Source: Nocardia aurea (GTDB taxonomy: Bacteria > Actinomycetota > Actinomycetes > Mycobacteriales > Mycobacteriaceae). Taken from it: a stretch of 64,000 nt of DNA. Made by a program: the position numbers and the translations under genes. This document shows, one piece after another, positions 1 through 64,000 of this stretch. Each line of letters begins with the position of its first letter. The first letter of the stretch is position 1. The stretch lies in NCBI RefSeq assembly GCF_003123685.1, contig NZ_QCYJ01000085.1, positions 62,001-126,000 on the forward strand, written 5' to 3'. A model generated the notes under the pieces. That model saw only the letters and a program-made list of their open reading frames with translations, searched no databases and was not told the origin of the DNA.

Positions 1-1352
1 GTCCACCGTCCGGGATCGGAGCGCTGGAGTTTGTCGACCTCGTCGGGGCCGAGCCAGGGAGCGCATCTGCGCAGATAGGCGGGTACCGACCACAGGTCGG
101 CGATCAGATCGGCCGCTTCGATCATAGTCCACGCGTTGTCCAGGGTCGCGCGCAATTCATCGTTGTGCCGCAACGAGTTCCGCAGTTGTGCCGCCGAGGT
201 GCCACCGTCGTACTTGTCCATCAGGATCGTGATGAGCAGTTCCCAGATCTGCTCGCGCGCTTCGTTGTGCGGGGTACCGGGTTCGGGCGCGTCGAACGCT
301 TCGGTCCAGTCCTCCGGGCTCAGCGGAATATCGGACCAGTCGGTGGCGACCGTCATGCTCTCGCTGGGCGGCTGTTCGTAGAATTTCACGGCCGCTTCGA
401 TCGCCTTCATCATGTCGGCGGACGATTTCAGGCGCGCGACCTCCGGGTCGGATTCGATCGCGGCCGCCGCGCCCTCGGGGACGAGATCGCGCAGCGTGCA
501 CAACTGCACGTTCTCCTCGCCGAGACTGGGCAGCACATCGGCGACATAGGACAGGTAGGGCTCGTGCGGGCCGACGAACAGCACGCGGTGCCGCAGGGCC
601 GGGTCGGAGTAGAGCAGGTAGGCGGTGCGATGCAGGGCGACGACCGTCTTGCCCGTTCCCGGACCACCGTCGACGACCAGCGCGCCGCGCGACCCGGCGC
701 GGATGATCGCGTCCTGATCGGCCTGGATGGTGCCGAGCACATCCCGCATCCGGGCCGACCGATTGCCGCCGAGACTGGCGATGAACGCGGACTGATCGTC
801 GAGCGCGGCATTGCTCTCGAACCCGTCCGGGGTGAACACCTCGTCCCAGTAGTCGCTGATCCGTTCGCGGGACCAGCGATATCTGCGGCGACGCACCAGG
901 CCCATGGGGTTGGCGTGGGTCGCGCCGAAGAACGGTTCGGCGTCGGGGGAGCGCCAATCGATCAGCAGTTGATTCCCCGCGGCGTCGAGCAGCCCCTGTC
1001 GTCCCACATACACCGGCTCCGGGGTGTCCGCGAGGACCATATGCCCCAGGCACAGGTCCACGCCGAAGCGTCGCAGCGAGCGCAGGCGCGAGGTCAGCCG
1101 GTAGATCTCCGCGTCCCGCTCCACCGCCTCCTGTCCCGCGCCGACGGGCGCTTTGCGGGTGAGGTCCAGGCGTCGGGTCAGCTCGGCGATCGACCGCTCG
1201 AGACTTTCCGCGATGGCGGCGAAATGCCGCTCGTCGGTGGCGACGAGTGTCGGGTCGGCCTTGTGGGACAGGTGGTCGGGAAGGTCGAACACACCGGCAG
1301 TCGATGGGCTCGCGTCATCTGTTCCGTTCGACCCATCGGTCGACGACAACAC
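1..1352 (-). CDS. helR: HelR-like RNA polymerase-recycling helicase/ATPase (3' end outside window)
   Basis: This is a UvrD/Rep-like motor of the HelD/HelR family, which removes stalled or rifamycin-bound RNA polymerase from DNA. About 450 N-terminal residues are visible. An N-terminal coiled-coil-like stretch (FDLPDHLSHKADPTL, then AIAESLERSIAELTRRLD) is followed by a Walker A motif GGPGTGKT near residue 227 with the ALHRTAYLLY helix. The GTG at 1352 is a tentative start, with GGAG about 13 nt upstream; a GTG at 1292 is the alternative. HelR rather than plain HelD is inferred from the N-terminal sequence and from the rifamycin-associated element about 65 bp upstream. No reading frame breaks are seen before the left edge. 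Confidence 0.85.
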   Translation of the reverse strand, partial: MLSSTDGSNGTDDASPSTAGVFDLPDHLSHKADPTLVATDERHFAAIAESLERSIAELTRRLDLTRKAPVGAGQEAVERDAEIYRLTSRLRSLRRFGVDLCLGHMVLADTPEPVYVGRQGLLDAAGNQLLIDWRSPDAEPFFGATHANPMGLVRRRRYRWSRERISDYWDEVFTPDGFESNAALDDQSAFIASLGGNRSARMRDVLGTIQADQDAIIRAGSRGALVVDGGPGTGKTVVALHRTAYLLYSDPALRHRVLFVGPHEPYLSYVADVLPSLGEENVQLCTLRDLVPEGAAAAIESDPEVARLKSSADMMKAIEAAVKFYEQPPSESMTVATDWSDIPLSPEDWTEAFDAPEPGTPHNEAREQIWELLITILMDKYDGGTSAAQLRNSLRHNDELRATLDNAWTMIEAADLIADLWSVPAYLRRCAPWLGPDEVDKLQRSDPGRW

Positions 1353-1414
1353 ACGCAATTCGGCACTCCATTTCCGCAGGTAATGGCTTCGGTGGGCCAT
1401 TGTGCGGCATCACC

Positions 1415-1434
1415 GGGGTCTTGCCGCAAGCCCC
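1415..1434 (-). promoter_or_regulatory. Rifamycin-associated element (RAE)
   Basis: On the minus strand this reads GGGGCTTGCGGCAAGACCCC, a near-perfect inverted repeat matching the known RAE that precedes rifamycin-resistance genes (rph, arr, rox, helR) in actinomycetes. It lies about 63-82 bp upstream of the helR start and in its orientation. A TTATAG sequence just upstream on the same strand (about 1444-1449) is a possible -10 element. The RAE is known to mediate rifamycin-induced transcription. Confidence 0.88.
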
Positions 1435-1483
1435 GGGGTGCGCTATAAGTTGGAAGTGGAAGGAGACGTTTTCCGCTCCTCCG

Positions 1484-3867
1484 TCACCGTGCTGTCGACG
1501 CGCCGGTGCCGTGACCCACCTGGATTCCCACCACGCAGGTGTCGTCGTCGGTGTTCGCGTCGCTGTCCCGGAGAACGTGGTCGACGAGATCGTCCAGCGC
1601 TCCGGTGAACCGCGCCGCCTGGTTCAGCAGTCGCTCCACGCAATCGTCCAAGGGCAGATCGCGGCGTTCGATGAGGCCATCGGTGTAGAGCAGCAGGATG
1701 TCGTCGGAGTCGAGTTGGAGTTCGGCTTCCTCGTAGGTCATCTCCGCGACGGCGCCCAGCAGCATTCCGCGAAGTTCGGGTAGCGACGTGGCGACACCGT
1801 CACGCACGAGTACCGGCGGCAGATGCCCCGCCCGAGCCCATCGCAATACCCGTGTCTGCGGATCGTAGAGCCCACACACGGCGGTGGCGTAGAGATCCTC
1901 GGTCAGGTGATGGGTGACGAGATTGAGCCAGGTCAGCATCTGTCCCGGCCCCGCGCCGGTGGTGGCGAGGCCGCGAAGCGCGTTGCGCAGCACGACCATT
2001 CCGGTGGCGGCCTTGATGCCGTGCCCGGTGATGTCGCCGACCGAGACCAGGATCTGCTTGGAGGGCAGCACGATCGCGTCGTACCAGTCGCCACCGACCA
2101 TATGGCTCTGTTCGGCGGGGCGGTAGCGCACCGCGATATGCAGGCCGAACGCCTCGATGGACGGTTGTTTGTCGGGCATGATCGCCTGCTGGAGTTGCCG
2201 CGCCAACCGGCTCTGCTCCGCCGCGTGCTGCTCGGTGTGCGCGAGACGATCCTGGGTCGCCGACAGCGCGACCTCGGTCCAGTGCTGTGCGGAGATGTCC
2301 TGGTAGGCGCCACGCAGGGCGAGCAGGTTCCCGTCGTGGTCGAGAACCGGCTCGGCGACGACCCGGATGTGGCGGGTGTCGCCGCTGGGCCGGATCAGGC
2401 GGAATGCCGCCGAGGCGGGACGGTGGTAGCGCACCAGCGTCCGCACCAGTCGCCGCACCGATTCGGCGTCGTCGCCGTGGACGTGGTCCGGAAGCTGTTC
2501 GAGGGGAACGGGATTCGCCGCGATACCCAGGCCGTGCAGGTCGTAGAGCTGTGTGCTCCAGGTGATCCGGCCGGTGGCGGTGTCCTCCTCGAAACCGCCG
2601 ACGCGTCCGAGGCGCTGAGCGTGTTGCAGCAGCGCCGCCAGCCGAGCCGTCTCGTCCTCCACCCGCCACAGCACCAGCACGCAGTCACCGTCGCGACTGA
2701 TGCTGAGCGCGGCCGAGACCGTCAGCGGTACCTGATCGACGAGCTCGGTCAGCACGACCCGGTCGGCGCGGTAGGTCTCGCCGGTGGCGAAGACGTGCTC
2801 GATCCGTTCGAACAGTCGACCTTCGACCGCGGCCAACGGGTAAGCCTCGAGCAGCAGGGCGCCGTTGACCGCGCCGCGCGCACGCCCCACCGGATCGACG
2901 AAACACGAGTTGACGTGATGGATGCGGAAATCGGTGAGCGCGCCGTCCGCACCGAGGTGCGGCAGCAGCACCAGCGCCGGGTCGAGCAGGCTGTCGGTCA
3001 AGCGGACCAGGTCGGCGACATCGTGCCGATCCGGTTCGCCCACGGCGGACGGATCGGATTCGAGGGTGTGGGCACACAACTCCGCCAACGCCTCCAGTTG
3101 CCGCCGAACGCGGGGTGGTTGCGGTGCCAGCGGTGTCGGCCAGCACATTTCCAGCACCCCGGTCAGCGTGCCGCCGGTGCCCGCCGGGATCGCGACCCGT
3201 CCGCCCGCGCGGTCACCGATCGACGGCAACCCGGCCGTCCGCAGGTCTTCGATCCACTGCGCTTCCCGTCGCATCAGCGCCTGACGGGCGGGCGTGGCGA
3301 CACCGGGCGGCACATAACGCCACCGCTCGGCCTCGTGCCGGTCGATCCCGGCGAAACCCACCAGCGACAGCGAGGAATCCGCGCCGACGGACCAGATCGC
3401 CACCGCCGACGCCCCCAGTGGCGCCAGCGCGTGGTCGAGTATCGACTGGGCCACGCGCTGCGGGTCGCCGGTCGCGAGCACCGCGCTTTCGGCGGTACGC
3501 AGGCGCGATACCGTCGAGGGTTCCCCGGAAGTGGCAGTGCGCAGCGGGAATTCGTCGACCACGGCGCTCAGCGTGTCATCCGCGGCCTGGTTGATCAGAT
3601 CGACGGCCAGTTCCAGCGACGTGACACCGGCCCGCTCGGCCAACCTCTCCAGTTGGCGCGCTGCCTGCGCGGGTCCGCATCGCAGCCGTTCGACCATGAT
3701 GCCCTTGGCCATCTCGATCAGCGCCCGTCCGTCGGCGGTGGCTTGAGCGTGCTGGATCTGCGCACGCAACCGCGCGACGGTGGCCGCGAGACGGGTGACC
3801 GCCGCTTCCGGTACCGGCCCGCCGCTCGGTACCGTCCCCTCCGCCGCGCCGGGTACGTCGAGATCGG

Positions 3868-3871
<4 letters not shown>
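1484..3871 (-). CDS. ANTAR-GAF-PAS-PP2C (SpoIIE/RsbU-type) phosphatase
   Basis: This is a 795-residue soluble signalling protein. Domain order: ANTAR-type RNA-binding domain (about 25-95, with ALIEMAKGIMVERL), GAF (about 125-275), a PAS-like region (about 287-400), a second PAS (about 410-530, ending DISAQHWTE), a short coiled coil and a PP2C/SpoIIE phosphatase (about 560-785). The PP2C metal-binding motifs are intact: GGDWYD near 593, VGDITGHG near 611 and YTDGLIERR near 729. Such phosphatases usually dephosphorylate anti-sigma-factor antagonists. The ATG overlaps the stop of the upstream hybrid kinase (ATGA), so the two are probably translationally coupled. No anti-sigma or antagonist gene is in the window, so its target is unknown. 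Confidence 0.9.
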
Positions 3872-8409
<4,538 letters not shown>

Positions 8410-8810
8410 TACCAAACCTCGTATCGGCAAAAGGGCTTGGAGCGGAATCGATCCGGTCCAGGCGGGAACACCGGCTCCGTCTCGGCGCGTCGGCCCGTGA
8501 AACGGTTATGTACTACTTGTTCCCGGGAAAACCTTACGTGTCCGGCTGCGGCCAGTCCTGACTCGAGCCGAACCGAGTACCCCGAATCGCCGAAACCAAT
8601 CCTGAAGGAGCGTGTCGTGGGCACGATCCCGCCATCGCGTCTCTTCGCTGCCCCCGCTCGAGTCGAAACGAATCCCGTTGTGACGCTCCAGGAGTACGCC
8701 GAACGGTCCGAGTGTGCGTTCCCGGCGGAAGGATCGGTCTGTGAGCACGATCTCATCGCCGACGACGCCCCGGCCGTTGGCGGTTCGGCTGCCAGGGCCG
8801 CCCGGCGGTG
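8410..8810. other. Intergenic stretch between kinase and alarmone synthetase
   Basis: About 400 bp without a well-supported gene. It should carry the kinase promoter on the minus strand and the 3' flank of the alarmone synthetase gene. The only coding candidate is a plus-strand ORF with a good ribosome-binding site starting at 8617, listed separately. Confidence 0.5.
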
Positions 8811-9015
8811 TCAGGTCCGGGGGCTGCGCGCGTGCTCGGTGAGGTACCGGAGGACCTCGTCATCGATTTCGCGCTGCGGACCCAGGTTCCTGCCGTCCAC
8901 CCCGTGCACCTCGGTATGCAACTGCTCCATCCGGCGGTCGAGTTCCGCCGCGGTCGCGGCGGCGCTGGTCAGATCGTCGATGAGCCGCTGCGGGACATCG
9001 CCGTCGTATTTGTAG
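8617..9015 (+). CDS. Possible small hypothetical protein, antisense at its 3' end
   Basis: A GTG at 8617 is preceded by AAGGAG with 6-nt spacing, a good ribosome-binding site, and opens a 132-codon frame. The first half has a plausible mixed composition (RLFAAPARVETNPVV, YAERSECAFPAEGSVCEH). The second half is Ser/Arg/Cys-rich, typical of an antisense shadow, and lies over the 3' end of the alarmone synthetase gene. I recognise no family. It may be a real short protein, a decayed gene or chance. Confidence 0.2.
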   Translation: MGTIPPSRLFAAPARVETNPVVTLQEYAERSECAFPAEGSVCEHDLIADDAPAVGGSAARAARRCQVRGLRACSVRYRRTSSSISRCGPRFLPSTPCTSVCNCSIRRSSSAAVAAALVRSSMSRCGTSPSYL

Positions 9016-9566
9016 AAGATCTTGTGCTCGGTCGTCGCCCAGAAGTCCATGGCGACGGTGCGAACCTGGAGTTCGACCGTCACGTTCAGCGGCCCGGTGG
9101 ACAGGAACACCGGGATCTCGACCAGGGCGTGCAGGCTCTTGTAGCCGTTCGGCTTCGGGTGGGCGATGTAATCCTTGACCGCGATCACCCGCACGTCGTC
9201 CTGCGAGGTCAGCGCCTCGAGCACCCGGTAGGTATCGCTGATGAAGCTACAGGTGACCCGCACCCCCGCGATATCGGTGATGTGCTCGCGCAGAGCGGGC
9301 AGTTCGGGCGCGATGTCCTTGCGGATCGCCTTCTGCAGAATGCTCGTGGGAGATTTCACCCGGGACGTGACGTGTTCGATGGGGTTGTAGTGGTGCAGAT
9401 GCAGGAATTCCTCACGCAGGATCGTCACCTTCGTGAGCAGCTCTTTCACCGCGAACTCGTACTCCATCACGAAACGCGTCATCTCGTCGCGCATCCGGCT
9501 CATGAAGCCGATCATCACCTCGTCCTGCGTCGGCCGATCGCGACAGTCGCCAACCTCTTCCGCCAC
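8811..9566 (-). CDS. Small alarmone synthetase, RelA/SpoT-domain GTP pyrophosphokinase
   Basis: A 251-residue single-domain (p)ppGpp synthetase that transfers pyrophosphate from ATP to GDP or GTP in the stringent response. Synthetase motifs are present: SRVKSPTSILQKAIRK, DIAGVRVTC with the Mg-binding Asp, HPKPNGYKSLHA, and VELQVRT with FWATTEHKIFYKY. There is no HD hydrolase, TGS or ACT domain, so it is of the small-synthetase type rather than long Rel. I chose the GTG at 9566 (upstream GGAAAGGCGAGG) over an in-frame start at 9638 whose extra residues do not look family-like. It stands alone, divergent from the secreted-protein gene at 9774. Confidence 0.88.
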   Translation of the reverse strand: MAEEVGDCRDRPTQDEVMIGFMSRMRDEMTRFVMEYEFAVKELLTKVTILREEFLHLHHYNPIEHVTSRVKSPTSILQKAIRKDIAPELPALREHITDIAGVRVTCSFISDTYRVLEALTSQDDVRVIAVKDYIAHPKPNGYKSLHALVEIPVFLSTGPLNVTVELQVRTVAMDFWATTEHKIFYKYDGDVPQRLIDDLTSAAATAAELDRRMEQLHTEVHGVDGRNLGPQREIDDEVLRYLTEHARSPRT

Positions 9567-9773
9567 GACCTCGCCTTTCCGTCTCGCTGCACAGTCCACC
9601 GGGAACGTGGCCCGTGGGGTGGTCCGTCCCGATGCCATCGACAGTACGCGGCAAATTTCCAGCGCCGCTCACGCGCTGCGGTCCGCACGCACCGATGTGG
9701 CGCGACAACAGGTATGGGTGATACTTCCTGCGCGAAGCTCTACCCGAACCATTGTCGAAACTATTAGGACGTC

Positions 9774-10100
9774 ATGATCAAGCTCTTCTCCGCCGCTCTG
9801 CTGACCGTGGCCGCGGCCGCCGCCATGCAGGTCGCGCCCGCCGCGCCCGCGCACGCGCAGTCCCCGATCTGCGCCAAGGCGGTCGACCTCATCAACGCCG
9901 CGGTCGATATCAGCGGCGGCAACCTCGACGATGCCACCGCGCGTGGTCTGTCCGACCGACTGTCCGGTCTCGCGGTGCTGGCCGGTGGTGAGGAGCAGGC
10001 CGCCATCGTCGGTTACGCCAACGCCTTGGTCGACGACAACATCACCGATCTCGACCCCGCCACCGACGAACTCAATCGCGTCTGCGGCGCCGCGAGCTGA
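9774..10100 (+). CDS. Small secreted protein of unknown function
   Basis: A 108-residue protein with a clear Sec signal peptide: MIKLF start, a hydrophobic Ala/Val core and an APAHA cleavage site near residue 29. The mature part is about 80 residues, mostly polar and helical in character, with two cysteines (PICAKAVDL near its start and RVCGAAS at its end) that could form one disulfide joining the termini. I recognise no family; short Cys-pair secreted proteins of this form are common in Nocardia and mycobacteria. It is followed convergently by the epimerase gene. Confidence 0.7.
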   Translation: MIKLFSAALLTVAAAAAMQVAPAAPAHAQSPICAKAVDLINAAVDISGGNLDDATARGLSDRLSGLAVLAGGEEQAAIVGYANALVDDNITDLDPATDELNRVCGAAS

Positions 10101-10220
10101 GCCGGACGCGGACTACCCGCCGCTGTCGCCGACCGCGCGCAGCATCGCACCCGGCGAAGGATATCCGGCCCTTGTCAGTGCTACCGCTCATGTGTCGGGG
10201 CCGCAGTGGATCGGGTGGAC

Positions 10221-11147
10221 TCACCCTTGGGTTTTCCACCAGGCGACGGTGGCGGCGACCGCCTCGTCCAGGGGCGTGGCTTCCAGGCCGAGGCGGTGTT
10301 CGCTGCGGGTGGAATCGAATTCGATCGGCCCGGCGAGGTGGTAGCTCATCTCGGCCATTTCCCGCATGAGGCCGTTGACCGAGCCGATCGCGCGGATCAT
10401 CCAGGGGGCGAGGGCGGTGACTTTCGGGTCGTCGATTCCGGCGACCTGTCCGATCAGGCCGATCAGTTGACGTTGGGTGATCGCGGGTGCGGTGGGAGCG
10501 TGCAGGAAGGAGTTCCAGAGTTCGCGGTCGGTGGCGGCCCGGATCATGGCGGCGGTCAGATCGGGTACGTAGGTGAAGGAATGGGGGAGGTCGAGCCTGC
10601 CGAGCGCTTTGGCGCGTTTGCCCGCGAGCAGGGGAGCGAAGAGGGTTTCGCCCGCCACGGAGGTGCGGACGTGGGGGCCGAGGAAGTCGGCGGCGGCGAC
10701 GCTCACGGTCGGTGTGGTGTGGGCTTCGCGGGCGCGCAGTAGGGCGACGCGGACCGCTGGTTTGCCGAAATCGGCGTCGCGGGGGAGGTTTTCGGTGATG
10801 CGGCCGGTGACCCTGCCGTAGGAGTAGACGCTTTCGGGGAAGGCGACCACGGTTCCCGCCCGTCCGGCTTCGTCCATGACGAGTTGTTCCATGCCGGGCA
10901 GTTCCTTCCACCAGGTGGCTGCCTCGTATTTCGAGGCGTGCACGCAGTGGTAGACGGCCGCGGCGCCGTCGAAGCGTCCGGCCAGTTGCTCCGGGTCGCT
11001 GATGTCGACGCGTCGACGCTCGACGAGGGGGTGATCGGGGCCGCCGCCGGACCGGGTCAGGACGCGGACCGTGTGACCGGAGGTCGCGAGTTGTTCGGCG
11101 ACGGAGAGCCCGACGGGTCCGGCTCCGATGACGATATGCAGCGACAT
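10221..11147 (-). CDS. NAD(P)-binding epimerase/reductase family protein
   Basis: A 308-residue Rossmann-fold protein of the extended SDR (NAD-dependent epimerase) type. The N-terminal nucleotide-binding motif is VIGAGPVGLSVAEQL. The middle has an atypical catalytic region (FPESVYSYGRV), with Tyr but no obvious canonical YxxxK. The ATG at 11147 starts directly at the Rossmann strand and is preferred to an upstream in-frame start that adds about 57 non-conserved residues. It is divergent from the TetR gene at 11306, and the space between carries two palindromes, so it is probably repressed by that TetR. The substrate is unknown. Confidence 0.82.
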   Translation of the reverse strand: MSLHIVIGAGPVGLSVAEQLATSGHTVRVLTRSGGGPDHPLVERRRVDISDPEQLAGRFDGAAAVYHCVHASKYEAATWWKELPGMEQLVMDEAGRAGTVVAFPESVYSYGRVTGRITENLPRDADFGKPAVRVALLRAREAHTTPTVSVAAADFLGPHVRTSVAGETLFAPLLAGKRAKALGRLDLPHSFTYVPDLTAAMIRAATDRELWNSFLHAPTAPAITQRQLIGLIGQVAGIDDPKVTALAPWMIRAIGSVNGLMREMAEMSYHLAGPIEFDSTRSEHRLGLEATPLDEAVAATVAWWKTQG

Positions 11148-11196
11148 GATTGATCCTTTTCGTTCGTTGCCCCGTTCGGGGGCGGTGATCTCTTTT

Positions 11197-11211
11197 GAGA
11201 GCGACGCTCTC
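11197..11211. promoter_or_regulatory. Palindromic operator 1 (TetR, epimerase side)
   Basis: GAGAGCG-A-CGCTCTC is a perfect 15-bp palindrome, 50 bp upstream of the epimerase start. Its half-site AGAGC matches the second palindrome at 11252-11264, as expected for two sites of one repressor. Confidence 0.6.
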
Positions 11212-11243
11212 TGACGACATCGAGCATGGCCGATGTCCGACGA

Positions 11244-11279
11244 CGTTGTCAAGAGCAGTGCTCTCATTAGTTGACAACG
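11244..11279. promoter_or_regulatory. Nested palindromic operator 2 (TetR autoregulation)
   Basis: AGAGCA-G-TGCTCT (11252-11264) lies inside a wider inverted repeat with CGTTGTCAA and TTGACAACG arms (11244-11252, 11271-11279). A further CGCTCTCT half-site follows at about 11278. The element is 27 bp upstream of the tetR start, so it should overlap its promoter; TTGACA is also a good -35 match. Confidence 0.6.
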
Positions 11280-11305
11280 CTCTCTAGTGCGAGCATGGTG
11301 GTCCC

Positions 11306-12004
11306 ATGCCGACGACACCCCGCTCCCGCGCTCGCGCCCAGACCATGGAGGACATCGTCAGGATCGGCCGCGAACACCTGGCCAGTGACGGCGCGGCGTC
11401 GCTGTCGCTGCGCGCGGTGGCGCGCGACCTGGGTGTGGTGTCCTCGGCGGTGTACCGCTACGTCAGCAGTCGTGACGAATTACTGACGCTGCTCGTCATC
11501 GACGGATACAACGCGCTCGGGGACGCGGTGGACGCCGCGCTCGCCGACGCCCCGGACGATCCGGCGCTGCGGCTGCGGGTGCTCGGCCGCGCGGTACTGC
11601 ACTGGGCGCGCGCCGAAACGGCAAGGTACGGATTGCTTTTCGGCACACCGGTGCCCGGGTATGCCGCGCCCGCCGAGCAGACCGTCGAACCCGGCACTCG
11701 CGTGATCGTCGCCATGCAGGCACTCTTCGCCGACGCCTACGCGCGGGGTTTGCTGACTCCGCCCGATCCGCTGCCGCGACTGTCGGGTCCGTTGGCCGCG
11801 AGCTTCGCCGCGATCCGGTCGGAATTCGGTCTCGACGTACCGGATTGGCTGATGGCCAGGGGGGTGACGGTGTGGCCCGCCCTCTTCGGCGCGGTCACCT
11901 TCGACGTCTTCGACCAGTACGGCACCGAGACCTTCGCCGATCGCGACGAACTCTTCGAGCTGCAACTCGACGGATTCCTGGACATGCTCGGTTTCGGTCG
12001 CTGA
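11306..12004 (+). CDS. TetR/AcrR-family repressor
   Basis: A 232-residue one-component regulator. The N-terminal TetR helix-turn-helix spans about 15-60 (SLRAVARDLGVVSSAVYRYV, then SSRDELL), followed by an all-helical ligand-binding and dimerisation domain of the WHG/TetR_C type. It is transcribed away from the epimerase gene at 10221-11147, with palindromic sites between, so it probably represses both genes. The inducer cannot be told from sequence. Confidence 0.9.
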   Translation: MPTTPRSRARAQTMEDIVRIGREHLASDGAASLSLRAVARDLGVVSSAVYRYVSSRDELLTLLVIDGYNALGDAVDAALADAPDDPALRLRVLGRAVLHWARAETARYGLLFGTPVPGYAAPAEQTVEPGTRVIVAMQALFADAYARGLLTPPDPLPRLSGPLAASFAAIRSEFGLDVPDWLMARGVTVWPALFGAVTFDVFDQYGTETFADRDELFELQLDGFLDMLGFGR

Positions 12005-12111
12005 ATCGCGACACTCGGTGATTGCCTGTTGCCCGGAGGTGTACGCGCCGTTACAGTTACCCGCCAGTAGGTAGGCGATGTCGTCGGTGACATCGGAACG
12101 AGTGGGGACTC

Positions 12112-14148
12112 ATGAACAGACGGCGTCGTCTCGTCCGGGTCGCGGTCACCTTCGTGGTGGCGGCGATCGCGATCAGCACCGGTGTGATATCAGCGCAATC
12201 CGGGCGGGCGGTGCCGGATGGCGGAGCGCTCGGCGCGCAGTGGACCGCCACGCACGACGGGCCGCGCGCCTATCCGAATGTCTTCATCGAATGGGACGTC
12301 CCGATCACCATGAGTGACGGCACCGTGCTCAAGGGCAACGTGTATCGGCCCGCCGACGCCACGGGGCAACCGATCCGGGAACGCACGCCCACCATCGTCA
12401 ACCTGACGCCGTATTCGAAACTCGTGTCCAATGTGGCCGATTCGGCGCTGAGTGTTCCGGTGCTCGGTGACGCGCTGATGGATGTGCTCAACCGCTTCGA
12501 TCTGTCCGGGCTCGGCCTGGGCGGGCTCACCGAGATCACCAAGGCGCTGCCCGCCGGTGCGGCGCGAACGTTCGCCGTCGATCGCAAACTGGTCCAGAGC
12601 GGGTACACCCAGGTCGTCGTCGATGTGCGCGGAACCGGTTTCTCCCAAGGGGTCTGGCAGGTCTTCGGCGAGCGCGAGCAGGCCGACGGCGTCGAGGTGG
12701 TGAATTGGGCCGCCGCGCAACCGTGGTCGGACGGCAAGGTCGGGATGAGCGGTATCTCGTATTCGGCCATCAACCAGTTACAGACCGCCGAACGCGGTCC
12801 CGAGGCGCTGCGGGCGATCTTCCCGGTGGTGCCGGGCAGCGATCTCATGCGCGATATCGCCGCGACCGGCGGCGGTGTCGGCATCGGCTTCCTGCCGCTG
12901 TGGCTGTTCGCGGTCAACAGCACCAAATGGGTGCCCGACGTGCGGTCCATCGTGACTGGCACGTTCGACTGGCGATGGCTCGCCGACCGCGTGCAGGATC
13001 CGATGACGTTCTTCGACTACCTGTTCGCCGCGCTGACGGTGCCGAGTGTCGACGAGATTCCGGAAAACCTGATGGGACTGCTCCAGGACAGCACGCCGGT
13101 GCGTCAGGCCTGGCTCGGTCATCCCGACAGGATCGAGATCCCGACCTTCGTCTACGGCGGCTGGCACGACATCTTCGCCTACTCCTCCCCTCGGGTCTAC
13201 GACGCGGTGAACGTCCCCGCCGACCAGAAGAAACTGATCATGGGCGACACCTACCATCTGACCACCGGCAGTGGCCTGGGCCAGCCGGGCGGGCCGCCGC
13301 GGCTGGACGTGCTGCAACGGGCGTGGTTCGACCATTGGCTCAAGGGCATCGACAACGGCATCGAAACCTACGATCCGGTGACGCTGTGGCAGCAGGGCGG
13401 CGGCTGGGTCGGCGGCACCGAATTCCCCCGCCCCGGAGCCGAATACCGGCGCATGTATCTCGATCCGGCCGTCTCGGGCACCGCGCGCAGCGCGCATGAC
13501 GGCTCGCTCGCCACGGCTCCCGGCGGCGCGGCGCGGCTGACCGTCGCTCCCGAACTGCTTACGCTGTGCTCGCGTGATTCGGCCACGGGAACCGCGGGCG
13601 TGACCGCGGTGCTCGACGTGTGCGCGAAGGATTCCCGCATCAGCGAGGCGGCCGCGCTGACATTCACCAGCGCGCCGGTCACCGAGCCGACCGTCATCTC
13701 CGGACCCGTTGCGGCCCACCTGAATACGGTGCTCGACAGCACCGACGGGTACTGGGCGGTGACGGTCAACGATGTTGCGCCGGACGGGCGGTCGACCGTG
13801 TGGACCAGCGGTCAGCTCCAGGCGTCGCTGCGCGCGGTGGACGACGCGAAGGCCACCCGGTCGCCGAGCGGTGATTACACCGATCCCTATCCGGTGCTCA
13901 CCCTCGACTCGCGGCGGCCGATCGTGCCGGGTGAGCCGACCGTGGTCGATATCGGTCTGGCCGCGACCGACGGCGTACTCCAGCCGGGGCATCGCCTGCG
14001 CATCGATGTCTACGCGCTGAACCTGCCCCGTGGCCTGCCGTTGCGGCCGCTGCTCAACGAGAGCGAGCTGAAACCGCAGCATCTGGAACTCGATCCGAGT
14101 CGGCCGAGCTGGGTCAACATCCCGGTCCTCGGCGATCCCGGATGGTGA
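12112..14148 (+). CDS. Secreted CocE/NonD-type S15 hydrolase (X-Pro dipeptidyl-peptidase family)
   Basis: A 678-residue alpha/beta hydrolase of the S15 family, with an N-terminal membrane or signal segment (about 8-28: VAVTFVVAAIAIS then a short tail). The nucleophile is the Ser in GMSGISYSA near 215. The Asp in YGGWHDIF (about 352) and His in GDTYHLTTG (about 382) complete the probable triad. The C-terminal jelly-roll (about 430-670) is the X-Pro dipeptidyl-peptidase C-terminal domain. Members cleave esters or acyl-peptide bonds and are often annotated as cocaine-esterase-like; the natural substrate here is unknown. The start has upstream GTGGGGACTC. It appears monocistronic. Confidence 0.88.
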   Translation: MNRRRRLVRVAVTFVVAAIAISTGVISAQSGRAVPDGGALGAQWTATHDGPRAYPNVFIEWDVPITMSDGTVLKGNVYRPADATGQPIRERTPTIVNLTPYSKLVSNVADSALSVPVLGDALMDVLNRFDLSGLGLGGLTEITKALPAGAARTFAVDRKLVQSGYTQVVVDVRGTGFSQGVWQVFGEREQADGVEVVNWAAAQPWSDGKVGMSGISYSAINQLQTAERGPEALRAIFPVVPGSDLMRDIAATGGGVGIGFLPLWLFAVNSTKWVPDVRSIVTGTFDWRWLADRVQDPMTFFDYLFAALTVPSVDEIPENLMGLLQDSTPVRQAWLGHPDRIEIPTFVYGGWHDIFAYSSPRVYDAVNVPADQKKLIMGDTYHLTTGSGLGQPGGPPRLDVLQRAWFDHWLKGIDNGIETYDPVTLWQQGGGWVGGTEFPRPGAEYRRMYLDPAVSGTARSAHDGSLATAPGGAARLTVAPELLTLCSRDSATGTAGVTAVLDVCAKDSRISEAAALTFTSAPVTEPTVISGPVAAHLNTVLDSTDGYWAVTVNDVAPDGRSTVWTSGQLQASLRAVDDAKATRSPSGDYTDPYPVLTLDSRRPIVPGEPTVVDIGLAATDGVLQPGHRLRIDVYALNLPRGLPLRPLLNESELKPQHLELDPSRPSWVNIPVLGDPGW

Positions 14149-14169
14149 GCGGAGCGCCGCCGGGTATTG

Positions 14170-14190
14170 TATGGGACCGCGAGTCCCATA
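14170..14190. promoter_or_regulatory. Inverted repeat upstream of AurF-like oxygenase gene
   Basis: TATGGGAC-cgcga-GTCCCATA has perfect 8-bp arms, 72 bp upstream of the oxygenase ATG, and is the size and shape of a TetR-family operator. The arms resemble DosR half-sites (GGGAC/GTCCC), but the five-base centre gives 15 bp where DosR boxes have 14. The TetR gene at 15268-15999 is a candidate ligand. Confidence 0.5.
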
Positions 14191-14261
14191 TATTCTGATG
14201 CCACGCGCACTACCGCGCATCGCCGACGCCGCACGCCAGCGGCCGGAACGAGGAGGCATCG

Positions 14262-15260
14262 ATGACGCTGTCCGAATCGGTGGGCGCCGAACTGTTCGAC
14301 CAGAGCTACCGGGACGCGCTGGCGACCCTGTCCGAGGGTTCGGTGCACCGCAAGTTCGACCCCTATCTGGATATCGACTGGGACGGGCCCGAATTCGCCA
14401 TCGATCCGGATGATCCGCGCTGGATCCTGTCGCCGGAATACGATCCGCTCGGTGCGACGAGTTGGTACCGGAATCTGCCGGTGCGACGCCAGATCGACAT
14501 CGGCAAATGGCGCGTCGCGAATGTGATCAAGGTCGGCGCGGCTTTCGAGAGCGTACTGATCCGCGGCATGATGCAGTACGTCATGAAGTTGCCCAACGGC
14601 GCGCCGGAGTTCCGGTACTGCATGCACGAGATGACCGAAGAGTGCAACCACATCCAGATGTTCCAGGAATTGGTGAACCGCATCGGCGTCGACGTTCCCG
14701 GTATGCGTCCGTTGTTCCGGGCGCTCTCGCCGTTCATCGGTGTCGCGGGCGGATACGCGCACGTCATCCTGCTGATCGGGGTCCTGGGCGGCGAGGAGCC
14801 GATCGACCACTACCAGAAGGCGGTCATCCGCGACGGCGGCAATATCCCGCCCGCGGTGCTGCGCACGATGGAGATCCACATCGCCGAGGAGGCCAGGCAC
14901 ATCTCCTTCGCGGGCGAATTCCTCGCCGCGCACCTGAAGCGGATGAGCGGACCGGGCAGAATGGCCGCCGCGCTCGCCTTTCCGCTGGCCATGCGCTGGC
15001 TGGCCGGGGAGATCATGGCGCCGCCGAAATCGTTCGCCGAGCGTTTCGATATTCCGGACGAGGTGATGCGCGAGGCGTTCTGGGACGGCCCGGAGCAGCG
15101 CCGCATCCTGGCCGGCTATTTTGGCGATATGCGCAAACTCGCCCGCGAACTGGGGTTGATGAATCCGGTGACCGAGCGACTGTGGTCGGCGTTGCGTATC
15201 GGCGGTGCGCCGTCGCGCTATCGCGGCGAACCGGAACGCCGGATGCGCGAGGTCGCCTGA
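14262..15260 (+). CDS. AurF-like diiron N-oxygenase family protein
   Basis: A 332-residue helical protein of the AurF (p-aminobenzoate N-oxygenase) family. Diiron ligands are visible in EMTEECNHIQMFQEL and EEARHISFAGEFL, each an ExxH-type pair, with a further Glu in MEIHIAEEARH. AurF itself oxidises an aryl amine to a nitro group; most relatives have unknown substrates. The start follows GAGGAGGCATCG, a strong ribosome-binding site. It has its own upstream palindrome and converges on a TetR gene 8 bp away. Confidence 0.88.
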   Translation: MTLSESVGAELFDQSYRDALATLSEGSVHRKFDPYLDIDWDGPEFAIDPDDPRWILSPEYDPLGATSWYRNLPVRRQIDIGKWRVANVIKVGAAFESVLIRGMMQYVMKLPNGAPEFRYCMHEMTEECNHIQMFQELVNRIGVDVPGMRPLFRALSPFIGVAGGYAHVILLIGVLGGEEPIDHYQKAVIRDGGNIPPAVLRTMEIHIAEEARHISFAGEFLAAHLKRMSGPGRMAAALAFPLAMRWLAGEIMAPPKSFAERFDIPDEVMREAFWDGPEQRRILAGYFGDMRKLARELGLMNPVTERLWSALRIGGAPSRYRGEPERRMREVA

Positions 15261-15267
15261 GCGTTCG

Positions 15268-15999
15268 TCACGGATCGGGGACGGCCAGGCGCTCGAGCAG
15301 AGCCAGCAGCGGCTGGTCCGGATCGAGCGCGAGCCGGTGTGCGCGAGCGACGCCGTCGAGCACGCTCCACGCGTAGTTCGCGAGTTCGGCGACGAGCCGA
15401 TCGCGATCGAGGGCCGGTGCGGGATCGTGCGCCCAGCGGGTGACGGTGGCCTCGGTCATCGAGACGATGGCGAAGGTCATGGTGTCGACGACCGGTTCAT
15501 CCACGACGCCGACCACTCCGGCCAGTCCCGAGACCAGCCGCCGTGTTCTGGCCGCGATGGAGGTTTGCAGGCTGCTCATCGCGTTCGTCTCGTCCGGATC
15601 GCCGCCGGCGGGCCCGCGGCGCAGGAATTCGTGCAACCGGGGATGTCGATCGATCCAGTCGACCACCGCGCCGATGCTGCGGTGCAGGATCCGATGGATG
15701 GAGCCGTCGGTGACGTCGAGTGCGGTGTCGAGCGTGTCGGTGAACTGCTCGCAGATCGTGGTCCTGGTCCGGCGATCGAGTTCGTCGCGGCCGGAGAACT
15801 GGCGGTACACCACCGATTTCGACAAACCGGCACGTTCGGTGATCGACTGCATCGCCACCTCGGCCCCGGCCGGGCCTTCCTCGAGCAACTCGATGACCGC
15901 CGCCACGATGCGTTCGCGCCGCTGGTCGTTGTGCGGTTGCCAACGCGCCTGCCTGCCGCCCCCGACGGGGGCCGACGCGGGTGACGAGGGGACCGGCAC
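15268..15999 (-). CDS. TetR-family regulator
   Basis: A 243-residue TetR-type protein. After a Pro/Ser/Gly-rich N-terminus, the DNA-binding domain runs from about residue 26 (RRERIVAAVIELL) to about 75 (SITERAGLSKSVVYRQFS), followed by a helical effector domain. The start is a GTG at 15999. It is divergent from the amine oxidase gene at 16145, with a CATAC/GTATG inverted repeat between, and convergent with the AurF-like gene; it may control either. Confidence 0.85.
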   Translation of the reverse strand: MPVPSSPASAPVGGGRQARWQPHNDQRRERIVAAVIELLEEGPAGAEVAMQSITERAGLSKSVVYRQFSGRDELDRRTRTTICEQFTDTLDTALDVTDGSIHRILHRSIGAVVDWIDRHPRLHEFLRRGPAGGDPDETNAMSSLQTSIAARTRRLVSGLAGVVGVVDEPVVDTMTFAIVSMTEATVTRWAHDPAPALDRDRLVAELANYAWSVLDGVARAHRLALDPDQPLLALLERLAVPDP

Positions 16000-16100
16000 C
16001 GGTCGAGTCTAGAACACCGGGCCGGGGCCGTCGGAGACCGTCGCGACACTCGGCCCTTCGGCGCGGGCTCGGCATTCGGCCGAAGGAGCGACCGCGGACG

Positions 16101-16115
16101 CATACGGTGTGTATG
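16101..16115. promoter_or_regulatory. Inverted repeat between tetR and amine oxidase genes
   Basis: CATAC-GGTGT-GTATG lies 30 bp upstream of the amine oxidase start in the divergent tetR/oxidase intergenic region. It is a plausible TetR-family operator. The arms are short (5 bp), so chance cannot be excluded. Confidence 0.4.
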
Positions 16116-16144
16116 TCGGATTCGTCGGTTGAAGGTGGATCGTC

Positions 16145-17509
16145 ATGGAGATGTCGACGGAGGTCGTCGTGGTCGGCGCGGGTCTGGCCGGGCTGGTCGC
16201 GGCGAGGGAGCTGATCCGGCGCGGCCTGGACGTGCTGGTGCTCGAGGCGCGCGACCGCGTGGGCGGACGCCTGCTCAACGCGCGATTGCCGGGCGGCCTG
16301 CCCATCGAGGTCGGCGGCCAGTGGGTCGGCCCCGGCCAGAAGCGGGTGCTCGCGCTGATCCGCGAACTCGGCCTGAAAACCTTCCCGACCTTCGACGACG
16401 GGTTGCGCATCGCCGAACTCGGCACGGCGCGTTCGGAATACAGCGGCCGCATCCCGAGGCTGAATCCGGTGGCGCTGGCCGATATCGCGCAGACGCAATG
16501 GCGGCTGAATCGGATGGCACGCCGGATCTCCGCCGCGGAACCGTGGCTGGCCGCCGACGCCGAACGTCTGGACTCCCAGACCTTCGCGACCTGGCTGCGC
16601 CGGACCGCGCGCACCCGCGACGGGCGGGCCTTTCTCCGGTTGATCACCGAGGCGGTGTTCTCGGCGGGCCCGGAGGACCTGTCGGCCCTGTGGGCCGGTT
16701 TCTATATCGGCGCGGCGGGTGGGCTCGACGCGCTGATCGATACCAGGGGCGGGGCGCAGCAGGATCGCGTCGTGGGCGGATCGCAACGGATCGCCCTCAC
16801 GCTGGCCGAGGAGCTCGGTGAACGGGTGATACTCGCGGCGCCGGTGGACGGGATCGACTGGGATGCCGGGGGTGTCCGGGTGCGGGCAGCGGGCATCGTC
16901 GTTCGCGCCCGCCGTGCGGTACTGGCGATCCCGCCGCCGTTGAGCGCTCGCATTCGCTACGCACCGGGCCTGCCCGGTGATCGTGATCAACTCCTCCAGC
17001 GCCTTCCGATGGGGCGGGTGATCAAGGTGAACGTCGTCTACGACGAACCGTTCTGGCGCCGTGACGGTTTCAGCGGCCAGGCCAACAGCGATACCAGGCC
17101 GGTCGGTACGGTTTTCGACAACACGCCGCTCGACGGTGCGCCGGGCGTACTCGTCGGGTTCCTCGAGGGCCGCCACGCCGATATCGGCGCCCGCCTCGGC
17201 CACGGTGGCAGGCGTGCGCGGGTACTGGCCGATCTCGTCGGCTACTTCGGTCCGAAGGCGGGCGACCCGATCGATTTCATCGAAAGAGATTGGGCAGAAG
17301 AGGAATTCAGTCGCGGGTGCTACGGCGCGTTCGCCACTCCGGGGACGCTGACCCGATTCGGCCCCGCGCTGCGCGCCCCGGTCGGGCCGTTGCACTGGGC
17401 GGGCACCGAAACCGCCACGCGTTGGGCCGGTTACATGGACGGGGCGGTCGAGTCCGGCCTGCGCGTGGCGCGCGAGATCGCCCCCGACCCGGGGGAATCA
17501 CCCGCCTGA
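16145..17509 (+). CDS. Flavin monoamine oxidase family protein
   Basis: A 454-residue FAD-dependent amine oxidase. The N-terminal dinucleotide-binding motif [20 protein letters not shown] is followed by [11 protein letters not shown] and GGQWVGPGQ. The C-terminal FAD-contacting motif is [19 protein letters not shown]. The family oxidises amines to aldehydes or imines with release of hydrogen peroxide. No signal peptide or membrane anchor is seen, so it is cytosolic. It is divergent from a TetR gene that probably regulates it. Confidence 0.92.
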
Positions 17510-17723
17510 CCGCCGCGGCGGCCCCGCGACGGCTCGCGCGCGGTCGTGCGTGCGGAAAGGGGTGGGGACAAGGGATTCGACCCGGCGGAAGTCGGGAACT
17601 CGGTTGATGCCATACTTCTGATCCCGAGCTGAACGTGAACGGTCGACGTTCGCGCGCTATTCTGCACACAGCGTTACGGAAAACACCGAAGGCAGTACCG
17701 AATACGACACGAGGGGGCTTGCT

Positions 17724-18062
17724 ATGGCCGAGAAGGTGACTGTCACCCTGGTCGACGACTTCGACGGAACTTCGATCGCCGACGAAACCGTTCAATTCTC
17801 TCTGGACGGCGTGCATTACGAAATAGATCTGTCGACCGCGAACGCCACCGAACTACGCGAATTGCTCGGCCCCTGGGTCGAGAATGCGCGCAGGACCGGT
17901 GGTCGGACGAAACGTTCGCTCATCGCGAAGGTGCCGTCGGCATCGGACCGTGAGCGTAGCGCGGTCATCCGTGATTGGGCCCGACAGAACGGTCACCCCG
18001 TTTCCTCACGTGGTCGCGTGGCGTCCGGCGTGGTCGAGGCATACGAACGGGCGACCGCCTGA
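17724..18062 (+). CDS. lsr2: Lsr2-family nucleoid-associated protein
   Basis: A 112-residue Lsr2. The N-terminal dimerisation domain starts [13 protein letters not shown] and contains [17 protein letters not shown]; a linker follows, then the C-terminal DNA-binding domain ([12 protein letters not shown]) with an AT-hook-like SRGRV motif. Lsr2 bridges AT-rich DNA and silences acquired genes, much as H-NS does. The linker lacks the long Gly/Arg run of the main mycobacterial Lsr2, so this may be a second paralogue. GAGGGGG lies upstream of the ATG. Confidence 0.92.
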
Positions 18063-18196
18063 GTTCCGTAATGGGACACTTCACAACCTGGATTCACTCG
18101 TTTCGGGCTTTTGCTCGAGACAGGTCGGTCGACGCCGATGCGGAGCGTTGTCGCCACTAACGTCGGTGGCGAGTTCGGTGCGGGTGAAGGAGTGCG

Positions 18197-18583
18197 ATGG
18201 ACGTGGACGGAACGTGCGAGCCCAGATCGAGTCCGTCCGCGCCGCGCGGGTTCGCAGGTCAGGCGGGTGCGGAGTTCTTCGCGGCATTCCGCGACGGGCT
18301 CGATCGCGCGATCGCGATGCTCGACGACCTGGATGAATCGGGTGTCGTGCTGGCTCGGCTGGAATTGGCCGCGGCTCAGCGCGCGCGCGAAGGCGTCCCG
18401 ATCGAGGCGGTGCGCAGTGCCGTCAGCGACAGCGTTCGAATGTGTTTCGGACTCATCGAGCCGACCGCGGCGCATTCTGTCGCGGGCATGAAAGTCGATG
18501 GTGTCCGCATGGTGGAAGTGTTGGATTTGTTGACCGCGGCTGTCGACCGCGCCTACGGAATGCGGCGCGGTGACGGTTCGTAG
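18197..18583 (+). CDS. Orphan PucR-type sensor-domain protein without DNA-binding domain
   Basis: A 128-residue protein with a strong ribosome-binding site (GAAGGAGTGCG). The core LARLELAAAQRAREGVPIEA and EVLDLLTAAVDRAY matches the N-terminal helical sensor domain of the neighbouring PucR-family regulators; compare AAGWAREGVPIDTIL in the gene at 18586-19806 and AARWARDGVPVDVIL at 54862-56220. It has no PucR HTH. It converges on the full PucR gene, with 2 bp between the stop codons. It could be a dominant-negative partner, an independent sensor, or a decayed regulator that kept a clean frame. Confidence 0.65.
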   Translation: MDVDGTCEPRSSPSAPRGFAGQAGAEFFAAFRDGLDRAIAMLDDLDESGVVLARLELAAAQRAREGVPIEAVRSAVSDSVRMCFGLIEPTAAHSVAGMKVDGVRMVEVLDLLTAAVDRAYGMRRGDGS

Positions 18584-18585
18584 TG

Positions 18586-19806
18586 TCAGAGCACGCGATA
18601 GGTCCGGGCAACCAATGCGGACCGCAAGTACCACAAACCGGATGGTTGGGTGGGATCGACTCCGATCAGACTGCCGATTTTCTTCAGCCGGTAGTCGACG
18701 GTATTGGTATGCACGTGCATGACGCGCGCGGTGCGCTGGCGATTCAGATTATTTCCGATGTGCAGGCGCAGCGTCTCGAGCAGTTCGGGATGGTGGTCGA
18801 GCGGGTCGAGCAGCGCGCCGAGATATTCACGACCGGGCCCCGGCCTGGTGAGCTGGTATTCCAGCGCCATATCGTCGAAGCGGTACAACCCGTTCTCACA
18901 TCCCAATCGCTGCACCATATCGAGCAATTCGTGGGCCTGGTCGGCGGCTTCCGGAATCCGCTGGACCGCCGTGTCGACCACGGCGACCGTGATCGGCACT
19001 CGCGCGGCCTCGGACAGTTCGCCGACGAGCGCTGCGAGCTGTTCGTGGGAGAGCGCGGTGCGCGGGATCAGCACGGTCCCGCCGTCGACGCTGAGCAGCG
19101 ACAGCGGCCGGTCCCGGCACGCGGTCGCCAGTCGCGCTTGCACGCGCCGCAGCTTGCGCCGTGCCACCACCTTCGCGTCCAGCCTCGGATCGTGCTCGTC
19201 GGGGTGGGCGGGAATCGACAGTGCCAGTACCGAATACGATTCCGCGATCTCGATGCCGCATTCCCTGGCCATGGTCGATGTGCTGTGACCGCCGAGCAGT
19301 GCGGAGGTCAGGGTGTGTACCGCGGTGTGGTGTTCGCTGACCACCGACCGCAGTTCGCGCACGTAGGCGACCGAGATGGCGGTGGTCATCGTGTCGAGGA
19401 TTTCGAGGACGAGTTTCGTCCCGTCGACGAGATCGCCGAAATCGGTGGTCGTGGCTTTTCCGACCACGAGGTCGAGACCGAGTTTGAACCCCTCGTGGAC
19501 CGCGTGGAGGATGGTGTCGATCGGTACGCCCTCGCGTGCCCATCCGGCTGCGGCGTGTTCGAGCTGCTCGGTCTTCTCCGGGATGTCGTCGCCGTCGAGC
19601 ATGTCGACGGCCAATTGCAGACAGACGCGCGTGATGGTGGTGACGTCACCGTCGATCGCCTCGCCGGGCAACGTTCCGCACGGTGCCACGTTGGCGACGA
19701 AGTGGCCGACCATGCGTCGCGAGAGCGCCCGAACATCCTGCAGGGGGGCCGACATGGGCTCTCCGGCGAGGGTGAGACCACTGCGACTCACGTTGTCGAT
19801 GGCCAT
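18586..19806 (-). CDS. PucR-family transcriptional regulator
   Basis: A 406-residue regulator. The N-terminal helical sensor domain (about 15-170) contains AAAGWAREGVPIDTILHAVH and LVLEILDTMTTAISVAY. The middle is a GGDEF-like/CdaR domain, and the C-terminus has the PucR-type HTH (LNRQRTARVMHVHTNTVDYR, LKKIGSLIG). The ATG follows AAGGAGTCACC. PucR regulators generally activate catabolic or lipid genes in response to metabolites. An isolated copy of the sensor domain is encoded convergently at 18197-18583. No enzyme gene lies directly beside it, so its target is unclear. Confidence 0.88.
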   Translation of the reverse strand: MAIDNVSRSGLTLAGEPMSAPLQDVRALSRRMVGHFVANVAPCGTLPGEAIDGDVTTITRVCLQLAVDMLDGDDIPEKTEQLEHAAAGWAREGVPIDTILHAVHEGFKLGLDLVVGKATTTDFGDLVDGTKLVLEILDTMTTAISVAYVRELRSVVSEHHTAVHTLTSALLGGHSTSTMARECGIEIAESYSVLALSIPAHPDEHDPRLDAKVVARRKLRRVQARLATACRDRPLSLLSVDGGTVLIPRTALSHEQLAALVGELSEAARVPITVAVVDTAVQRIPEAADQAHELLDMVQRLGCENGLYRFDDMALEYQLTRPGPGREYLGALLDPLDHHPELLETLRLHIGNNLNRQRTARVMHVHTNTVDYRLKKIGSLIGVDPTQPSGLWYLRSALVARTYRVL

Positions 19807-20398
19807 GGTGACTCCTTATACCGCTTCCGACACGCGATTCGGGGTGCGGACGCACACCCTGTCCACGCGGTCATGGGCTCACACCCTACCGCTCGCGTCG
19901 AGCGCCGGTGGCGCTGTGGGGGATCGGGTCGCAAGGGCGCTTCGCATCGTTCTGGAACGGGAAAATGTTTCACATATTGGACATTCGATTATGAGATCTT
20001 GATCACTGAGGTGAGTGGTTGTTCGGGCGGTGATCGCGTGGTTCGCCGGATGTGGAAATCGCGTTCTCCCACGTCGGCGAACTTCTGGCGTCCCGGTGCC
20101 GCGCGATCGCCCGGCTGGCTCGTCACCGGCGGACGGAGGCAGCGGGTTCGCCGTCGAAGCGGGCAGCCCTGTGGGTCCGCCGATTGGTTTATCGTCGGCG
20201 TCGGTCCTGGCCGTAACGCGCACAATGGTTGGTGCGTGGACGATGTCGGCCGGGTTGCCGGTTTGTCCGAACAGCAGTCGTCATCGGGGACGGCTCACAC
20301 ACGTACCGAGGTCGACCTTGCGCCACATTCCCTGCCCGAAGCGTGACGGATCCGGTGAATCCGGGAACCGCCCGGCGCTGCCCCGCCGGGTATCGGTG
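19807..20398. other. Long intergenic stretch with no convincing gene
   Basis: About 590 bp upstream of the PucR gene. Overlapping ORFs on both strands have Arg/Pro/Thr-rich shadow composition and no family signature. An AT-richer pocket at about 19965-20010 (atgtttcacatattggacattcg) is the likeliest promoter region. I see no RNA gene or repeat in it. Confidence 0.5.
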
Positions 20399-20572
20399 AT
20401 GACGCAGCCGCCGGTGCGGCTCGAGGTGCCCGACGATCTGGTGGTTCGTGCGGCGAACGCGTTCACGGTGTGGGCGATCACCGACGACTACGACTGGGAC
20501 AACCTCGACGCGCTGTTCTCGGGGGATGCCACCGGCGCCGATCGCAGGCGTGGAATACGCGGCGTCGGTTGA
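20399..20572 (+). pseudogene. Truncated SnoaL/NTF2-like fragment
   Basis: A 57-codon frame whose first 40 residues look like the start of a SnoaL-like domain: two N-terminal helices and an acidic loop (FTVWAITDDYDWDNLDALFS, then GDAT). After GDAT the sequence turns Arg/Gly-rich and stops, so roughly 80-100 residues of the usual domain are missing. No continuation appears downstream in any frame. It is probably a 5' remnant left beside the LRR gene, though a short expressed peptide is possible. Confidence 0.4.
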
Positions 20573-20619
20573 TATTCGGCGAATCGTGACCGGGTCGCTC
20601 ACCGGTTTACCATTCGCCG

Positions 20620-22287
20620 ATGACTCCCACCACGTCGCTGACGGACTATCGCGTCATCACGGCCGAGGAAGCAGAACAGCGTTTCTCGGTCTCGGCACAC
20701 ATCCAGCACCCGTTCCAGGATTTCGATGACGAACAGGAGATCCGCCTCTACCAGAGCGGGCTGCGTGTCGAGGGGTCGATCAGGCCGGAGTCGGATGGCG
20801 ACTGGGTGCCCTACAACGTCATCGTCGCCGGTGATCTGACGGTCACCGGCGATATCGACTGGTGGGATCACGACAGCGGCAACTTCCTGCTCGTCACCGG
20901 GAACGCGCGGGCCCGCAACATGATCCTCTTCGGCTGTCCCGACGTCGCGGTGCGAGGCGATCTGACCCTGACGGGTGGAATCCACGGAAGCTACGGCGAC
21001 AACGGCGGTGTGCTCGCCGTAAAAGGCCGTGTCCGAGCCGAATTCGTCATCAGCACCTCCTATTTCCACATGTCCTTCTCCGGTCAGCCCGAGGCGCTGT
21101 TGGTCGCCGACCCGTATCGCGTCAACTGTCCGGTCGACTTCGAGGAAGACGAACTGCTCGACATCGCCCTGCCGGAAGTGAGGGGAAAGGGCGGCACGCC
21201 CGAAGAGCGCCTGATCCACGCCGCGATGCGGGCCGGTCGTCCCGTACTGCCCGCGGGGCTGCGGCCGAGTCATCTGGCGGTGCTGGACGAACTGCGGGAA
21301 TCGCTGCCGCGGGCGCGGGAGGTGACCGAACTCGACCTGTCCGGCCGGAAGTTGCGTGAACTGCCCGTCGAGCTGCTGGAGTACTCGAACCTTCGGGTGC
21401 TGTCCCTCGCGGGCAACGACAGCCTCGGCGCCGCCGCCACTACCGTCGAACGCCTCGGTGCGCTGGCGGCGCTGGCGAACCTGGAGGAATTGAATCTGGC
21501 ATCGACGGGGCTGACCGGTCTGCCCGACGCCATCGGCGACCTGCGCGCCCTGCGGGTGCTCGACATCTCCGGCAACGCCTTCGAATCGCTGCCCGAGCAG
21601 ATCGGCGAGTTGTCGACGCTGGAAGTGCTACGGGCGGCGCGGCTTTCGTGCCCGGTTCCCGAAGGGCTCGGAAGGCTGACCGGATTGCGTGAACTGGATC
21701 TGTCGTCGCTACAGCCCGGGGACTATCAGAGCCGGGTCGAATTCCCGATGGCCGTCACCTGGCTGACCGGCCTGCACAGGCTCGACCTCTCGCACGTATG
21801 GCTGACCACGGTGCCCGACGAACTGCTCGCCCTGACCGAACTGGAGGAACTCGACCTGGGCGGCTCGCTCTCGGCGATCCTGCCGGGTCTGCCGCGCCTG
21901 GACCGGCTACCGCGCCTGAAGGTGCTCCGGCTCAACGGCAGCACCCCGTGGTCGTTCCAGCCCGAACCGCCCCGCGAACTGCTCGACGACATCTGGTCGA
22001 TCACCACCTTGGAACACCTGGCGATCGACCGCTGGGGCGAGAAGTCCGCGGCCGGCCGGGTGCGGCGTCCCGGGCTCACCGAACTGCCCGACGACGCGTT
22101 CGCCCGGATGCCGGGCCTGCGCAGGCTGGACCTGGCGTTCAACGACCTGACGACGCTGCCCGAGTCGTTCTTCGGACTGCGTCATCTGGAATCGGTGGAC
22201 CTGCGCTACGTCGAACTCGACGAGGCGACACTCGATCGGTTCCGCGCGGACTTTCCCGACCTGCACGCGCGACTGGGGGACGGGTAG
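20620..22287 (+). CDS. Beta-solenoid plus leucine-rich-repeat protein
   Basis: A 555-residue protein with no signal peptide. Residues about 35-165 form a bactofilin-like beta-solenoid with repeating GDLTVTGDI, FLLVTGNARARNMI, VRGDLTLTGGI and LAVKGRVRAEF strands. From about 220 to the end there are about 12 leucine-rich repeats of bacterial type (LRVLDISGNAFESLPEQIGE, LRRLDLAFNDLTTLPESFFG). LRRs usually bind proteins; the solenoid may polymerise or scaffold. The gene at 46614-47201 encodes a solenoid of the same kind without LRRs. No ribosome-binding site is evident, so it may be leaderless or weakly translated. Its function is unknown. Confidence 0.85.
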   Translation: MTPTTSLTDYRVITAEEAEQRFSVSAHIQHPFQDFDDEQEIRLYQSGLRVEGSIRPESDGDWVPYNVIVAGDLTVTGDIDWWDHDSGNFLLVTGNARARNMILFGCPDVAVRGDLTLTGGIHGSYGDNGGVLAVKGRVRAEFVISTSYFHMSFSGQPEALLVADPYRVNCPVDFEEDELLDIALPEVRGKGGTPEERLIHAAMRAGRPVLPAGLRPSHLAVLDELRESLPRAREVTELDLSGRKLRELPVELLEYSNLRVLSLAGNDSLGAAATTVERLGALAALANLEELNLASTGLTGLPDAIGDLRALRVLDISGNAFESLPEQIGELSTLEVLRAARLSCPVPEGLGRLTGLRELDLSSLQPGDYQSRVEFPMAVTWLTGLHRLDLSHVWLTTVPDELLALTELEELDLGGSLSAILPGLPRLDRLPRLKVLRLNGSTPWSFQPEPPRELLDDIWSITTLEHLAIDRWGEKSAAGRVRRPGLTELPDDAFARMPGLRRLDLAFNDLTTLPESFFGLRHLESVDLRYVELDEATLDRFRADFPDLHARLGDG

Positions 22288-22356
22288 GACCGCGCCGCCC
22301 GCACCGCCGCCTTGGGAATCGGGATCTCGAAACCATCGAATATGCCTATCTACTAG

Positions 22357-22373
22357 TGGTAATCTGATTACCA
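22357..22373. promoter_or_regulatory. 17-bp palindromic operator touching the tetR start codon
   Basis: TGGTAATC-T-GATTACCA is a perfect palindrome whose last base directly precedes the GTG start at 22374. The TAATCT inside it is a possible -10 hexamer of a leaderless promoter. Bound repressor would block the promoter and start site, giving tight autoregulation of the TetR-P450 pair. Confidence 0.65.
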
Positions 22374-23027
22374 GTGAGTGCGAGCGTCGGCTCCACCGAC
22401 GACGGGAAGGGGCGGGTCGCATTGGCCGAAGGCCACGATGTCGTCATGGAGTCGGCCCTCGGGCAGGGGGAGTACCGCATTCGCGAGACCGTCGTCGAAC
22501 TGCTCGAGGTCCAGGGTTACGACGCGATCCAGGTGCGCGAGGTCGCCCGGCACGCGCGGGTATCGCTGACCAAGATCTACAAGCTGTACGGCACCCGCGA
22601 CGAACTCATCCTCGCGGCGCTGGACTGGTGGATGGCGCGCAACTGTTACGCCGGACTGGCCGAGTACTCCGCCGTTTCCGGCGAATCGCTGCACACCGCG
22701 CTCATGCGGGTACTGCGACCGATCTTCGAACCGTGGGAGCGTCATCCCGGATTGCTGGTCGCCTACTTTCGGGCCCGCGCCTCGGCGAGTGGGGAAACCT
22801 TGATGAGTCACGGCATCGAGGCCGTCTTCCCCGCCGCGATGGCCGCCCTGGAAGACGTCGACCTCGGATTCATCCGCGATCTCGACGCGATACTCACCAG
22901 CCTCGTGTACGGGCTCATGGGCCGTTTCGCGGCCGGAGAGATCGCGGTCACCGATATCGTCCCGGCGATCGACCGCACCATGTTCTGGCTCACCGCCGGC
23001 TACGACACCGTCCGCGCGCGACCATGA
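22374..23027 (+). CDS. TetR-family regulator of adjacent P450
   Basis: A 217-residue TetR-type protein. The HTH spans about 30-75 (IRETVVELLEVQGYDAI, VREVARHARVSLTKIYKLYG), and the helical ligand domain contains an ARNCYAGLAEY segment. The GTG at 22374 immediately follows a 17-bp palindrome, suggesting a leaderless, self-repressed transcript. An internal ATG at 22446 is an alternative start just before the HTH. The P450 gene lies 65 bp downstream on the same strand and is probably co-transcribed. Confidence 0.85.
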   Translation: MSASVGSTDDGKGRVALAEGHDVVMESALGQGEYRIRETVVELLEVQGYDAIQVREVARHARVSLTKIYKLYGTRDELILAALDWWMARNCYAGLAEYSAVSGESLHTALMRVLRPIFEPWERHPGLLVAYFRARASASGETLMSHGIEAVFPAAMAALEDVDLGFIRDLDAILTSLVYGLMGRFAAGEIAVTDIVPAIDRTMFWLTAGYDTVRARP

Positions 23028-23091
23028 CCGCGTCCTTTCCGCCACAGCCACAGCCACAGCCCGCATCGACGTCACGAGAAAGCCCGACAGC

Positions 23092-24318
23092 ATGACCGAA
23101 ACACACGCACAGCCCTCGACCGTGGTGACCGACCCGGCGCCGGTGTACTGGGATCCCTTCGACCGCGACATCGCGGGCGACCCCTATCCCGTCTATGCCC
23201 GGTTACGCGCGGAAGCCCCGCTGTACTACAACGAGAAGCACGACTTCTACGCGCTGAGCCGCTACGAGGACATCGATCGCGCGTTGCTGGACTGGAAGAC
23301 CTTCTCCTCCTCGCGTGGTCCGATCCTGGAAATCATCAAGGCGGGCATCGAGATTCCGCCCGGCACGCTGCTGATGGAGGATCCGCCCGCCCACGACATC
23401 CACCGGGCGTTGCTGCGCAGTGTGTTCACCCCGCGCCGGGTGCTGTCGCTGGAACCGCAGATCCGCGAGATGTGTACGCGCTCACTGGACCGGCTCGCCG
23501 GACTCGATCACTTCGACCTCATGACCGAATTCGCGAACGAGGTGCCGATGCGCGTGATCGGGATGCTGCTGGGGATTCCGGAGGAGGATCAGCAGGCGGT
23601 CCGCGATCGCGCCGACGAGAACCTGCGCACCGAACCCGGCCAGCAGATGCAGGTGTCGGACAAGGCGATTCCGCACGCGGATCACTTCGCGCAGTACATC
23701 GACTGGCGCGCCGAACATCCCTCCGACGATCTGATGACAGAACTGCTGCGCGCCGAATTCGTCGACACCGAGGGCGTGACGCGCACGCTGACCAAACAGG
23801 AGATCCTCACCTACGTCTCGGTCGTCGCCGGTGCGGGTAACGAGACGACGGCCAGGTTGCTCGGCTGGCTTGGTTCGCTGCTGGCCCGCCACCCCGACCA
23901 GCGTGCCGAACTCGTCGCTGACCCGCGACTGATCCCGAACGCGATCGACGAGGCCCTGCGCTTCGAACCGACCGGGCACGCGATCGCCCGCTACGTCACC
24001 ACCGACGTCGAGCTCTACGGCACCACCGTGCCCGCGGGCAGCGCGATGATGTTGCTGATCGCCTCGTCGAACCGCGACGCGGACCGCTGGTCGGACCCCG
24101 ACCGGTTCGACATCCATCGCAAGATGAACAACCTGCGCACCTTCGGTTTCGGCACCCATTTCTGCCTCGGCGCGGCCTTGGCCCGGCTGGAAGCCAAAGT
24201 GGCGCTGGAGGAATTCCTCGCCCGCTTCCCGAGCTGGGATGTCGACTGGGACCGGATCGCGCTGTCGTCGACCTCGACGGTGCGCGGCTGGGAAACCCTG
24301 CCGATCACCGTCGGCTGA
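23092..24318 (+). CDS. Cytochrome P450
   Basis: A 408-residue soluble bacterial P450 monooxygenase. Visible motifs are the I-helix AGAGNETTARLL (about 243-254), the K-helix EALR (ExxR, about 285) and the haem-binding FGFGTHFCLGAALARLE with Cys near 358. In place of the usual acid-Thr pair it has the NET variant, seen in several actinobacterial families. No ferredoxin or reductase gene is adjacent, so electrons must come from elsewhere. It is downstream of its probable TetR repressor and closed by a strong hairpin. The substrate is unknown. Confidence 0.94.
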   Translation: MTETHAQPSTVVTDPAPVYWDPFDRDIAGDPYPVYARLRAEAPLYYNEKHDFYALSRYEDIDRALLDWKTFSSSRGPILEIIKAGIEIPPGTLLMEDPPAHDIHRALLRSVFTPRRVLSLEPQIREMCTRSLDRLAGLDHFDLMTEFANEVPMRVIGMLLGIPEEDQQAVRDRADENLRTEPGQQMQVSDKAIPHADHFAQYIDWRAEHPSDDLMTELLRAEFVDTEGVTRTLTKQEILTYVSVVAGAGNETTARLLGWLGSLLARHPDQRAELVADPRLIPNAIDEALRFEPTGHAIARYVTTDVELYGTTVPAGSAMMLLIASSNRDADRWSDPDRFDIHRKMNNLRTFGFGTHFCLGAALARLEAKVALEEFLARFPSWDVDWDRIALSSTSTVRGWETLPITVG

Positions 24319-24324
24319 GCGGTA

Positions 24325-24374
24325 CCGCCCAACCCCGTAGCCGTTGCGGCCCCAACGGCTACGGGGTTGGGCGG
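24325..24374. terminator. Strong hairpin terminator after the P450 gene
   Basis: A perfect 22-bp stem (24325-24346 with 24353-24374; left arm CCGCCCAACCCCGTAGCCGT continuing TG) and a 6-nt loop begin 7 bp after the P450 stop. There is no U-tract, as is usual for actinobacterial hairpin terminators. Confidence 0.8.
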
Positions 24375-24403
24375 CCGACAGCTCACCGAAGTCCCTGCCG
24401 CGA

Positions 24404-24417
24404 GGGCCATCGTGCCC
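24404..24417. promoter_or_regulatory. Weak DosR-like box upstream of Acg-family gene
   Basis: GGGCCATCGTGCCC has the 14-bp length and GGG/CCC ends of a DosR box but lacks the A at position 4 and the central AG. It lies about 58 bp upstream of the 24476 start. It is suggested mainly by the gene's family and the better box at 25703-25716. Confidence 0.3.
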
Positions 24418-24475
24418 TTACCTCCCCGATGTCCACGGTGCGACCGTGAGACGACATCGAACAGAGGACGGCGAC

Positions 24476-25459
24476 ATGGAACACGGAATGCCCGACCACG
24501 CGACCATCGAGGCGGCCATCGCGCTCGCCGTGCGGGCGCCGTCGGTGCACAACACACAACCCTGGCGGTGGGGCATCGGTGACCGCTCGGTCCATCTGTG
24601 GCTCGACCCGACCCGGGCACTGCCCGCCACCGACCCGGATCAGCGCGAGATGCTGCTGAGTTGTGGTGCGGCCCTGCATCATTTCGCGATCGCCTCGGCC
24701 GCCTCGGGATGGTCGGCGGTGGTGCGCCGCCTGCCGAATCCGGCCGACCCGAACCATCTGGCGGCCGTCGAGTTGGTACCGCATCGGGCGACGCCGCACG
24801 ATATCGCCCTGTGCTCGGCGATCACGACGCGCCGCACAGACCGGCGGCACTACGCCCCGGAACCGATCCCGCCCGGATACCTCGGACTGCTGGTCGAACG
24901 CGCGAACAAACTCGGGGCGACCCTGCGCCCGGTCGCCGATCTCGAGCGCGAGCGCCTGCTCGACACCGCCCGGGCGGCCGTCGCCGAGCACGAGCAGGAT
25001 CCGGACTACCTGTACGAGTTGACGATCTGGAGCGGCAGGCACAGCAGTCCGGACGGTGTGCCCGCCCGCAACGCTCCGATACCGCGCTCGCAAGACGACC
25101 TGCCCGCCCGGCACTTCGCCGGCGCGCGGCTCCACGATCCGGCGTCCGAACCGGATGCCTCCCAGCTGTTGGTACTCGCCACGGCCGGTGACGATCGGGT
25201 GTCCCGGCTACGTGCAGGAGAGGCGTTGAGCGCGGTTCTGCTGACAGCGACCAATATCGGCCTGGCGAGCTGCACGCTCACCGAACCGCTGGAAATCCCG
25301 CGATCGCGGGATCTGGTGCGCACAGGAGTACTCGGCGGATCGGGCGACCCCCAGGCGATCCTGCGGGTCGGCTGGGCGCCCTCGGGTGCACCGCCGCTCC
25401 CGCAGACACCGCGCCGGGCACCGACCGAGGTGCTGGCTCCGTTCGAGACGGTCAGGTGA
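24476..25459 (+). CDS. Acg-family FMN-binding nitroreductase-fold protein
   Basis: A 327-residue protein of the Acg (Rv2032-like) family, a twin-domain nitroreductase fold in which a C-terminal lid segment covers the flavin. The family motif RAPSVHNTQPWRW is at about residues 22-34, followed by LSCGAALHHF and SAITTRRTDRRHY. The mycobacterial homologues are induced by DosR under hypoxia or NO and may sequester FMN rather than reduce substrates. The ATG at 24476 has AGAGGACGG upstream and begins at the family N-terminus. A second paralogue lies at 26580-27605. Confidence 0.88.
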   Translation: MEHGMPDHATIEAAIALAVRAPSVHNTQPWRWGIGDRSVHLWLDPTRALPATDPDQREMLLSCGAALHHFAIASAASGWSAVVRRLPNPADPNHLAAVELVPHRATPHDIALCSAITTRRTDRRHYAPEPIPPGYLGLLVERANKLGATLRPVADLERERLLDTARAAVAEHEQDPDYLYELTIWSGRHSSPDGVPARNAPIPRSQDDLPARHFAGARLHDPASEPDASQLLVLATAGDDRVSRLRAGEALSAVLLTATNIGLASCTLTEPLEIPRSRDLVRTGVLGGSGDPQAILRVGWAPSGAPPLPQTPRRAPTEVLAPFETVR

Positions 25460-25702
25460 CCGCCCGGCCCGCCGATTCAGGGCAGCGGTACCGACCAGTG
25501 CGGAGTCGATGGTGATCTCGACCGGTTGACGGTCGGTGCTCCTCCCGCCGCAGACCGCGGCGGCGGCGACCGATTCGGTTACCTCGTCGTGCGGGATACC
25601 CGCGGGACGGCGCGGCCGAGCGGTCCGGTTTGCGACATCCGCCCGGCGGTGTCGCGGCCCGGGGGGATTCATCGGGTGCAACGAGGTCGCGCGCCGGTTT
25701 CG

Positions 25703-25716
25703 GGGACCTTGGACCC
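25703..25716. promoter_or_regulatory. DosR/DevR-like box upstream of rafH-like gene
   Basis: GGGACCTTGGACCC, flanked by TTTCG and T, fits the DosR consensus GGGACTTnnGnCCC in length (14 bp), both triplets and the central G. It lies about 107 bp upstream of the proposed ATG at 25823, within a 363-bp gap that otherwise shows no gene. Confidence 0.6.
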
Positions 25717-25822
25717 TGTTGCCGGCAGGCCGCACGTGGTGGCGTGGGTCGGTCTCATCTCACTAGCAGGAAGCGGGGTTGTCGTCGGTGGAACTGTCCG
25801 AAACGCGGTCGATCGGGACGGT

Positions 25823-26578
25823 ATGTCGTGTGAGTTGAGCACCCGCGGCGATGTCGGGGATCGGGAGGCCGAGCGCACGGTGCGATCGGTCGATCGGGTG
25901 CTGCGATATCACCGTATCGAGGCGAGCGCCCGGGTGCGGCTCACCGTCGCGCCGGGCGCGGAGGTTCCGGTGCTGGCCCAGGTGAACACCCGATTCGCCG
26001 AACATCCGATTCGCGTTCAGGTCGACGGTCCCCCGGGGTTCATCGCCCCGTTCGTCGCCGAGCGACTGGATCGACAGATCGCGCGGATGTCCACCGGCGA
26101 GACGCCACGTCTCTGGCCCGATCCGGCGCGCCCGACACTGGCGTCGGTGACCGGACCGCGACCGATCACCCGCCGCAAATTCTGCGAGCTACGCAGGGGC
26201 GGCCTCACGGCTGCCGTCGGTGTGCTGGACGCGATGGACTACGACGCACACCTCTACATCGACGGCGAGACCGGCGAGGACGCCACCGTCTACCGCGCGG
26301 GGCCGATCGGCGTGCACCTGGCCCGACAGTTTCGCGTCGATCCGCCACGGACTCCGAACGCGCTGCCGCTGACCATGAATCCGGATCCCGCCCCCGTGCT
26401 CACCGATTCCGAGGCCGCGGAGCGGTTGTGCCGCGACGGTCTGCCCTTCGTCTTCTTCACCGACCCGGGCGACGCGAGGGGCAGGCTGCTGTACCGGCGC
26501 TACGACGGCGATCTGACGCTGGTCGCTCCCGCGCCGGCGGGCCGGGTCGCCGGATCCGACGGCGCGGCGGGGGAGTAG
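25823..26578 (+). CDS. RafH-like ribosome hibernation protein (Rv0079 family)
   Basis: A 251-residue protein resembling mycobacterial Rv0079/RafH, a DosR-regulated long hibernation factor that stabilises 70S ribosomes in hypoxia. The N-terminal S30AE-like part has AERTVRSVDRVLRYHRIEA and ARVRLTVAPG. The C-terminal domain has ITRRKFCELRRG, VLDAMDYDAHLYIDGETGED and FVFFTDPGDARGRLLYRRYD, which closely parallel the known protein. The ATG at 25823 is chosen because upstream in-frame sequence is not family-like; its ribosome-binding site is weak (GGGACGG). It sits between two Acg-like genes, as hypoxia genes cluster in mycobacteria. Confidence 0.85.
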   Translation: MSCELSTRGDVGDREAERTVRSVDRVLRYHRIEASARVRLTVAPGAEVPVLAQVNTRFAEHPIRVQVDGPPGFIAPFVAERLDRQIARMSTGETPRLWPDPARPTLASVTGPRPITRRKFCELRRGGLTAAVGVLDAMDYDAHLYIDGETGEDATVYRAGPIGVHLARQFRVDPPRTPNALPLTMNPDPAPVLTDSEAAERLCRDGLPFVFFTDPGDARGRLLYRRYDGDLTLVAPAPAGRVAGSDGAAGE

Positions 26579-26579
26579 C

Positions 26580-27605
26580 TCACCGCCGGACGGTGAGGAA
26601 TTCGGCGAGCGGCCTGCGCGGCGTGGGTGCGATCGCCTCCCCGCCGTCCGGGGCGGTGCCGACCCTGACGACGACCTGCGGAACACCGGATTTCGGCAGT
26701 AGCCCGGCCAATGTTCCTCGGCCGGAGGGTAATTCGGTGATATGGGTGAGCGCGCAGGTGGCGAATCCGGCCGCGGTGCACTCGAGCAACAGCACCGACA
26801 GCGCCTCGCCGGTGTGCAGCCATTCGGCGGTCGAATCGGCGGCGGTACTGAGGACGAGCAACCGGGCGTGGTCATCGAGATCACCGCGTCGCGCGGAGGG
26901 CGACCCGGGCGGGAAGCTCCGTCCGACGTCGACCCGGGCGGATTCCGCGGCCGAGGCGAGCGCGTCCGAGGGGACGCCTTCCGGCGTACTGGAATGGCCT
27001 GACCACCAGTGTAATTCGGTCTGGTACTCCATATCGTATCGACGCAGCGCCGTGGCCTGATCCGAGGCGGCGGCGACGCGGGGACGCGCGGATTCGTCGA
27101 GGACGTCGAGTTCGAGATCGTGGGGGTGCACGAGCATGCGCGCCGCGTGCAGCAGTTCGGACAGACCCTCCGGCGCTCGCAGCGGTAGACGGTCGGTCCG
27201 GCGGCGTTCGATGACACCGGCGCGCTCGGTGACCCCGTCCGGCGGGTCGGGCCACCGGCGGAAGGTGATGGTCGCGAGCAGATCGGGACGTACCGGATCG
27301 GGCAGCCGCACCGTGTCGGTGTGCCAGCCCTCGGCGGCCAGCGCCGTGCGCGCGTGGTGCAGCATCGCGCCACAGCTGATCACCTGCTGTCTACCGCGCG
27401 GATCCGTCGTCGTCAGCTGCCGGTCGGTATCGCGATACAGATGCAGCCGTGTGCCGTCGTACACCCACCGCCACGGCTGGGTGTTGTGGACCGACGGAGC
27501 TCGGCTCGCGAGTCTCAACGCCGCCGACACCGTCGAATGGTCCGGCACGGACGGTGTCGATTCGTCCGGCGTAGACAGAACTGAGGTATCTCTGCTGTCG
27601 GTCAT
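26580..27605 (-). CDS. Acg-family FMN-binding nitroreductase-fold protein (second copy)
   Basis: A 341-residue paralogue of the gene at 24476-25459. It carries RAPSVHNTQPWRWVYDG (about 34-50), VISCGAMLHHA and ERRRTDRLPLRAP. Its N-terminus has a Ser/Thr/Pro-rich extension of about 25 residues. It converges on the rafH-like gene with a 1-bp gap between stops. A GGGAC/TTCCC element 38 bp upstream may be a degenerate DosR site. The product is expected to be cytosolic and flavin-binding. Confidence 0.87.
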   Translation of the reverse strand: MTDSRDTSVLSTPDESTPSVPDHSTVSAALRLASRAPSVHNTQPWRWVYDGTRLHLYRDTDRQLTTTDPRGRQQVISCGAMLHHARTALAAEGWHTDTVRLPDPVRPDLLATITFRRWPDPPDGVTERAGVIERRRTDRLPLRAPEGLSELLHAARMLVHPHDLELDVLDESARPRVAAASDQATALRRYDMEYQTELHWWSGHSSTPEGVPSDALASAAESARVDVGRSFPPGSPSARRGDLDDHARLLVLSTAADSTAEWLHTGEALSVLLLECTAAGFATCALTHITELPSGRGTLAGLLPKSGVPQVVVRVGTAPDGGEAIAPTPRRPLAEFLTVRR

Positions 27606-27642
27606 ACCGTCGAGTGTCGTCCCACGGGTGCGCTACCGATAT

Positions 27643-27655
27643 GGGACTTCTTCCC
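27643..27655. promoter_or_regulatory. Degenerate DosR-like element upstream of the second Acg-family gene
   Basis: GGGACTTCTTCCC (plus strand, followed by GAA) has a perfect GGGACTT half-site and a CCC end but is 13 bp rather than 14. It is 38 bp upstream of the start codon at 27605, where an activator site or overlapping promoter could lie. Confidence 0.35.
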
Positions 27656-27685
27656 GAATCCGGGGGTCGATGGTCATCGCGACCG

Positions 27686-28126
27686 TCAGGCGTCGCGGCT
27701 GTCGTAGGCCTCGCGGTTGGCGAGCACGTCGTCCATGTGCGCCTCGGCCCAGACCTTGATACCGCGGACGACGTGGTGCAGGGAGAGTCCGAGATCGGTG
27801 AGTTCGTAGGTGACCGTGACGGGCACCGTCGGTGTGACGGTGCGGGTGAGCAGGCCGTCGCGTTCGAGGGCGCGCAACGTCTGGGTGAGCATCTTCTGGC
27901 TGACGCCGGCGAGGCGGGCTCCCAATTCCGAATAACGCATGACCCTCGGCTCACCGGCACAGGTCGAGTCCGGATGCGGACCGTCGCTGCCCAGCGCCGC
28001 TAGCACGAGAGCGACCCATTTGTCGGAGATCCGGTCCAGGAGTTGACGGCTCGGGCAACGCGCCAGGAAGGCGTCGTAATCCATTTTCGCCTCGGCTCGC
28101 TGCTGGGCCACGGTCTTGGTCGGCAT
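27686..28126 (-). CDS. HxlR-family transcriptional regulator
   Basis: A 146-residue winged-helix regulator of the HxlR/YodB type. The N-terminal CPSRQLLDRISDKWVALVL includes the conserved Cys that often senses quinones, aldehydes or disulfide stress. The wing region reads LAGVSQKMLTQTLRALERDG, LLTRTVTPTVPVTV, YELTDLG. It is divergent from the quinone oxidoreductase gene at 28241 and probably represses it through the palindrome between them. Confidence 0.92.
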   Translation of the reverse strand: MPTKTVAQQRAEAKMDYDAFLARCPSRQLLDRISDKWVALVLAALGSDGPHPDSTCAGEPRVMRYSELGARLAGVSQKMLTQTLRALERDGLLTRTVTPTVPVTVTYELTDLGLSLHHVVRGIKVWAEAHMDDVLANREAYDSRDA

Positions 28127-28154
28127 CGGTCCTCCTTGTCACCGCGCGGTGGCT

Positions 28155-28174
28155 TACGCACTTCGGAGTGCGTA
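28155..28174. promoter_or_regulatory. HxlR operator candidate
   Basis: TACGCACT-tcgg-AGTGCGTA has perfect 8-bp arms. It lies 29 bp upstream of the hxlR-type start and 67 bp upstream of the oxidoreductase start. HxlR/YodB-type regulators typically bind TAC...GTA inverted repeats, which this matches. Confidence 0.65.
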
Positions 28175-28240
28175 CTTCCCATTGGAGAGTTACCCATCCA
28201 TCGTGGAGTAGTACGACCGAAATGTCCACAGGAGGCGAAT

Positions 28241-29152
28241 ATGTCCAGCACTTTCCGCACAGCGGTCATCCGTACCCCGGCCGGCCCGGATTCCATCGAG
28301 ATCATCGAGGTTCCCGTGGTCGATCCCGGGCCGGGTGAGGTTCGCGTCGAGATTGCCGCGGCGTCGGTCAACCCCGTCGACCTGGCGCTGGCGGACGGGA
28401 TGTTCCACGAACTCGGATTCGTCGACCAACCCGACCACACCGGCATCGGGTGGGATTTCGCCGGAACCGTCACCGCCGTCGGCCCCGATGTCGACGTACC
28501 GGCCGGTGCTCGCGTGGCGGGCCTCGTCACCGGCTTCGATCGCGATTACGGCACCTACGCGGAGCAACTGATCGTGGCGGCCACCGATATCGCCCTCGTC
28601 CCGGACGGGCTCGACCTGACCACAGCGGCTACGGTCCCGATGAACGGCCTGGCCGCCGCCCAAGCGGTCGACCTGCTCGGCGACGGCGCGGGCAGAACTC
28701 TGCTCGTGACCGGCGCGGCGGGCACGGTCGGCGCCTACGCGGTCACGTTCGCGCGGGAACGCGGCTGGCTGGTGACCGGACTCGCCCGCACCGATGACGA
28801 GCGGTTCGTCCGCGATCTCGGCGCGGATTTCACCACGCGGACCGACGCGCGCGCGTGGGACGCGGTCGTCGACGCCGCCGCCCTCCAGGAACGCGGCCTG
28901 GCCCTCGTTCGCGACAACGGCGTGTTCGTCGGCGTACGACCCGGCGCGGAACCGAAGGCCGAACGCGGCGTCACCGTCGGTGCGGTATCCGTCCAGCCCG
29001 ACGGTACCCGGCTCGCGCGGCTGCTGGCCGATACCGCGAGCGGCCGATTGACGGCGCGCGTGCACGCCGTCGTCCCGCTCGAACAGGCCGCCGAGGCCCA
29101 CCGCGCGGTCGCGAAGGGTGGCGTACGCGGGAAATACGTGATCCAGCCCTGA
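28241..29152 (+). CDS. Zinc-independent NADPH:quinone oxidoreductase (MDR family)
   Basis: A 303-residue medium-chain dehydrogenase/reductase. The N-terminal GroES-like domain contains VEIAAASVNPVDLALADGMF and GWDFAGTVTAVG. The Rossmann part has LLVTGAAGTVGAYAVTFARERG for NADPH. Zinc ligands are absent, as in quinone oxidoreductases. The ATG follows AGGAGGCGAAT, a near-ideal ribosome-binding site. Divergence from an HxlR gene with a redox Cys suggests induction by quinones or electrophiles. Confidence 0.9.
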   Translation: MSSTFRTAVIRTPAGPDSIEIIEVPVVDPGPGEVRVEIAAASVNPVDLALADGMFHELGFVDQPDHTGIGWDFAGTVTAVGPDVDVPAGARVAGLVTGFDRDYGTYAEQLIVAATDIALVPDGLDLTTAATVPMNGLAAAQAVDLLGDGAGRTLLVTGAAGTVGAYAVTFARERGWLVTGLARTDDERFVRDLGADFTTRTDARAWDAVVDAAALQERGLALVRDNGVFVGVRPGAEPKAERGVTVGAVSVQPDGTRLARLLADTASGRLTARVHAVVPLEQAAEAHRAVAKGGVRGKYVIQP

Positions 29153-29248
29153 ATTCGGGGTTCCGGTGACGTGAATTCCCGCGCCGACTCGGCGCCGGGA
29201 TCGTGGACGTAGTCGAGCGCGTCACCTGTCCCGAGACCCGAACACCTC

Positions 29249-29282
29249 CCCGCCGCGGGCGACCGAGATCGCCTGCGGCGGG
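29249..29282. terminator. Hairpin terminator after the quinone oxidoreductase gene
   Basis: CCCGCCGC (29249-29256) pairs with GCGGCGGG (29275-29282), with an inner GGCGA/TCGCC stem. It is followed by ATTATTCTC, a short T-rich tail, and lies about 100 bp after the stop codon. Confidence 0.6.
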
Positions 29283-29402
29283 ATTATTCTCAGCGCGATC
29301 CGAATCGTTGTCCTGTCGACCGAACTCCGGCAGTCTTGGCTATCACACAGCAAGTGACGCGGGCTCGAGGTCGCATCCCTACGCGGGGGAGATCCGGAGG
29401 CC

Positions 29403-29420
29403 GAACCCTATAGGATATTC
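29403..29420. promoter_or_regulatory. GntR operator upstream of gntR
   Basis: CCTATAGG, with flanks giving ACCCTATAGGATATTC, lies 28-35 bp upstream of the GTG start at 29442. The same CCTATAGGATATT core recurs at 30152-30165 before the ABC operon. FCD-type GntR proteins bind short palindromes of this kind. Confidence 0.75.
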
Positions 29421-29441
29421 GACAGCGAATCGGGATGAGAC

Positions 29442-30125
29442 GTGAAACCACTGCGGCACTCGCTGGTCGACGGCGTACACGAGATTCTCACGTCACGTCT
29501 GTTCTCCGGCGATATCGCGCCCGGTTCGAGCTTGAACATCGACGCGTTGGCGCGAGAATTGGAAGTGTCGCAAACGCCGATCCGGGAGGCGCTCGCGCGT
29601 TTGGCCGCGACGGGTTTGGTCGTTCGGGTCGCGCATATGGGATACCGGGCGGCCGAACTGGTTTCGGACGAGCAGATGAGCGAGATCCTCGACGCCCGTC
29701 TGGCTGTCGAACCGACCCTGGCGCGGTTGGCCGCGGGCCGGACCACGGCATCGTTCCTGGATGAACTCGATCGGTCGGTGCGCAGCCTGGAGGCACGAAT
29801 CGCGGGGGAGTTGTCGCAATCCTCGAACGAAGTACTCGAGCAGAGCGAGGATTTCCACAATCTGATCGCCACCCAATCCGGAAACCGGTTCCTGTCCAAC
29901 GCGCACGGCACGATCACCGGACATTCTCGCCGATTCCAATTGATGGGCGTCGCGGGGCGTTCCGATCACGTCGAGGTCTTCCACGAGCACGGCCTGATCC
30001 TGGACGCGCTGCGCGGCGCCGATCCCGATCGTGCGGAAGCGGCGATGAGATGTCATATCCAGGCGATTCGTGAACGGACCCTGCAAGATCTCGGCGCGAT
30101 CTCCGAACCCGAATGCGCGTCGTGA
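29442..30125 (+). CDS. GntR/FadR-family (FCD) transcriptional regulator
   Basis: A 227-residue regulator. The N-terminal winged helix contains LNIDALARELEVSQTPIREA and LARLAATGLVV. The C-terminal all-helical FCD effector domain carries metal-binding-type residues (EDFHNLIA, EHGLILDAL, RCHIQAIRERT). The start is a GTG at 29442. Its operator core is shared with the promoter of the transport/monooxygenase operon immediately downstream, so it is almost certainly that operon's repressor, released by the imported compound or its breakdown product. Confidence 0.92.
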   Translation: MKPLRHSLVDGVHEILTSRLFSGDIAPGSSLNIDALARELEVSQTPIREALARLAATGLVVRVAHMGYRAAELVSDEQMSEILDARLAVEPTLARLAAGRTTASFLDELDRSVRSLEARIAGELSQSSNEVLEQSEDFHNLIATQSGNRFLSNAHGTITGHSRRFQLMGVAGRSDHVEVFHEHGLILDALRGADPDRAEAAMRCHIQAIRERTLQDLGAISEPECAS

Positions 30126-30148
30126 TACGCGGCGCCTCCGCCACGGCA

Positions 30149-30166
30149 TGATCCTATAGGATATTT
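30149..30166. promoter_or_regulatory. GntR operator upstream of the ABC/monooxygenase operon
   Basis: ATCCTATAGGAT (30151-30162) is a perfect 12-bp palindrome followed by ATTTTC. It shares its core with the site before gntR and lies between the gntR stop and the first operon gene (GTG at 30272). Confidence 0.78.
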
Positions 30167-30271
30167 TCTCCAATTCTCTTGCATTCCAACACTTTTCTCG
30201 GGCGCGACGGTGTGGAAATCCGGCGCCATTCTCCGCGAGCCAGTGTCTCGCCCGAATCAGAAGGAACGAAC

Positions 30272-31081
30272 GTGTCGACTCTGCTCACCGGCCAGGCCGA
30301 GCAATCGCCCGGCATCACCCTGTCGGAGGTTCGCAAGAATTACGAGTCCCTCGACGGCGATCAGGTGCTCGGGATCGCTCCGGTCTCGCTCGACATCAGG
30401 GCCGGGGAATTCGTCTCCTTCGTCGGGAGGTCGGGCTGCGGCAAATCGACGCTGTTGCGGATGATCGCCGGTCTCACCGCGCCCTCCGGCGGCGCCGTCC
30501 ACGTCGCGGGTGGTGTCATCCGAGGCCCCGACAAGACGGTCCGCTACGTCTTCCAGAACTACGGCGAATCGCTGCTGCCGTGGAAAACGGTAGGGGACAA
30601 CGTGGAATTCGGTCTGCGTCACTCGTTGTCACCGCCACCGAAGTCGAAACGGGCCCGCCGTGCGGCGATCGAGCACTACCTCGCGGAGGTGGGACTGCAC
30701 GGGGTCGCCGCCCGATATCCGAGTGAACTGTCCGGTGGCATGCAACAGCGGGTGGCGATCGCTCGCGCGCTGGCCTCGTCGCCGACGGTGCTGCTGCTCG
30801 ACGAGCCGTTCAGCGCGGTCGACGCGTTGAGCCGCGCCAATCTCCAGGACCTCGTCCTCCGTCTGTGGGAACAGCACGGCCTGACCGTTCTTTTCGTCAC
30901 CCACGACATCGACGAGGCCCTGTACCTGTCGGACCGAGTTCTCGTACTCGGCCCGGCGGGAACGGGGATCGTGGCCGATGTCGACGTCGCCCTCGAGCGG
31001 CCACGCGATCAGGTGGACACCCGGGAATCCGCGCGCTATCTGTCGCTGCGCCGCGAGGTCATGGAAGCGGTACTGGCATGA
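30272..31081 (+). CDS. ABC transporter ATP-binding protein (SsuB/TauB type)
   Basis: A 269-residue ATPase of the nitrate/sulfonate/taurine importer class. Walker A is GRSGCGKST (about 53-61), the signature is LSGGMQQRVAIARAL, Walker B is VLLLDEPFSAVD and the switch His is in FVTHDIDEAL. The GTG at 30272 has AAGGAACGAAC upstream and is preferred to an earlier in-frame start. Its stop overlaps the permease start by 4 bp. It is the first gene of the GntR-controlled operon. Confidence 0.92.
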   Translation: MSTLLTGQAEQSPGITLSEVRKNYESLDGDQVLGIAPVSLDIRAGEFVSFVGRSGCGKSTLLRMIAGLTAPSGGAVHVAGGVIRGPDKTVRYVFQNYGESLLPWKTVGDNVEFGLRHSLSPPPKSKRARRAAIEHYLAEVGLHGVAARYPSELSGGMQQRVAIARALASSPTVLLLDEPFSAVDALSRANLQDLVLRLWEQHGLTVLFVTHDIDEALYLSDRVLVLGPAGTGIVADVDVALERPRDQVDTRESARYLSLRREVMEAVLA

Positions 31082-31953
31082 GCGCCTCGGTGATCGGTGA
31101 ACGAGAGGTCGCGGCCCCAGCGTCCGAGAGCGCACCCGCGCGCCGGATTCGCGGCGGCACGATGAAACGAAACGCGCGCACACTCGGCAGGCGATTCTTT
31201 CGCAGCCGCGTATTCGGTTGGCTGGCGCTCGTCGCGGTCGTCGTCGCCTGGCAGCTGTCGTCGCAGGTCCGATACAACCCATCGATCTCCTCACCGTCGC
31301 GTATCGGCTCCGCGGTGGTGTCGGGTCTGTCCGGCGGCGAATTGCTGACGGCTCTGCTGGACACCCTGCGCACGATGGGAATCGGATTCGCGATCGCGGT
31401 TCCGGTGGGTATCGGGGTCGGATTCCTCATGGGCCGCGTACGCGTCATCTGGGCGCTGTTGGAACCGACGGTCGAAATCGCCCGACTGCACCCGACGTCG
31501 GCGGTGATCCCGATTCTGATCCTGTTCCTCGGTCTCGGCGACCCGATGAAGATCACCGTCTTCCTGCTGTCCGCGGTATTCCCGCTCCTCATGACCGCCT
31601 ACGCGGGCGCGCAGAGTGTGTCGCCCACCCTGCGGGAAACCGCCCAGACCTTCCACCTGAACTGGGTGCAGACCCAATGGGAGATAGCGCTGCCCGCGTC
31701 GATTCCCTACATTCTCGTCGGCATGCGCCAAGCGCTCGGATCGGCTCTGTTGATGGCGGTCGTGGTGGGCATGCTCGCGGGTAACGGCGGCATCGGCTAT
31801 TTCATTCTCGAAGCGCAGCAGTCGCTCAATGTGACCGAACTCCTCGCGGGCGTGGTGACGGTAGCCGCCGTCGGATACGTCTTCAACACCATTTTCCTGC
31901 GTCTCGAGCGTCGATTCACGCGCTGGCGCCGTACCGACACGATCGGAGATTGA
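31078..31953 (+). CDS. ABC transporter permease (SsuC/TauC type)
   Basis: A 291-residue membrane protein with about six transmembrane helices (first VFGWLALVAVVVAWQLS near 48). The cytoplasmic EAA-like loop LRETAQTFHLNWVQTQWEIA leads into LPASIPYILVGMRQALG and is typical of nitrate/sulfonate/taurine permeases. The ATG overlaps the ATPase stop (ATGA). The N-terminal 40 residues are a charged cytosolic extension. Confidence 0.92.
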   Translation: MSASVIGEREVAAPASESAPARRIRGGTMKRNARTLGRRFFRSRVFGWLALVAVVVAWQLSSQVRYNPSISSPSRIGSAVVSGLSGGELLTALLDTLRTMGIGFAIAVPVGIGVGFLMGRVRVIWALLEPTVEIARLHPTSAVIPILILFLGLGDPMKITVFLLSAVFPLLMTAYAGAQSVSPTLRETAQTFHLNWVQTQWEIALPASIPYILVGMRQALGSALLMAVVVGMLAGNGGIGYFILEAQQSLNVTELLAGVVTVAAVGYVFNTIFLRLERRFTRWRRTDTIGD

Positions 31954-31958
31954 TCGCC

Positions 31959-33080
31959 ATGACCGAATCCCGCCCACCACAGCTGGAATTCGGGATATTC
32001 AGCTTCGGTGACACCTACCCGCACCCGGTGACCGGTGTGCGGCAAGCACCGGGCGAGAATCTCGCGCACGTCCTCGAACGAATTCGCCTCGCGGATCGGC
32101 TCGGACTCGACTATTTCGGTGTCGGAGAACATCATCGCTCGGATTTCTCGATCAGCGCCTGTTCGACGGTGCTCGCCGCGGCGGCCTCGACCACCGAGCG
32201 TATCCACCTCGGCACCGCGACCACGGTCCTGACCACCGAAGATCCGGTGCGCCTGTACGAGCAGTTCGCCACACTCGATCTGATCTCGGGTGGCCGCGCC
32301 GAACTCGGCGTCGGCAGCGGAGTCTTCGTCGAACCGTTCGCGCTGTTCGGCGGCACGCTCGAGGACAAGGCCGCGGTGTTCGCCGAGAAACTGGCACTGC
32401 TCACCGCCATCGACGCGCGCGAGCGGATCACCTTCACCGGTTCCAGTCGCCCACCGATCGACGACGCCGAGGTATGGCCGCGCGCGACCGAAGGCCATCT
32501 GAGCATCTGGCAGGCAACCGGACCGTCCTCGGAGTCGTTCCACCGCGCGGCCCGGCTCGGGCTCTCGGTCCAAACCGCCGCCACCGGAGGCGATCTCACG
32601 GCATTGCGACCGTTGGTCGCGCGGTATCGAGCGGACGGACTCGAACACGGATGGCCCGCCTCGCGACTGCGGGTCGCCATCGGCGGGCACGGCATCATCG
32701 ACGACGACAGCCGCCGCGCCCGTGACGAATTCTTCCCCCACTACCGCGACTACATCGCAGGCATGCGCGCCAACCGCGGCAAACCGGCACCGACCCGCGC
32801 TCGGTACGACGAGTTGCTCGCCGATCCCGGCAGCGGGATCTTCGCGGGCGATCCGGAACAGGTGGCGGCGAAGATCGTCCACCAGTACCGAGTACTCGGC
32901 CACGACCGGCACATATTCCAAATCGATTGGCGCGCTGTCCCGCACGACACGCAGGTGCGCACCATCGAACTCCTGGCCACCGAGGTGGTCCCGCTCGTCC
33001 GGGCCGCGTTGGCCTCCGACGAAACCCGTATTCCCTCCTTCGATATCCACGACACCGCAGTTGGAGCAGACACACTATGA
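31959..33080 (+). CDS. Luciferase-like (LLM) flavin-dependent monooxygenase
   Basis: A 373-residue TIM-barrel LLM oxidoreductase with LDYFGVGEHHRSDFSISACS, IHLGTATTVLTTEDPVRLYE and DLISGGRAELGVGSG motifs, which place it among FMN-dependent monooxygenases. It lies between permease and binding-protein genes, 5 bp after the permease and overlapping the binding protein by 4 bp, so import and oxidation are co-produced. The ATG at 31959 is preferred to the TTG at 31950. No flavin reductase is in the operon, so reduced flavin must come from elsewhere. Confidence 0.9.
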   Translation: MTESRPPQLEFGIFSFGDTYPHPVTGVRQAPGENLAHVLERIRLADRLGLDYFGVGEHHRSDFSISACSTVLAAAASTTERIHLGTATTVLTTEDPVRLYEQFATLDLISGGRAELGVGSGVFVEPFALFGGTLEDKAAVFAEKLALLTAIDARERITFTGSSRPPIDDAEVWPRATEGHLSIWQATGPSSESFHRAARLGLSVQTAATGGDLTALRPLVARYRADGLEHGWPASRLRVAIGGHGIIDDDSRRARDEFFPHYRDYIAGMRANRGKPAPTRARYDELLADPGSGIFAGDPEQVAAKIVHQYRVLGHDRHIFQIDWRAVPHDTQVRTIELLATEVVPLVRAALASDETRIPSFDIHDTAVGADTL

Positions 33081-34090
33081 GAATCACGAAAGGCGCGCGT
33101 CGCGTCGTCACCGTCGCGCTGGCCGGACTGCTGGCCGCGGCACTGACCTCCTGCTCCTCGGACGAGAGCGGTTCTTCCGGCGACAACATCCGCGTCGCGG
33201 TCACCACCGGCACCACCAGTGCCGAGATCGCCGCGGCGAAGAACTACTTCCAGGCCCAGAACCTCACCGTGCAGATCAGCACGCTGGCCACCGGCACCGA
33301 GACGATCGCCGCGGTGCAGGGCGGCAGCGCCGATATCGCCTACGCGGACACCTTCGCCGCGGTCAACGCCATCAGCAACGGCTTCGATATCGAACTCGTC
33401 GCGGGCGCCAACCACACCAGTCCGGCGGTCAGCTATCTGGTTCGCGCCGACAGTGACATCCGGGAACCACGAGACCTGGTCGGCAAGAGCCTCGGGATCG
33501 GCGGTGTGCCCTTCTTCCGGGTGTTCGCCAACGGCTTCTTCGAACAGAACCGCATCGACCCGGCTTCGGTGAAATTCAACGTCATCCGTCAGAGCAACGC
33601 GCTGCCCGAGGCGTTGGCCAACGGGGCGGTCGACGCCATCCAGACCCTCGGTTACCAGGTCGCCTATCTCAACGACGGTGTCGGGCACCGTTTCCGGACG
33701 GTCGGCAACCCGGACACCTCCGCTTTCCAGAATCCCAAGGCGATGCAGGCGGGCTGGTGGACCTCGAAGAAGTGGGGCGAGCGCAATGCCGATGCCGCAC
33801 AACGCTTCGCCGACGGCTACCGCGCCTTCGCGGCCTGGTACAACGCCGCGAGCGTCGATGAACGCAGCGATCTCTCCGCGCAGTACAACAAGATCGACTA
33901 CCGCGCCACCGCGGGCGGTGATCAGAAGAAGCTCGACAATCTCGCCTTCGCCACGATCGCCCGCTACATCGATGCTCCCGTCGACCTCGTCGCCACCCAG
34001 GAATGGATCGACAAGGGCGCGGCGGTCGCTCCCGACCAGGTACCCGGCGGCGTCGCCCTGAGCGGACACGTCCTGCCCTCGGCCTCGTGA
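33077..34090 (+). CDS. ABC transporter substrate-binding lipoprotein
   Basis: A 337-residue periplasmic-type binding protein of the SsuA/TauA/NMT1 class. The signal peptide VVTVALAGLLAAAL ends in a lipobox (TSC, Cys at about 26), so it is lipid-anchored outside the membrane. The mature part has IAAVQGGSADIAYADTFAAV and DLVGKSLGIGGVPFFR, typical of the fold. ATGA overlap with the upstream LLM gene and GTGA overlap with the downstream MFS gene indicate one transcript. Confidence 0.92.
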   Translation: MRITKGARRVVTVALAGLLAAALTSCSSDESGSSGDNIRVAVTTGTTSAEIAAAKNYFQAQNLTVQISTLATGTETIAAVQGGSADIAYADTFAAVNAISNGFDIELVAGANHTSPAVSYLVRADSDIREPRDLVGKSLGIGGVPFFRVFANGFFEQNRIDPASVKFNVIRQSNALPEALANGAVDAIQTLGYQVAYLNDGVGHRFRTVGNPDTSAFQNPKAMQAGWWTSKKWGERNADAAQRFADGYRAFAAWYNAASVDERSDLSAQYNKIDYRATAGGDQKKLDNLAFATIARYIDAPVDLVATQEWIDKGAAVAPDQVPGGVALSGHVLPSAS

Positions 34091-35571
34091 CCCTCACCGG
34101 AAGCAACCTGTCGGCCGACCCGTCCGTCGCGAAGGCCGCGCCGCGCTGGGACATTATCGTCCTGTGCGCGGCGCTGGCCGGACTCACCATCCTGGACCTG
34201 TCCAAGGTGAATGTGGCGCTACCGTCGATCGGGCGCGATCTGCACGCCGACGCCACCGGCATGCAACTGGTCGTCGGCGCCTACATCGTCACCTACGCCC
34301 TGACCCTGGTCCCGGCCGGACGACTCGGTGATATCCGCAGTCGCAAACTCCTGATGATCGTGGCCCTGGTGATCTACCTCGCGGCCGGTGTCGGGTGCGC
34401 GCTCGCGGTCGACGTGCGGATGCTGGTCATCGCGCGCGCCGTACAGGGCGTCGCGGCGGGAATGCTGATGCCGCAGGTCCTGGGCACCATGCACGCCACC
34501 CTCGCCGGTGCCGATCGCGGCCGCGGCTTCGGACTCTACGGCGCGACCGTCAACGCCTCGATCGCGCTCGGGCCGGTCCTGGGCGGTGCGCTCATGGCGC
34601 TGTGGCACGGCTCCGACAGTTGGCGAGCGGTGTTCTGGATGAATATCCCGCTCGGACTCGTCGCGCTGTTCGCTGTCCTGCGCTTCGCCCCGCGGGGAGC
34701 CGCGGCGACGGTGACGCAAAGGCGCGGCATCGATCCGATCGGACTGCTGCTGTTCGCGCTCGCCCTGGTGTGCACGCTGTATCCGTTCGTCATCACCACC
34801 GGCGGTGACGACGACCCCGCCGCGCGTTGGCTCGCGCTGATCCCGGCGCTGATCCTCACGACGGCCTTCGTGTACTGGGAACGAGCGGCGGCCTCGCGTG
34901 CACGCCCACCGCTGATCGAACCACGCCTGATCCGGGAATCGACCTACCACAACGGAATAGCGATCGCGGCCTGCTGGTTCGCCGCCAATCTCGGTGTCGT
35001 CCTCGTCATCACCCTGTTCCTTCAGGACGGTGTCGGACTGTCGCCGCTGGCTTCGGGACTGGCCAATGTCACCTTCGCCATCGCGGCCGGATTCACCTCG
35101 TGGTTCGGCGCCCGCAACGTACCTCTGCGCGGGCGCGGCGTGGTCGTCCTCGGAATCGCGGTCACCCTGCTCGGTCTCGGCGCCACCGCCTGTATCGGGG
35201 CCGTTGCGCCGATACACCTCATCGCATTCCTGGTCCCGGTGACGCAATTGATCGCGGGCGCGGGCGCCGGATTGGTGGTGTCGCCGAATCAGGCACTGAG
35301 CCTCGAACGGGTCGCCCCCGAACTCGGCGGCACGGCCAGCGCCCTGACCCAACTCGGCCAGCGCGTCGGGAACTCGGTGGGCGTAGCGGCCTGCGGCGCG
35401 GTGTATTTCGCGCTGTTGCCCGAAGGCGACGGTTCGGGCGGCGTTCGCTCCGCGTTCCTCGGTGGCATCGCGGTGGTCGGCTCGTTCATGGTCCTCGCGC
35501 TGCTCGTGGCCGTCGCCGACCTGCGGCAGCGCCGCACATCCGTCCTCCCCGTGAAGGAGATCCATCCATGA
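34087..35571 (+). CDS. MFS transporter (DHA2-like, about 14 TM)
   Basis: A 494-residue major facilitator protein. The first helix (IIVLCAALAGLTILDLSKVN) is followed by VALPSIGRDL, the motif-A-like loop GRLGDIRSRKLLM, and motif C in GLYGATVNASIALGPVLGGA. The family exports drugs or small organic molecules by proton antiport. The GTG at 34087 overlaps the binding-protein stop, and its own stop overlaps the next ATG. Placement between import and catabolic genes suggests export of a toxic intermediate or by-product. Confidence 0.9.
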   Translation: MTLTGSNLSADPSVAKAAPRWDIIVLCAALAGLTILDLSKVNVALPSIGRDLHADATGMQLVVGAYIVTYALTLVPAGRLGDIRSRKLLMIVALVIYLAAGVGCALAVDVRMLVIARAVQGVAAGMLMPQVLGTMHATLAGADRGRGFGLYGATVNASIALGPVLGGALMALWHGSDSWRAVFWMNIPLGLVALFAVLRFAPRGAAATVTQRRGIDPIGLLLFALALVCTLYPFVITTGGDDDPAARWLALIPALILTTAFVYWERAAASRARPPLIEPRLIRESTYHNGIAIAACWFAANLGVVLVITLFLQDGVGLSPLASGLANVTFAIAAGFTSWFGARNVPLRGRGVVVLGIAVTLLGLGATACIGAVAPIHLIAFLVPVTQLIAGAGAGLVVSPNQALSLERVAPELGGTASALTQLGQRVGNSVGVAACGAVYFALLPEGDGSGGVRSAFLGGIAVVGSFMVLALLVAVADLRQRRTSVLPVKEIHP

Positions 35572-36971
35572 CCACCTCCGAACGCCGACAACTCAAGATC
35601 GGCTATTCGATCTGGCCCACGGGCCACCACCGCACCGCGTGGCGACTGCCCGAGGCGGTCAACAGCGGCACCACCGACGCGGCGCTGCTGGCGAAATCCA
35701 TCCGCACCGCCGAACGCGGACTGTTCGACTACTTCTTCATCGGCAACTCGGTCAAGAGCGACCCGCACTCCACCAGGGCCAACGGCAACGAGACCTTCAA
35801 GATCGAGGGTTACACGCTCGCCGGATACGCGGCCGCGATCACCGAGCGCATCGGCGTGGTGGTGACGATCAACGCCACCTACTCCGATCCGTACAACACC
35901 GCGCGCGCCATCGCCTCCCTCGATCACCTCACCCATGGCAGGGCGGGACTCAACGTCATCACCGGGGTCGCCGGATCCCACGAGGCCGCGGCCAATTTCA
36001 GTCGCTCGGCCCATCCGGATACCGAGGACAAGTACGACTGGGCCGACGAATTCACCGACGTCGTCTACGCCCTGCTCGGCAGCTGGGAGCCCGACTGGTT
36101 ACTCGACGACCGCGCGACGGGCCGCTTCCTCGACCCGGCCAAGGGCCACCGGATCGACCACGAAGGCAAATTCTTCTCGGTACGAGGACCGCTGAACGTG
36201 CCGCCACCGCCGCAGGGCCGTATTCCGTTGATCCACGCGGGGACCTCCGAGCGCTCCTTCGAATACGGCGCCAGATACGCCGACATCCGGTTCAGTCCGT
36301 ATCGCGGCCCGGAATGGAACCGTCGATACTACGACGACATCAAGGGCCGCTTGGCCGCTCACGGCCGTGACCCCGAACACCAGTTCATCCTGCCCGGCTT
36401 CACCTTCTTCGTCGCCGACACCACCCGGGAAGCGCGCGCCAAATACCGTGAGATCCAACGATTCACGACCGACGAATACCTGCCCCACGCCGTCTCCGAT
36501 TTCGTCGGCATCGATCTGTCCTCGGTAAAACCCACCGAGCGGGTGCTCGACGTCATCGACCCCTCGGCGCTGCGCCCGACCCTCACCGGCGCCGATGACC
36601 TGGCCGCCGCGGGCAACACCTGGACCATCGATCGCTATACCGGCAACAAGCTGTGGGCCGTCGAACTGGCGCTGGAGGCCTACGGCGGCGACGAAGCGGT
36701 CACCTTCCGCGACCTGTTCAACTACATCGCGAATTTCCCCGGGAACCAGGCGCCGGTCGTCGGCGGCGGTCGCGAGGTCGCCGACTGGATCGAGCAGCGA
36801 TTCGAAGACCGCGAGATCGACGGTGTCAAAGTGTTCCCTCCCTACTCCGAGTACCCGCTCGAAGCGTTCGTCGATCTCGTCGTCCCCGAACTGCAACGGC
36901 GCGGTATTTTCCGCACCGAATACACCACCTCGACGCTGCGCGACCATCTCGGCCTGCCCGCCGCACCCTGA
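35568..36971 (+). CDS. NtaA/SnaA/DszA-family FMN-dependent monooxygenase
   Basis: A 467-residue two-component monooxygenase oxygenase subunit. Family motifs include YDYFF-like LFDYFFIGNS, IGVVVTINATYSDPYNTARA, DHLTHGRAGLNVITG and the HAGTSERSFEYGARYADI region. Relatives act on nitrilotriacetate, dibenzothiophene sulfone, dimethyl sulfide, EDTA and similar compounds using FMNH2. It is the last gene of the operon, with an ATGA overlap with the MFS gene. Its partner flavin reductase is not in the window. Confidence 0.93.
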   Translation: MTTSERRQLKIGYSIWPTGHHRTAWRLPEAVNSGTTDAALLAKSIRTAERGLFDYFFIGNSVKSDPHSTRANGNETFKIEGYTLAGYAAAITERIGVVVTINATYSDPYNTARAIASLDHLTHGRAGLNVITGVAGSHEAAANFSRSAHPDTEDKYDWADEFTDVVYALLGSWEPDWLLDDRATGRFLDPAKGHRIDHEGKFFSVRGPLNVPPPPQGRIPLIHAGTSERSFEYGARYADIRFSPYRGPEWNRRYYDDIKGRLAAHGRDPEHQFILPGFTFFVADTTREARAKYREIQRFTTDEYLPHAVSDFVGIDLSSVKPTERVLDVIDPSALRPTLTGADDLAAAGNTWTIDRYTGNKLWAVELALEAYGGDEAVTFRDLFNYIANFPGNQAPVVGGGREVADWIEQRFEDREIDGVKVFPPYSEYPLEAFVDLVVPELQRRGIFRTEYTTSTLRDHLGLPAAP

Positions 36972-37020
36972 CCGGCGTCGGCCCGGTCCGTGCTGCCGTG
37001 CGGGCGTGAAAGCCGATGTA

Positions 37021-37959
37021 TCAAGCGAATCGGATGATCGAGAAGGCCCCGACGACCACGCAGTACGCGGCGAAGGGCAGCAGCGTGCGGGTCTGGAAGT
37101 ATCGCTCCAGGAACCGCACGGCCAGCCACGAGGACAGTCCGGAGACGACGGCCCCGACCAGCACCGGCCCCCGGATACCCGCGGTCTCGGGGCCGATCAG
37201 TTCCGGAATCTGCAATACGCCCGCGCCCAGGATCGCGGGGGTCGCCAGCAGAAAGGCGAATTTGGCCGCGTGTTCGTGTTCGAGACCGCGCCACAGACCG
37301 CCGACCATGGTCAGGCCCGCGCGGCTGAACCCGGTCAGCAGCGCGCCGACCTGTGCCGCGCCGATGCCGAAGGCGTCGCCGAATCCGAGGGCGGCCAAAG
37401 GCCGGTCGGCCTGGCGTCGCGGTGGCGCTGTCGCCGTGCGGGCACCGGCGTGGTTCTGCCGCCGGGCGAACCGTCGCCCGTATTCGGCCAGCGACGGTTC
37501 GTTACGTCGGCGCAGGGCCTCGCCGATGACGAGCACGACACCGTTGCACACCAGGAAGGTCGCGGCGCATACCGGTGCGGCGAAGAGCGCGTGCAGCGGA
37601 TGTTGCAGTAGCGGACCGAGTACGGCGACGGGAACGGTGGCGATGAGGATCAATATCGCCAGCCGTTGCGACACGGTGTCGAGCCGCCCGGTTCGTATCG
37701 TGGTGACCAGACCGGTCACGATGGCGAGCCAATCCCGCCGGTAGTGTCCGAGCAGCGCCACCGCCGTTCCCACGTGCAATGCCACCACGAACGCCAGATA
37801 CGGTGTGCGCGTGGTCGACTCGCCCTCGGTGACCAACTCCTGCCAATCACCGCCGAGCCACGCCGCGACCAGTACCGAATGTCCGAGACTGGAGATGGGA
37901 AACAGTTCGGTGACACCCTGCACCGCACCGATGACAGTCGCTTGGAAGTAGGTGAGCAT
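37021..37959 (-). CDS. uppP: Undecaprenyl-diphosphatase (UppP/BacA) paralogue
   Basis: A 312-residue integral membrane phosphatase that recycles undecaprenyl pyrophosphate for cell-wall synthesis. Both signature regions are present: GAVQGVTELFPISSLGHSVL near the N-terminus and LLTGFSRAGLTMVGGLWRGL in the second half. It is slightly longer than usual owing to a basic loop (about 160-185: RRFARRQNHAGARTA). Extra uppP copies raise bacitracin tolerance in other bacteria. It converges on the GntR-controlled operon and seems monocistronic. Confidence 0.92.
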   Translation of the reverse strand: MLTYFQATVIGAVQGVTELFPISSLGHSVLVAAWLGGDWQELVTEGESTTRTPYLAFVVALHVGTAVALLGHYRRDWLAIVTGLVTTIRTGRLDTVSQRLAILILIATVPVAVLGPLLQHPLHALFAAPVCAATFLVCNGVVLVIGEALRRRNEPSLAEYGRRFARRQNHAGARTATAPPRRQADRPLAALGFGDAFGIGAAQVGALLTGFSRAGLTMVGGLWRGLEHEHAAKFAFLLATPAILGAGVLQIPELIGPETAGIRGPVLVGAVVSGLSSWLAVRFLERYFQTRTLLPFAAYCVVVGAFSIIRFA

Positions 37960-38115
37960 CGCGATGAGTCTCGCATGCGCGCAACGGATTCCCGGATCGA
38001 CCCCGACCGGGTCCTATATGCCCGAATCGTTGCTACCGCAGCGACTTTCGTCCGATTCGCGCCGATGCCGCAGGGGAGATGCGGCTGCCCTGCGAGCCGG
38101 ACGCGAGTTTTCGGC

Positions 38116-39699
38116 CTACAACGCCCGGTAGTAGAACGACGCCAACTTCGGGCCGTGTCCACCGTCGAATCGGACGGTGACTTTCCATTCGCCCGGGGCG
38201 GGGACGATGAGTTGGTCGCTGCGCCACACCAGGGTTCCGTTGTCCTCGACGGCATCGGTCAATCTGACCGGCAGGCGGGCGACATTGGCGGACGCGGACG
38301 ACAGGTCGACGCTGACGGCGGGCGAGTCGCCCCGGCGTGCGGTGGTGTTCGCCCTCGGATGCTCGATGGTGAGCCGCTGCGGGCCGCGGCGAACGGAATC
38401 GATATCGACGTGCAGGATTTCGGCGGATCCGAAGTCGAGCGTGGTCGCGAGGTCGGTGGTGTAGGTGTCCTTGGCCGGGGGTAACGTCGTCAGTACCGAG
38501 GTCGCCGCCAGCACGGCGACCGCCAGCCCGGTCTCCAGGGCGACGAGGCGCGGCGCCCCGGTGTCCGCGCCGACGCGACGCGAGCGTCGGTAGGCGCCGT
38601 ATCCGAGCCCGGCGACGACCGTCGCGCCGAGGACCTTGCCGACCAGGACGAGACCGTATGTCGTCTCGAGGAGCGCGGCCAGGGGCCGCACCTGAAGGAA
38701 GGTCAGCAGCAGTCCGCCGGCGACCGCGACAGCCACGTGCGCGACGGCGACCGCGTGCCATCGTCGAAGCTCGGGCACGCCGCGGTGCACCAGGACGATC
38801 ACGGCGACACCGCCCAGCCAGACGGTGATCCCGTACACGTGAATCACCGTGCCGAGGAACGACCACGGCCAACCCTGCACGGAGCCGCCGTGGCCCCCCA
38901 GCGATACCGCGAGTACCGCCGCGATCGCTTGCGCCACCAGAAGCGGCGTGTGCCGACGGCCCGGCGGTGCGAGGGCGGCGGCCGAGAGTGTCACCGCGAC
39001 GGCCGTCGCGAGCCCGTGCGGTGTGGCGAGCAGGGTCCGCGCGCTCGACGCCGACACCTGCGAGAGTCCGCCGGACTGCTGTGCCGCGAGTACCGCGAAA
39101 CGGGATAGGAGGCCGACGATCGCTAATCCGGCGCCGACGCGATAGGTCACCCGGAATCGGCGCAGACCCGTCGCCGTCGGCCATACCCACCGCGCCGAGG
39201 CGAACAGCCCCGCCGACATGACCAGTCCGAGATAGCTGATCCCCTTGCTCGGATAGTTCAGATACTGCTCGAACCCGGCGGCGGTGTCGTCGGAGAACTG
39301 CCCCTGTTCGGTGACCGATCCCACGGTGAACTGGATCGAGAGCGAGACCACGTGGGTATCCGCCGAAACGACGCGCGCGGTGGCCAGGTAGGCCCCGTCC
39401 GGCACGACATCGGCCGGAACCAGGACGACACTGCGCTGGCCGTCGTCGAGCCGCACGTCCGCGAGACCGCATCTCTCTCCGCCGCTGTCGATCAGCTGCG
39501 CCGAACCCTCGACCAGGGTGACCGGCTCGTTGAGTCGTAGCAGGAGTTCACCGGGCGACTTGTCGGTATGGGTGCCATTGGCGGGGGACGTCGATTCGAG
39601 CCCGGCATGCGCCGACGCGGCACCGGCCGCCCACATCGAACTCGCTGTGACGACGAGGAATACGAACAACCACGGCAGGACGCTACGAACCCGTGACAC
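38116..39699 (-). CDS. CopC-CopD fusion, copper transport/resistance protein
   Basis: A 527-residue protein. A signal segment (WLFVFLVVTASSMWAAG) is followed by a CopC domain beginning HAGLESTSPANGT, whose N-terminal His is the usual Cu(II) ligand. About eight transmembrane helices form a CopD domain (for example VRRGP-preceding segments and VHVYGITVWLGGVAV-like HVYGITVWLGG). The C-terminal ~100 residues are an extracytoplasmic beta domain ending LASFYYRAL. CopC-CopD proteins bind copper and move it into the cytosol. The GTG start overlaps the 3' end of the ycnI-type gene by 17 bp, so the two are coupled. Confidence 0.9.
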   Translation of the reverse strand: MSRVRSVLPWLFVFLVVTASSMWAAGAASAHAGLESTSPANGTHTDKSPGELLLRLNEPVTLVEGSAQLIDSGGERCGLADVRLDDGQRSVVLVPADVVPDGAYLATARVVSADTHVVSLSIQFTVGSVTEQGQFSDDTAAGFEQYLNYPSKGISYLGLVMSAGLFASARWVWPTATGLRRFRVTYRVGAGLAIVGLLSRFAVLAAQQSGGLSQVSASSARTLLATPHGLATAVAVTLSAAALAPPGRRHTPLLVAQAIAAVLAVSLGGHGGSVQGWPWSFLGTVIHVYGITVWLGGVAVIVLVHRGVPELRRWHAVAVAHVAVAVAGGLLLTFLQVRPLAALLETTYGLVLVGKVLGATVVAGLGYGAYRRSRRVGADTGAPRLVALETGLAVAVLAATSVLTTLPPAKDTYTTDLATTLDFGSAEILHVDIDSVRRGPQRLTIEHPRANTTARRGDSPAVSVDLSSASANVARLPVRLTDAVEDNGTLVWRSDQLIVPAPGEWKVTVRFDGGHGPKLASFYYRAL

Positions 39700-40444
39700 G
39701 GTCCCGCCGCAACACCCACGCGACCGCGACCGAGGCGGCGAGAGCGAGAAGGAGGCCGATCACCGAAATCGAATGCCACAGCCCATCCGACGACTCGTTC
39801 GCGCCGGGGGCCGCCGTGTCGTCGTGATGACTCGCCCCGGCCGCCGTGGCGGACTCGCCGTGCCCGCCGTCGTGGCCGTGTCCATCGGCCGCCGCGTTCA
39901 GCGTCACGATCGGGGCCGGATGCTCGGGCTCGCTGGCCTTGTCGACCGCCACCTCGTTCCACGACACCACCGAGCCGTCGCTGTAGCGCTGATCCGATGG
40001 CAGCGCCACCGAATCCTTGCCCTTGGGCCACGGGCCACCGGAGAAGGAGAACTCCCGGTATTCGGTGTTGCCGAACCCGTTCGCCGGGTCGGTCGCGGTC
40101 CACACGATCCGCGACACTCGCTCGGCACTGCCCACCTTCTGGCGTTCGACTGTCGCGGTCCAGCCCGGAATAGGCAGTGTCCTCGCGGATTTCAGGTCGA
40201 CACCCTCCGGAATCGTCACGGTGAGGGCGACCGTCGCGGCGCGCTCCGACTCGCCGGGCACGATCAAACGCACGATTCCGTAGCCGCCCTGCGTGACCGG
40301 TGTGCCGTCGGAGCGGACATGGGCGGCGGCGGGGGCCGCGAAAGCCACGGCCGCGAGAACCGACGCGAGAGCAACGGCAACCGACCGCCGGGGGAAATGC
40401 TTCCGCGCGGGTGCTCGTTGTCCGCGGGAGTCGCTGTCGACCAT
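39683..40444 (-). CDS. YcnI-family (DUF1775) copper-associated membrane protein
   Basis: A 253-residue secreted, C-terminally anchored protein. The signal peptide ends AAPAAAHVRSDG, leaving a mature N-terminal His, a feature of copper-binding YcnI. The DUF1775 domain has TVTIPEGVDLKSART and EFSFSGGPWPKG. A His/Asp-rich linker (GHGHDGGHGESA) could also bind metal. A final transmembrane helix (VIGLLLALAASVAVAWVL) is followed by a short basic tail. It overlaps the downstream CopC-CopD gene, the usual partner. Confidence 0.9.
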   Translation of the reverse strand: MVDSDSRGQRAPARKHFPRRSVAVALASVLAAVAFAAPAAAHVRSDGTPVTQGGYGIVRLIVPGESERAATVALTVTIPEGVDLKSARTLPIPGWTATVERQKVGSAERVSRIVWTATDPANGFGNTEYREFSFSGGPWPKGKDSVALPSDQRYSDGSVVSWNEVAVDKASEPEHPAPIVTLNAAADGHGHDGGHGESATAAGASHHDDTAAPGANESSDGLWHSISVIGLLLALAASVAVAWVLRRDRVTGS

Positions 40445-40503
40445 GGTCGTCCTTCTGAAATCGTTCGATGGATATCGGCCGACAGGCGCGGCCGAAGCGG
40501 GGG

Positions 40504-41451
40504 TCATCTGCTGGTTCCCGCGGTCGCGGGAATATTCGTGCCGTGGTACTTCGTCTCCAGGAACTGCGCCAGCTCGGGGGTTTCCAGGGCGTGCGTCAGT
40601 TCGAGAACCCGTTGATCGCCGGCCAGCCGGGACGGCGCGACGAGTACGTGGGTGTAGGGGTTGTCCCGGCCGGGTTCGATGGCGAGCGCGTCCTCGGCCG
40701 GATCGAGGCCGATCGATGCGGCGTGCTTGGGGCTGAGCACGACCGCGTCGTAGTTGCGGTAGATGGACTCGAGGTATTCGCCGTAATCGAGCCCGAGCAG
40801 GGTGAGGTGTCGCAGCGAATCCAGCACGTTCGCCTGGGTGATCGTGAGATCCGCCGCAGACGTGCCGCCGAACGGGCGATCGAGTTTCACCAATCCCGAA
40901 CTCTGCAACAGATAGAGTCCGCGCGCGAAACCGGTCGGAGTGGCGGGCAGAACGACCTGCGAGCCGTGCGGGAGACTTTTTCCGGTGACCTGATCCGCCA
41001 CCAGTCCCACGTTCACCCAGTCCTCGGTCGACGCGACATCTTTCCATTTGGATGAATACAGCGCGTAGGGCACCACATTGACCTTGGAGACGACACTCAG
41101 ATTGTCGAACGAATTCTTTTCCTTGTCGGCCTCGAACGCGGGGATGTGCTGGTAGTAGGAAAGGTCACCGTCGCCCGCCGCGACCTTCGAATTCGAATCC
41201 TCGGACGCGTCGACCAGTTTCACCTTCACCGAATCCGGCAGAATATTCTCGACCGCGTACTCCAGGATCTCCCGATCGTCTCCCGCCCCCACGTAGACGA
41301 CGAGTGCGTCCCCGTCGGCCGCGGAATCGTAGGCGACCGTCGTCGTCTCCGATCCGCAACCCAGCACGCCTGTCGCCATCACCAGGGTGAACGCCGCCGC
41401 CGCGAGGAAGCCGCGACGGCCGCGAATCCTCTGTCGCCCCAGCGGATTCAT
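40504..41451 (-). CDS. NlpA/MetQ-family substrate-binding lipoprotein
   Basis: A 315-residue extracytoplasmic binding protein. The signal peptide with lipobox (GVLGC, Cys near 32) is followed by NlpA-type motifs: EILEYAVENILPDSVKVKLV, LSYYQHIPAFEADKE and YALYSSKWKDV. NlpA proteins bind methionine and related ligands. It overlaps the permease gene by 4 bp. The cluster already has a NitT/TauT-type binding protein, so this is a second, unrelated receptor for the same or an additional transporter. Confidence 0.88.
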   Translation of the reverse strand: MNPLGRQRIRGRRGFLAAAAFTLVMATGVLGCGSETTTVAYDSAADGDALVVYVGAGDDREILEYAVENILPDSVKVKLVDASEDSNSKVAAGDGDLSYYQHIPAFEADKEKNSFDNLSVVSKVNVVPYALYSSKWKDVASTEDWVNVGLVADQVTGKSLPHGSQVVLPATPTGFARGLYLLQSSGLVKLDRPFGGTSAADLTITQANVLDSLRHLTLLGLDYGEYLESIYRNYDAVVLSPKHAASIGLDPAEDALAIEPGRDNPYTHVLVAPSRLAGDQRVLELTHALETPELAQFLETKYHGTNIPATAGTSR

Positions 41452-42305
41452 GACTTGTTCGTCAGACCGCGTTGCCAGGACGTCAGACGCCATTCGGCGA
41501 CCGTCATCACCGCGTTGACCAGGATGCCGATCAGGCCCAGCGCGAGGATTCCCGCGTACATCTGCGGGGTCTGATACCGCAGCGCGGCATTGTTGATGTA
41601 GATGCCGATTCCGTGCGCGCCACCGACCAGTTCGGCCGCGACGAGCGCGGTGAACGCGTTGGCCGCCGCCAACCGGATGCCGGGGAAGATCGCCGGGATC
41701 GCCGCGGGAAGGACGACACGGGTGAAGATGTACCCGCGCCCCGCGCCGAGGGTCCGCGCCGCGTTGATCAGTAGGCGCTCGACCCCGCCGACCGCGCCGA
41801 CCGCGTTGATGAAGATGGGCCAGAAGCACGCCCACACCACGATCGCGACCTTCGATTCCTCGCCGATTCCGAGGAAGACGACGAAGACGGGCAGCAGTGC
41901 CAGCAGCGAGAGGTTGCGGAAGAACAGCAGGACGGGTTCGGCGAGCCGCTGGAAGATCGGGAACGAACCCACGAAGATGCCCAGGGCGATACCCGTGACC
42001 AGGGCGATCACGAATCCGAGCAACGCCCGCTGCACACTGGGCAGGACCTCGGACCGCAATGTTCCGTCGGCGAGGCCGTCGATGAACGCTCGGACGGTGT
42101 CCTGCGGTGTCGACAGGTAGAGGTCGCTGACGGAACCGGAGTCGACCACCCACCACCACAGGGCCAGGAAGAAGACGAGGCCGACAGCCCCGTAGACGAC
42201 CCTGCCGTATTTCGCGAGCCACGGGTTGGGCGCCTTGGGTGGGACGAGATCCTCGTCGTGCAGGCGGTCTCCGCCGAGCGGGGGCTCAGTGATCGTCGTT
42301 GCCAA
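41448..42305 (-). CDS. ABC transporter permease (NitT/TauT type)
   Basis: A 285-residue membrane protein with about six transmembrane segments (first VVYGAVGLVFFLALWWWVV). The EAA loop INAARTLGAGRGYIFTRVVL is followed by PAAIPAIFPGIRLAAANA. The start is probably the TTG at 42305, preceded by GAGGAGGTG, an excellent ribosome-binding site; longer in-frame starts would run far into the ATPase gene. It overlaps the ATPase 3' end by 20 bp and the NlpA-type gene by 4 bp, so all are co-translated. Confidence 0.9.
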   Translation of the reverse strand: MATTITEPPLGGDRLHDEDLVPPKAPNPWLAKYGRVVYGAVGLVFFLALWWWVVDSGSVSDLYLSTPQDTVRAFIDGLADGTLRSEVLPSVQRALLGFVIALVTGIALGIFVGSFPIFQRLAEPVLLFFRNLSLLALLPVFVVFLGIGEESKVAIVVWACFWPIFINAVGAVGGVERLLINAARTLGAGRGYIFTRVVLPAAIPAIFPGIRLAAANAFTALVAAELVGGAHGIGIYINNAALRYQTPQMYAGILALGLIGILVNAVMTVAEWRLTSWQRGLTNKS

Positions 42306-43158
42306 GGCGCACCTCCTCTTCGAGGATCCGCGCGACTCGGGAGCGGATGTGGACGAAATCCTCGGAACTACGGGTCTCGAGGTCGCGTGGACGTGGCAGG
42401 TCCACATCGATCAGTGCCTTCACCGTGCCCGGTGCCCGCGTCATGACCGCGATGCGATCGGACAGGAAGATGGCCTCGTCGATCGAGTGGGTGACGAACA
42501 GGACCGTCTTCTTGGTCTCACCGGCTTCCCAGATGCGCAGCAGTTCGCCCTGGAGGAATTCGCGGGTCTGCGCGTCCAGGGCCGCGAAGGGCTCGTCGAA
42601 TACCAGCACCTCGGGCTCGTAGGCGAGAACTCGAGCGATCGCGACCCGCTGGCGCATACCGCCGGAGAGTTGGTGTGGCAGTCGATCGGCGGCGGATTCC
42701 AGCCCCACCGTCTTGAGCACCTTCGCCGCCCGCTCCCTGCGCTCGGCCTTCGGGACGCCGCGAATCTTCAGTCCCACCTCGACATTTCGCTGTGCCGTCA
42801 ACCACGGGAACAGGGCATAACCCTGGAACACGACGCCGACGTTCTTGTTGACGCCCTCGACCCGCTTGCCGTCGATGAGGACGGCGCCTCCGTTGTAGGA
42901 CTCGAGACCGGCGAGGACGTTGAGGAACGTGGACTTGCCGCAGCCGCTCGGACCGAGCAGGGAGACGAATTCGCCCGCGCCGATCCTGAGGTCGAATCCG
43001 TCGAGCACCGCGGTGGCTTCCCCGCCCGACCTCCATCCGGTCTTCGGAAAGAGTTTGGTGACGCGTTTGGCCTCGATCTTCCAGTCCGTGCGTGCCGGGG
43101 GTCGGAGGCTGGGTCCCGCATCCGTTTCTCGTTGCTCGACGAGCACTTGCTGACTCAT
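42286..43158 (-). CDS. ABC transporter ATP-binding protein (NitT/TauT type)
   Basis: A 290-residue ATPase. Walker A GPSGCGKST is near residue 69, the signature is LSGGMRQRVAIARVLA, Walker B is VLVFDEPFAALD and the switch is FVTHSIDEAI. An N-terminal extension of about 25 residues precedes the domain. It lies downstream of the binding-protein gene, separated by a GC-rich hairpin, and upstream of the permease. Confidence 0.93.
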   Translation of the reverse strand: MSQQVLVEQRETDAGPSLRPPARTDWKIEAKRVTKLFPKTGWRSGGEATAVLDGFDLRIGAGEFVSLLGPSGCGKSTFLNVLAGLESYNGGAVLIDGKRVEGVNKNVGVVFQGYALFPWLTAQRNVEVGLKIRGVPKAERRERAAKVLKTVGLESAADRLPHQLSGGMRQRVAIARVLAYEPEVLVFDEPFAALDAQTREFLQGELLRIWEAGETKKTVLFVTHSIDEAIFLSDRIAVMTRAPGTVKALIDVDLPRPRDLETRSSEDFVHIRSRVARILEEEVRLGNDDH

Positions 43159-43190
43159 GTCAATCGACTTTTCTCTGGGTGGATGATGAC

Positions 43191-43219
43191 GCCGGGCCCG
43201 GAATCGAGCCGGGCCCGGC
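43191..43219. terminator. Intercistronic hairpin between binding-protein and ATPase genes
   Basis: GCCGGGCCCGG (43191-43201) and CCGGGCCCGGC (43209-43219) form a perfect 11-bp stem with a 7-nt loop. It sits in the 100-bp gap of the operon and is probably a partial terminator or RNA-stabilising element that keeps binding-protein expression above that of the membrane subunits. Confidence 0.55.
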
Positions 43220-43258
43220 GGAAACAGGTGTTTCGCGTTCAGTGGCGAGCGCGTCGAA

Positions 43259-44371
43259 TCACTCTTCGACGCCCTGGATGTCGACGAGCTTGGTCTCGAG
43301 CACCCGGTCGTTCTGTTCCTGATCGAGGATCACCGTGTTGTGATCCTGGGTTTCCAGGAGATCGGCCGTCTTGGCGTAGGGATTGAAGGCGTTGGTCGCG
43401 ATGTCCTCCGGCTTCAGGTGCTCCGAGCCCGGCAGCGGAGTGCCCACCTCTTCCACGAGGTCCCACCAGAGTTGCAGGCTGGCCTTGTCGAGCAGCGCGT
43501 TGGGCGCGTAGTGCCAGTTGGTTGTCTGCTCGACCGGGTAGCCGGTGGTCTTGCCCGCGATCTCCGCCGACTCCTTGGGATGGGCGTTGGCCCAGTTCGC
43601 CGTCTTCGCGATGATGCCGACGAATTCACGCGCGGCCTGCGGATTCTTCTGCAACCACGCGTTGCTCGCGACATACGGGGCTTGGCCGCCGAGCGGCCCC
43701 CAGTCGTCGTAGGAGGTGAAGGCCTGGGTGAACTTGTCCGGCTTGCTGAGCAACACACCGACCAGCGGTGGGTGGAAGACGCCGAGGTCGACCTCGCCCC
43801 GTTCGATCGCGGGGGCGATGAGTTCGGGCTTGAGTTCGAGGAAGTTGACCCGGGCCACGTCGACGCCGTTGTTCTTCAGATACCGCTTGATGACCAGGTC
43901 GACACAGCTGTTGAAGCCGTTGACGCCCACCGTTTTACCCTCGAGGGCCTTCAGGTTGTCCTTGGTGATGTTCGAGCCCGCCTTGGTGAAGTAGGCCATA
44001 TGCGGCTCCTTCGGCAGGTCGAGCATGCTGGACGCGATGGCGGTGAATTTGAAACCCTTCACCTTGCCGTCGATGTCGTTGTTGAACATCCCGGTCGCGA
44101 TATCGATCTTGCCCTGGTCCAGCAATTGCACCGCGGGCACCGCGGTGGCGGGCCCGACGTATTCCGGCCGAACACCGGCGTTGTCCCAGTAGCCCAATTC
44201 TTCCGCGATCCTGACGAGTGACAGAGCGGTGGGCGAGTTTGCGAAGCGGAAGTACACCACCCCTTCCTCTTTGCCGCTACCGCATCCCGCCAGCAGCACC
44301 GGCGCCGCGACGAGCAGTGCCGATAATGCCGACAATTTCTTTATCAGGCGCAATCTTCCGAAGACACTCAT
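43259..44371 (-). CDS. NitT/TauT-type ABC substrate-binding lipoprotein
   Basis: A 370-residue binding protein. The signal peptide ALLVAAPVLLAGC has a lipobox Cys near 30. The mature part contains LVRIAEELGYWDNAGVRPEY, LLDQGKIDIATGMFNND and ALEGKTVGVNGFNSCVDL, typical of NMT1/SsuA-like proteins. The ATG at 44371 is chosen because the 51 upstream in-frame residues do not look like a leader. It is the first gene of a minus-strand operon that continues through the ATPase, permease and a second binding protein. The ligand is unknown. Confidence 0.9.
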   Translation of the reverse strand: MSVFGRLRLIKKLSALSALLVAAPVLLAGCGSGKEEGVVYFRFANSPTALSLVRIAEELGYWDNAGVRPEYVGPATAVPAVQLLDQGKIDIATGMFNNDIDGKVKGFKFTAIASSMLDLPKEPHMAYFTKAGSNITKDNLKALEGKTVGVNGFNSCVDLVIKRYLKNNGVDVARVNFLELKPELIAPAIERGEVDLGVFHPPLVGVLLSKPDKFTQAFTSYDDWGPLGGQAPYVASNAWLQKNPQAAREFVGIIAKTANWANAHPKESAEIAGKTTGYPVEQTTNWHYAPNALLDKASLQLWWDLVEEVGTPLPGSEHLKPEDIATNAFNPYAKTADLLETQDHNTVILDQEQNDRVLETKLVDIQGVEE

Positions 44372-44484
44372 GCTCGCGCTCCCGGATGCGTTGTTCTGCC
44401 GCTCACGGCGTTTCCTCTCTCGCGGTGGTCCGATCGCCGGTTGTGCCCGGCCGATCACTACCGAGGAATGGTTTTGATTCAGAA

Positions 44485-44509
44485 GGTAAGCCGCACAACA
44501 GGGTTTACC
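44485..44509. promoter_or_regulatory. Inverted repeat upstream of the second ABC operon
   Basis: GGTAAGCC (44485-44492) and GGTTTACC (44502-44509) pair at 7 of 8 positions with a 9-nt spacer, in an AT-richer region 114-138 bp upstream of the binding-protein start. It is a likely operator for an unidentified regulator; no regulator gene is adjacent. Confidence 0.4.
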
Positions 44510-44647
44510 TACCGATAAATTCATGGTGAACGGAGGTCTGGGCGCACCGTATTTGAAGAATCTCTTAATGATGATGTGCGAAACCTTGTAGGTGGGAATT
44601 GTTTTCGCGTCGGACCTCGGTGCCGGACCGACCGCGCGCGGACCCGG

Positions 44648-45430
44648 TCAGGGCCTGACGGCGGTGGCGTAGAGCACCTCGACCGCTGCCATGTCGAGGT
44701 GTCGCGAATCGAGGGCAGCGCGGTAGGCGAACTCGAAGTGGCGCAGCAGATTCGAGTCGAGACGAGCCTGGAGGTGTTCGCGGTGGAGACGCGCGTGCAC
44801 GGTCCACGAGTGTTCGAGATCGGCCCGGCCCATGCGGACCGTGCCGGAATGGATCACGACGTCGCCGAATCCCGCGCTCGACAGGGCCGCCACGCAGGCC
44901 GTCTCGCTGCCCGAACCCGCTGCGGCATCGCCCAATTCGACCCCGTACTCCCGCGCGAGGCGCCGGAACAGCCGTGCGGCCGGGGGATGACCTTCGCGCA
45001 TGGTGGAGAACCCGACCCGACCACCCGGCCGCAGCACCCGGCGCCATTCGCCGAGAGCCCGCGCCACGGGCATGTAGAGCAGCGACGCGCTGCCGACGAC
45101 GACATCGACGCTGGCGTCGGATAGCGGAAGCGCCGTGGCATCGGCGACGATGGGCGCCACCACGGGACCGGTCGGCCGGGTCTCGAACCGTCCGTGTCGC
45201 AGCATGCGCTGGGAGAGGTCGACGGCGAGGACCCGGCCCTCGGGGTCGAGCCGTGCGGCGATGGCCGTGCTCGCGGTACCGGTGCCCGCGCCTGCGTCGA
45301 CGACGGTGTCGGTGGCCTCGATCGTGAGTGCGGCGACCAGGCCTGCGGCGTAGTCGGCGTGCCAGCCGCCTGTGCCGTATTCGTCGGCGCGCTCGTCGAA
45401 ATGCGCGCGTACGTCGTGCGCCCCCCGCAT
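44648..45430 (-). CDS. Class I SAM-dependent methyltransferase
   Basis: A 260-residue methyltransferase. Motif I VVDAGAGTGTAS (about 43-54) and acidic motif II RVLAVDLSQRML bind S-adenosylmethionine; ADATALPLSDASVDVVV is the motif III/IV region. The C-terminal half resembles UbiE/Coq5-like small-molecule methyltransferases. The ATG at 45430 begins MRGAHDVRAHFDERADEYG, a normal start for the family. It is divergent from the aldo/keto reductase gene. The substrate is unknown. Confidence 0.88.
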   Translation of the reverse strand: MRGAHDVRAHFDERADEYGTGGWHADYAAGLVAALTIEATDTVVDAGAGTGTASTAIAARLDPEGRVLAVDLSQRMLRHGRFETRPTGPVVAPIVADATALPLSDASVDVVVGSASLLYMPVARALGEWRRVLRPGGRVGFSTMREGHPPAARLFRRLAREYGVELGDAAAGSGSETACVAALSSAGFGDVVIHSGTVRMGRADLEHSWTVHARLHREHLQARLDSNLLRHFEFAYRAALDSRHLDMAAVEVLYATAVRP

Positions 45431-45599
45431 GGCACCAGGGTAGGGCAGGACGGTGCCTCGCGCGGGCGGATCGCCGCCGTGGTGGAACGGCTCGAGCTGC
45501 GTCGAACCCTGCTGCGGGGTGGGGGGGAGGCCGTAGGGTCTAGCGGGGCTCCCCGCCGGGTGCCCGCGTGCGATCCGTCCCGCAGCTCAAAGGAGAACC

Positions 45600-46562
45600 A
45601 TGGGTGACTCGTCTTCACTGCGTCGTATCGGGAGTTCCGGCCTGGCCGTCTCGGTCGTCGGTCTCGGGACCAACAATTTCGGGATGAAGCTCGATCTCGA
45701 GCAGAGCAGGGCGGTGGTGCACGCGGCCCTCGATCACGGTATCAATCTGATCGATACCGCGGATTCCTACGGCGAGTCCGAGCGGCGCATCGGCGAGATC
45801 CTCCAGGGCAAGCGCGACGATGTCGTGATCGCGACCAAATTCGGCAACGACGTGCGCAGGCTCGGCGAGGACAACGGCCAGGACTGGGGTGCGCGTGGAT
45901 CGCGACGCTACATCCGGCGCGCGGTCGAGCAGTCGTTGCGCAGGCTGCGCACGGACTGGATCGACCTCTACCAATTCCACCGTCCCGATCCCGAGACCCC
46001 GATCGAGGAAACCCTGTCCGCGCTCGACGATCTCGTGCACGAGGGCAAGATCCGCTACCTCGGGCACTCGAATTTCAGCGGCTGGCAGACCGCCGACGCC
46101 GAATGGATCGCCAGGACCAGGAACCTCGAGCGTTTCATCAGCGCGCAGAACGAGTACAGCCTGTTGCAACGGGGGATCGAGGCCGATCTCGTCCCGGCGT
46201 TGCAGCACTACCGGATCGGCCTGCTCCCGTTCTTCCCTCTGGCCAGTGGACTTCTCACCGGCAAGTACAAGCGCGGCGTGCCCGCGCCCGCGGGCAGCCG
46301 CATCGCCGCGTGGAATCGCGAATCGGTCCTCACCGACGCGACTTTCGACGTCCTGGAGAAGCTGGAGGATTTCGCGGCGCAACGGTCGATCACCCTGCTC
46401 GAGGTCGCCATCGGCGGTCTCGCCGCCCAGCCTGCCGTGAGTTCGGTCATCGCGGGCGCCACCTCGCCCGAACAGGTCGAGGCCAATGTCCGAGCGGGAC
46501 AGTGGCAGCCCACCCCGGAGGATCTCGCGGAGATCGACCGCATCACCACACGCGAGAGCTGA
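45600..46562 (+). CDS. Aldo/keto reductase
   Basis: A 320-residue NADPH-dependent TIM-barrel reductase. Catalytic residues are recognisable: Asp and Tyr in LIDTADSYGESERRIG, Lys in IATKFGND and His in LYQFHRPDPE. The C-terminal AGATSPEQVEANVRAGQW is the cofactor-binding end typical of the family. AAAGGAGAACC precedes the ATG. It is followed by a bidirectional terminator. Confidence 0.93.
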   Translation: MGDSSSLRRIGSSGLAVSVVGLGTNNFGMKLDLEQSRAVVHAALDHGINLIDTADSYGESERRIGEILQGKRDDVVIATKFGNDVRRLGEDNGQDWGARGSRRYIRRAVEQSLRRLRTDWIDLYQFHRPDPETPIEETLSALDDLVHEGKIRYLGHSNFSGWQTADAEWIARTRNLERFISAQNEYSLLQRGIEADLVPALQHYRIGLLPFFPLASGLLTGKYKRGVPAPAGSRIAAWNRESVLTDATFDVLEKLEDFAAQRSITLLEVAIGGLAAQPAVSSVIAGATSPEQVEANVRAGQWQPTPEDLAEIDRITTRES

Positions 46563-46569
46563 GATGTTG

Positions 46570-46607
46570 TCGCCGTTGCCGGACGAACGATGTTCCGGCA
46601 ACGGCGA
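46570..46607. terminator. Bidirectional hairpin terminator
   Basis: TCGCCGTTGCCGGA (46570-46583) and TCCGGCAACGGCGA (46594-46607) form a perfect 14-bp stem with a 10-nt loop, exactly between two convergent genes (stops at 46562 and 46614). Confidence 0.85.
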
Positions 46608-46613
46608 ACCTCG

Positions 46614-47201
46614 TCATCGCGCGCTGAACACCGCGCGCGCCCCGGCGAGATCGACGTACCCTGCGTCGGGCACACCCCACCGCGCCAGCACGTCGATGAC
46701 GGCCTCCCTCCCGTGCTCCTCGTCGTCGACGTAGGTCTCGCAGCGCATCGCGCCGAACAGCGACAGGTGGTGGTTCGCGTATCCGACGACGTCGTCGGCG
46801 TGCAGATCGCCGACGATCCTGGTCCCGAATCCGTCGTCGACACCGAGGTATCGCCCGACGCGGACCTCGCCCAGCACGACCAGGTACTGCTGGGTGTAGA
46901 TGTCGCGCGCGACCAGATCGCCGGCGACGAGCAGATGCCCGTCGTTGATCAGGCACCCGTCGACCCGCAGGTCGCCCTCCACGAAAACCGAGGACGCGCC
47001 GCCGGGCGGTGTGACCAACATGTCGACCCGCCCGCCTGCCAGCAACAGCGCGCCGGGATGCGCGGTCGACCCGCTGGACAGCGCCTCCGGATCGAGGTCC
47101 ATCCCGATCCGTGGATCCGGCATCGACAGTCGCGGTTCGAAGCGTTCGACGTAGTGCCGTGCCTCCTCGGCGGTCAACTGTCCGAGTCTCGCCAGATCCA
47201 T
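46614..47201 (-). CDS. Bactofilin-like beta-solenoid protein of unknown function
   Basis: A 195-residue protein with repeated short beta strands: SVFVEGDLRVDGCLINDGHL, LVAGDLVARDIYTQQYLVVL, TRIVGDLHADDVVGYANHHL. The same strand pattern forms the N-terminal part of the LRR protein at 20620-22287. It has no signal peptide. The ATG at 47201 is preferred (AAGGGGTG upstream) over the one at 47222. It lies downstream of, and in the same direction as, the TetR gene at 47236. Polymer-forming scaffolds have this fold, but no function is demonstrated for this subgroup to my knowledge. Confidence 0.75.
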   Translation of the reverse strand: MDLARLGQLTAEEARHYVERFEPRLSMPDPRIGMDLDPEALSSGSTAHPGALLLAGGRVDMLVTPPGGASSVFVEGDLRVDGCLINDGHLLVAGDLVARDIYTQQYLVVLGEVRVGRYLGVDDGFGTRIVGDLHADDVVGYANHHLSLFGAMRCETYVDDEEHGREAVIDVLARWGVPDAGYVDLAGARAVFSAR

Positions 47202-47235
47202 CCGCACCCCTTCGTTCCGCATCGTTCGACGCCGA

Positions 47236-47868
47236 TCATGGCACGTCGGCTCCGTACAGCCGGTCGGCCCAGGGGTCGTCACGGGAAACGGTGAGCGCGT
47301 CCATGATCAGCGCGTAGAGGTGGTCGCTCCGGCCGACGAGCCGGGGTGACTGTTCCACGATCCAACCGACCGCGCTGACGAGCGCTATGACGTCGAGATT
47401 ATCGACATCGCCGCGTATTTCACCGCTGCGTTGCGCGCGTGTCAGCAGTTCGGCGGTGGCGGCCCGCATGGCCGCGCACGAGGCGTGCAGCGCCGACGAC
47501 TCGTCGTCGATGGTGGCGATCATGGCGGTGACGAGGCCGCGGTAGGTGGTGCTTCCGGCGAGAAAGGTACGCAGCCATTCGACGAGCGCCGCGCGGGGTT
47601 CGTGCGTCCGCGCCAGCGTTTCGGCCAGCGTGGTGAGCTCTTCGAAGCGCTGACGGAGCAATGCGTCCAGCAGTGCCTCCCGGTTCGGGAAGTGCCGGTA
47701 CAGCGTGCCCAATCCGACTCCGGCGCGCCGTGCGATCTCGCGCAGCGATGCCTGCGTCCCGTCTTCGGCCAGCACTTCGCGGGCGACCTCGAGCAGGTGT
47801 TCGCGATTGCGCCTGGCATCGCTGCGCGCTGGTCGACCGGGTTGCGGGACAGGCGAATCCATCGACAC
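47236..47868 (-). CDS. TetR-family regulator
   Basis: A 210-residue repressor. The DNA-binding domain (about 18-65) contains LREIARRAGVGLGTLYRHFP and NREALLDALL, and a helical effector domain follows. The start is a GTG at 47868, or an ATG at 47862. It is divergent from the NADP-dependent oxidoreductase at 47956, with a perfect 19-bp palindrome between them, so it most likely represses that gene and itself. Confidence 0.92.
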   Translation of the reverse strand: MSMDSPVPQPGRPARSDARRNREHLLEVAREVLAEDGTQASLREIARRAGVGLGTLYRHFPNREALLDALLRQRFEELTTLAETLARTHEPRAALVEWLRTFLAGSTTYRGLVTAMIATIDDESSALHASCAAMRAATAELLTRAQRSGEIRGDVDNLDVIALVSAVGWIVEQSPRLVGRSDHLYALIMDALTVSRDDPWADRLYGADVP

Positions 47869-47884
47869 GGCCCTTCCGTTGACA

Positions 47885-47903
47885 AACGGAGCACTGCTCC
47901 GTT
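47885..47903. promoter_or_regulatory. 19-bp palindromic TetR operator
   Basis: AACGGAGCA-C-TGCTCCGTT is a perfect palindrome in the divergent region, 17 bp upstream of the tetR start and 53 bp upstream of the oxidoreductase start. Its size and symmetry are classic for TetR-family sites. Confidence 0.8.
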
Positions 47904-47955
47904 AACTGATGTGGGCGGCCCTTCGACCGCGCACCCCCGATGAACAGGATCACCG

Positions 47956-48924
47956 GTGAACGTATCCACCATGCGCGCCGTACTCGTCCAGCGGTACGGC
48001 GGTCCCGAAGTTCTGGTCGAACAGACCGTCGCGCGACCCGACCCCGGACCCGGCGATGTTCTGGTGCGAGTCCACGCGGCGGGCCTGAATCCGCTGGATC
48101 TGTACCGGCGCGCCGGATACGCCGCCATTCCCGAATCGTTGCGCCCGACTCCGCCGACGCTGCCGTTCATTCCCGGCGTCGACCTCTCGGGCACGGTCGT
48201 CGCGGTCGGTGACCGGGTCACCCGATGGGCGGTGGGCGACGAGGTCTTCGGACTGGTCCGGTTCCCCTCGCGCGACGACGGCGGCCGCGCGTACGCCGAA
48301 TACGCCACCGCGCCGGAAGACGATCTGGCACGCAAACCGTCTCGGCTGGACCACATCCAGGCGGCCGCGGCCCCGCTGGTGGTGCTGACCGCGCACCAGT
48401 TTTCGACCGAGCACACCGGAGTCGGCGCGGGCGACACGGTCCTGGTCAACGGCGCGGCCGGGGGAGTCGGCCACATTCTCGTGCAACTCGCCGCTCGCGC
48501 GGGTGCCTCGGTCGTCGCCGTCGCCTCGGGACGCCACCGCGCGTTCCTGACCGAATTGGGCGTCGAGAGGTTCATCGACTACACGAGCACTCCCGTCGAG
48601 GACTGGCCGCGCGATGTCGACTACCTCTTCGACTCGGTCGGCGGACCGAGGTCGTCCCGACTGACCGCCGTCGTGCGCGACGGCGGAACGATCATGCCGG
48701 TGTTCTACGGGGACTACGGCACCGAACGCGGCATCGCGGTGCGCGCGGGCCAGGTCCGCTCGCACGGCGCCCAATTGGCCGAGATGGCGGAACTGTTCGA
48801 CGCAGGCGCGCTTCGTGTCGGTGTCGACAGCGTGTTCCCCCTCGCCGAAGCCGCCGCCGCGCACCGTCGCGCCGAAGCGGGACATATCCGGGGCAAGATC
48901 GTCCTGACGGTCGACGGCGCCTGA
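47956..48924 (+). CDS. NADP-dependent quinone oxidoreductase (MDR family)
   Basis: A 322-residue zinc-free alcohol dehydrogenase-like protein. The N-terminus VLVQRYGGPEVL and FIPGVDLSGTVVAVGDRV form the GroES-like part; VLVNGAAGGVGHILVQLAAR binds NADPH. It is similar in type to, but distinct from, the protein at 28241-29152. The start is a GTG at 47956; the internal ATG 15 bp later is an alternative. It is controlled by the divergent TetR. Confidence 0.92.
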   Translation: MNVSTMRAVLVQRYGGPEVLVEQTVARPDPGPGDVLVRVHAAGLNPLDLYRRAGYAAIPESLRPTPPTLPFIPGVDLSGTVVAVGDRVTRWAVGDEVFGLVRFPSRDDGGRAYAEYATAPEDDLARKPSRLDHIQAAAAPLVVLTAHQFSTEHTGVGAGDTVLVNGAAGGVGHILVQLAARAGASVVAVASGRHRAFLTELGVERFIDYTSTPVEDWPRDVDYLFDSVGGPRSSRLTAVVRDGGTIMPVFYGDYGTERGIAVRAGQVRSHGAQLAEMAELFDAGALRVGVDSVFPLAEAAAAHRRAEAGHIRGKIVLTVDGA

Positions 48925-49003
48925 CGGATCAGCGGCGGCGGTATGCCGTCGCCGGTATGGTCCGGGCAACCGCTCGTGAACCAGGAATACGGAAGAGGAC
49001 GCG

Positions 49004-49462
49004 ATGACCGACCTGTCCGCGCAATTGCGGGATTTCACCGATCGAGCGGCGATCATCGATCTCGCCGTCGCCTACGCCGCGGCGGTGGACAACCGGGACT
49101 GGGACGCATTGGCGGCGTTGTTCGCCGACGATGCCCACTGGGAGCACCCTGCGGGCAAACAGCGCCACGAGGGCCCGGCGGCCATCGTCGCCTACATCGG
49201 CAATGCCATCGAAAAACTCGATGCCACTCAGCATTTGAACGGCAACCATGTCGTCACCGTGCGCGGAGACGACGCCGAGCACAGCTGCTACTACCACGCC
49301 CAGCACATTCGTCGCGGCACGGAGGGCGGCGACAATTTCCTGGCGGGCGGCACCTACGACGACCGGCTGCGCCGGACACCGGACGGTTGGCGCTTCGTAT
49401 CCCGCAGTGTCCGAGGTGTCTGGACGGACGGCAACCCGGCCGTCCTCGGACTGCGCTCCTGA
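49004..49462 (+). CDS. SnoaL-like (NTF2-fold) protein
   Basis: A 152-residue alpha+beta-barrel protein: N-terminal helices with AVAYAAAVDNRDWDALAALF, ADDAHWEHP, then strands NHVVTVRGDDAEHSCYYHAQ and GWRFVSRSVRGVW. Members include polyketide cyclases, dehydratases and binding proteins; catalysis cannot be assumed. GGAAGAGGACGCG precedes the ATG. It lies 79 bp after the quinone reductase in the same direction and may be co-transcribed. Confidence 0.88.
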   Translation: MTDLSAQLRDFTDRAAIIDLAVAYAAAVDNRDWDALAALFADDAHWEHPAGKQRHEGPAAIVAYIGNAIEKLDATQHLNGNHVVTVRGDDAEHSCYYHAQHIRRGTEGGDNFLAGGTYDDRLRRTPDGWRFVSRSVRGVWTDGNPAVLGLRS

Positions 49463-49477
49463 GCCCACCTTCCGGAC

Positions 49478-50203
49478 TCAGAACAGCCCGCCCCCGGCGT
49501 GCACCGTCGCACCCGTGATCCATCGGGCCGCGTCGGAGGTGAGGAAGGCGACGATATCGGCGATGTCGTCGGGTTCGCCCATGCGCCCGAGCGGGGTCTG
49601 GCGAACGACGCTGTCGGTGGCGCTCGCGGTCGTGGCGGCGACAAGTGCCTCGGTCCTGGTGACACCCGGCAGCACCGAATTCGCGGTGATACCCCGGGAT
49701 CCGAGTTCTCGGGCGATCACCCGGACCAACTCCTCTCCCGCGGCCTTGCTGGCGCCGTAGATCCCGGAGTCGGGCCGGTGGGTCGCGGTCACCCCGGACG
49801 ACACGAGCACGATGCGCCCGTTGTCGCGCAGGCGGTTCGCGGCTTCGCGCAACGCGACGAAGGTCGCCTTGGTGTTCACCGCGAAGGTGTGGTCGAAATC
49901 CTCGTCGGTGGTCTCGGCGATCGGGCCGAAACGCGCTGTGCCGACATTGTTGACGAGTATGTCCAGTCCGCCGAAGCGCTGTTCGGCGATGTCGAAGAGT
50001 CCGCGCAACGAGGACGGATCCGCGACATCGGCCTGCTCGGCGACGGCTCGGCCGCCTGCGGCTTCGATATGGGTAACGACCTGCTCGGCCGCGTCTCGGT
50101 CGGTGTGATAGTTCACCACCACCGAGACGCCGTCCGAGCCGAGCCGCTGTGCGATGGCCCTGCCGATTCCCCGCGAGCCCCCGGTGACGATCGCAACCGG
50201 CAT
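49478..50203 (-). CDS. Short-chain dehydrogenase/reductase (SDR)
   Basis: A 241-residue classical SDR. The cofactor motif is IVTGGSRGIGRAIAQRL, the structural NNVGTARF follows, and the catalytic Ser/Tyr/Lys lie in LVSSGVTATHRPDSGIYGAS and the following K. The ATG at 50203 has GGGAGGCGGAT upstream. It is divergent from a MarR gene, with an inverted repeat between, and is probably MarR-regulated. Confidence 0.93.
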   Translation of the reverse strand: MPVAIVTGGSRGIGRAIAQRLGSDGVSVVVNYHTDRDAAEQVVTHIEAAGGRAVAEQADVADPSSLRGLFDIAEQRFGGLDILVNNVGTARFGPIAETTDEDFDHTFAVNTKATFVALREAANRLRDNGRIVLVSSGVTATHRPDSGIYGASKAAGEELVRVIARELGSRGITANSVLPGVTRTEALVAATTASATDSVVRQTPLGRMGEPDDIADIVAFLTSDAARWITGATVHAGGGLF

Positions 50204-50236
50204 ATCCGCCTCCCATGATCGATGTCAACGATTGTC

Positions 50237-50266
50237 GATACTATGGACTATTAGGTCGATAGTATC
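50237..50266. promoter_or_regulatory. MarR operator candidate
   Basis: GATACTAT (50237-50244) and ATAGTATC (50259-50266) are perfect inverted arms in an AT-rich 89-bp divergent region between SDR and marR. Further partial copies (TCGATA, CAACTATC) extend on both sides, suggesting more than one dimer. Confidence 0.65.
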
Positions 50267-50292
50267 AACTATCTATCATCTAGACTTTCGAC

Positions 50293-50715
50293 ATGGCGAC
50301 GACCACCGACCCCGCCCTCGCGACGGCCTTCTCCGCGCTGCATCGCGAACTCGGCGCGCTCTACAGCCTCATCGCGCGGAGTTTCGGCTTGACCACCCAG
50401 CAGATCGAACTCCTGTGCCAGCTCGACGGCCACACTCCCACCTTCGGAGAACTGGCGACCCTGCTCGGTTGCGACAAGACCAACGTCACCGGCATGGTGG
50501 ATCGCCTGGAGCGCAGAGGATTCCTCACCAGGCAAGCCGATCCCGCCGACCGCCGCGTCACCCGCGCCGCCCTCACTCCGCACGGCATCGCACTGCGCGC
50601 CGAGATCCGAGCCGTGCTCGAACAGGAACTCACCGATCGGTTGCCGACCGCGGACCGGGCCGAACTCCTCGCCCTCGTCACGGCCGCGGCCGCCGCGCTC
50701 GCCGAAACACGCTGA
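50293..50715 (+). CDS. MarR-family transcriptional regulator
   Basis: A 140-residue winged-helix repressor. The HTH is GELATLLGCDKTNVTGMVDR, followed by the wing ERRGFLTRQADPADRRVTRA and C-terminal dimerisation helices (RLPTADRAELLALVTAAAAA). It is divergent from the SDR gene at 49478, with operator-like repeats between. The ATG at 50293 has no strong ribosome-binding site, so it may be leaderless or short-leader. Confidence 0.92.
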   Translation: MATTTDPALATAFSALHRELGALYSLIARSFGLTTQQIELLCQLDGHTPTFGELATLLGCDKTNVTGMVDRLERRGFLTRQADPADRRVTRAALTPHGIALRAEIRAVLEQELTDRLPTADRAELLALVTAAAAALAETR

Positions 50716-50843
50716 ACGGCTCGGGCTCTGGTGCGACTCGATCCGCGAGCGCGTTCCGATCATGTCCGGCAAGCACGAAGCCGGGGTTGCGTTCCCGCTG
50801 ATCGCAAACCTGTCGCCCCCGCCTCGCGCGCGGTGGGATCGAG

Positions 50844-50875
50844 TGACGCGGTGGACGCGCCACTGTCCACCGCGT
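50844..50875. terminator. Hairpin terminator after marR
   Basis: GACGCGGTGGAC (50844-50855) and GTCCACCGCGTC (50864-50875) form a perfect 12-bp stem with an 8-nt loop, followed by TTT. It separates marR from the DUF1684 gene. Confidence 0.75.
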
Positions 50876-50926
50876 CTTTCGCCATGACACGAGATCGTCG
50901 ATGGCACTGGTCGAGAGGAGCACCGC

Positions 50927-51751
50927 ATGACGACATCGGCTGCCGCAGGCCCCCGCATCGACGCGTTCGGCGTCGACTGGGAGAACTGGCACAGCGCCCA
51001 GGAAGCCCGATTGTCCGCACCGCACGGATTCCTGGCGATCACCGCCCTGCACTGGTTGACCGACACCCCGCAGCGGTTCTCCGACGCCCCCGGCGCCTGG
51101 TCCGCGGGACCGAACGGTGTCCTCGTCTCGCTCGACGACGGTGAGGAACTGGTGATCGACGGCGCGACGGTCCGCGGCGAGCACCGATTCGGGATCATCC
51201 CGGAACGCGGTGGCATCGAAGCGATCTGGGGCGACGCGGTGATCGAGGTGGCCAAGCGCGGCGGCTACGACATCGTCCGCCCCCGCCATCCCGGTAATTC
51301 GCTGCGCACCGAATTCCGCGGCACCCCGGCCTACGCGCCGGACCCGAAATGGGTGGTCGAGGGACGGTACGTGCCCTTCGAGCAGCCGCGACCGACCACG
51401 GTCGGCGCGTCGGTGGAAGGACTGGAGCACGTCTACGAGGCGCCCGGGCGCGTCGAATTCGAACTCGACGGGCACGCGCTCGGACTGACCGCCTTCCCCG
51501 GCAAGACGCCGGGCAGTCTGACGGTGCTGTTCACCGACACCACCTCCGGAGTCACCACCTACGCCGCGAATCGCGTTCTGCAACTGCCGCCCCCGGATCC
51601 CGGCGGCGCGGTCACGCTCGATTTCAATCGGGCCGTCAATCTGCCGTGCGCCTACACGGATCTGGCGACCTGCCCGCTGCCGCCCGCCGAGAACCGTCTT
51701 CCGGTCGCGATCGAAGCGGGGGAGAAGATCCCCCACGAGCGGAACCGATGA
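50927..51751 (+). CDS. DUF1684 family protein
   Basis: A 274-residue cytosolic protein of the DUF1684 family, whose function is not established. The hallmark C-terminal region is LDFNRAVNLPCAYTDLATCP followed by LPPAENRLPVAIEAGEK, with two conserved cysteines. The N-terminal half has WENWHSAQEARLSAPHGFLA. GAGAGGAGCACCGC precedes the ATG. The stop overlaps the start of an LLM oxidoreductase by 4 bp (ATGA), so the two are probably functional partners. Confidence 0.88.
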   Translation: MTTSAAAGPRIDAFGVDWENWHSAQEARLSAPHGFLAITALHWLTDTPQRFSDAPGAWSAGPNGVLVSLDDGEELVIDGATVRGEHRFGIIPERGGIEAIWGDAVIEVAKRGGYDIVRPRHPGNSLRTEFRGTPAYAPDPKWVVEGRYVPFEQPRPTTVGASVEGLEHVYEAPGRVEFELDGHALGLTAFPGKTPGSLTVLFTDTTSGVTTYAANRVLQLPPPDPGGAVTLDFNRAVNLPCAYTDLATCPLPPAENRLPVAIEAGEKIPHERNR

Positions 51752-52821
51752 GCCCGGAACCGACGATCCCGGACGAACCCCGGATCGCGACACTCGCCTT
51801 CCTGACCCCCGGCAACTTCCCCGACGCCGACCCCGCCACCGGTCTCGAGGACACGCTCGAACTGTTCGAATACGGCGAGCGTCTGGGTTTCGACGGTGCC
51901 TGGATCCGGCAGCGGCACCTCGAGCACGGCGTCGGATCCGCGGCGGTGTTCCTCGCCGCGGCCGCGCAGCGCACCAGCCGCGTCGAACTGGGAACGGCCG
52001 TGATCCCCATCGGTTACGAAAGCCCGTTCCGGCTCGCCGAGGATCTCTCGATGGCCGACGCCCTGTCCAAGGGGCGGCTGCAACCGGGTTTCAGCGCGGG
52101 CACTCCACCGCACGCCGATCTCATGGGCCATCTCGTCTTCGACGGGGACTGGCGAACCTACGATCTGTCCTACGGCCGCATCGAGCGGCTGATCGGGAAC
52201 CTGCGCGGCACCTACCTGGGTGACGAGGACGCGGTGATCCACTCGCCGGGCAATACCCAGCGCCCACGCCTCCAGCCCTACAGCCCCGGACTGGTCGACC
52301 GGGTCTGGTACGGCGGCTCCAGCACCCGTTCGGTCCGCTGGGCGGGTGAGAACGGGTTGAATCTGCTCACCGGCAATATCGTCATCGGCGACCGCAGCGA
52401 CGATTTCGCCACCACCCAACTGGGCCTGATCGACGACTACCGTCAGCGCATCGATCCGGCGCGTCCGGGCAGGATCGCGGTCGGGCGAGTGATCGTGCCG
52501 CTCGACAGCGCCGACCGAGCGACCCGCGAACGCTACCGCGCCTACGCGGCTTCCCGGCACGAACGCACCCTCGCACCCCAGGGCGAGCGGCGGGTGCTGT
52601 TCGCCCCCGACGTGGTCGGCACCGCCGACGAGATCGTGGATCGCCTGCGCGCCGATCCGGTTCTCGCGCAGGTCTCCGAATTGCGACTGGAACTGCCCTA
52701 TGAATTCCATCGCGGCGAATACGAGCAGATCCTGCACGACACCGTCGAACTGATCGCACCGAGACTGGGGTGGAAACCCGCCGGATCGGGCGCGGCCGAG
52801 GACATCACACTCTCGGCGTGA
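51748..52821 (+). CDS. LLM-class flavin-dependent oxidoreductase
   Basis: A 357-residue luciferase-like TIM-barrel enzyme. Motifs are LGFDGAWIRQRHLEHGVGSA, RVELGTAVIPIGYESPFRLA and GRLQPGFSAGTPPHADL. The sequence does not decide between FMN and F420; actinobacteria have both. It is translationally coupled to DUF1684. It differs from the two LLM proteins of the GntR operon. Confidence 0.88.
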   Translation: MSPEPTIPDEPRIATLAFLTPGNFPDADPATGLEDTLELFEYGERLGFDGAWIRQRHLEHGVGSAAVFLAAAAQRTSRVELGTAVIPIGYESPFRLAEDLSMADALSKGRLQPGFSAGTPPHADLMGHLVFDGDWRTYDLSYGRIERLIGNLRGTYLGDEDAVIHSPGNTQRPRLQPYSPGLVDRVWYGGSSTRSVRWAGENGLNLLTGNIVIGDRSDDFATTQLGLIDDYRQRIDPARPGRIAVGRVIVPLDSADRATRERYRAYAASRHERTLAPQGERRVLFAPDVVGTADEIVDRLRADPVLAQVSELRLELPYEFHRGEYEQILHDTVELIAPRLGWKPAGSGAAEDITLSA

Positions 52822-52827
52822 GAGCGG

Positions 52828-53871
52828 TCAGTCCCTGATCGGATGGCTGCGGAAGAAGTCCCAGATCAGTGCCGTGGCGCTGATCGAGTTCGTGTTCTGG
52901 CCGACGATGAACGACGGGTAGAGCGGTGAGTCGGTGCCGGGCCAGATATGGCCGCCCCCGACGATCGAGTACAGATGCACGTCGATACCCGTCGGGCACG
53001 AGTAGCGGTCGACGACCACGTCGGCCGCGATCGTCGTCCGGACCGGTGCGCCGGTGCATCCGTCGCGGCGCGCCCAGGCCGCGGCGTTGTCGGTGACGGC
53101 TCGCGGACTCGCGGAGGTGTTCTCGTCACTGGCCCCGGAGCCGGACGCCGAACCGGAATTGGATTGTCCGGCATACGGAACGATCGCGTCGTCGGTGCCG
53201 TGGAACGCGATCACCGGCACCGGCCGCGCGGGACGGCACCAGCTGAAATCCCGCAACCCGGAGACCGGCGCGATGGCCGCGATCCGATCGGCGAATCGGC
53301 AACCGAGCGAACTTGTGGCGAACGCACCCATCGACAGGCCGGTGACGAAGACGCGCCGTAGATCGACGCACAGGGTGGACTCCACCTGGGTCAGTACCTG
53401 GGACAGCCACGTGATGTCCGCCGAGTCGGGGCCGAACTCCCACTGTGCCGGGCCGAGCCGGTCCAGTTGCGGGGTGATGGTGATGAACCCGTTTCGGTAG
53501 CCGTATTCGCCCAGACCGCTGCCCAATTCGGCGATGTCGATATTCTCCAGCAGACCGTGCAGGGCGAGGACCAGCGGCAGCGGACGATTCGCGCCTGCGG
53601 GGACATTCTGTCGATACTGGCCCGACTTCTCGGTGCCCTGGAATTTCACCGTCGTCGCCCCCTGAACGGGAACCGGTCGGCCACAACCCGCGGAAGGCAC
53701 GGGAGCGGGCTCGGGGGTGTCGGCGTGTGCGACGCCTGCGGAGGCGACGACGAACGAGGCGACGCACACCACCTTCATCGCCACCGTGGTGAGCGCCCGC
53801 AGTCCGTGCCCGACGCTTCGACGGCGTCTGGCGATCGGAACATCGACTATCGCAACATTGTTCTCGAACAT
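52828..53871 (-). CDS. Secreted PHB-depolymerase-family esterase (LpqC-like)
   Basis: A 347-residue extracellular esterase. The N-terminus has a basic stretch (RRRR) and a hydrophobic signal (VVCVASFVVASAGVAHA) with cleavage near residue 50; a Met at residue 32 would give a shorter, more typical signal peptide. The catalytic Ser is in TGLSMGAFA, Asp in FHGTDDAIV and His in GGGHIWPG. The family hydrolyses polyhydroxybutyrate, feruloyl or other esters. It follows the TetR gene at 53935 by 63 bp in the same direction. Confidence 0.88.
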   Translation of the reverse strand: MFENNVAIVDVPIARRRRSVGHGLRALTTVAMKVVCVASFVVASAGVAHADTPEPAPVPSAGCGRPVPVQGATTVKFQGTEKSGQYRQNVPAGANRPLPLVLALHGLLENIDIAELGSGLGEYGYRNGFITITPQLDRLGPAQWEFGPDSADITWLSQVLTQVESTLCVDLRRVFVTGLSMGAFATSSLGCRFADRIAAIAPVSGLRDFSWCRPARPVPVIAFHGTDDAIVPYAGQSNSGSASGSGASDENTSASPRAVTDNAAAWARRDGCTGAPVRTTIAADVVVDRYSCPTGIDVHLYSIVGGGHIWPGTDSPLYPSFIVGQNTNSISATALIWDFFRSHPIRD

Positions 53872-53934
53872 GAGAGGCAGACTCTCAGGCCGAGTGCCTG
53901 ATTCTGAAGGTCTCGCGATATCTGTTGGAAATCC

Positions 53935-54543
53935 TCATGTCCGATCGCCGCTCCCGTCTGCAGCGATCACAGGCGTCGGGTGATCGGTGCGATAGAGGGC
54001 GTGGCGTAAGAGGCCCCAGGCGTGTCGTGCTGCGCCGCGACGGTCGCTCGGCGGCGTCTGATGCAGCAGCGCCGCCAGCATGCCGAACGCGAGGTAGATG
54101 TCGTTCGCCGTGATCTCGTCGCGCAGGCTGCCGCGCCCACGGATGTCGGAGAACTTGTCCGACAACAGTTTCCGCAGTCTGGCCCGGATCGAGGCGAGAT
54201 GCGGGTTGTGGCTCTCGGTGGAGTCGAGTACCGCAATGAAGGCGGCGGCATCGGTGAGCTGCCGGTAGAGGGCTTCGAGGAGGTCATCGATGGTGGACTC
54301 GTCCTGCTGGGCCAGGGATTCGAGCGCCACGAGATTGCTCTCGTAGACGGCGTGGATCAACTGACCCCGGGTGGGGAAATGGCGATAGAGACTGCCCTGT
54401 CCGACACCCGCGGTCTGTGCGATCAGCGTCATGGACGCGGATCTGCCGTGTTCGGCGAAGATGTCGCGGGCGGCGACCAGGATCGCGGCACGATTCTCGG
54501 CCGCGGCGGCGCGTCCTCGGTTGACGCGACTCGCGGTACTCAC
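53935..54543 (-). CDS. TetR-family regulator
   Basis: A 202-residue repressor. The HTH (about 16-62) includes RAAILVAARDIFAEHG and LIAQTAGVGQGSLYRHFPTR. The GTG at 54543 is chosen: an in-frame start at 54714 would add about 57 low-complexity residues absent from the family. It lies just upstream of the esterase gene in the same orientation and is divergent from the PucR gene, so it could regulate either. Confidence 0.87.
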   Translation of the reverse strand: MSTASRVNRGRAAAAENRAAILVAARDIFAEHGRSASMTLIAQTAGVGQGSLYRHFPTRGQLIHAVYESNLVALESLAQQDESTIDDLLEALYRQLTDAAAFIAVLDSTESHNPHLASIRARLRKLLSDKFSDIRGRGSLRDEITANDIYLAFGMLAALLHQTPPSDRRGAARHAWGLLRHALYRTDHPTPVIAADGSGDRT

Positions 54544-54861
54544 GGTTTCGACTCTACTCGGCGGCCCATCGATCCCGATCGTCTCACGGGGGCGGTGCGG
54601 GGCCTCCGAGTCGGTTTTCGCCGCGAGTGTGTCAAGACCGCATGCGGGGGTGTCGCTCGAAATATTCGACACCAGCGGCGGTTTCGAGCTGCGGGTTCGG
54701 TGCGACGCGCACACCGCGTTCCTCGCCTCGCGCCGGGGCGGCGCGCGTCACATCTTGACCGACGAGGTGATGTAGGGAACACTACCGACGGGTAACCGGA
54801 TTCTACTGTCCGGTTACCGGTGTGGCCCTGCGAGACCACACGACTCGAAGAGGAGTTGTCG
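54544..54861. other. Divergent intergenic region tetR/pucR
   Basis: About 318 bp with no convincing gene; antisense ORFs here have shadow composition. It contains a strong inverted repeat near the PucR gene (listed separately) and must hold promoters in both directions. Confidence 0.5.
54791..54818. promoter_or_regulatory. 10-bp-arm inverted repeat upstream of PucR gene
   Basis: GGTAACCGGA (54791-54800) and TCCGGTTACC (54809-54818) are perfect inverted arms with an 8-nt spacer, centred 57 bp upstream of the PucR start at 54862. It is a likely operator for the PucR protein itself or for the divergent TetR. Confidence 0.65.
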
Positions 54862-56220
54862 ATGGACGAGCGCAACCGCAGCGGTATGCACGGGCGCAGA
54901 CGGGTTCCACGGGTCGCGGTGTCGGCGGCGGGCGCGGCGGTGGCGCCGACCGAGAGATCCCGCCACACCGGCGCCGCTCGGGCCCTCGGTCCTGCCGCTA
55001 TCTCCCTGCGTGACACCGAGTCGCTCGCCGAGGAGATGGTGCGGCACTTCCGCCAGACCGTCGCCCAATGCCTCACGCTGCCCGACGATGCGCTACGCGG
55101 CGACATCACCGCGGTGACCGTGAACTGCCTGCGGATCGCCACCACGATTCTCGACGGACGCGGCACTCCCACCGAACACGAAGTGGCACAACTGGAATCG
55201 GCCGCCGCGCGATGGGCCCGCGACGGCGTGCCGGTGGATGTGATCCTGCACGCGCTGCACGAGGGTTCGCGAATGGCCCACGAACTGGTGGCGACCAGGT
55301 CCGGGATCGCCTCGGTCGCCCAATGCGTGGACATCGGCGCGCGCACCGTCGAACTGCTCGATCTGATGACCACGACCGTGACGATGGCCTATCTGCGCGA
55401 ATATCGTGCTGCCGCGGGGCAGAGCCCCGATTCGATACGCGCGCTCACCGTGGCGATGATGAACGGCCGCGCCACGGCGGCGATGGCGCGCGAATGCGGC
55501 GTGACCATCGCCGATCGCTACCACATTCTTGCGTTGTCCTTGACATATCCCGCCACCGCGTTCGTCGGCGCCGTCGATCGCCGGGCCGCATCCCGGCAAG
55601 TCGTTCGGCGCATCCGATCCGCACTCGCCGCCGAGGGTGGCGGAGACACCATCTCCTCGCTGAGTCTCGGCGGCGGGACGATCCTTATTCCCAGCACCGC
55701 AGTGCCCGTCGATCGGCTGAAATCCCTCGTCGATGCCGTCGCCGACGCGGCCGAGGCCGTGGTCACCGCGGTGCACCTCGAAGTGCCGGTCGAGGCCATC
55801 GCGGAGCACTCGCAAACACTGCATCACATGGTCGACCTCGCCGACCGGCTGCGACGCGCCCTGTCGGCGAAGGCGGAGACCACACTGTACCGGTTCGACC
55901 AGTTGGCCGCCGAGTACCAACTGACCCGCCCGGGAGCGGTCAGGGACTCCCTCGCGCGCCGACTCGACCCGCTGATGGCCCACCCCGTACTACTGGAGAC
56001 GCTCACCGTCTACCTGCTCAACGATCAGAACCGCCAGCACGCCGCGCGGCGAATGTACATCCACCCCAACACCATCGACCACCGACTCAAACGGATCGCG
56101 GTGATCACCGGACTCGATCCCGCGCGCGCCGACGGCCAATGGGCCCTTCGCGCGGCGCTGATCGCGCGGACATTCCCGCCACGAGGGGAGAGTTCGGCCG
56201 TCGACGAGGAAATCCGATGA
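54862..56220 (+). CDS. PucR-family transcriptional regulator
   Basis: A 452-residue regulator closely related to the one at 18586-19806. After a basic N-terminal tail, the sensor domain has MVRHFRQTVAQCLTLPDDAL and AARWARDGVPVDVILHALHE. A GGDEF-like middle domain follows, then the PucR HTH (LNDQNRQHAARRMYIHPNTI, DHRLKRIAVITGLD). The ATG at 54862 follows AGAGGAG. It overlaps the downstream SDR gene by 4 bp, so the regulator and enzyme are co-translated. Confidence 0.9.
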   Translation: MDERNRSGMHGRRRVPRVAVSAAGAAVAPTERSRHTGAARALGPAAISLRDTESLAEEMVRHFRQTVAQCLTLPDDALRGDITAVTVNCLRIATTILDGRGTPTEHEVAQLESAAARWARDGVPVDVILHALHEGSRMAHELVATRSGIASVAQCVDIGARTVELLDLMTTTVTMAYLREYRAAAGQSPDSIRALTVAMMNGRATAAMARECGVTIADRYHILALSLTYPATAFVGAVDRRAASRQVVRRIRSALAAEGGGDTISSLSLGGGTILIPSTAVPVDRLKSLVDAVADAAEAVVTAVHLEVPVEAIAEHSQTLHHMVDLADRLRRALSAKAETTLYRFDQLAAEYQLTRPGAVRDSLARRLDPLMAHPVLLETLTVYLLNDQNRQHAARRMYIHPNTIDHRLKRIAVITGLDPARADGQWALRAALIARTFPPRGESSAVDEEIR

Positions 56221-57095
56221 ACGAAGACGTCCCGACCGGATCCGGGCACGACGGTGCGCCCGTCGCCGACCTGTCCTTCCGAGACCGGTACGGCCCGTGG
56301 GCGATCATCGCGGGCGCCTCGGAAGGGGTGGGCGCGGTGTACGCCCGCGCGATGGCGGAGCGTGGTCTGCACCTCGTCCTGCTGGCCCGCCGCCGCGAAG
56401 CCCTCGAAGAAGTGGCCGAGGACATCCGCACCGGGACCGGGGTTGACGTGCGAGTGCTCGCCGTCGATCTGTCCCGCCAGGACGCGATCACGACCATCGT
56501 CACCGCGACCGCGGGCCTGGAGGTCGGCATGGTGCTGTACTGCGCCGGTGCGGACCCGAACTTCGCGCATTTCCTCACCGAACCGCTCGATACCGCCTTG
56601 GCGATGGTGCAGCGCAACTGCGTGACGCCGATGCGGCTGTGCCACCATTTCGCCCCGGCCATGGTGGAACGGGGCAGGGGTGCGCTGGTGGTGATCACCT
56701 CGGTGGCAGGCCTCTACGGAGCCCCGAATATGGTGACCTACTCGGCGACCAAGGCATTCGACCTGGTCATGGCCGAGGCCCTGTGGTCCGAACTGCACGG
56801 ACAAGGCGTCGATGTCCTGGCTTTGGTGCTGGGAACCACCGACACACCCGCACTGCGTCGTGCGCTCGCCGAGCGCGGCGCCCTCGACAATCCGACCGCG
56901 ACAACCCCGCTCGAAGGGGCCGCGACACCGGAAGAGGTTGTCGCCGAGGCGATCGCGAATCTGTCCAACGGTCCCACCTGGATCGTGGGCGACCGACTAC
57001 GTGAATTCACTCGCAGGCTCGCCCTGAAAACGCGCGGCGAGGCGATCGGAGTGCTGGCCCGTCACAGCGGCGATGCCGCGGGCGGTCAGCGGTAG
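56217..57095 (+). CDS. Short-chain dehydrogenase/reductase coupled to PucR
   Basis: A 292-residue SDR. The cofactor motif is AIIAGASEGVGAVYARAMAE and the catalytic Ser, Tyr and Lys lie in ITSVAGLYGAPNMVTYSATK. A C-terminal extension of about 40 residues (TRRLALKTRGEAIGVLARHS) may contact membrane or substrate, as in lipid-modifying SDRs. The ATGA overlap with the PucR gene and the desaturase operon next door suggest a role in lipid metabolism, which is inference. Confidence 0.9.
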   Translation: MNEDVPTGSGHDGAPVADLSFRDRYGPWAIIAGASEGVGAVYARAMAERGLHLVLLARRREALEEVAEDIRTGTGVDVRVLAVDLSRQDAITTIVTATAGLEVGMVLYCAGADPNFAHFLTEPLDTALAMVQRNCVTPMRLCHHFAPAMVERGRGALVVITSVAGLYGAPNMVTYSATKAFDLVMAEALWSELHGQGVDVLALVLGTTDTPALRRALAERGALDNPTATTPLEGAATPEEVVAEAIANLSNGPTWIVGDRLREFTRRLALKTRGEAIGVLARHSGDAAGGQR

Positions 57096-57132
57096 AGCGA
57101 CCTGTGATTGGCCGCAGCCTGCCCGAATGGAC

Positions 57133-58287
57133 TCATACGGTCACCTCGATACGTTCCGAAAGGGACTCGGCCGCCACGGTTTCGATGTGCTCGGACCGCA
57201 GGAAATCGTTGGGCAGGGACAGGCGGATCACCTTGTGCCACGCCGAGGCGACCTGGCGGTGGATCGGACCCGAGGTGTAGGTGAGGCCGTAGCGCTGGAA
57301 GAGTTGCTCGACCCGTGGCGCGATCTCCTGGTAGCGGTTGCTGGGCAGGTCGGGAAACAGGTGGTGTTCGATCTGGAAGGAGAGGTTCCCGGTCATCAGG
57401 TGCAGCAGGGCGCTCCCTTCGATATTGGCCGATCCCAGCATCTGCCGCAGGTACCACTCACCCCGCGTCTCACCGTCGATCGACGTCTTCTCGAATGTCT
57501 GCACGCCTTCGGGGAAGTGACCGCACATGATCACCGAATGGGTCCACAGATTGCGGAGGAGATTCGCGGTCAGGTTGGCCGTGAAGGTGGTCGGGGCCGA
57601 TACCCCCGACAGGAGCGGGTGGAGCAGGTAGTCGCGGGTGGCATGGCGGCCGATCTTGCGCAGTGTGGCGCCGACCCGGGCACGGAACCCAGGATCGCGT
57701 CGGCGCTCGCCGCTGAGATTCTTGCCGAGTTCGAGATCGTATGCGGCGATGCCGTATTGGAAGAAGCAGGCATTGAGCAGGTTCCACAGCGGCTGGCCCA
57801 GATGCAGGGGTGACCAGCGCTGGTCCTTGTCGACGCGCATGATGCCGTACCCGAGGTCGTTGTCCTTGCCCAGCACGTTGGTGTAGGTGTGGTGCAACTC
57901 GTTGTGGGAGTGCTTCCACTGATCGGACGGGGAAGCGTTGTCCCACTCCCACGTCGTGGAATGGATCTTCGGATCGCGCATCCAGTCCCACTGGCCGTGC
58001 ATGACGTTGTGTCCGATCTCCATGTTCTCGAGGATCTTCGCGATCGACAGTCCCGCGGTGCCGAGCAGCCAGGCGGGCGGAAAGATCGAACCCAACAGCA
58101 CGATTCGGCTGATCGCCTCCAGTGAGCGCTGGGTGGTGATCACCTCGCGGATATAGGCGGCGTCCTGCGCGCCACGGTCGGCGAGGATCTCGTCGCGAAT
58201 GATGTCGAGTTCGCGGCCGAGTGTCTCGATGTCCTCGGCACTCAGGTGTGCCACGGGGCTGTTCGGGTTCTTCTGTATCGCGGTCAT
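57133..58287 (-). CDS. Membrane fatty-acid (acyl-CoA) desaturase, DesA3-like
   Basis: A 384-residue diiron desaturase. The three histidine boxes are intact: HNVMH (about 93-97), HSHNELHH and QIEHHLF near the C-terminus. Hydrophobic segments (IVLLGSIFPPAWLLGTAGLS) place it in the membrane. It resembles mycobacterial DesA3, which makes oleate from stearoyl-CoA with a dedicated oxidoreductase. The ATG at 58287 is chosen at the family N-terminus. It lies 26 bp after the ferredoxin-reductase gene, in one operon. Confidence 0.93.
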   Translation of the reverse strand: MTAIQKNPNSPVAHLSAEDIETLGRELDIIRDEILADRGAQDAAYIREVITTQRSLEAISRIVLLGSIFPPAWLLGTAGLSIAKILENMEIGHNVMHGQWDWMRDPKIHSTTWEWDNASPSDQWKHSHNELHHTYTNVLGKDNDLGYGIMRVDKDQRWSPLHLGQPLWNLLNACFFQYGIAAYDLELGKNLSGERRRDPGFRARVGATLRKIGRHATRDYLLHPLLSGVSAPTTFTANLTANLLRNLWTHSVIMCGHFPEGVQTFEKTSIDGETRGEWYLRQMLGSANIEGSALLHLMTGNLSFQIEHHLFPDLPSNRYQEIAPRVEQLFQRYGLTYTSGPIHRQVASAWHKVIRLSLPNDFLRSEHIETVAAESLSERIEVTV

Positions 58288-58313
58288 AGGTTTCCCAGTC
58301 TGTTGTCCGGTGG

Positions 58314-59408
58314 TCAGAGAGCGATTTCGCAGGCACCCGCGGCTGCGGAAACGCACGTCTGGACGAGTACGCCGTCGCCGGAATCGGCGGCGGTGGTGAG
58401 GTCGCCGTTGCGGAGGTCTCGGACGGCGCCCCGGTGCAGGGGAACCACGCATCCGAAGCACACGCCCATCCGGCATCCCGACGGCATGAGCACTCCGGCC
58501 GCTTCACCCGCGTCGAGCACGCTCGTCGCTCCGTCGGTGTGTACCGACGTCCGCGTGCGAGTGAAGGTGACGCTGCCGCCGACTCCGGTGACGACGGGAG
58601 CGGCCCGGAAGCGTTCGGTGCGCAGTCGATCCGCCATACCGGATTCCCGGTAGTGCTGTTCGAGCGCGTCGAGCATCGGCGCCGGGCCGCACGCCCAGGC
58701 GGAACGTTCCGCCAGATCCGGCACCGCCGCGACAATGTCGTCGACGGTGAGACGTCCCCGGCCGGTGGTGAACCGTTCGATCAGGTGAATGCGGCGCGCG
58801 GCGGCCAGCGCGCGCAGTTCGGCGCCGAAGATGGCGTCCTCGGCGGTGGGGCAGGAGTGCACGAGTACGACGTCGTCGAGTTCGCGCAAGGATTCGCGCA
58901 GCATGCTAATCACCGGGGTGATGCCGCTCCCGGCGGTGATGAACAGCGTTTTGGCGGGCCGAGGGGTGGGCAGGACGAACTCGCCCGCCGGTTGATCGAG
59001 TTGCACGATTGTTCCGGCCCGGGCCCGGTCGACCAGGTGGGACGAGACGACCCCGTCGGGTACCGCCTTGACGGTGATGGTGAAGGTGCCGTCGTCGTGT
59101 CGTGAGGAGATCGAATAGGCGCGCCACTGCCGGACGCCGTCGACGTCGACCCCGATGCGCACATACTGTCCGGCGACGGGACGGTGCCATCCTCGGCCGG
59201 GACGGATCCTGATCGTGGCCGCCTCGGCCGTTTCCGCCACGACCGACTCGATTCGCCCCCTCGGGTCGGTGCGACTGTTCAGCGGCCGGACGAGATCGAC
59301 GAAGTCCTGGGGGACCAGCGGGGTGGTGACGAGTTCGGCCAGCCTTCGCACCCGACGTCGGGCGACCCGTGCCACAACGGCGGTCTGCTCTGCCAACGAA
59401 TGTGTCAT
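58314..59408 (-). CDS. Ferredoxin reductase electron donor of the desaturase (Rv3230c-like)
   Basis: A 364-residue FNR-type oxidoreductase with a C-terminal plant-type [2Fe-2S] domain. The FAD-binding motif is RAYSISS, the NADPH motif is FITAGSGITPVISMLRE with ACGPAPMLDALE, and the cluster Cys are in SGCRMGVCFGCVVPL plus a distal Cys in LVQTCVSA. It passes electrons from NADPH to the desaturase encoded just downstream. The ATG at 59408 follows GGAG. A good promoter (TTCACA-17-TACACT) lies directly upstream. Confidence 0.93.
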   Translation of the reverse strand: MTHSLAEQTAVVARVARRRVRRLAELVTTPLVPQDFVDLVRPLNSRTDPRGRIESVVAETAEAATIRIRPGRGWHRPVAGQYVRIGVDVDGVRQWRAYSISSRHDDGTFTITVKAVPDGVVSSHLVDRARAGTIVQLDQPAGEFVLPTPRPAKTLFITAGSGITPVISMLRESLRELDDVVLVHSCPTAEDAIFGAELRALAAARRIHLIERFTTGRGRLTVDDIVAAVPDLAERSAWACGPAPMLDALEQHYRESGMADRLRTERFRAAPVVTGVGGSVTFTRTRTSVHTDGATSVLDAGEAAGVLMPSGCRMGVCFGCVVPLHRGAVRDLRNGDLTTAADSGDGVLVQTCVSAAAGACEIAL

Positions 59409-59430
59409 TACTCCATACTGGGCGCTCGGA

Positions 59431-59459
59431 AGTGTAAAATCTTGACCCTGATGTGTGAA
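59431..59459 (-). promoter_or_regulatory. Promoter of the ferredoxin-reductase/desaturase operon
   Basis: On the minus strand TTCACA (59459-59454) and TACACT (59436-59431) are separated by 17 nt, about 23 bp before the ATG at 59408. Two direct copies of GTGTnAAAAT (about 59432-59440 and 59453-59462) overlap both hexamers, spaced about two helical turns, and may bind the divergent PucR regulator. Confidence 0.6.
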
Positions 59460-59494
59460 AATTCGGGCTAGTTTTGTTCGTAGAGGATAAATTC

Positions 59495-60679
59495 ATGGTG
59501 TCAGCGCAGGTGGATCTGCCGAAGGCCGTGATCGATGCCATGTGGTCGGCGCTGCCGACGGTGGCCGAGCGAACGGTGGCCACGGTCATCGCGGAAGTGC
59601 CCAGCTACGCCGACGCTTTCAGCGGCAGGATGGGCCGAATCATCGAAGTCGCTGTCCAGCAGGCACTGCAAGGTTTCATCAAGGAGTCCACCGAGCCCCC
59701 ACCGAACGACGCCGACGTCGCCGCGGCCGGTCCGAGTCTCGACGGCGCGTATTCGCTGGGACGCGGTGAGGCCCGGCAGGGTCGCTCGACCGATGTCCTG
59801 CTCGCCGCGTACCGGACCGGGGCGACGGTGGCGTGGCGCGAGTTGAGCGGTATCGCCGTGTCCCACGGACTGCCGGGAGACACATTGGCACTGCTCGCGG
59901 AATTGATGTTCGGCTACATCGACCGCCTCTCGGCCTACAGCGTCGCCGGACACGCCGAGGAACTCGCGATCAGCGGACTGTCACGTCAGCGCAACCGTGA
60001 GCGTCTGGTCCAGCAGATTCTGGCGGGCGCATCGGTCGACGATCTCGCGTCGGCGGCCGAACGCGCGGAGTGGCGACCACCCCGCACCCTGACCGCCTTG
60101 GCCCTGTCGGCGGGCGCCGAACGCGCTGTCGCCGCACAACTCGATCCGCGAACACTGCGACTACCCGACAACGTCGCCGACCGGACCGGCGAGCAGTGGC
60201 TCGTGCTGCTGCTTCCCGATCTGAACCGGCGGACACGAACGAGATTGATCCGCGCGTCGGCCGATCACCGCGCCGTCCTCGGCCCGGTCAGACCGTGGGA
60301 GAACGCCGCGGCGTCGGTGCACCGCGTGATGCGAAGTATCGACATGGGTCTCGGCTCCGGGCCGGTCGTCGACACCGACGACTACCTGACCGAGCTCGTC
60401 CTGCGGGCCGACGCGGTCGCATTGTCCGACCTGCGGACCAAAGTGCTTGCCCCACTGGATGATCTGCGGCCCGCCACACGGGACAAGCTGATCGAGACTT
60501 TGCGCGCGTGGCTACTCCACCACGGACGACGTGACGAGATCGCCGCGTCACTGCACGTCCACCCTCAGACGGTCCGCTACCGGATCGGCCAACTTCGCGA
60601 ACACTACGGTGAGCGTCTCACCGACCCGTGCGCGATCCTGGAGCTCACCGTCGCCCTGGGGTCGGCGGATAGCCGCTGA
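59495..60679 (+). CDS. PucR-family regulator divergent from the desaturase operon
   Basis: A 394-residue regulator of a PucR subgroup differing from the two other copies. The N-terminal helical domain has VPSYADAFSGRMGRIIEVAV and EARQGRSTDVLLAAYRTGA. The C-terminal PucR HTH is HGRRDEIAASLHVHPQTVRY followed by RIGQLREHYG. The ATG at 59495 follows AGAGGATAAATTC and is preferred to the ORF start 21 bp upstream. Its divergent arrangement suggests it controls the desaturase and reductase genes, probably sensing acyl chains or a membrane state. Confidence 0.9.
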   Translation: MVSAQVDLPKAVIDAMWSALPTVAERTVATVIAEVPSYADAFSGRMGRIIEVAVQQALQGFIKESTEPPPNDADVAAAGPSLDGAYSLGRGEARQGRSTDVLLAAYRTGATVAWRELSGIAVSHGLPGDTLALLAELMFGYIDRLSAYSVAGHAEELAISGLSRQRNRERLVQQILAGASVDDLASAAERAEWRPPRTLTALALSAGAERAVAAQLDPRTLRLPDNVADRTGEQWLVLLLPDLNRRTRTRLIRASADHRAVLGPVRPWENAAASVHRVMRSIDMGLGSGPVVDTDDYLTELVLRADAVALSDLRTKVLAPLDDLRPATRDKLIETLRAWLLHHGRRDEIAASLHVHPQTVRYRIGQLREHYGERLTDPCAILELTVALGSADSR

Positions 60680-60693
60680 CAGCCGATCGGCGG

Positions 60694-61590
60694 TCAGGTT
60701 TCCGGGGATTTCTCCGCTTGCGCAGGGTAGGCGGGTGCGTTCCAGCTGGCGAGTAGTCGGATGGCGTCGTGTTCGGGTGAGCCGGGTTGTGGGGTGTAGA
60801 CGGTCATGACCTGGTCGGTGGCGGCGTCGATGGTGAGGTTTTCGTAGGGCAGGGTGAGTGTTCCGATGAGGGGATGCCGAAAGGCTTTGGTGCCCGCCCT
60901 GTGGGTTTTGACGTCGTTGGTTGCCCATCGGGTCCGGAATTCTCGGCTGCGGGTGGACAGTTGGCCGATCAGGGCGATCAGTTCCGGATCGTCGGGATGG
61001 CGCCCGGCTTCGATGCGAAGGATGGACACGGTGTCCGCGGCGACGCGTTCCCATTCGGGGAACAGGTCCCTGGCGGCGGGTTCGTCGAGGAATACGAACC
61101 GGGCCGAGTTGTCGACCGGGTTGTCGGTGTCGAGCATTCCGGCGTAGAGGGCGCGGCCGAGATCGTTGGCCGCCAGCAGGTCCAAGCGGCCGTTGACCAC
61201 TACGGCGGGTAGGTGGGTTATCGAGTCCAGCAGTACCTGTACGCCGGGGCTTATCGTCGCGGTGGGTGCTGTTCGGGGGCGTTTGCGGCCTTCGGGGGTC
61301 AGCGCGGCGAGTAGTCGGTCCAGGTGGGTGCGTTCGTCGTCGTCGAGTCGCAGTACCGCGGCGATGGCGGCGACGACGCTGGGGGACGGGCCGGTGGCGC
61401 GGCCGCGTTCGAGGCGGATGTAGTACTGCGGGCTGACACCGGCCAGCAGGGCGACTTCCTCGCGGCGCAGACCCTTGACCCGGCGTCGGGTTCCGGTGTC
61501 CGGGAGGCCGACATCGGAGGGGGAGACCCGGTCACGGCGGGTGCTGAGGAAGTCACGGACCGCAGTGCGTGCTGCCTCCTTCTCGTCCAT
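60694..61590 (-). CDS. XRE-type regulator with MmyB-like ligand domain
   Basis: A 298-residue regulator. The N-terminal HTH reads RRVKGLRREEVALLAGVSPQ and YYIRLERGRATGPS. The C-terminal PAS-like MmyB domain contains LDLLAANDLGRALYAGML and TNDVKTHRAGTKAFRHPLIG. Such proteins commonly repress adjacent oxidoreductases, and MmyB domains can bind fatty acids. It is divergent from the aldo/keto reductase gene at 61780. The ATG at 61590 is chosen at the family N-terminus. Confidence 0.92.
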   Translation of the reverse strand: MDEKEAARTAVRDFLSTRRDRVSPSDVGLPDTGTRRRVKGLRREEVALLAGVSPQYYIRLERGRATGPSPSVVAAIAAVLRLDDDERTHLDRLLAALTPEGRKRPRTAPTATISPGVQVLLDSITHLPAVVVNGRLDLLAANDLGRALYAGMLDTDNPVDNSARFVFLDEPAARDLFPEWERVAADTVSILRIEAGRHPDDPELIALIGQLSTRSREFRTRWATNDVKTHRAGTKAFRHPLIGTLTLPYENLTIDAATDQVMTVYTPQPGSPEHDAIRLLASWNAPAYPAQAEKSPET

Positions 61591-61779
61591 GGCATCGAGG
61601 GTAGACGCAGGCAGGGCACCAGGAGGGTCACCGTGAGTGACCCTCTCGACAGGCCCTGTCTCGAGCGTCGGCCGCGGTGTTGGCTGAAGTCCGGGGCAAC
61701 ACCGCAGCCCTGGGCAGCCGGTAGGTCCACGGGCCGACCGGACCGTCCCCGCCATGATTACCGACGAAGGAGTTAGTCG

Positions 61780-62760
<981 letters not shown>

Positions 62761-62870
62761 TGATTCGGGTCCCCGGCACGGATCGCGCGATGACGGTCAT
62801 GCCCGTGATGGGGGCATCGCGTGCAGGCGAAGGACGGCGGTGAACCCGGCGGCCCCACCGCCGACGCGAT

Positions 62871-64000
62871 TCACTCCGTGGCGAACGCGGCCGCGACCCG
62901 CCGCACCGCGATGCGCAGATCTTCCGGAGTGTTGTTGCTGAACCCGAGGCGGAATCGGTCGGTGTATCGGACCGCGCCGTCCGGATCGAAGTAGCGACCG
63001 AGAGCGAAATCGGTGCCGAGTTCGTTGGCCCGGGTCTTGACCGTGGCCAGATCGACGGCGGGGTCGGTGGCCGTGGCCCACAGGAAGATTCCGCCCTCGG
63101 GATCATCGAACTCGACGGCACCGGGCAGACTGTCACGCAGTTCCGAGGTCAATGCCGCCGCGCGTTCCCGATACAGTTCACGCGCCGTGGACAGAATTCC
63201 GTCGAAGGTCCCCGGTGTGTGCAACAGCCGTGCCACGGCGGTTTGGGTGAGCAGCGAGGAATGCTGATCGGTATTGGACCGCAGCCGGGTGAGTGCGGGC
63301 ACCAGCCGACTCGGTGCGACGATCCAACCCAGTCGCAGCCCGGGGCCCAGCGTCTTGGAGAAGGTGTTGACCCGGACGACCGCGTCGCTGTCGACGCTCA
63401 GGTCGTCGACGGCCGTGCCCGCGAATCGCAGGTCCCGGTAGGGATTGTCGGAGACGACGACGAAGCCGTACCGCTCGGCGAGGCCGACCGCGCGGGCACG
63501 ATCGGCCGCCGACAACGTCGTCCCGGTGGGGTTCTGGAAATCCGGGATCAGGTACAGCAGTTTGAGGCGCAGGCCGTCTCGCAGCCGCTGCTCGAGCGAA
63601 TCCAGATCCAGTCCCTCGGCCGACACCGGGACGGGAACCACTCGCGCGCCGTAGTGCCCGATCAGCCGCAAGGCCAGCGGGAAGGTCGGACTCTCCACCG
63701 CGACGATATCGCCGGGATCGAGCAGCGCGCCGAACAACAGACTGAGCCCGTGCAACGCGCCGTTGGTGATCAGGACGCGGTCGGCGGCGGTGCCCTCGTG
63801 CTCGGCGACCCACGCGCGCAACGGCTCGATTCCGTGCACGACCGAATACTGAAGCGCCACCGCCGATTCGGCCGGATCCGACAGCGTCTCGGCGAAGGCG
63901 CGCCCGAGCTGCGTCACCGGCAATGCCTCGTTCGCGGGCACCCCGCCGAGCAGGCGGATCGCGTCGGCGGCGAGCCCGGTGGTCGCCGGACCGAAGCCGC
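62871..64000 (-). CDS. PLP-dependent aminotransferase, class I/II (5' end outside window)
   Basis: About 376 C-terminal residues of a fold-type I aminotransferase of the 2-aminoadipate/LysN type. PLP-fold motifs include VLITNGALHGLSLLFGALLD, YLIPDFQNPTGTT, FVVVSDNPYRDLRF and the Schiff-base Lys in VRVNTFSKTLGPGLRLGWI. The reading frame continues to the right edge (FGPATTGLAADAIRLLGG), so the true start lies beyond the window and the in-frame GTG at 63941 is internal. A GntR domain upstream (MocR type) cannot be excluded. Confidence 0.9.
   Translation of the reverse strand, partial: GFGPATTGLAADAIRLLGGVPANEALPVTQLGRAFAETLSDPAESAVALQYSVVHGIEPLRAWVAEHEGTAADRVLITNGALHGLSLLFGALLDPGDIVAVESPTFPLALRLIGHYGARVVPVPVSAEGLDLDSLEQRLRDGLRLKLLYLIPDFQNPTGTTLSAADRARAVGLAERYGFVVVSDNPYRDLRFAGTAVDDLSVDSDAVVRVNTFSKTLGPGLRLGWIVAPSRLVPALTRLRSNTDQHSSLLTQTAVARLLHTPGTFDGILSTARELYRERAAALTSELRDSLPGAVEFDDPEGGIFLWATATDPAVDLATVKTRANELGTDFALGRYFDPDGAVRYTDRFRLGFSNNTPEDLRIAVRRVAAAFATE

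Follow-up and report, generated by a model that had tools for sequence, protein, structure and literature searches.

A Streptomyces-type helR gene of Nocardia aurea and a conserved RAE module that suggests two back-to-back promoters

Three described systems resemble the locus studied here, and they are cited from those parts of three publications that deal with them (PMC10719064, PMC8655204 and PMC12802891). The first is the RAE-helR of Streptomyces venezuelae (SVEN_6029) with its relatives (NF041254; RGI HelR). It has the RAE palindrome, the protein family and a companion RAE-rox in common with the present locus, and it comes from a different genus. In S. venezuelae the RAEs are found at the same pair of genes, helR and rox (PMC10719064), and its HelR would fall in the same clade as the one described here. 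The second system is the RAE-helD/helR of Mycobacterium (MSMEG_2174 and MAB_3189c type; NF041258/NF041465), which has the same RAE module at 62 of 80 loci, although the M. smegmatis HelD is only about 36% identical to our HelR and belongs to a separate clade. RAE-bearing helD genes have been reported from two sub-branches (PMC8655204), and in mycobacteria the -35 of promoter P2 lies within the RAE (PMC10719064).

The third system, the helD/pps dual-promoter rifampicin alarm of Bacillus subtilis, resembles the arrangement predicted here in having an antisense promoter with a 19-bp spacer; its short antisense transcript ends at a proximal terminator, which the terminator-like ends of some RAE modules may parallel, and the system involves the same gene classes as the RAE set, a helD and a rifampicin-modifying enzyme (PMC12802891). 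Its two promoters are convergent, 39 bp apart and have no RAE (PMC12802891), whereas those predicted here are back to back on a shared palindrome. Convergent, spaced promoters of the B. subtilis type were not found at the RAE, where the predicted promoters are divergent and overlap. How the RAE senses rifamycin in actinomycetes was called open in the 2022 review (PMC10719064) and again in the 2026 paper (PMC12802891).

The 20-bp RAE, GGGGCTTGCGGCAAGACCCC, is present with 0 mismatches at 1415-1434 on the (-) strand of the window, which is the whole 64-kb stretch of DNA that was analysed. It contains the 19-bp palindrome GGGNCTTGCNGCAAGNCCC at 1416-1434 (-), and the surrounding sequence scores 71.8 bits at 1464-1386 on the module HMM described below, the helR sequence being part of the training set of that HMM. 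Even with up to 3 mismatches allowed this is the single match in the window, where 100 shuffles gave a chance mean of 0.01. A HelD-like open reading frame runs leftward on the same strand from an ATG at 1400 and exits the window after 466 aa; on the contig, the full-length reading frame is 741 aa (L004:3176-5401:-). The original observation of an RAE upstream of, and oriented to, a HelD-like gene is thus borne out, with the palindrome standing upstream of, and directed towards, a rifamycin-resistance gene.

The search of the whole genome that had been proposed alongside this observation was conducted on 9.37 Mb of sequence in 185 contigs. The 19-bp palindrome occurs twice, at helR and at one further site in front of rox, which encodes a 475-aa flavin monooxygenase. 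The Rox protein passes the NCBIfam rifampin monooxygenase cut-off of 800 with 900.9 bits, and its RAE scores 75.0 bits on the module HMM, in whose training set the rox sequence is also included. No match to Arr was found in the genome. There are seven matches to Rph, the best being 42% over the ATP-binding part, and these were not taken as Rph. Near-RAEs with mismatches elsewhere in the genome (L003 and L019-L022) score no more than 8.7 bits on the module HMM. RpoB has one match, and the RRDR of this single copy presumably reads as rifamycin-sensitive.

On HelR (NF041254), which has a curated cut-off of 750, the full-length protein of 741 aa reaches 1249 bits over residues 38-740. It is below the cut-offs of HelR_2 (424 bits, cut-off 1100), of the mycobacterial HelD_MYCSM (388 bits, cut-off 1051) and of the Class I HelD_BACSU (NF041464; 102.9 bits, cut-off 419). 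The two other HelD paralogues of the genome are under all four NCBIfam cut-offs. In a midpoint-rooted tree of 39 rows, for which the program warns of long branches, the window protein and RAE-linked HelR proteins from other actinomycetes make up a type A of 16 rows that is one group (100/100), and a type B of 21 rows forms a separate group (99/97). The two paralogues, C64 and C80, are outside both groups, on type B's side of the tree. Grouping of the full-length protein with housekeeping HelD had been named beforehand as the outcome that would speak against a HelR role; the protein instead clusters with RAE-linked HelR, the paralogues stand apart, and the predicted role is supported by this and by the family scores.

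Further comparisons bear on the same assignment. Among the 25 records listed of 26 in a plasmid collection that match, the homologues of near-full coverage from Streptomyces, Embleya and Nonomuraea have 69-75% identity (69-74% for Streptomyces and Nonomuraea) and carry the label HelR. Three of four records opened have an RGI call of class rifamycin, and helR is the annotation in the remaining one, from Rhodococcus (57%). The P-loop motor core is present, with GGPGTGK at 245-251 and VDEAQE at 559-564 invariant in 24 sequences. The predicted structure has a mean pLDDT of 80, and its best fold match is M. smegmatis HelD (TM 0.60), B. subtilis HelD giving 0.47. The tip of the primary-channel (PCh) loop has an acidic sequence in type A, reading D-[GS]-[DE] in 15 of the 16 clade A rows, the loop being modelled at low confidence; M. 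smegmatis HelD has Glu484-Asp485 for comparison (PMC10719064). Judged by sequence, the window gene is a HelR of the Streptomyces type, and by analogy with its relatives this HelR would displace rifamycin from RNA polymerase.

The M. smegmatis HelD, 36% identical to the window protein, is 72-78% identical to RAE-linked type B, which is found at 16 fetched RAE sites. The RAE serves two separate HelD lineages, and the paralogues that lack it in this genome side with one of them. Among the 31 genomes of the same genus with fetched RAE sites, 2 have RAE-linked type A and 16 have type B, and none has both. In other families of the order, 18 genomes were compared; type A is RAE-linked in 11 of these and type B in 0. 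The window type of HelR is rare in its genus (2 of 31), and was perhaps acquired by horizontal transfer.

The exact palindrome was found in 86 of 119 genomes, the own genome included, against 1 of 119 for a reversed-pattern control. Across the class it is present in 158 of 394 genomes, again with the own genome included, and the control in 3 of 394, the rows being counted by eye. From the matches listed, 73 sites of the 119-genome survey were fetched and joined with the two own sites to make 75, and 70 class sites (30 + 40) were analysed, likewise among matches listed. The genes behind the 75 fetched RAEs are rox-like at 30 (seven of a divergent kind), helR B at 16, helR A at 13, rgt-like at 7, rph-like at 4, arr at 4, and one other (L104), so that a helR, rox-like, rgt-like, rph-like or arr gene lies downstream at 74 of 75. 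The rgt-like, rph-like and arr groups were confirmed by mutual BLAST; the names rgt and rph are those which we take from the known RAE set. The site L104 has neither of the hexamers described below and only 18.9 bits on the module HMM, and RAEs in three stretches of viral contigs have 18.8 bits or less. Twenty sites of one genus of the class, with large genomes, and four plasmid loci show the same layout by eye and are outside these counts.

Some of the genes behind these RAEs deserve separate mention. The RAE-linked flavin monooxygenases L071, L085, L098, L109, L125 and L066 (and L065) have 37-41% identity to the Rox of the window genome. Five of these that were scanned score 299-344 bits on rif_monoox, where the cut-off is 800. 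It is possible that they form a second, unstudied family, which some genomes have in addition to a normal rox. A DrrA-type ABC transporter ATPase (L258:382-1302:-; 337 bits, cut-off 312) lies behind an RAE module with a clear antisense terminator, a hairpin and six T, and is possibly an RAE-driven exporter. A hemerythrin-domain reading frame (L240:1559-2758:+) follows a module in which the left box is out of register. A reading frame after another RAE (L264:1500-2744:+) has a rox-like beginning and no family match; a frameshift in rox or an error of sequencing may account for it.

The RAE sites were compared beyond the palindrome itself, the columns of which are uninformative because they are fixed by the search. 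A total of 187 modules (75 fetched, 70 class and 42 named type-B loci, the last all having the strict palindrome) were oriented by their genes. For three class sites to which no gene could be assigned, the orientation came from the palindrome centre (two sites) or was set by hand (L258). Enough flank was available for 182 and, with L104 dropped, 154 were left below 75% identity. A conserved module of about 90 bp surrounds the RAE in these 154 non-redundant sequences. Counting from palindrome base 1, the strongest columns to the left are T-12 (0.98), A-11 (0.97), A-16 (0.96), C-23 (0.97), C-24 (0.91) and C-7 (0.96), and to the right C31 (0.94), A32 (0.99), A34 (0.96) and T36 (0.99). A sense YANNNT is found at columns 31-36 in 145 of 154 modules, and an antisense TANNNT at columns -16 to -11 in 147, the runner-up place on either strand having 25. 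Each hexamer occupies the positions 21-26 bp away from the centre of the palindrome, with 19 bp between it and a TTGCSG inside the palindrome, and in 136 of 154 modules the predicted antisense start is GG.

Since the antisense TANNNT is fixed in 147 of 154 modules and the sense YANNNT stands at the mirror place in 145, the comparison suggests two back-to-back promoters that have the RAE as their common core, the palindrome serving both as -35. In the window, the predicted sense promoter on the (-) strand has TTGCGG at 1424-1429 as -35 and CACAAT at 1399-1404 as -10, 19 bp apart, the latter at the YANNNT position. The mirror geometry on the (+) strand places the predicted antisense -35, TTGCCG, at 1421-1426 in the other half of the palindrome and the -10, TAAGTT, at 1446-1451, again with 19 bp between them, and a start would be expected at G1458/G1459. 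A generic scan of the window found neither a promoter nor a terminator at the module. Of 80 type-B loci fetched by protein, the module HMM matches 62, with the strict palindrome in 42; one of the type-B loci, L176, has lost the antisense box. In 26 non-redundant sequences from 57 full-length type-B stretches, G2, G3, C5, G15, C17 and C18 are at 0.88-1.0, like the core.

Two other readings of the module's symmetry and leader were rejected. An extended palindrome acting as an operator would need mirrored pairs outside the RAE, and at 0.8 or above there are just two key -10 pairs and, besides them, -7/27. A hairpin in the sense leader RNA, GGCCGAAGCC, has little or no stability in excess of shuffles (three stretches, lower in 83, 70 and 74 of 154), and covariation is of no use here.

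The sense promoter also bears on where helR begins. The ATG at 1400, from which the longest reading frame starts, overlaps the -10 hexamer CACAAT (1404-1399). Because it sits within the -10, translation would not start there on mRNA from the sense promoter. The start is probably the TTG at 1358 instead, giving a protein of about 727 aa. This is favoured because a ribosome-binding-like GGAG (1366-1369, (-) strand) lies seven bases upstream and because the position fits the start region of the homologues. The N-terminal part of helR in the window is then 1-1358 (-), continuing beyond the window, and the RAE would be about 57 nt upstream of the start.

The predicted antisense transcript often meets a hairpin. 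In a survey of 151 modules with 200 bp of flank, with shuffled sequences and windows 100 bp out as controls, a hairpin of -12 kcal/mol is found at the predicted antisense start in 81 of 151 modules, compared to 38 shuffled sequences and 25 control windows. A looser threshold of -6 kcal/mol separates less, with 127 modules, 101 shuffled sequences and 86 control windows of 151 each. There are 114 hairpins of -8 kcal/mol or better. A stretch with 4 or more T in 9 comes after 45 of them, compared to 1 of 69 for the control windows, and a strong T-run is missing in the other 69 of the 114. The fraction of T is 0.29-0.34 at +19 to +36 and about 0.17 further out. Of the 151 modules, 45 therefore have a terminator-like antisense end, a hairpin followed directly by a T-rich stretch. 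The window's own hairpin at this place (1457-1482, (+) strand) is weak, at -9.1 kcal/mol, and has no T-run; as the sequence reads, the antisense terminator of this locus is degenerate.

Upstream of helR on the same strand is a gene for a 795-aa ANTAR-PAS-SpoIIE phosphatase-like regulator (1484-3871 (-)), the stop of which adjoins the hairpin of the module. Next to it is a 1520-aa reading frame (3868-8430 (-)) with many near-identical internal repeats and, by eye, histidine-kinase and receiver-like sequence. Beyond helR, the gene of a TetR-family regulator points towards helR and away from that of an MMPL transporter (L004:107-2404:- and L004:2435-3130:+).

The whole is very probably explained by a Streptomyces-type HelR under RAE control, with the RAE as the mid-point of a two-headed promoter. 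As known for its relatives, HelR would be an ATP-driven motor that enters RNA polymerase, strips it off the DNA and expels rifamycin. Rifamycin, by the same analogy, would raise transcription of helR together with that of rox, the other RAE gene of the strain. The RAE palindrome would give a -35 to the sense promoter, which is P2 in mycobacteria, and in mirror image another to the antisense promoter, which in many species would run straight into a terminator-like hairpin, as judged from conserved sequence rather than transcription. From the size of its footprint, one polymerase at a time would be expected at the shared RAE. Simple occlusion between the back-to-back promoters was rejected by reasoning and would not explain induction: a polymerase arrested by the drug at the antisense promoter would stand in the way at the sense promoter as well.

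The most likely sensor, at about an even chance, is a dimeric rifamycin-responsive regulator that would bind the palindrome. What favours a regulator is that the palindrome's outer G and C are conserved to the same degree as the -35 core. Sensing by RNA polymerase itself, through competition of the two promoters, ranks second, since there is no other explanation for a conserved antisense promoter that has no gene behind it. Here the antisense promoter would normally dominate, and rifamycin would shift the balance so that the sense promoter fires, with no regulator protein; we regard this as possible, at lower odds than a regulator. The conservation of the antisense -10 (147 of 154) and of GG at its start (136 of 154) agrees with such sensing, as does the terminator-like end that some modules have (45 of 114 hairpins against 1 of 69 control windows). 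The B. subtilis helD antisense promoter likewise has a 19-bp spacer, and its short transcript stops at a proximal terminator; mutation of its -10 leads to high drug-free expression, and an rpoB H482Y mutant is not inducible (PMC12802891). However, the B. subtilis promoters are convergent and 39 bp apart and the RAE promoters are back to back and overlapping, and moving the former 17 bp closer abolished induction (PMC12802891). The conserved outer G and C of the palindrome are, in addition, not needed for -35 elements.

Less likely is a reading of the left box in the sense direction, as a second promoter, P1, rather than in the antisense direction. With a shift of one base, 142 of 154 modules have a sense-strand YANNNT at -17; that its first base is C is no objection, C being likewise the first base of the accepted sense -10 (0.94). 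Two sense promoters have been published for M. smegmatis helD, the P1 start being about 20 bp upstream of the RAE (PMC10719064). Yet columns -60 to -35 hold at most 0.39 bits and so no conserved sense -35, whereas the antisense reading has TTGCSG at the mirror distance. The sense reading occurs alone in 0 of 154 modules, the antisense alone in 5 and both in 142, and the T-rich stretches past the hairpin point the antisense way. In two close relatives of M. smegmatis (HelD 96% identical over 300 aa), a TACCCT 26-31 bp upstream of the RAE would fit the published P1 better, with the antisense TATGGT kept. It is very improbable that we are dealing with a housekeeping HelD whose RAE is there by chance or as a relic: HelD paralogues are common in actinomycetes (PMC8655204) and the terminator of the window is degenerate, but the protein exceeds the HelR cut-off and none of the HelD cut-offs, its RAE lies in a complete module (71.8 bits, against 18.9 or less for L104 and the three viral-contig RAEs), and on family scores, module HMM and tree together this reading was rejected.

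The helR protection gene and the RAE switch are of known kinds, and what the comparison suggests as new is the conserved module with its mirror antisense promoter. The parts of three papers compared here that treat the RAE have no mention of an antisense promoter; the words 'antisense' and 'divergent' are not used in those parts of PMC10719064, nor 'divergent' in those of PMC12802891.

The module as a whole provides a stricter signature for true RAE genes, one that rejects chance palindromes. The conserved antisense promoter offers two precise mutable targets, the antisense -10 and the outer GGG/CCC, that would separate sensing by a regulator from sensing by polymerase. There is a possibility, which we put below that of the dimeric regulator, that the antisense promoter with its own terminator shares in drug sensing; because it would then take part in sensing, RNA polymerase itself would be the rifamycin sensor of actinomycetes, for helR, rox, rgt, rph and arr alike. 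If this is true, the RAE is more than a regulator site, being the common -35 of two mirror-image promoters that exclude each other, and would be the back-to-back counterpart of the B. subtilis alarm.
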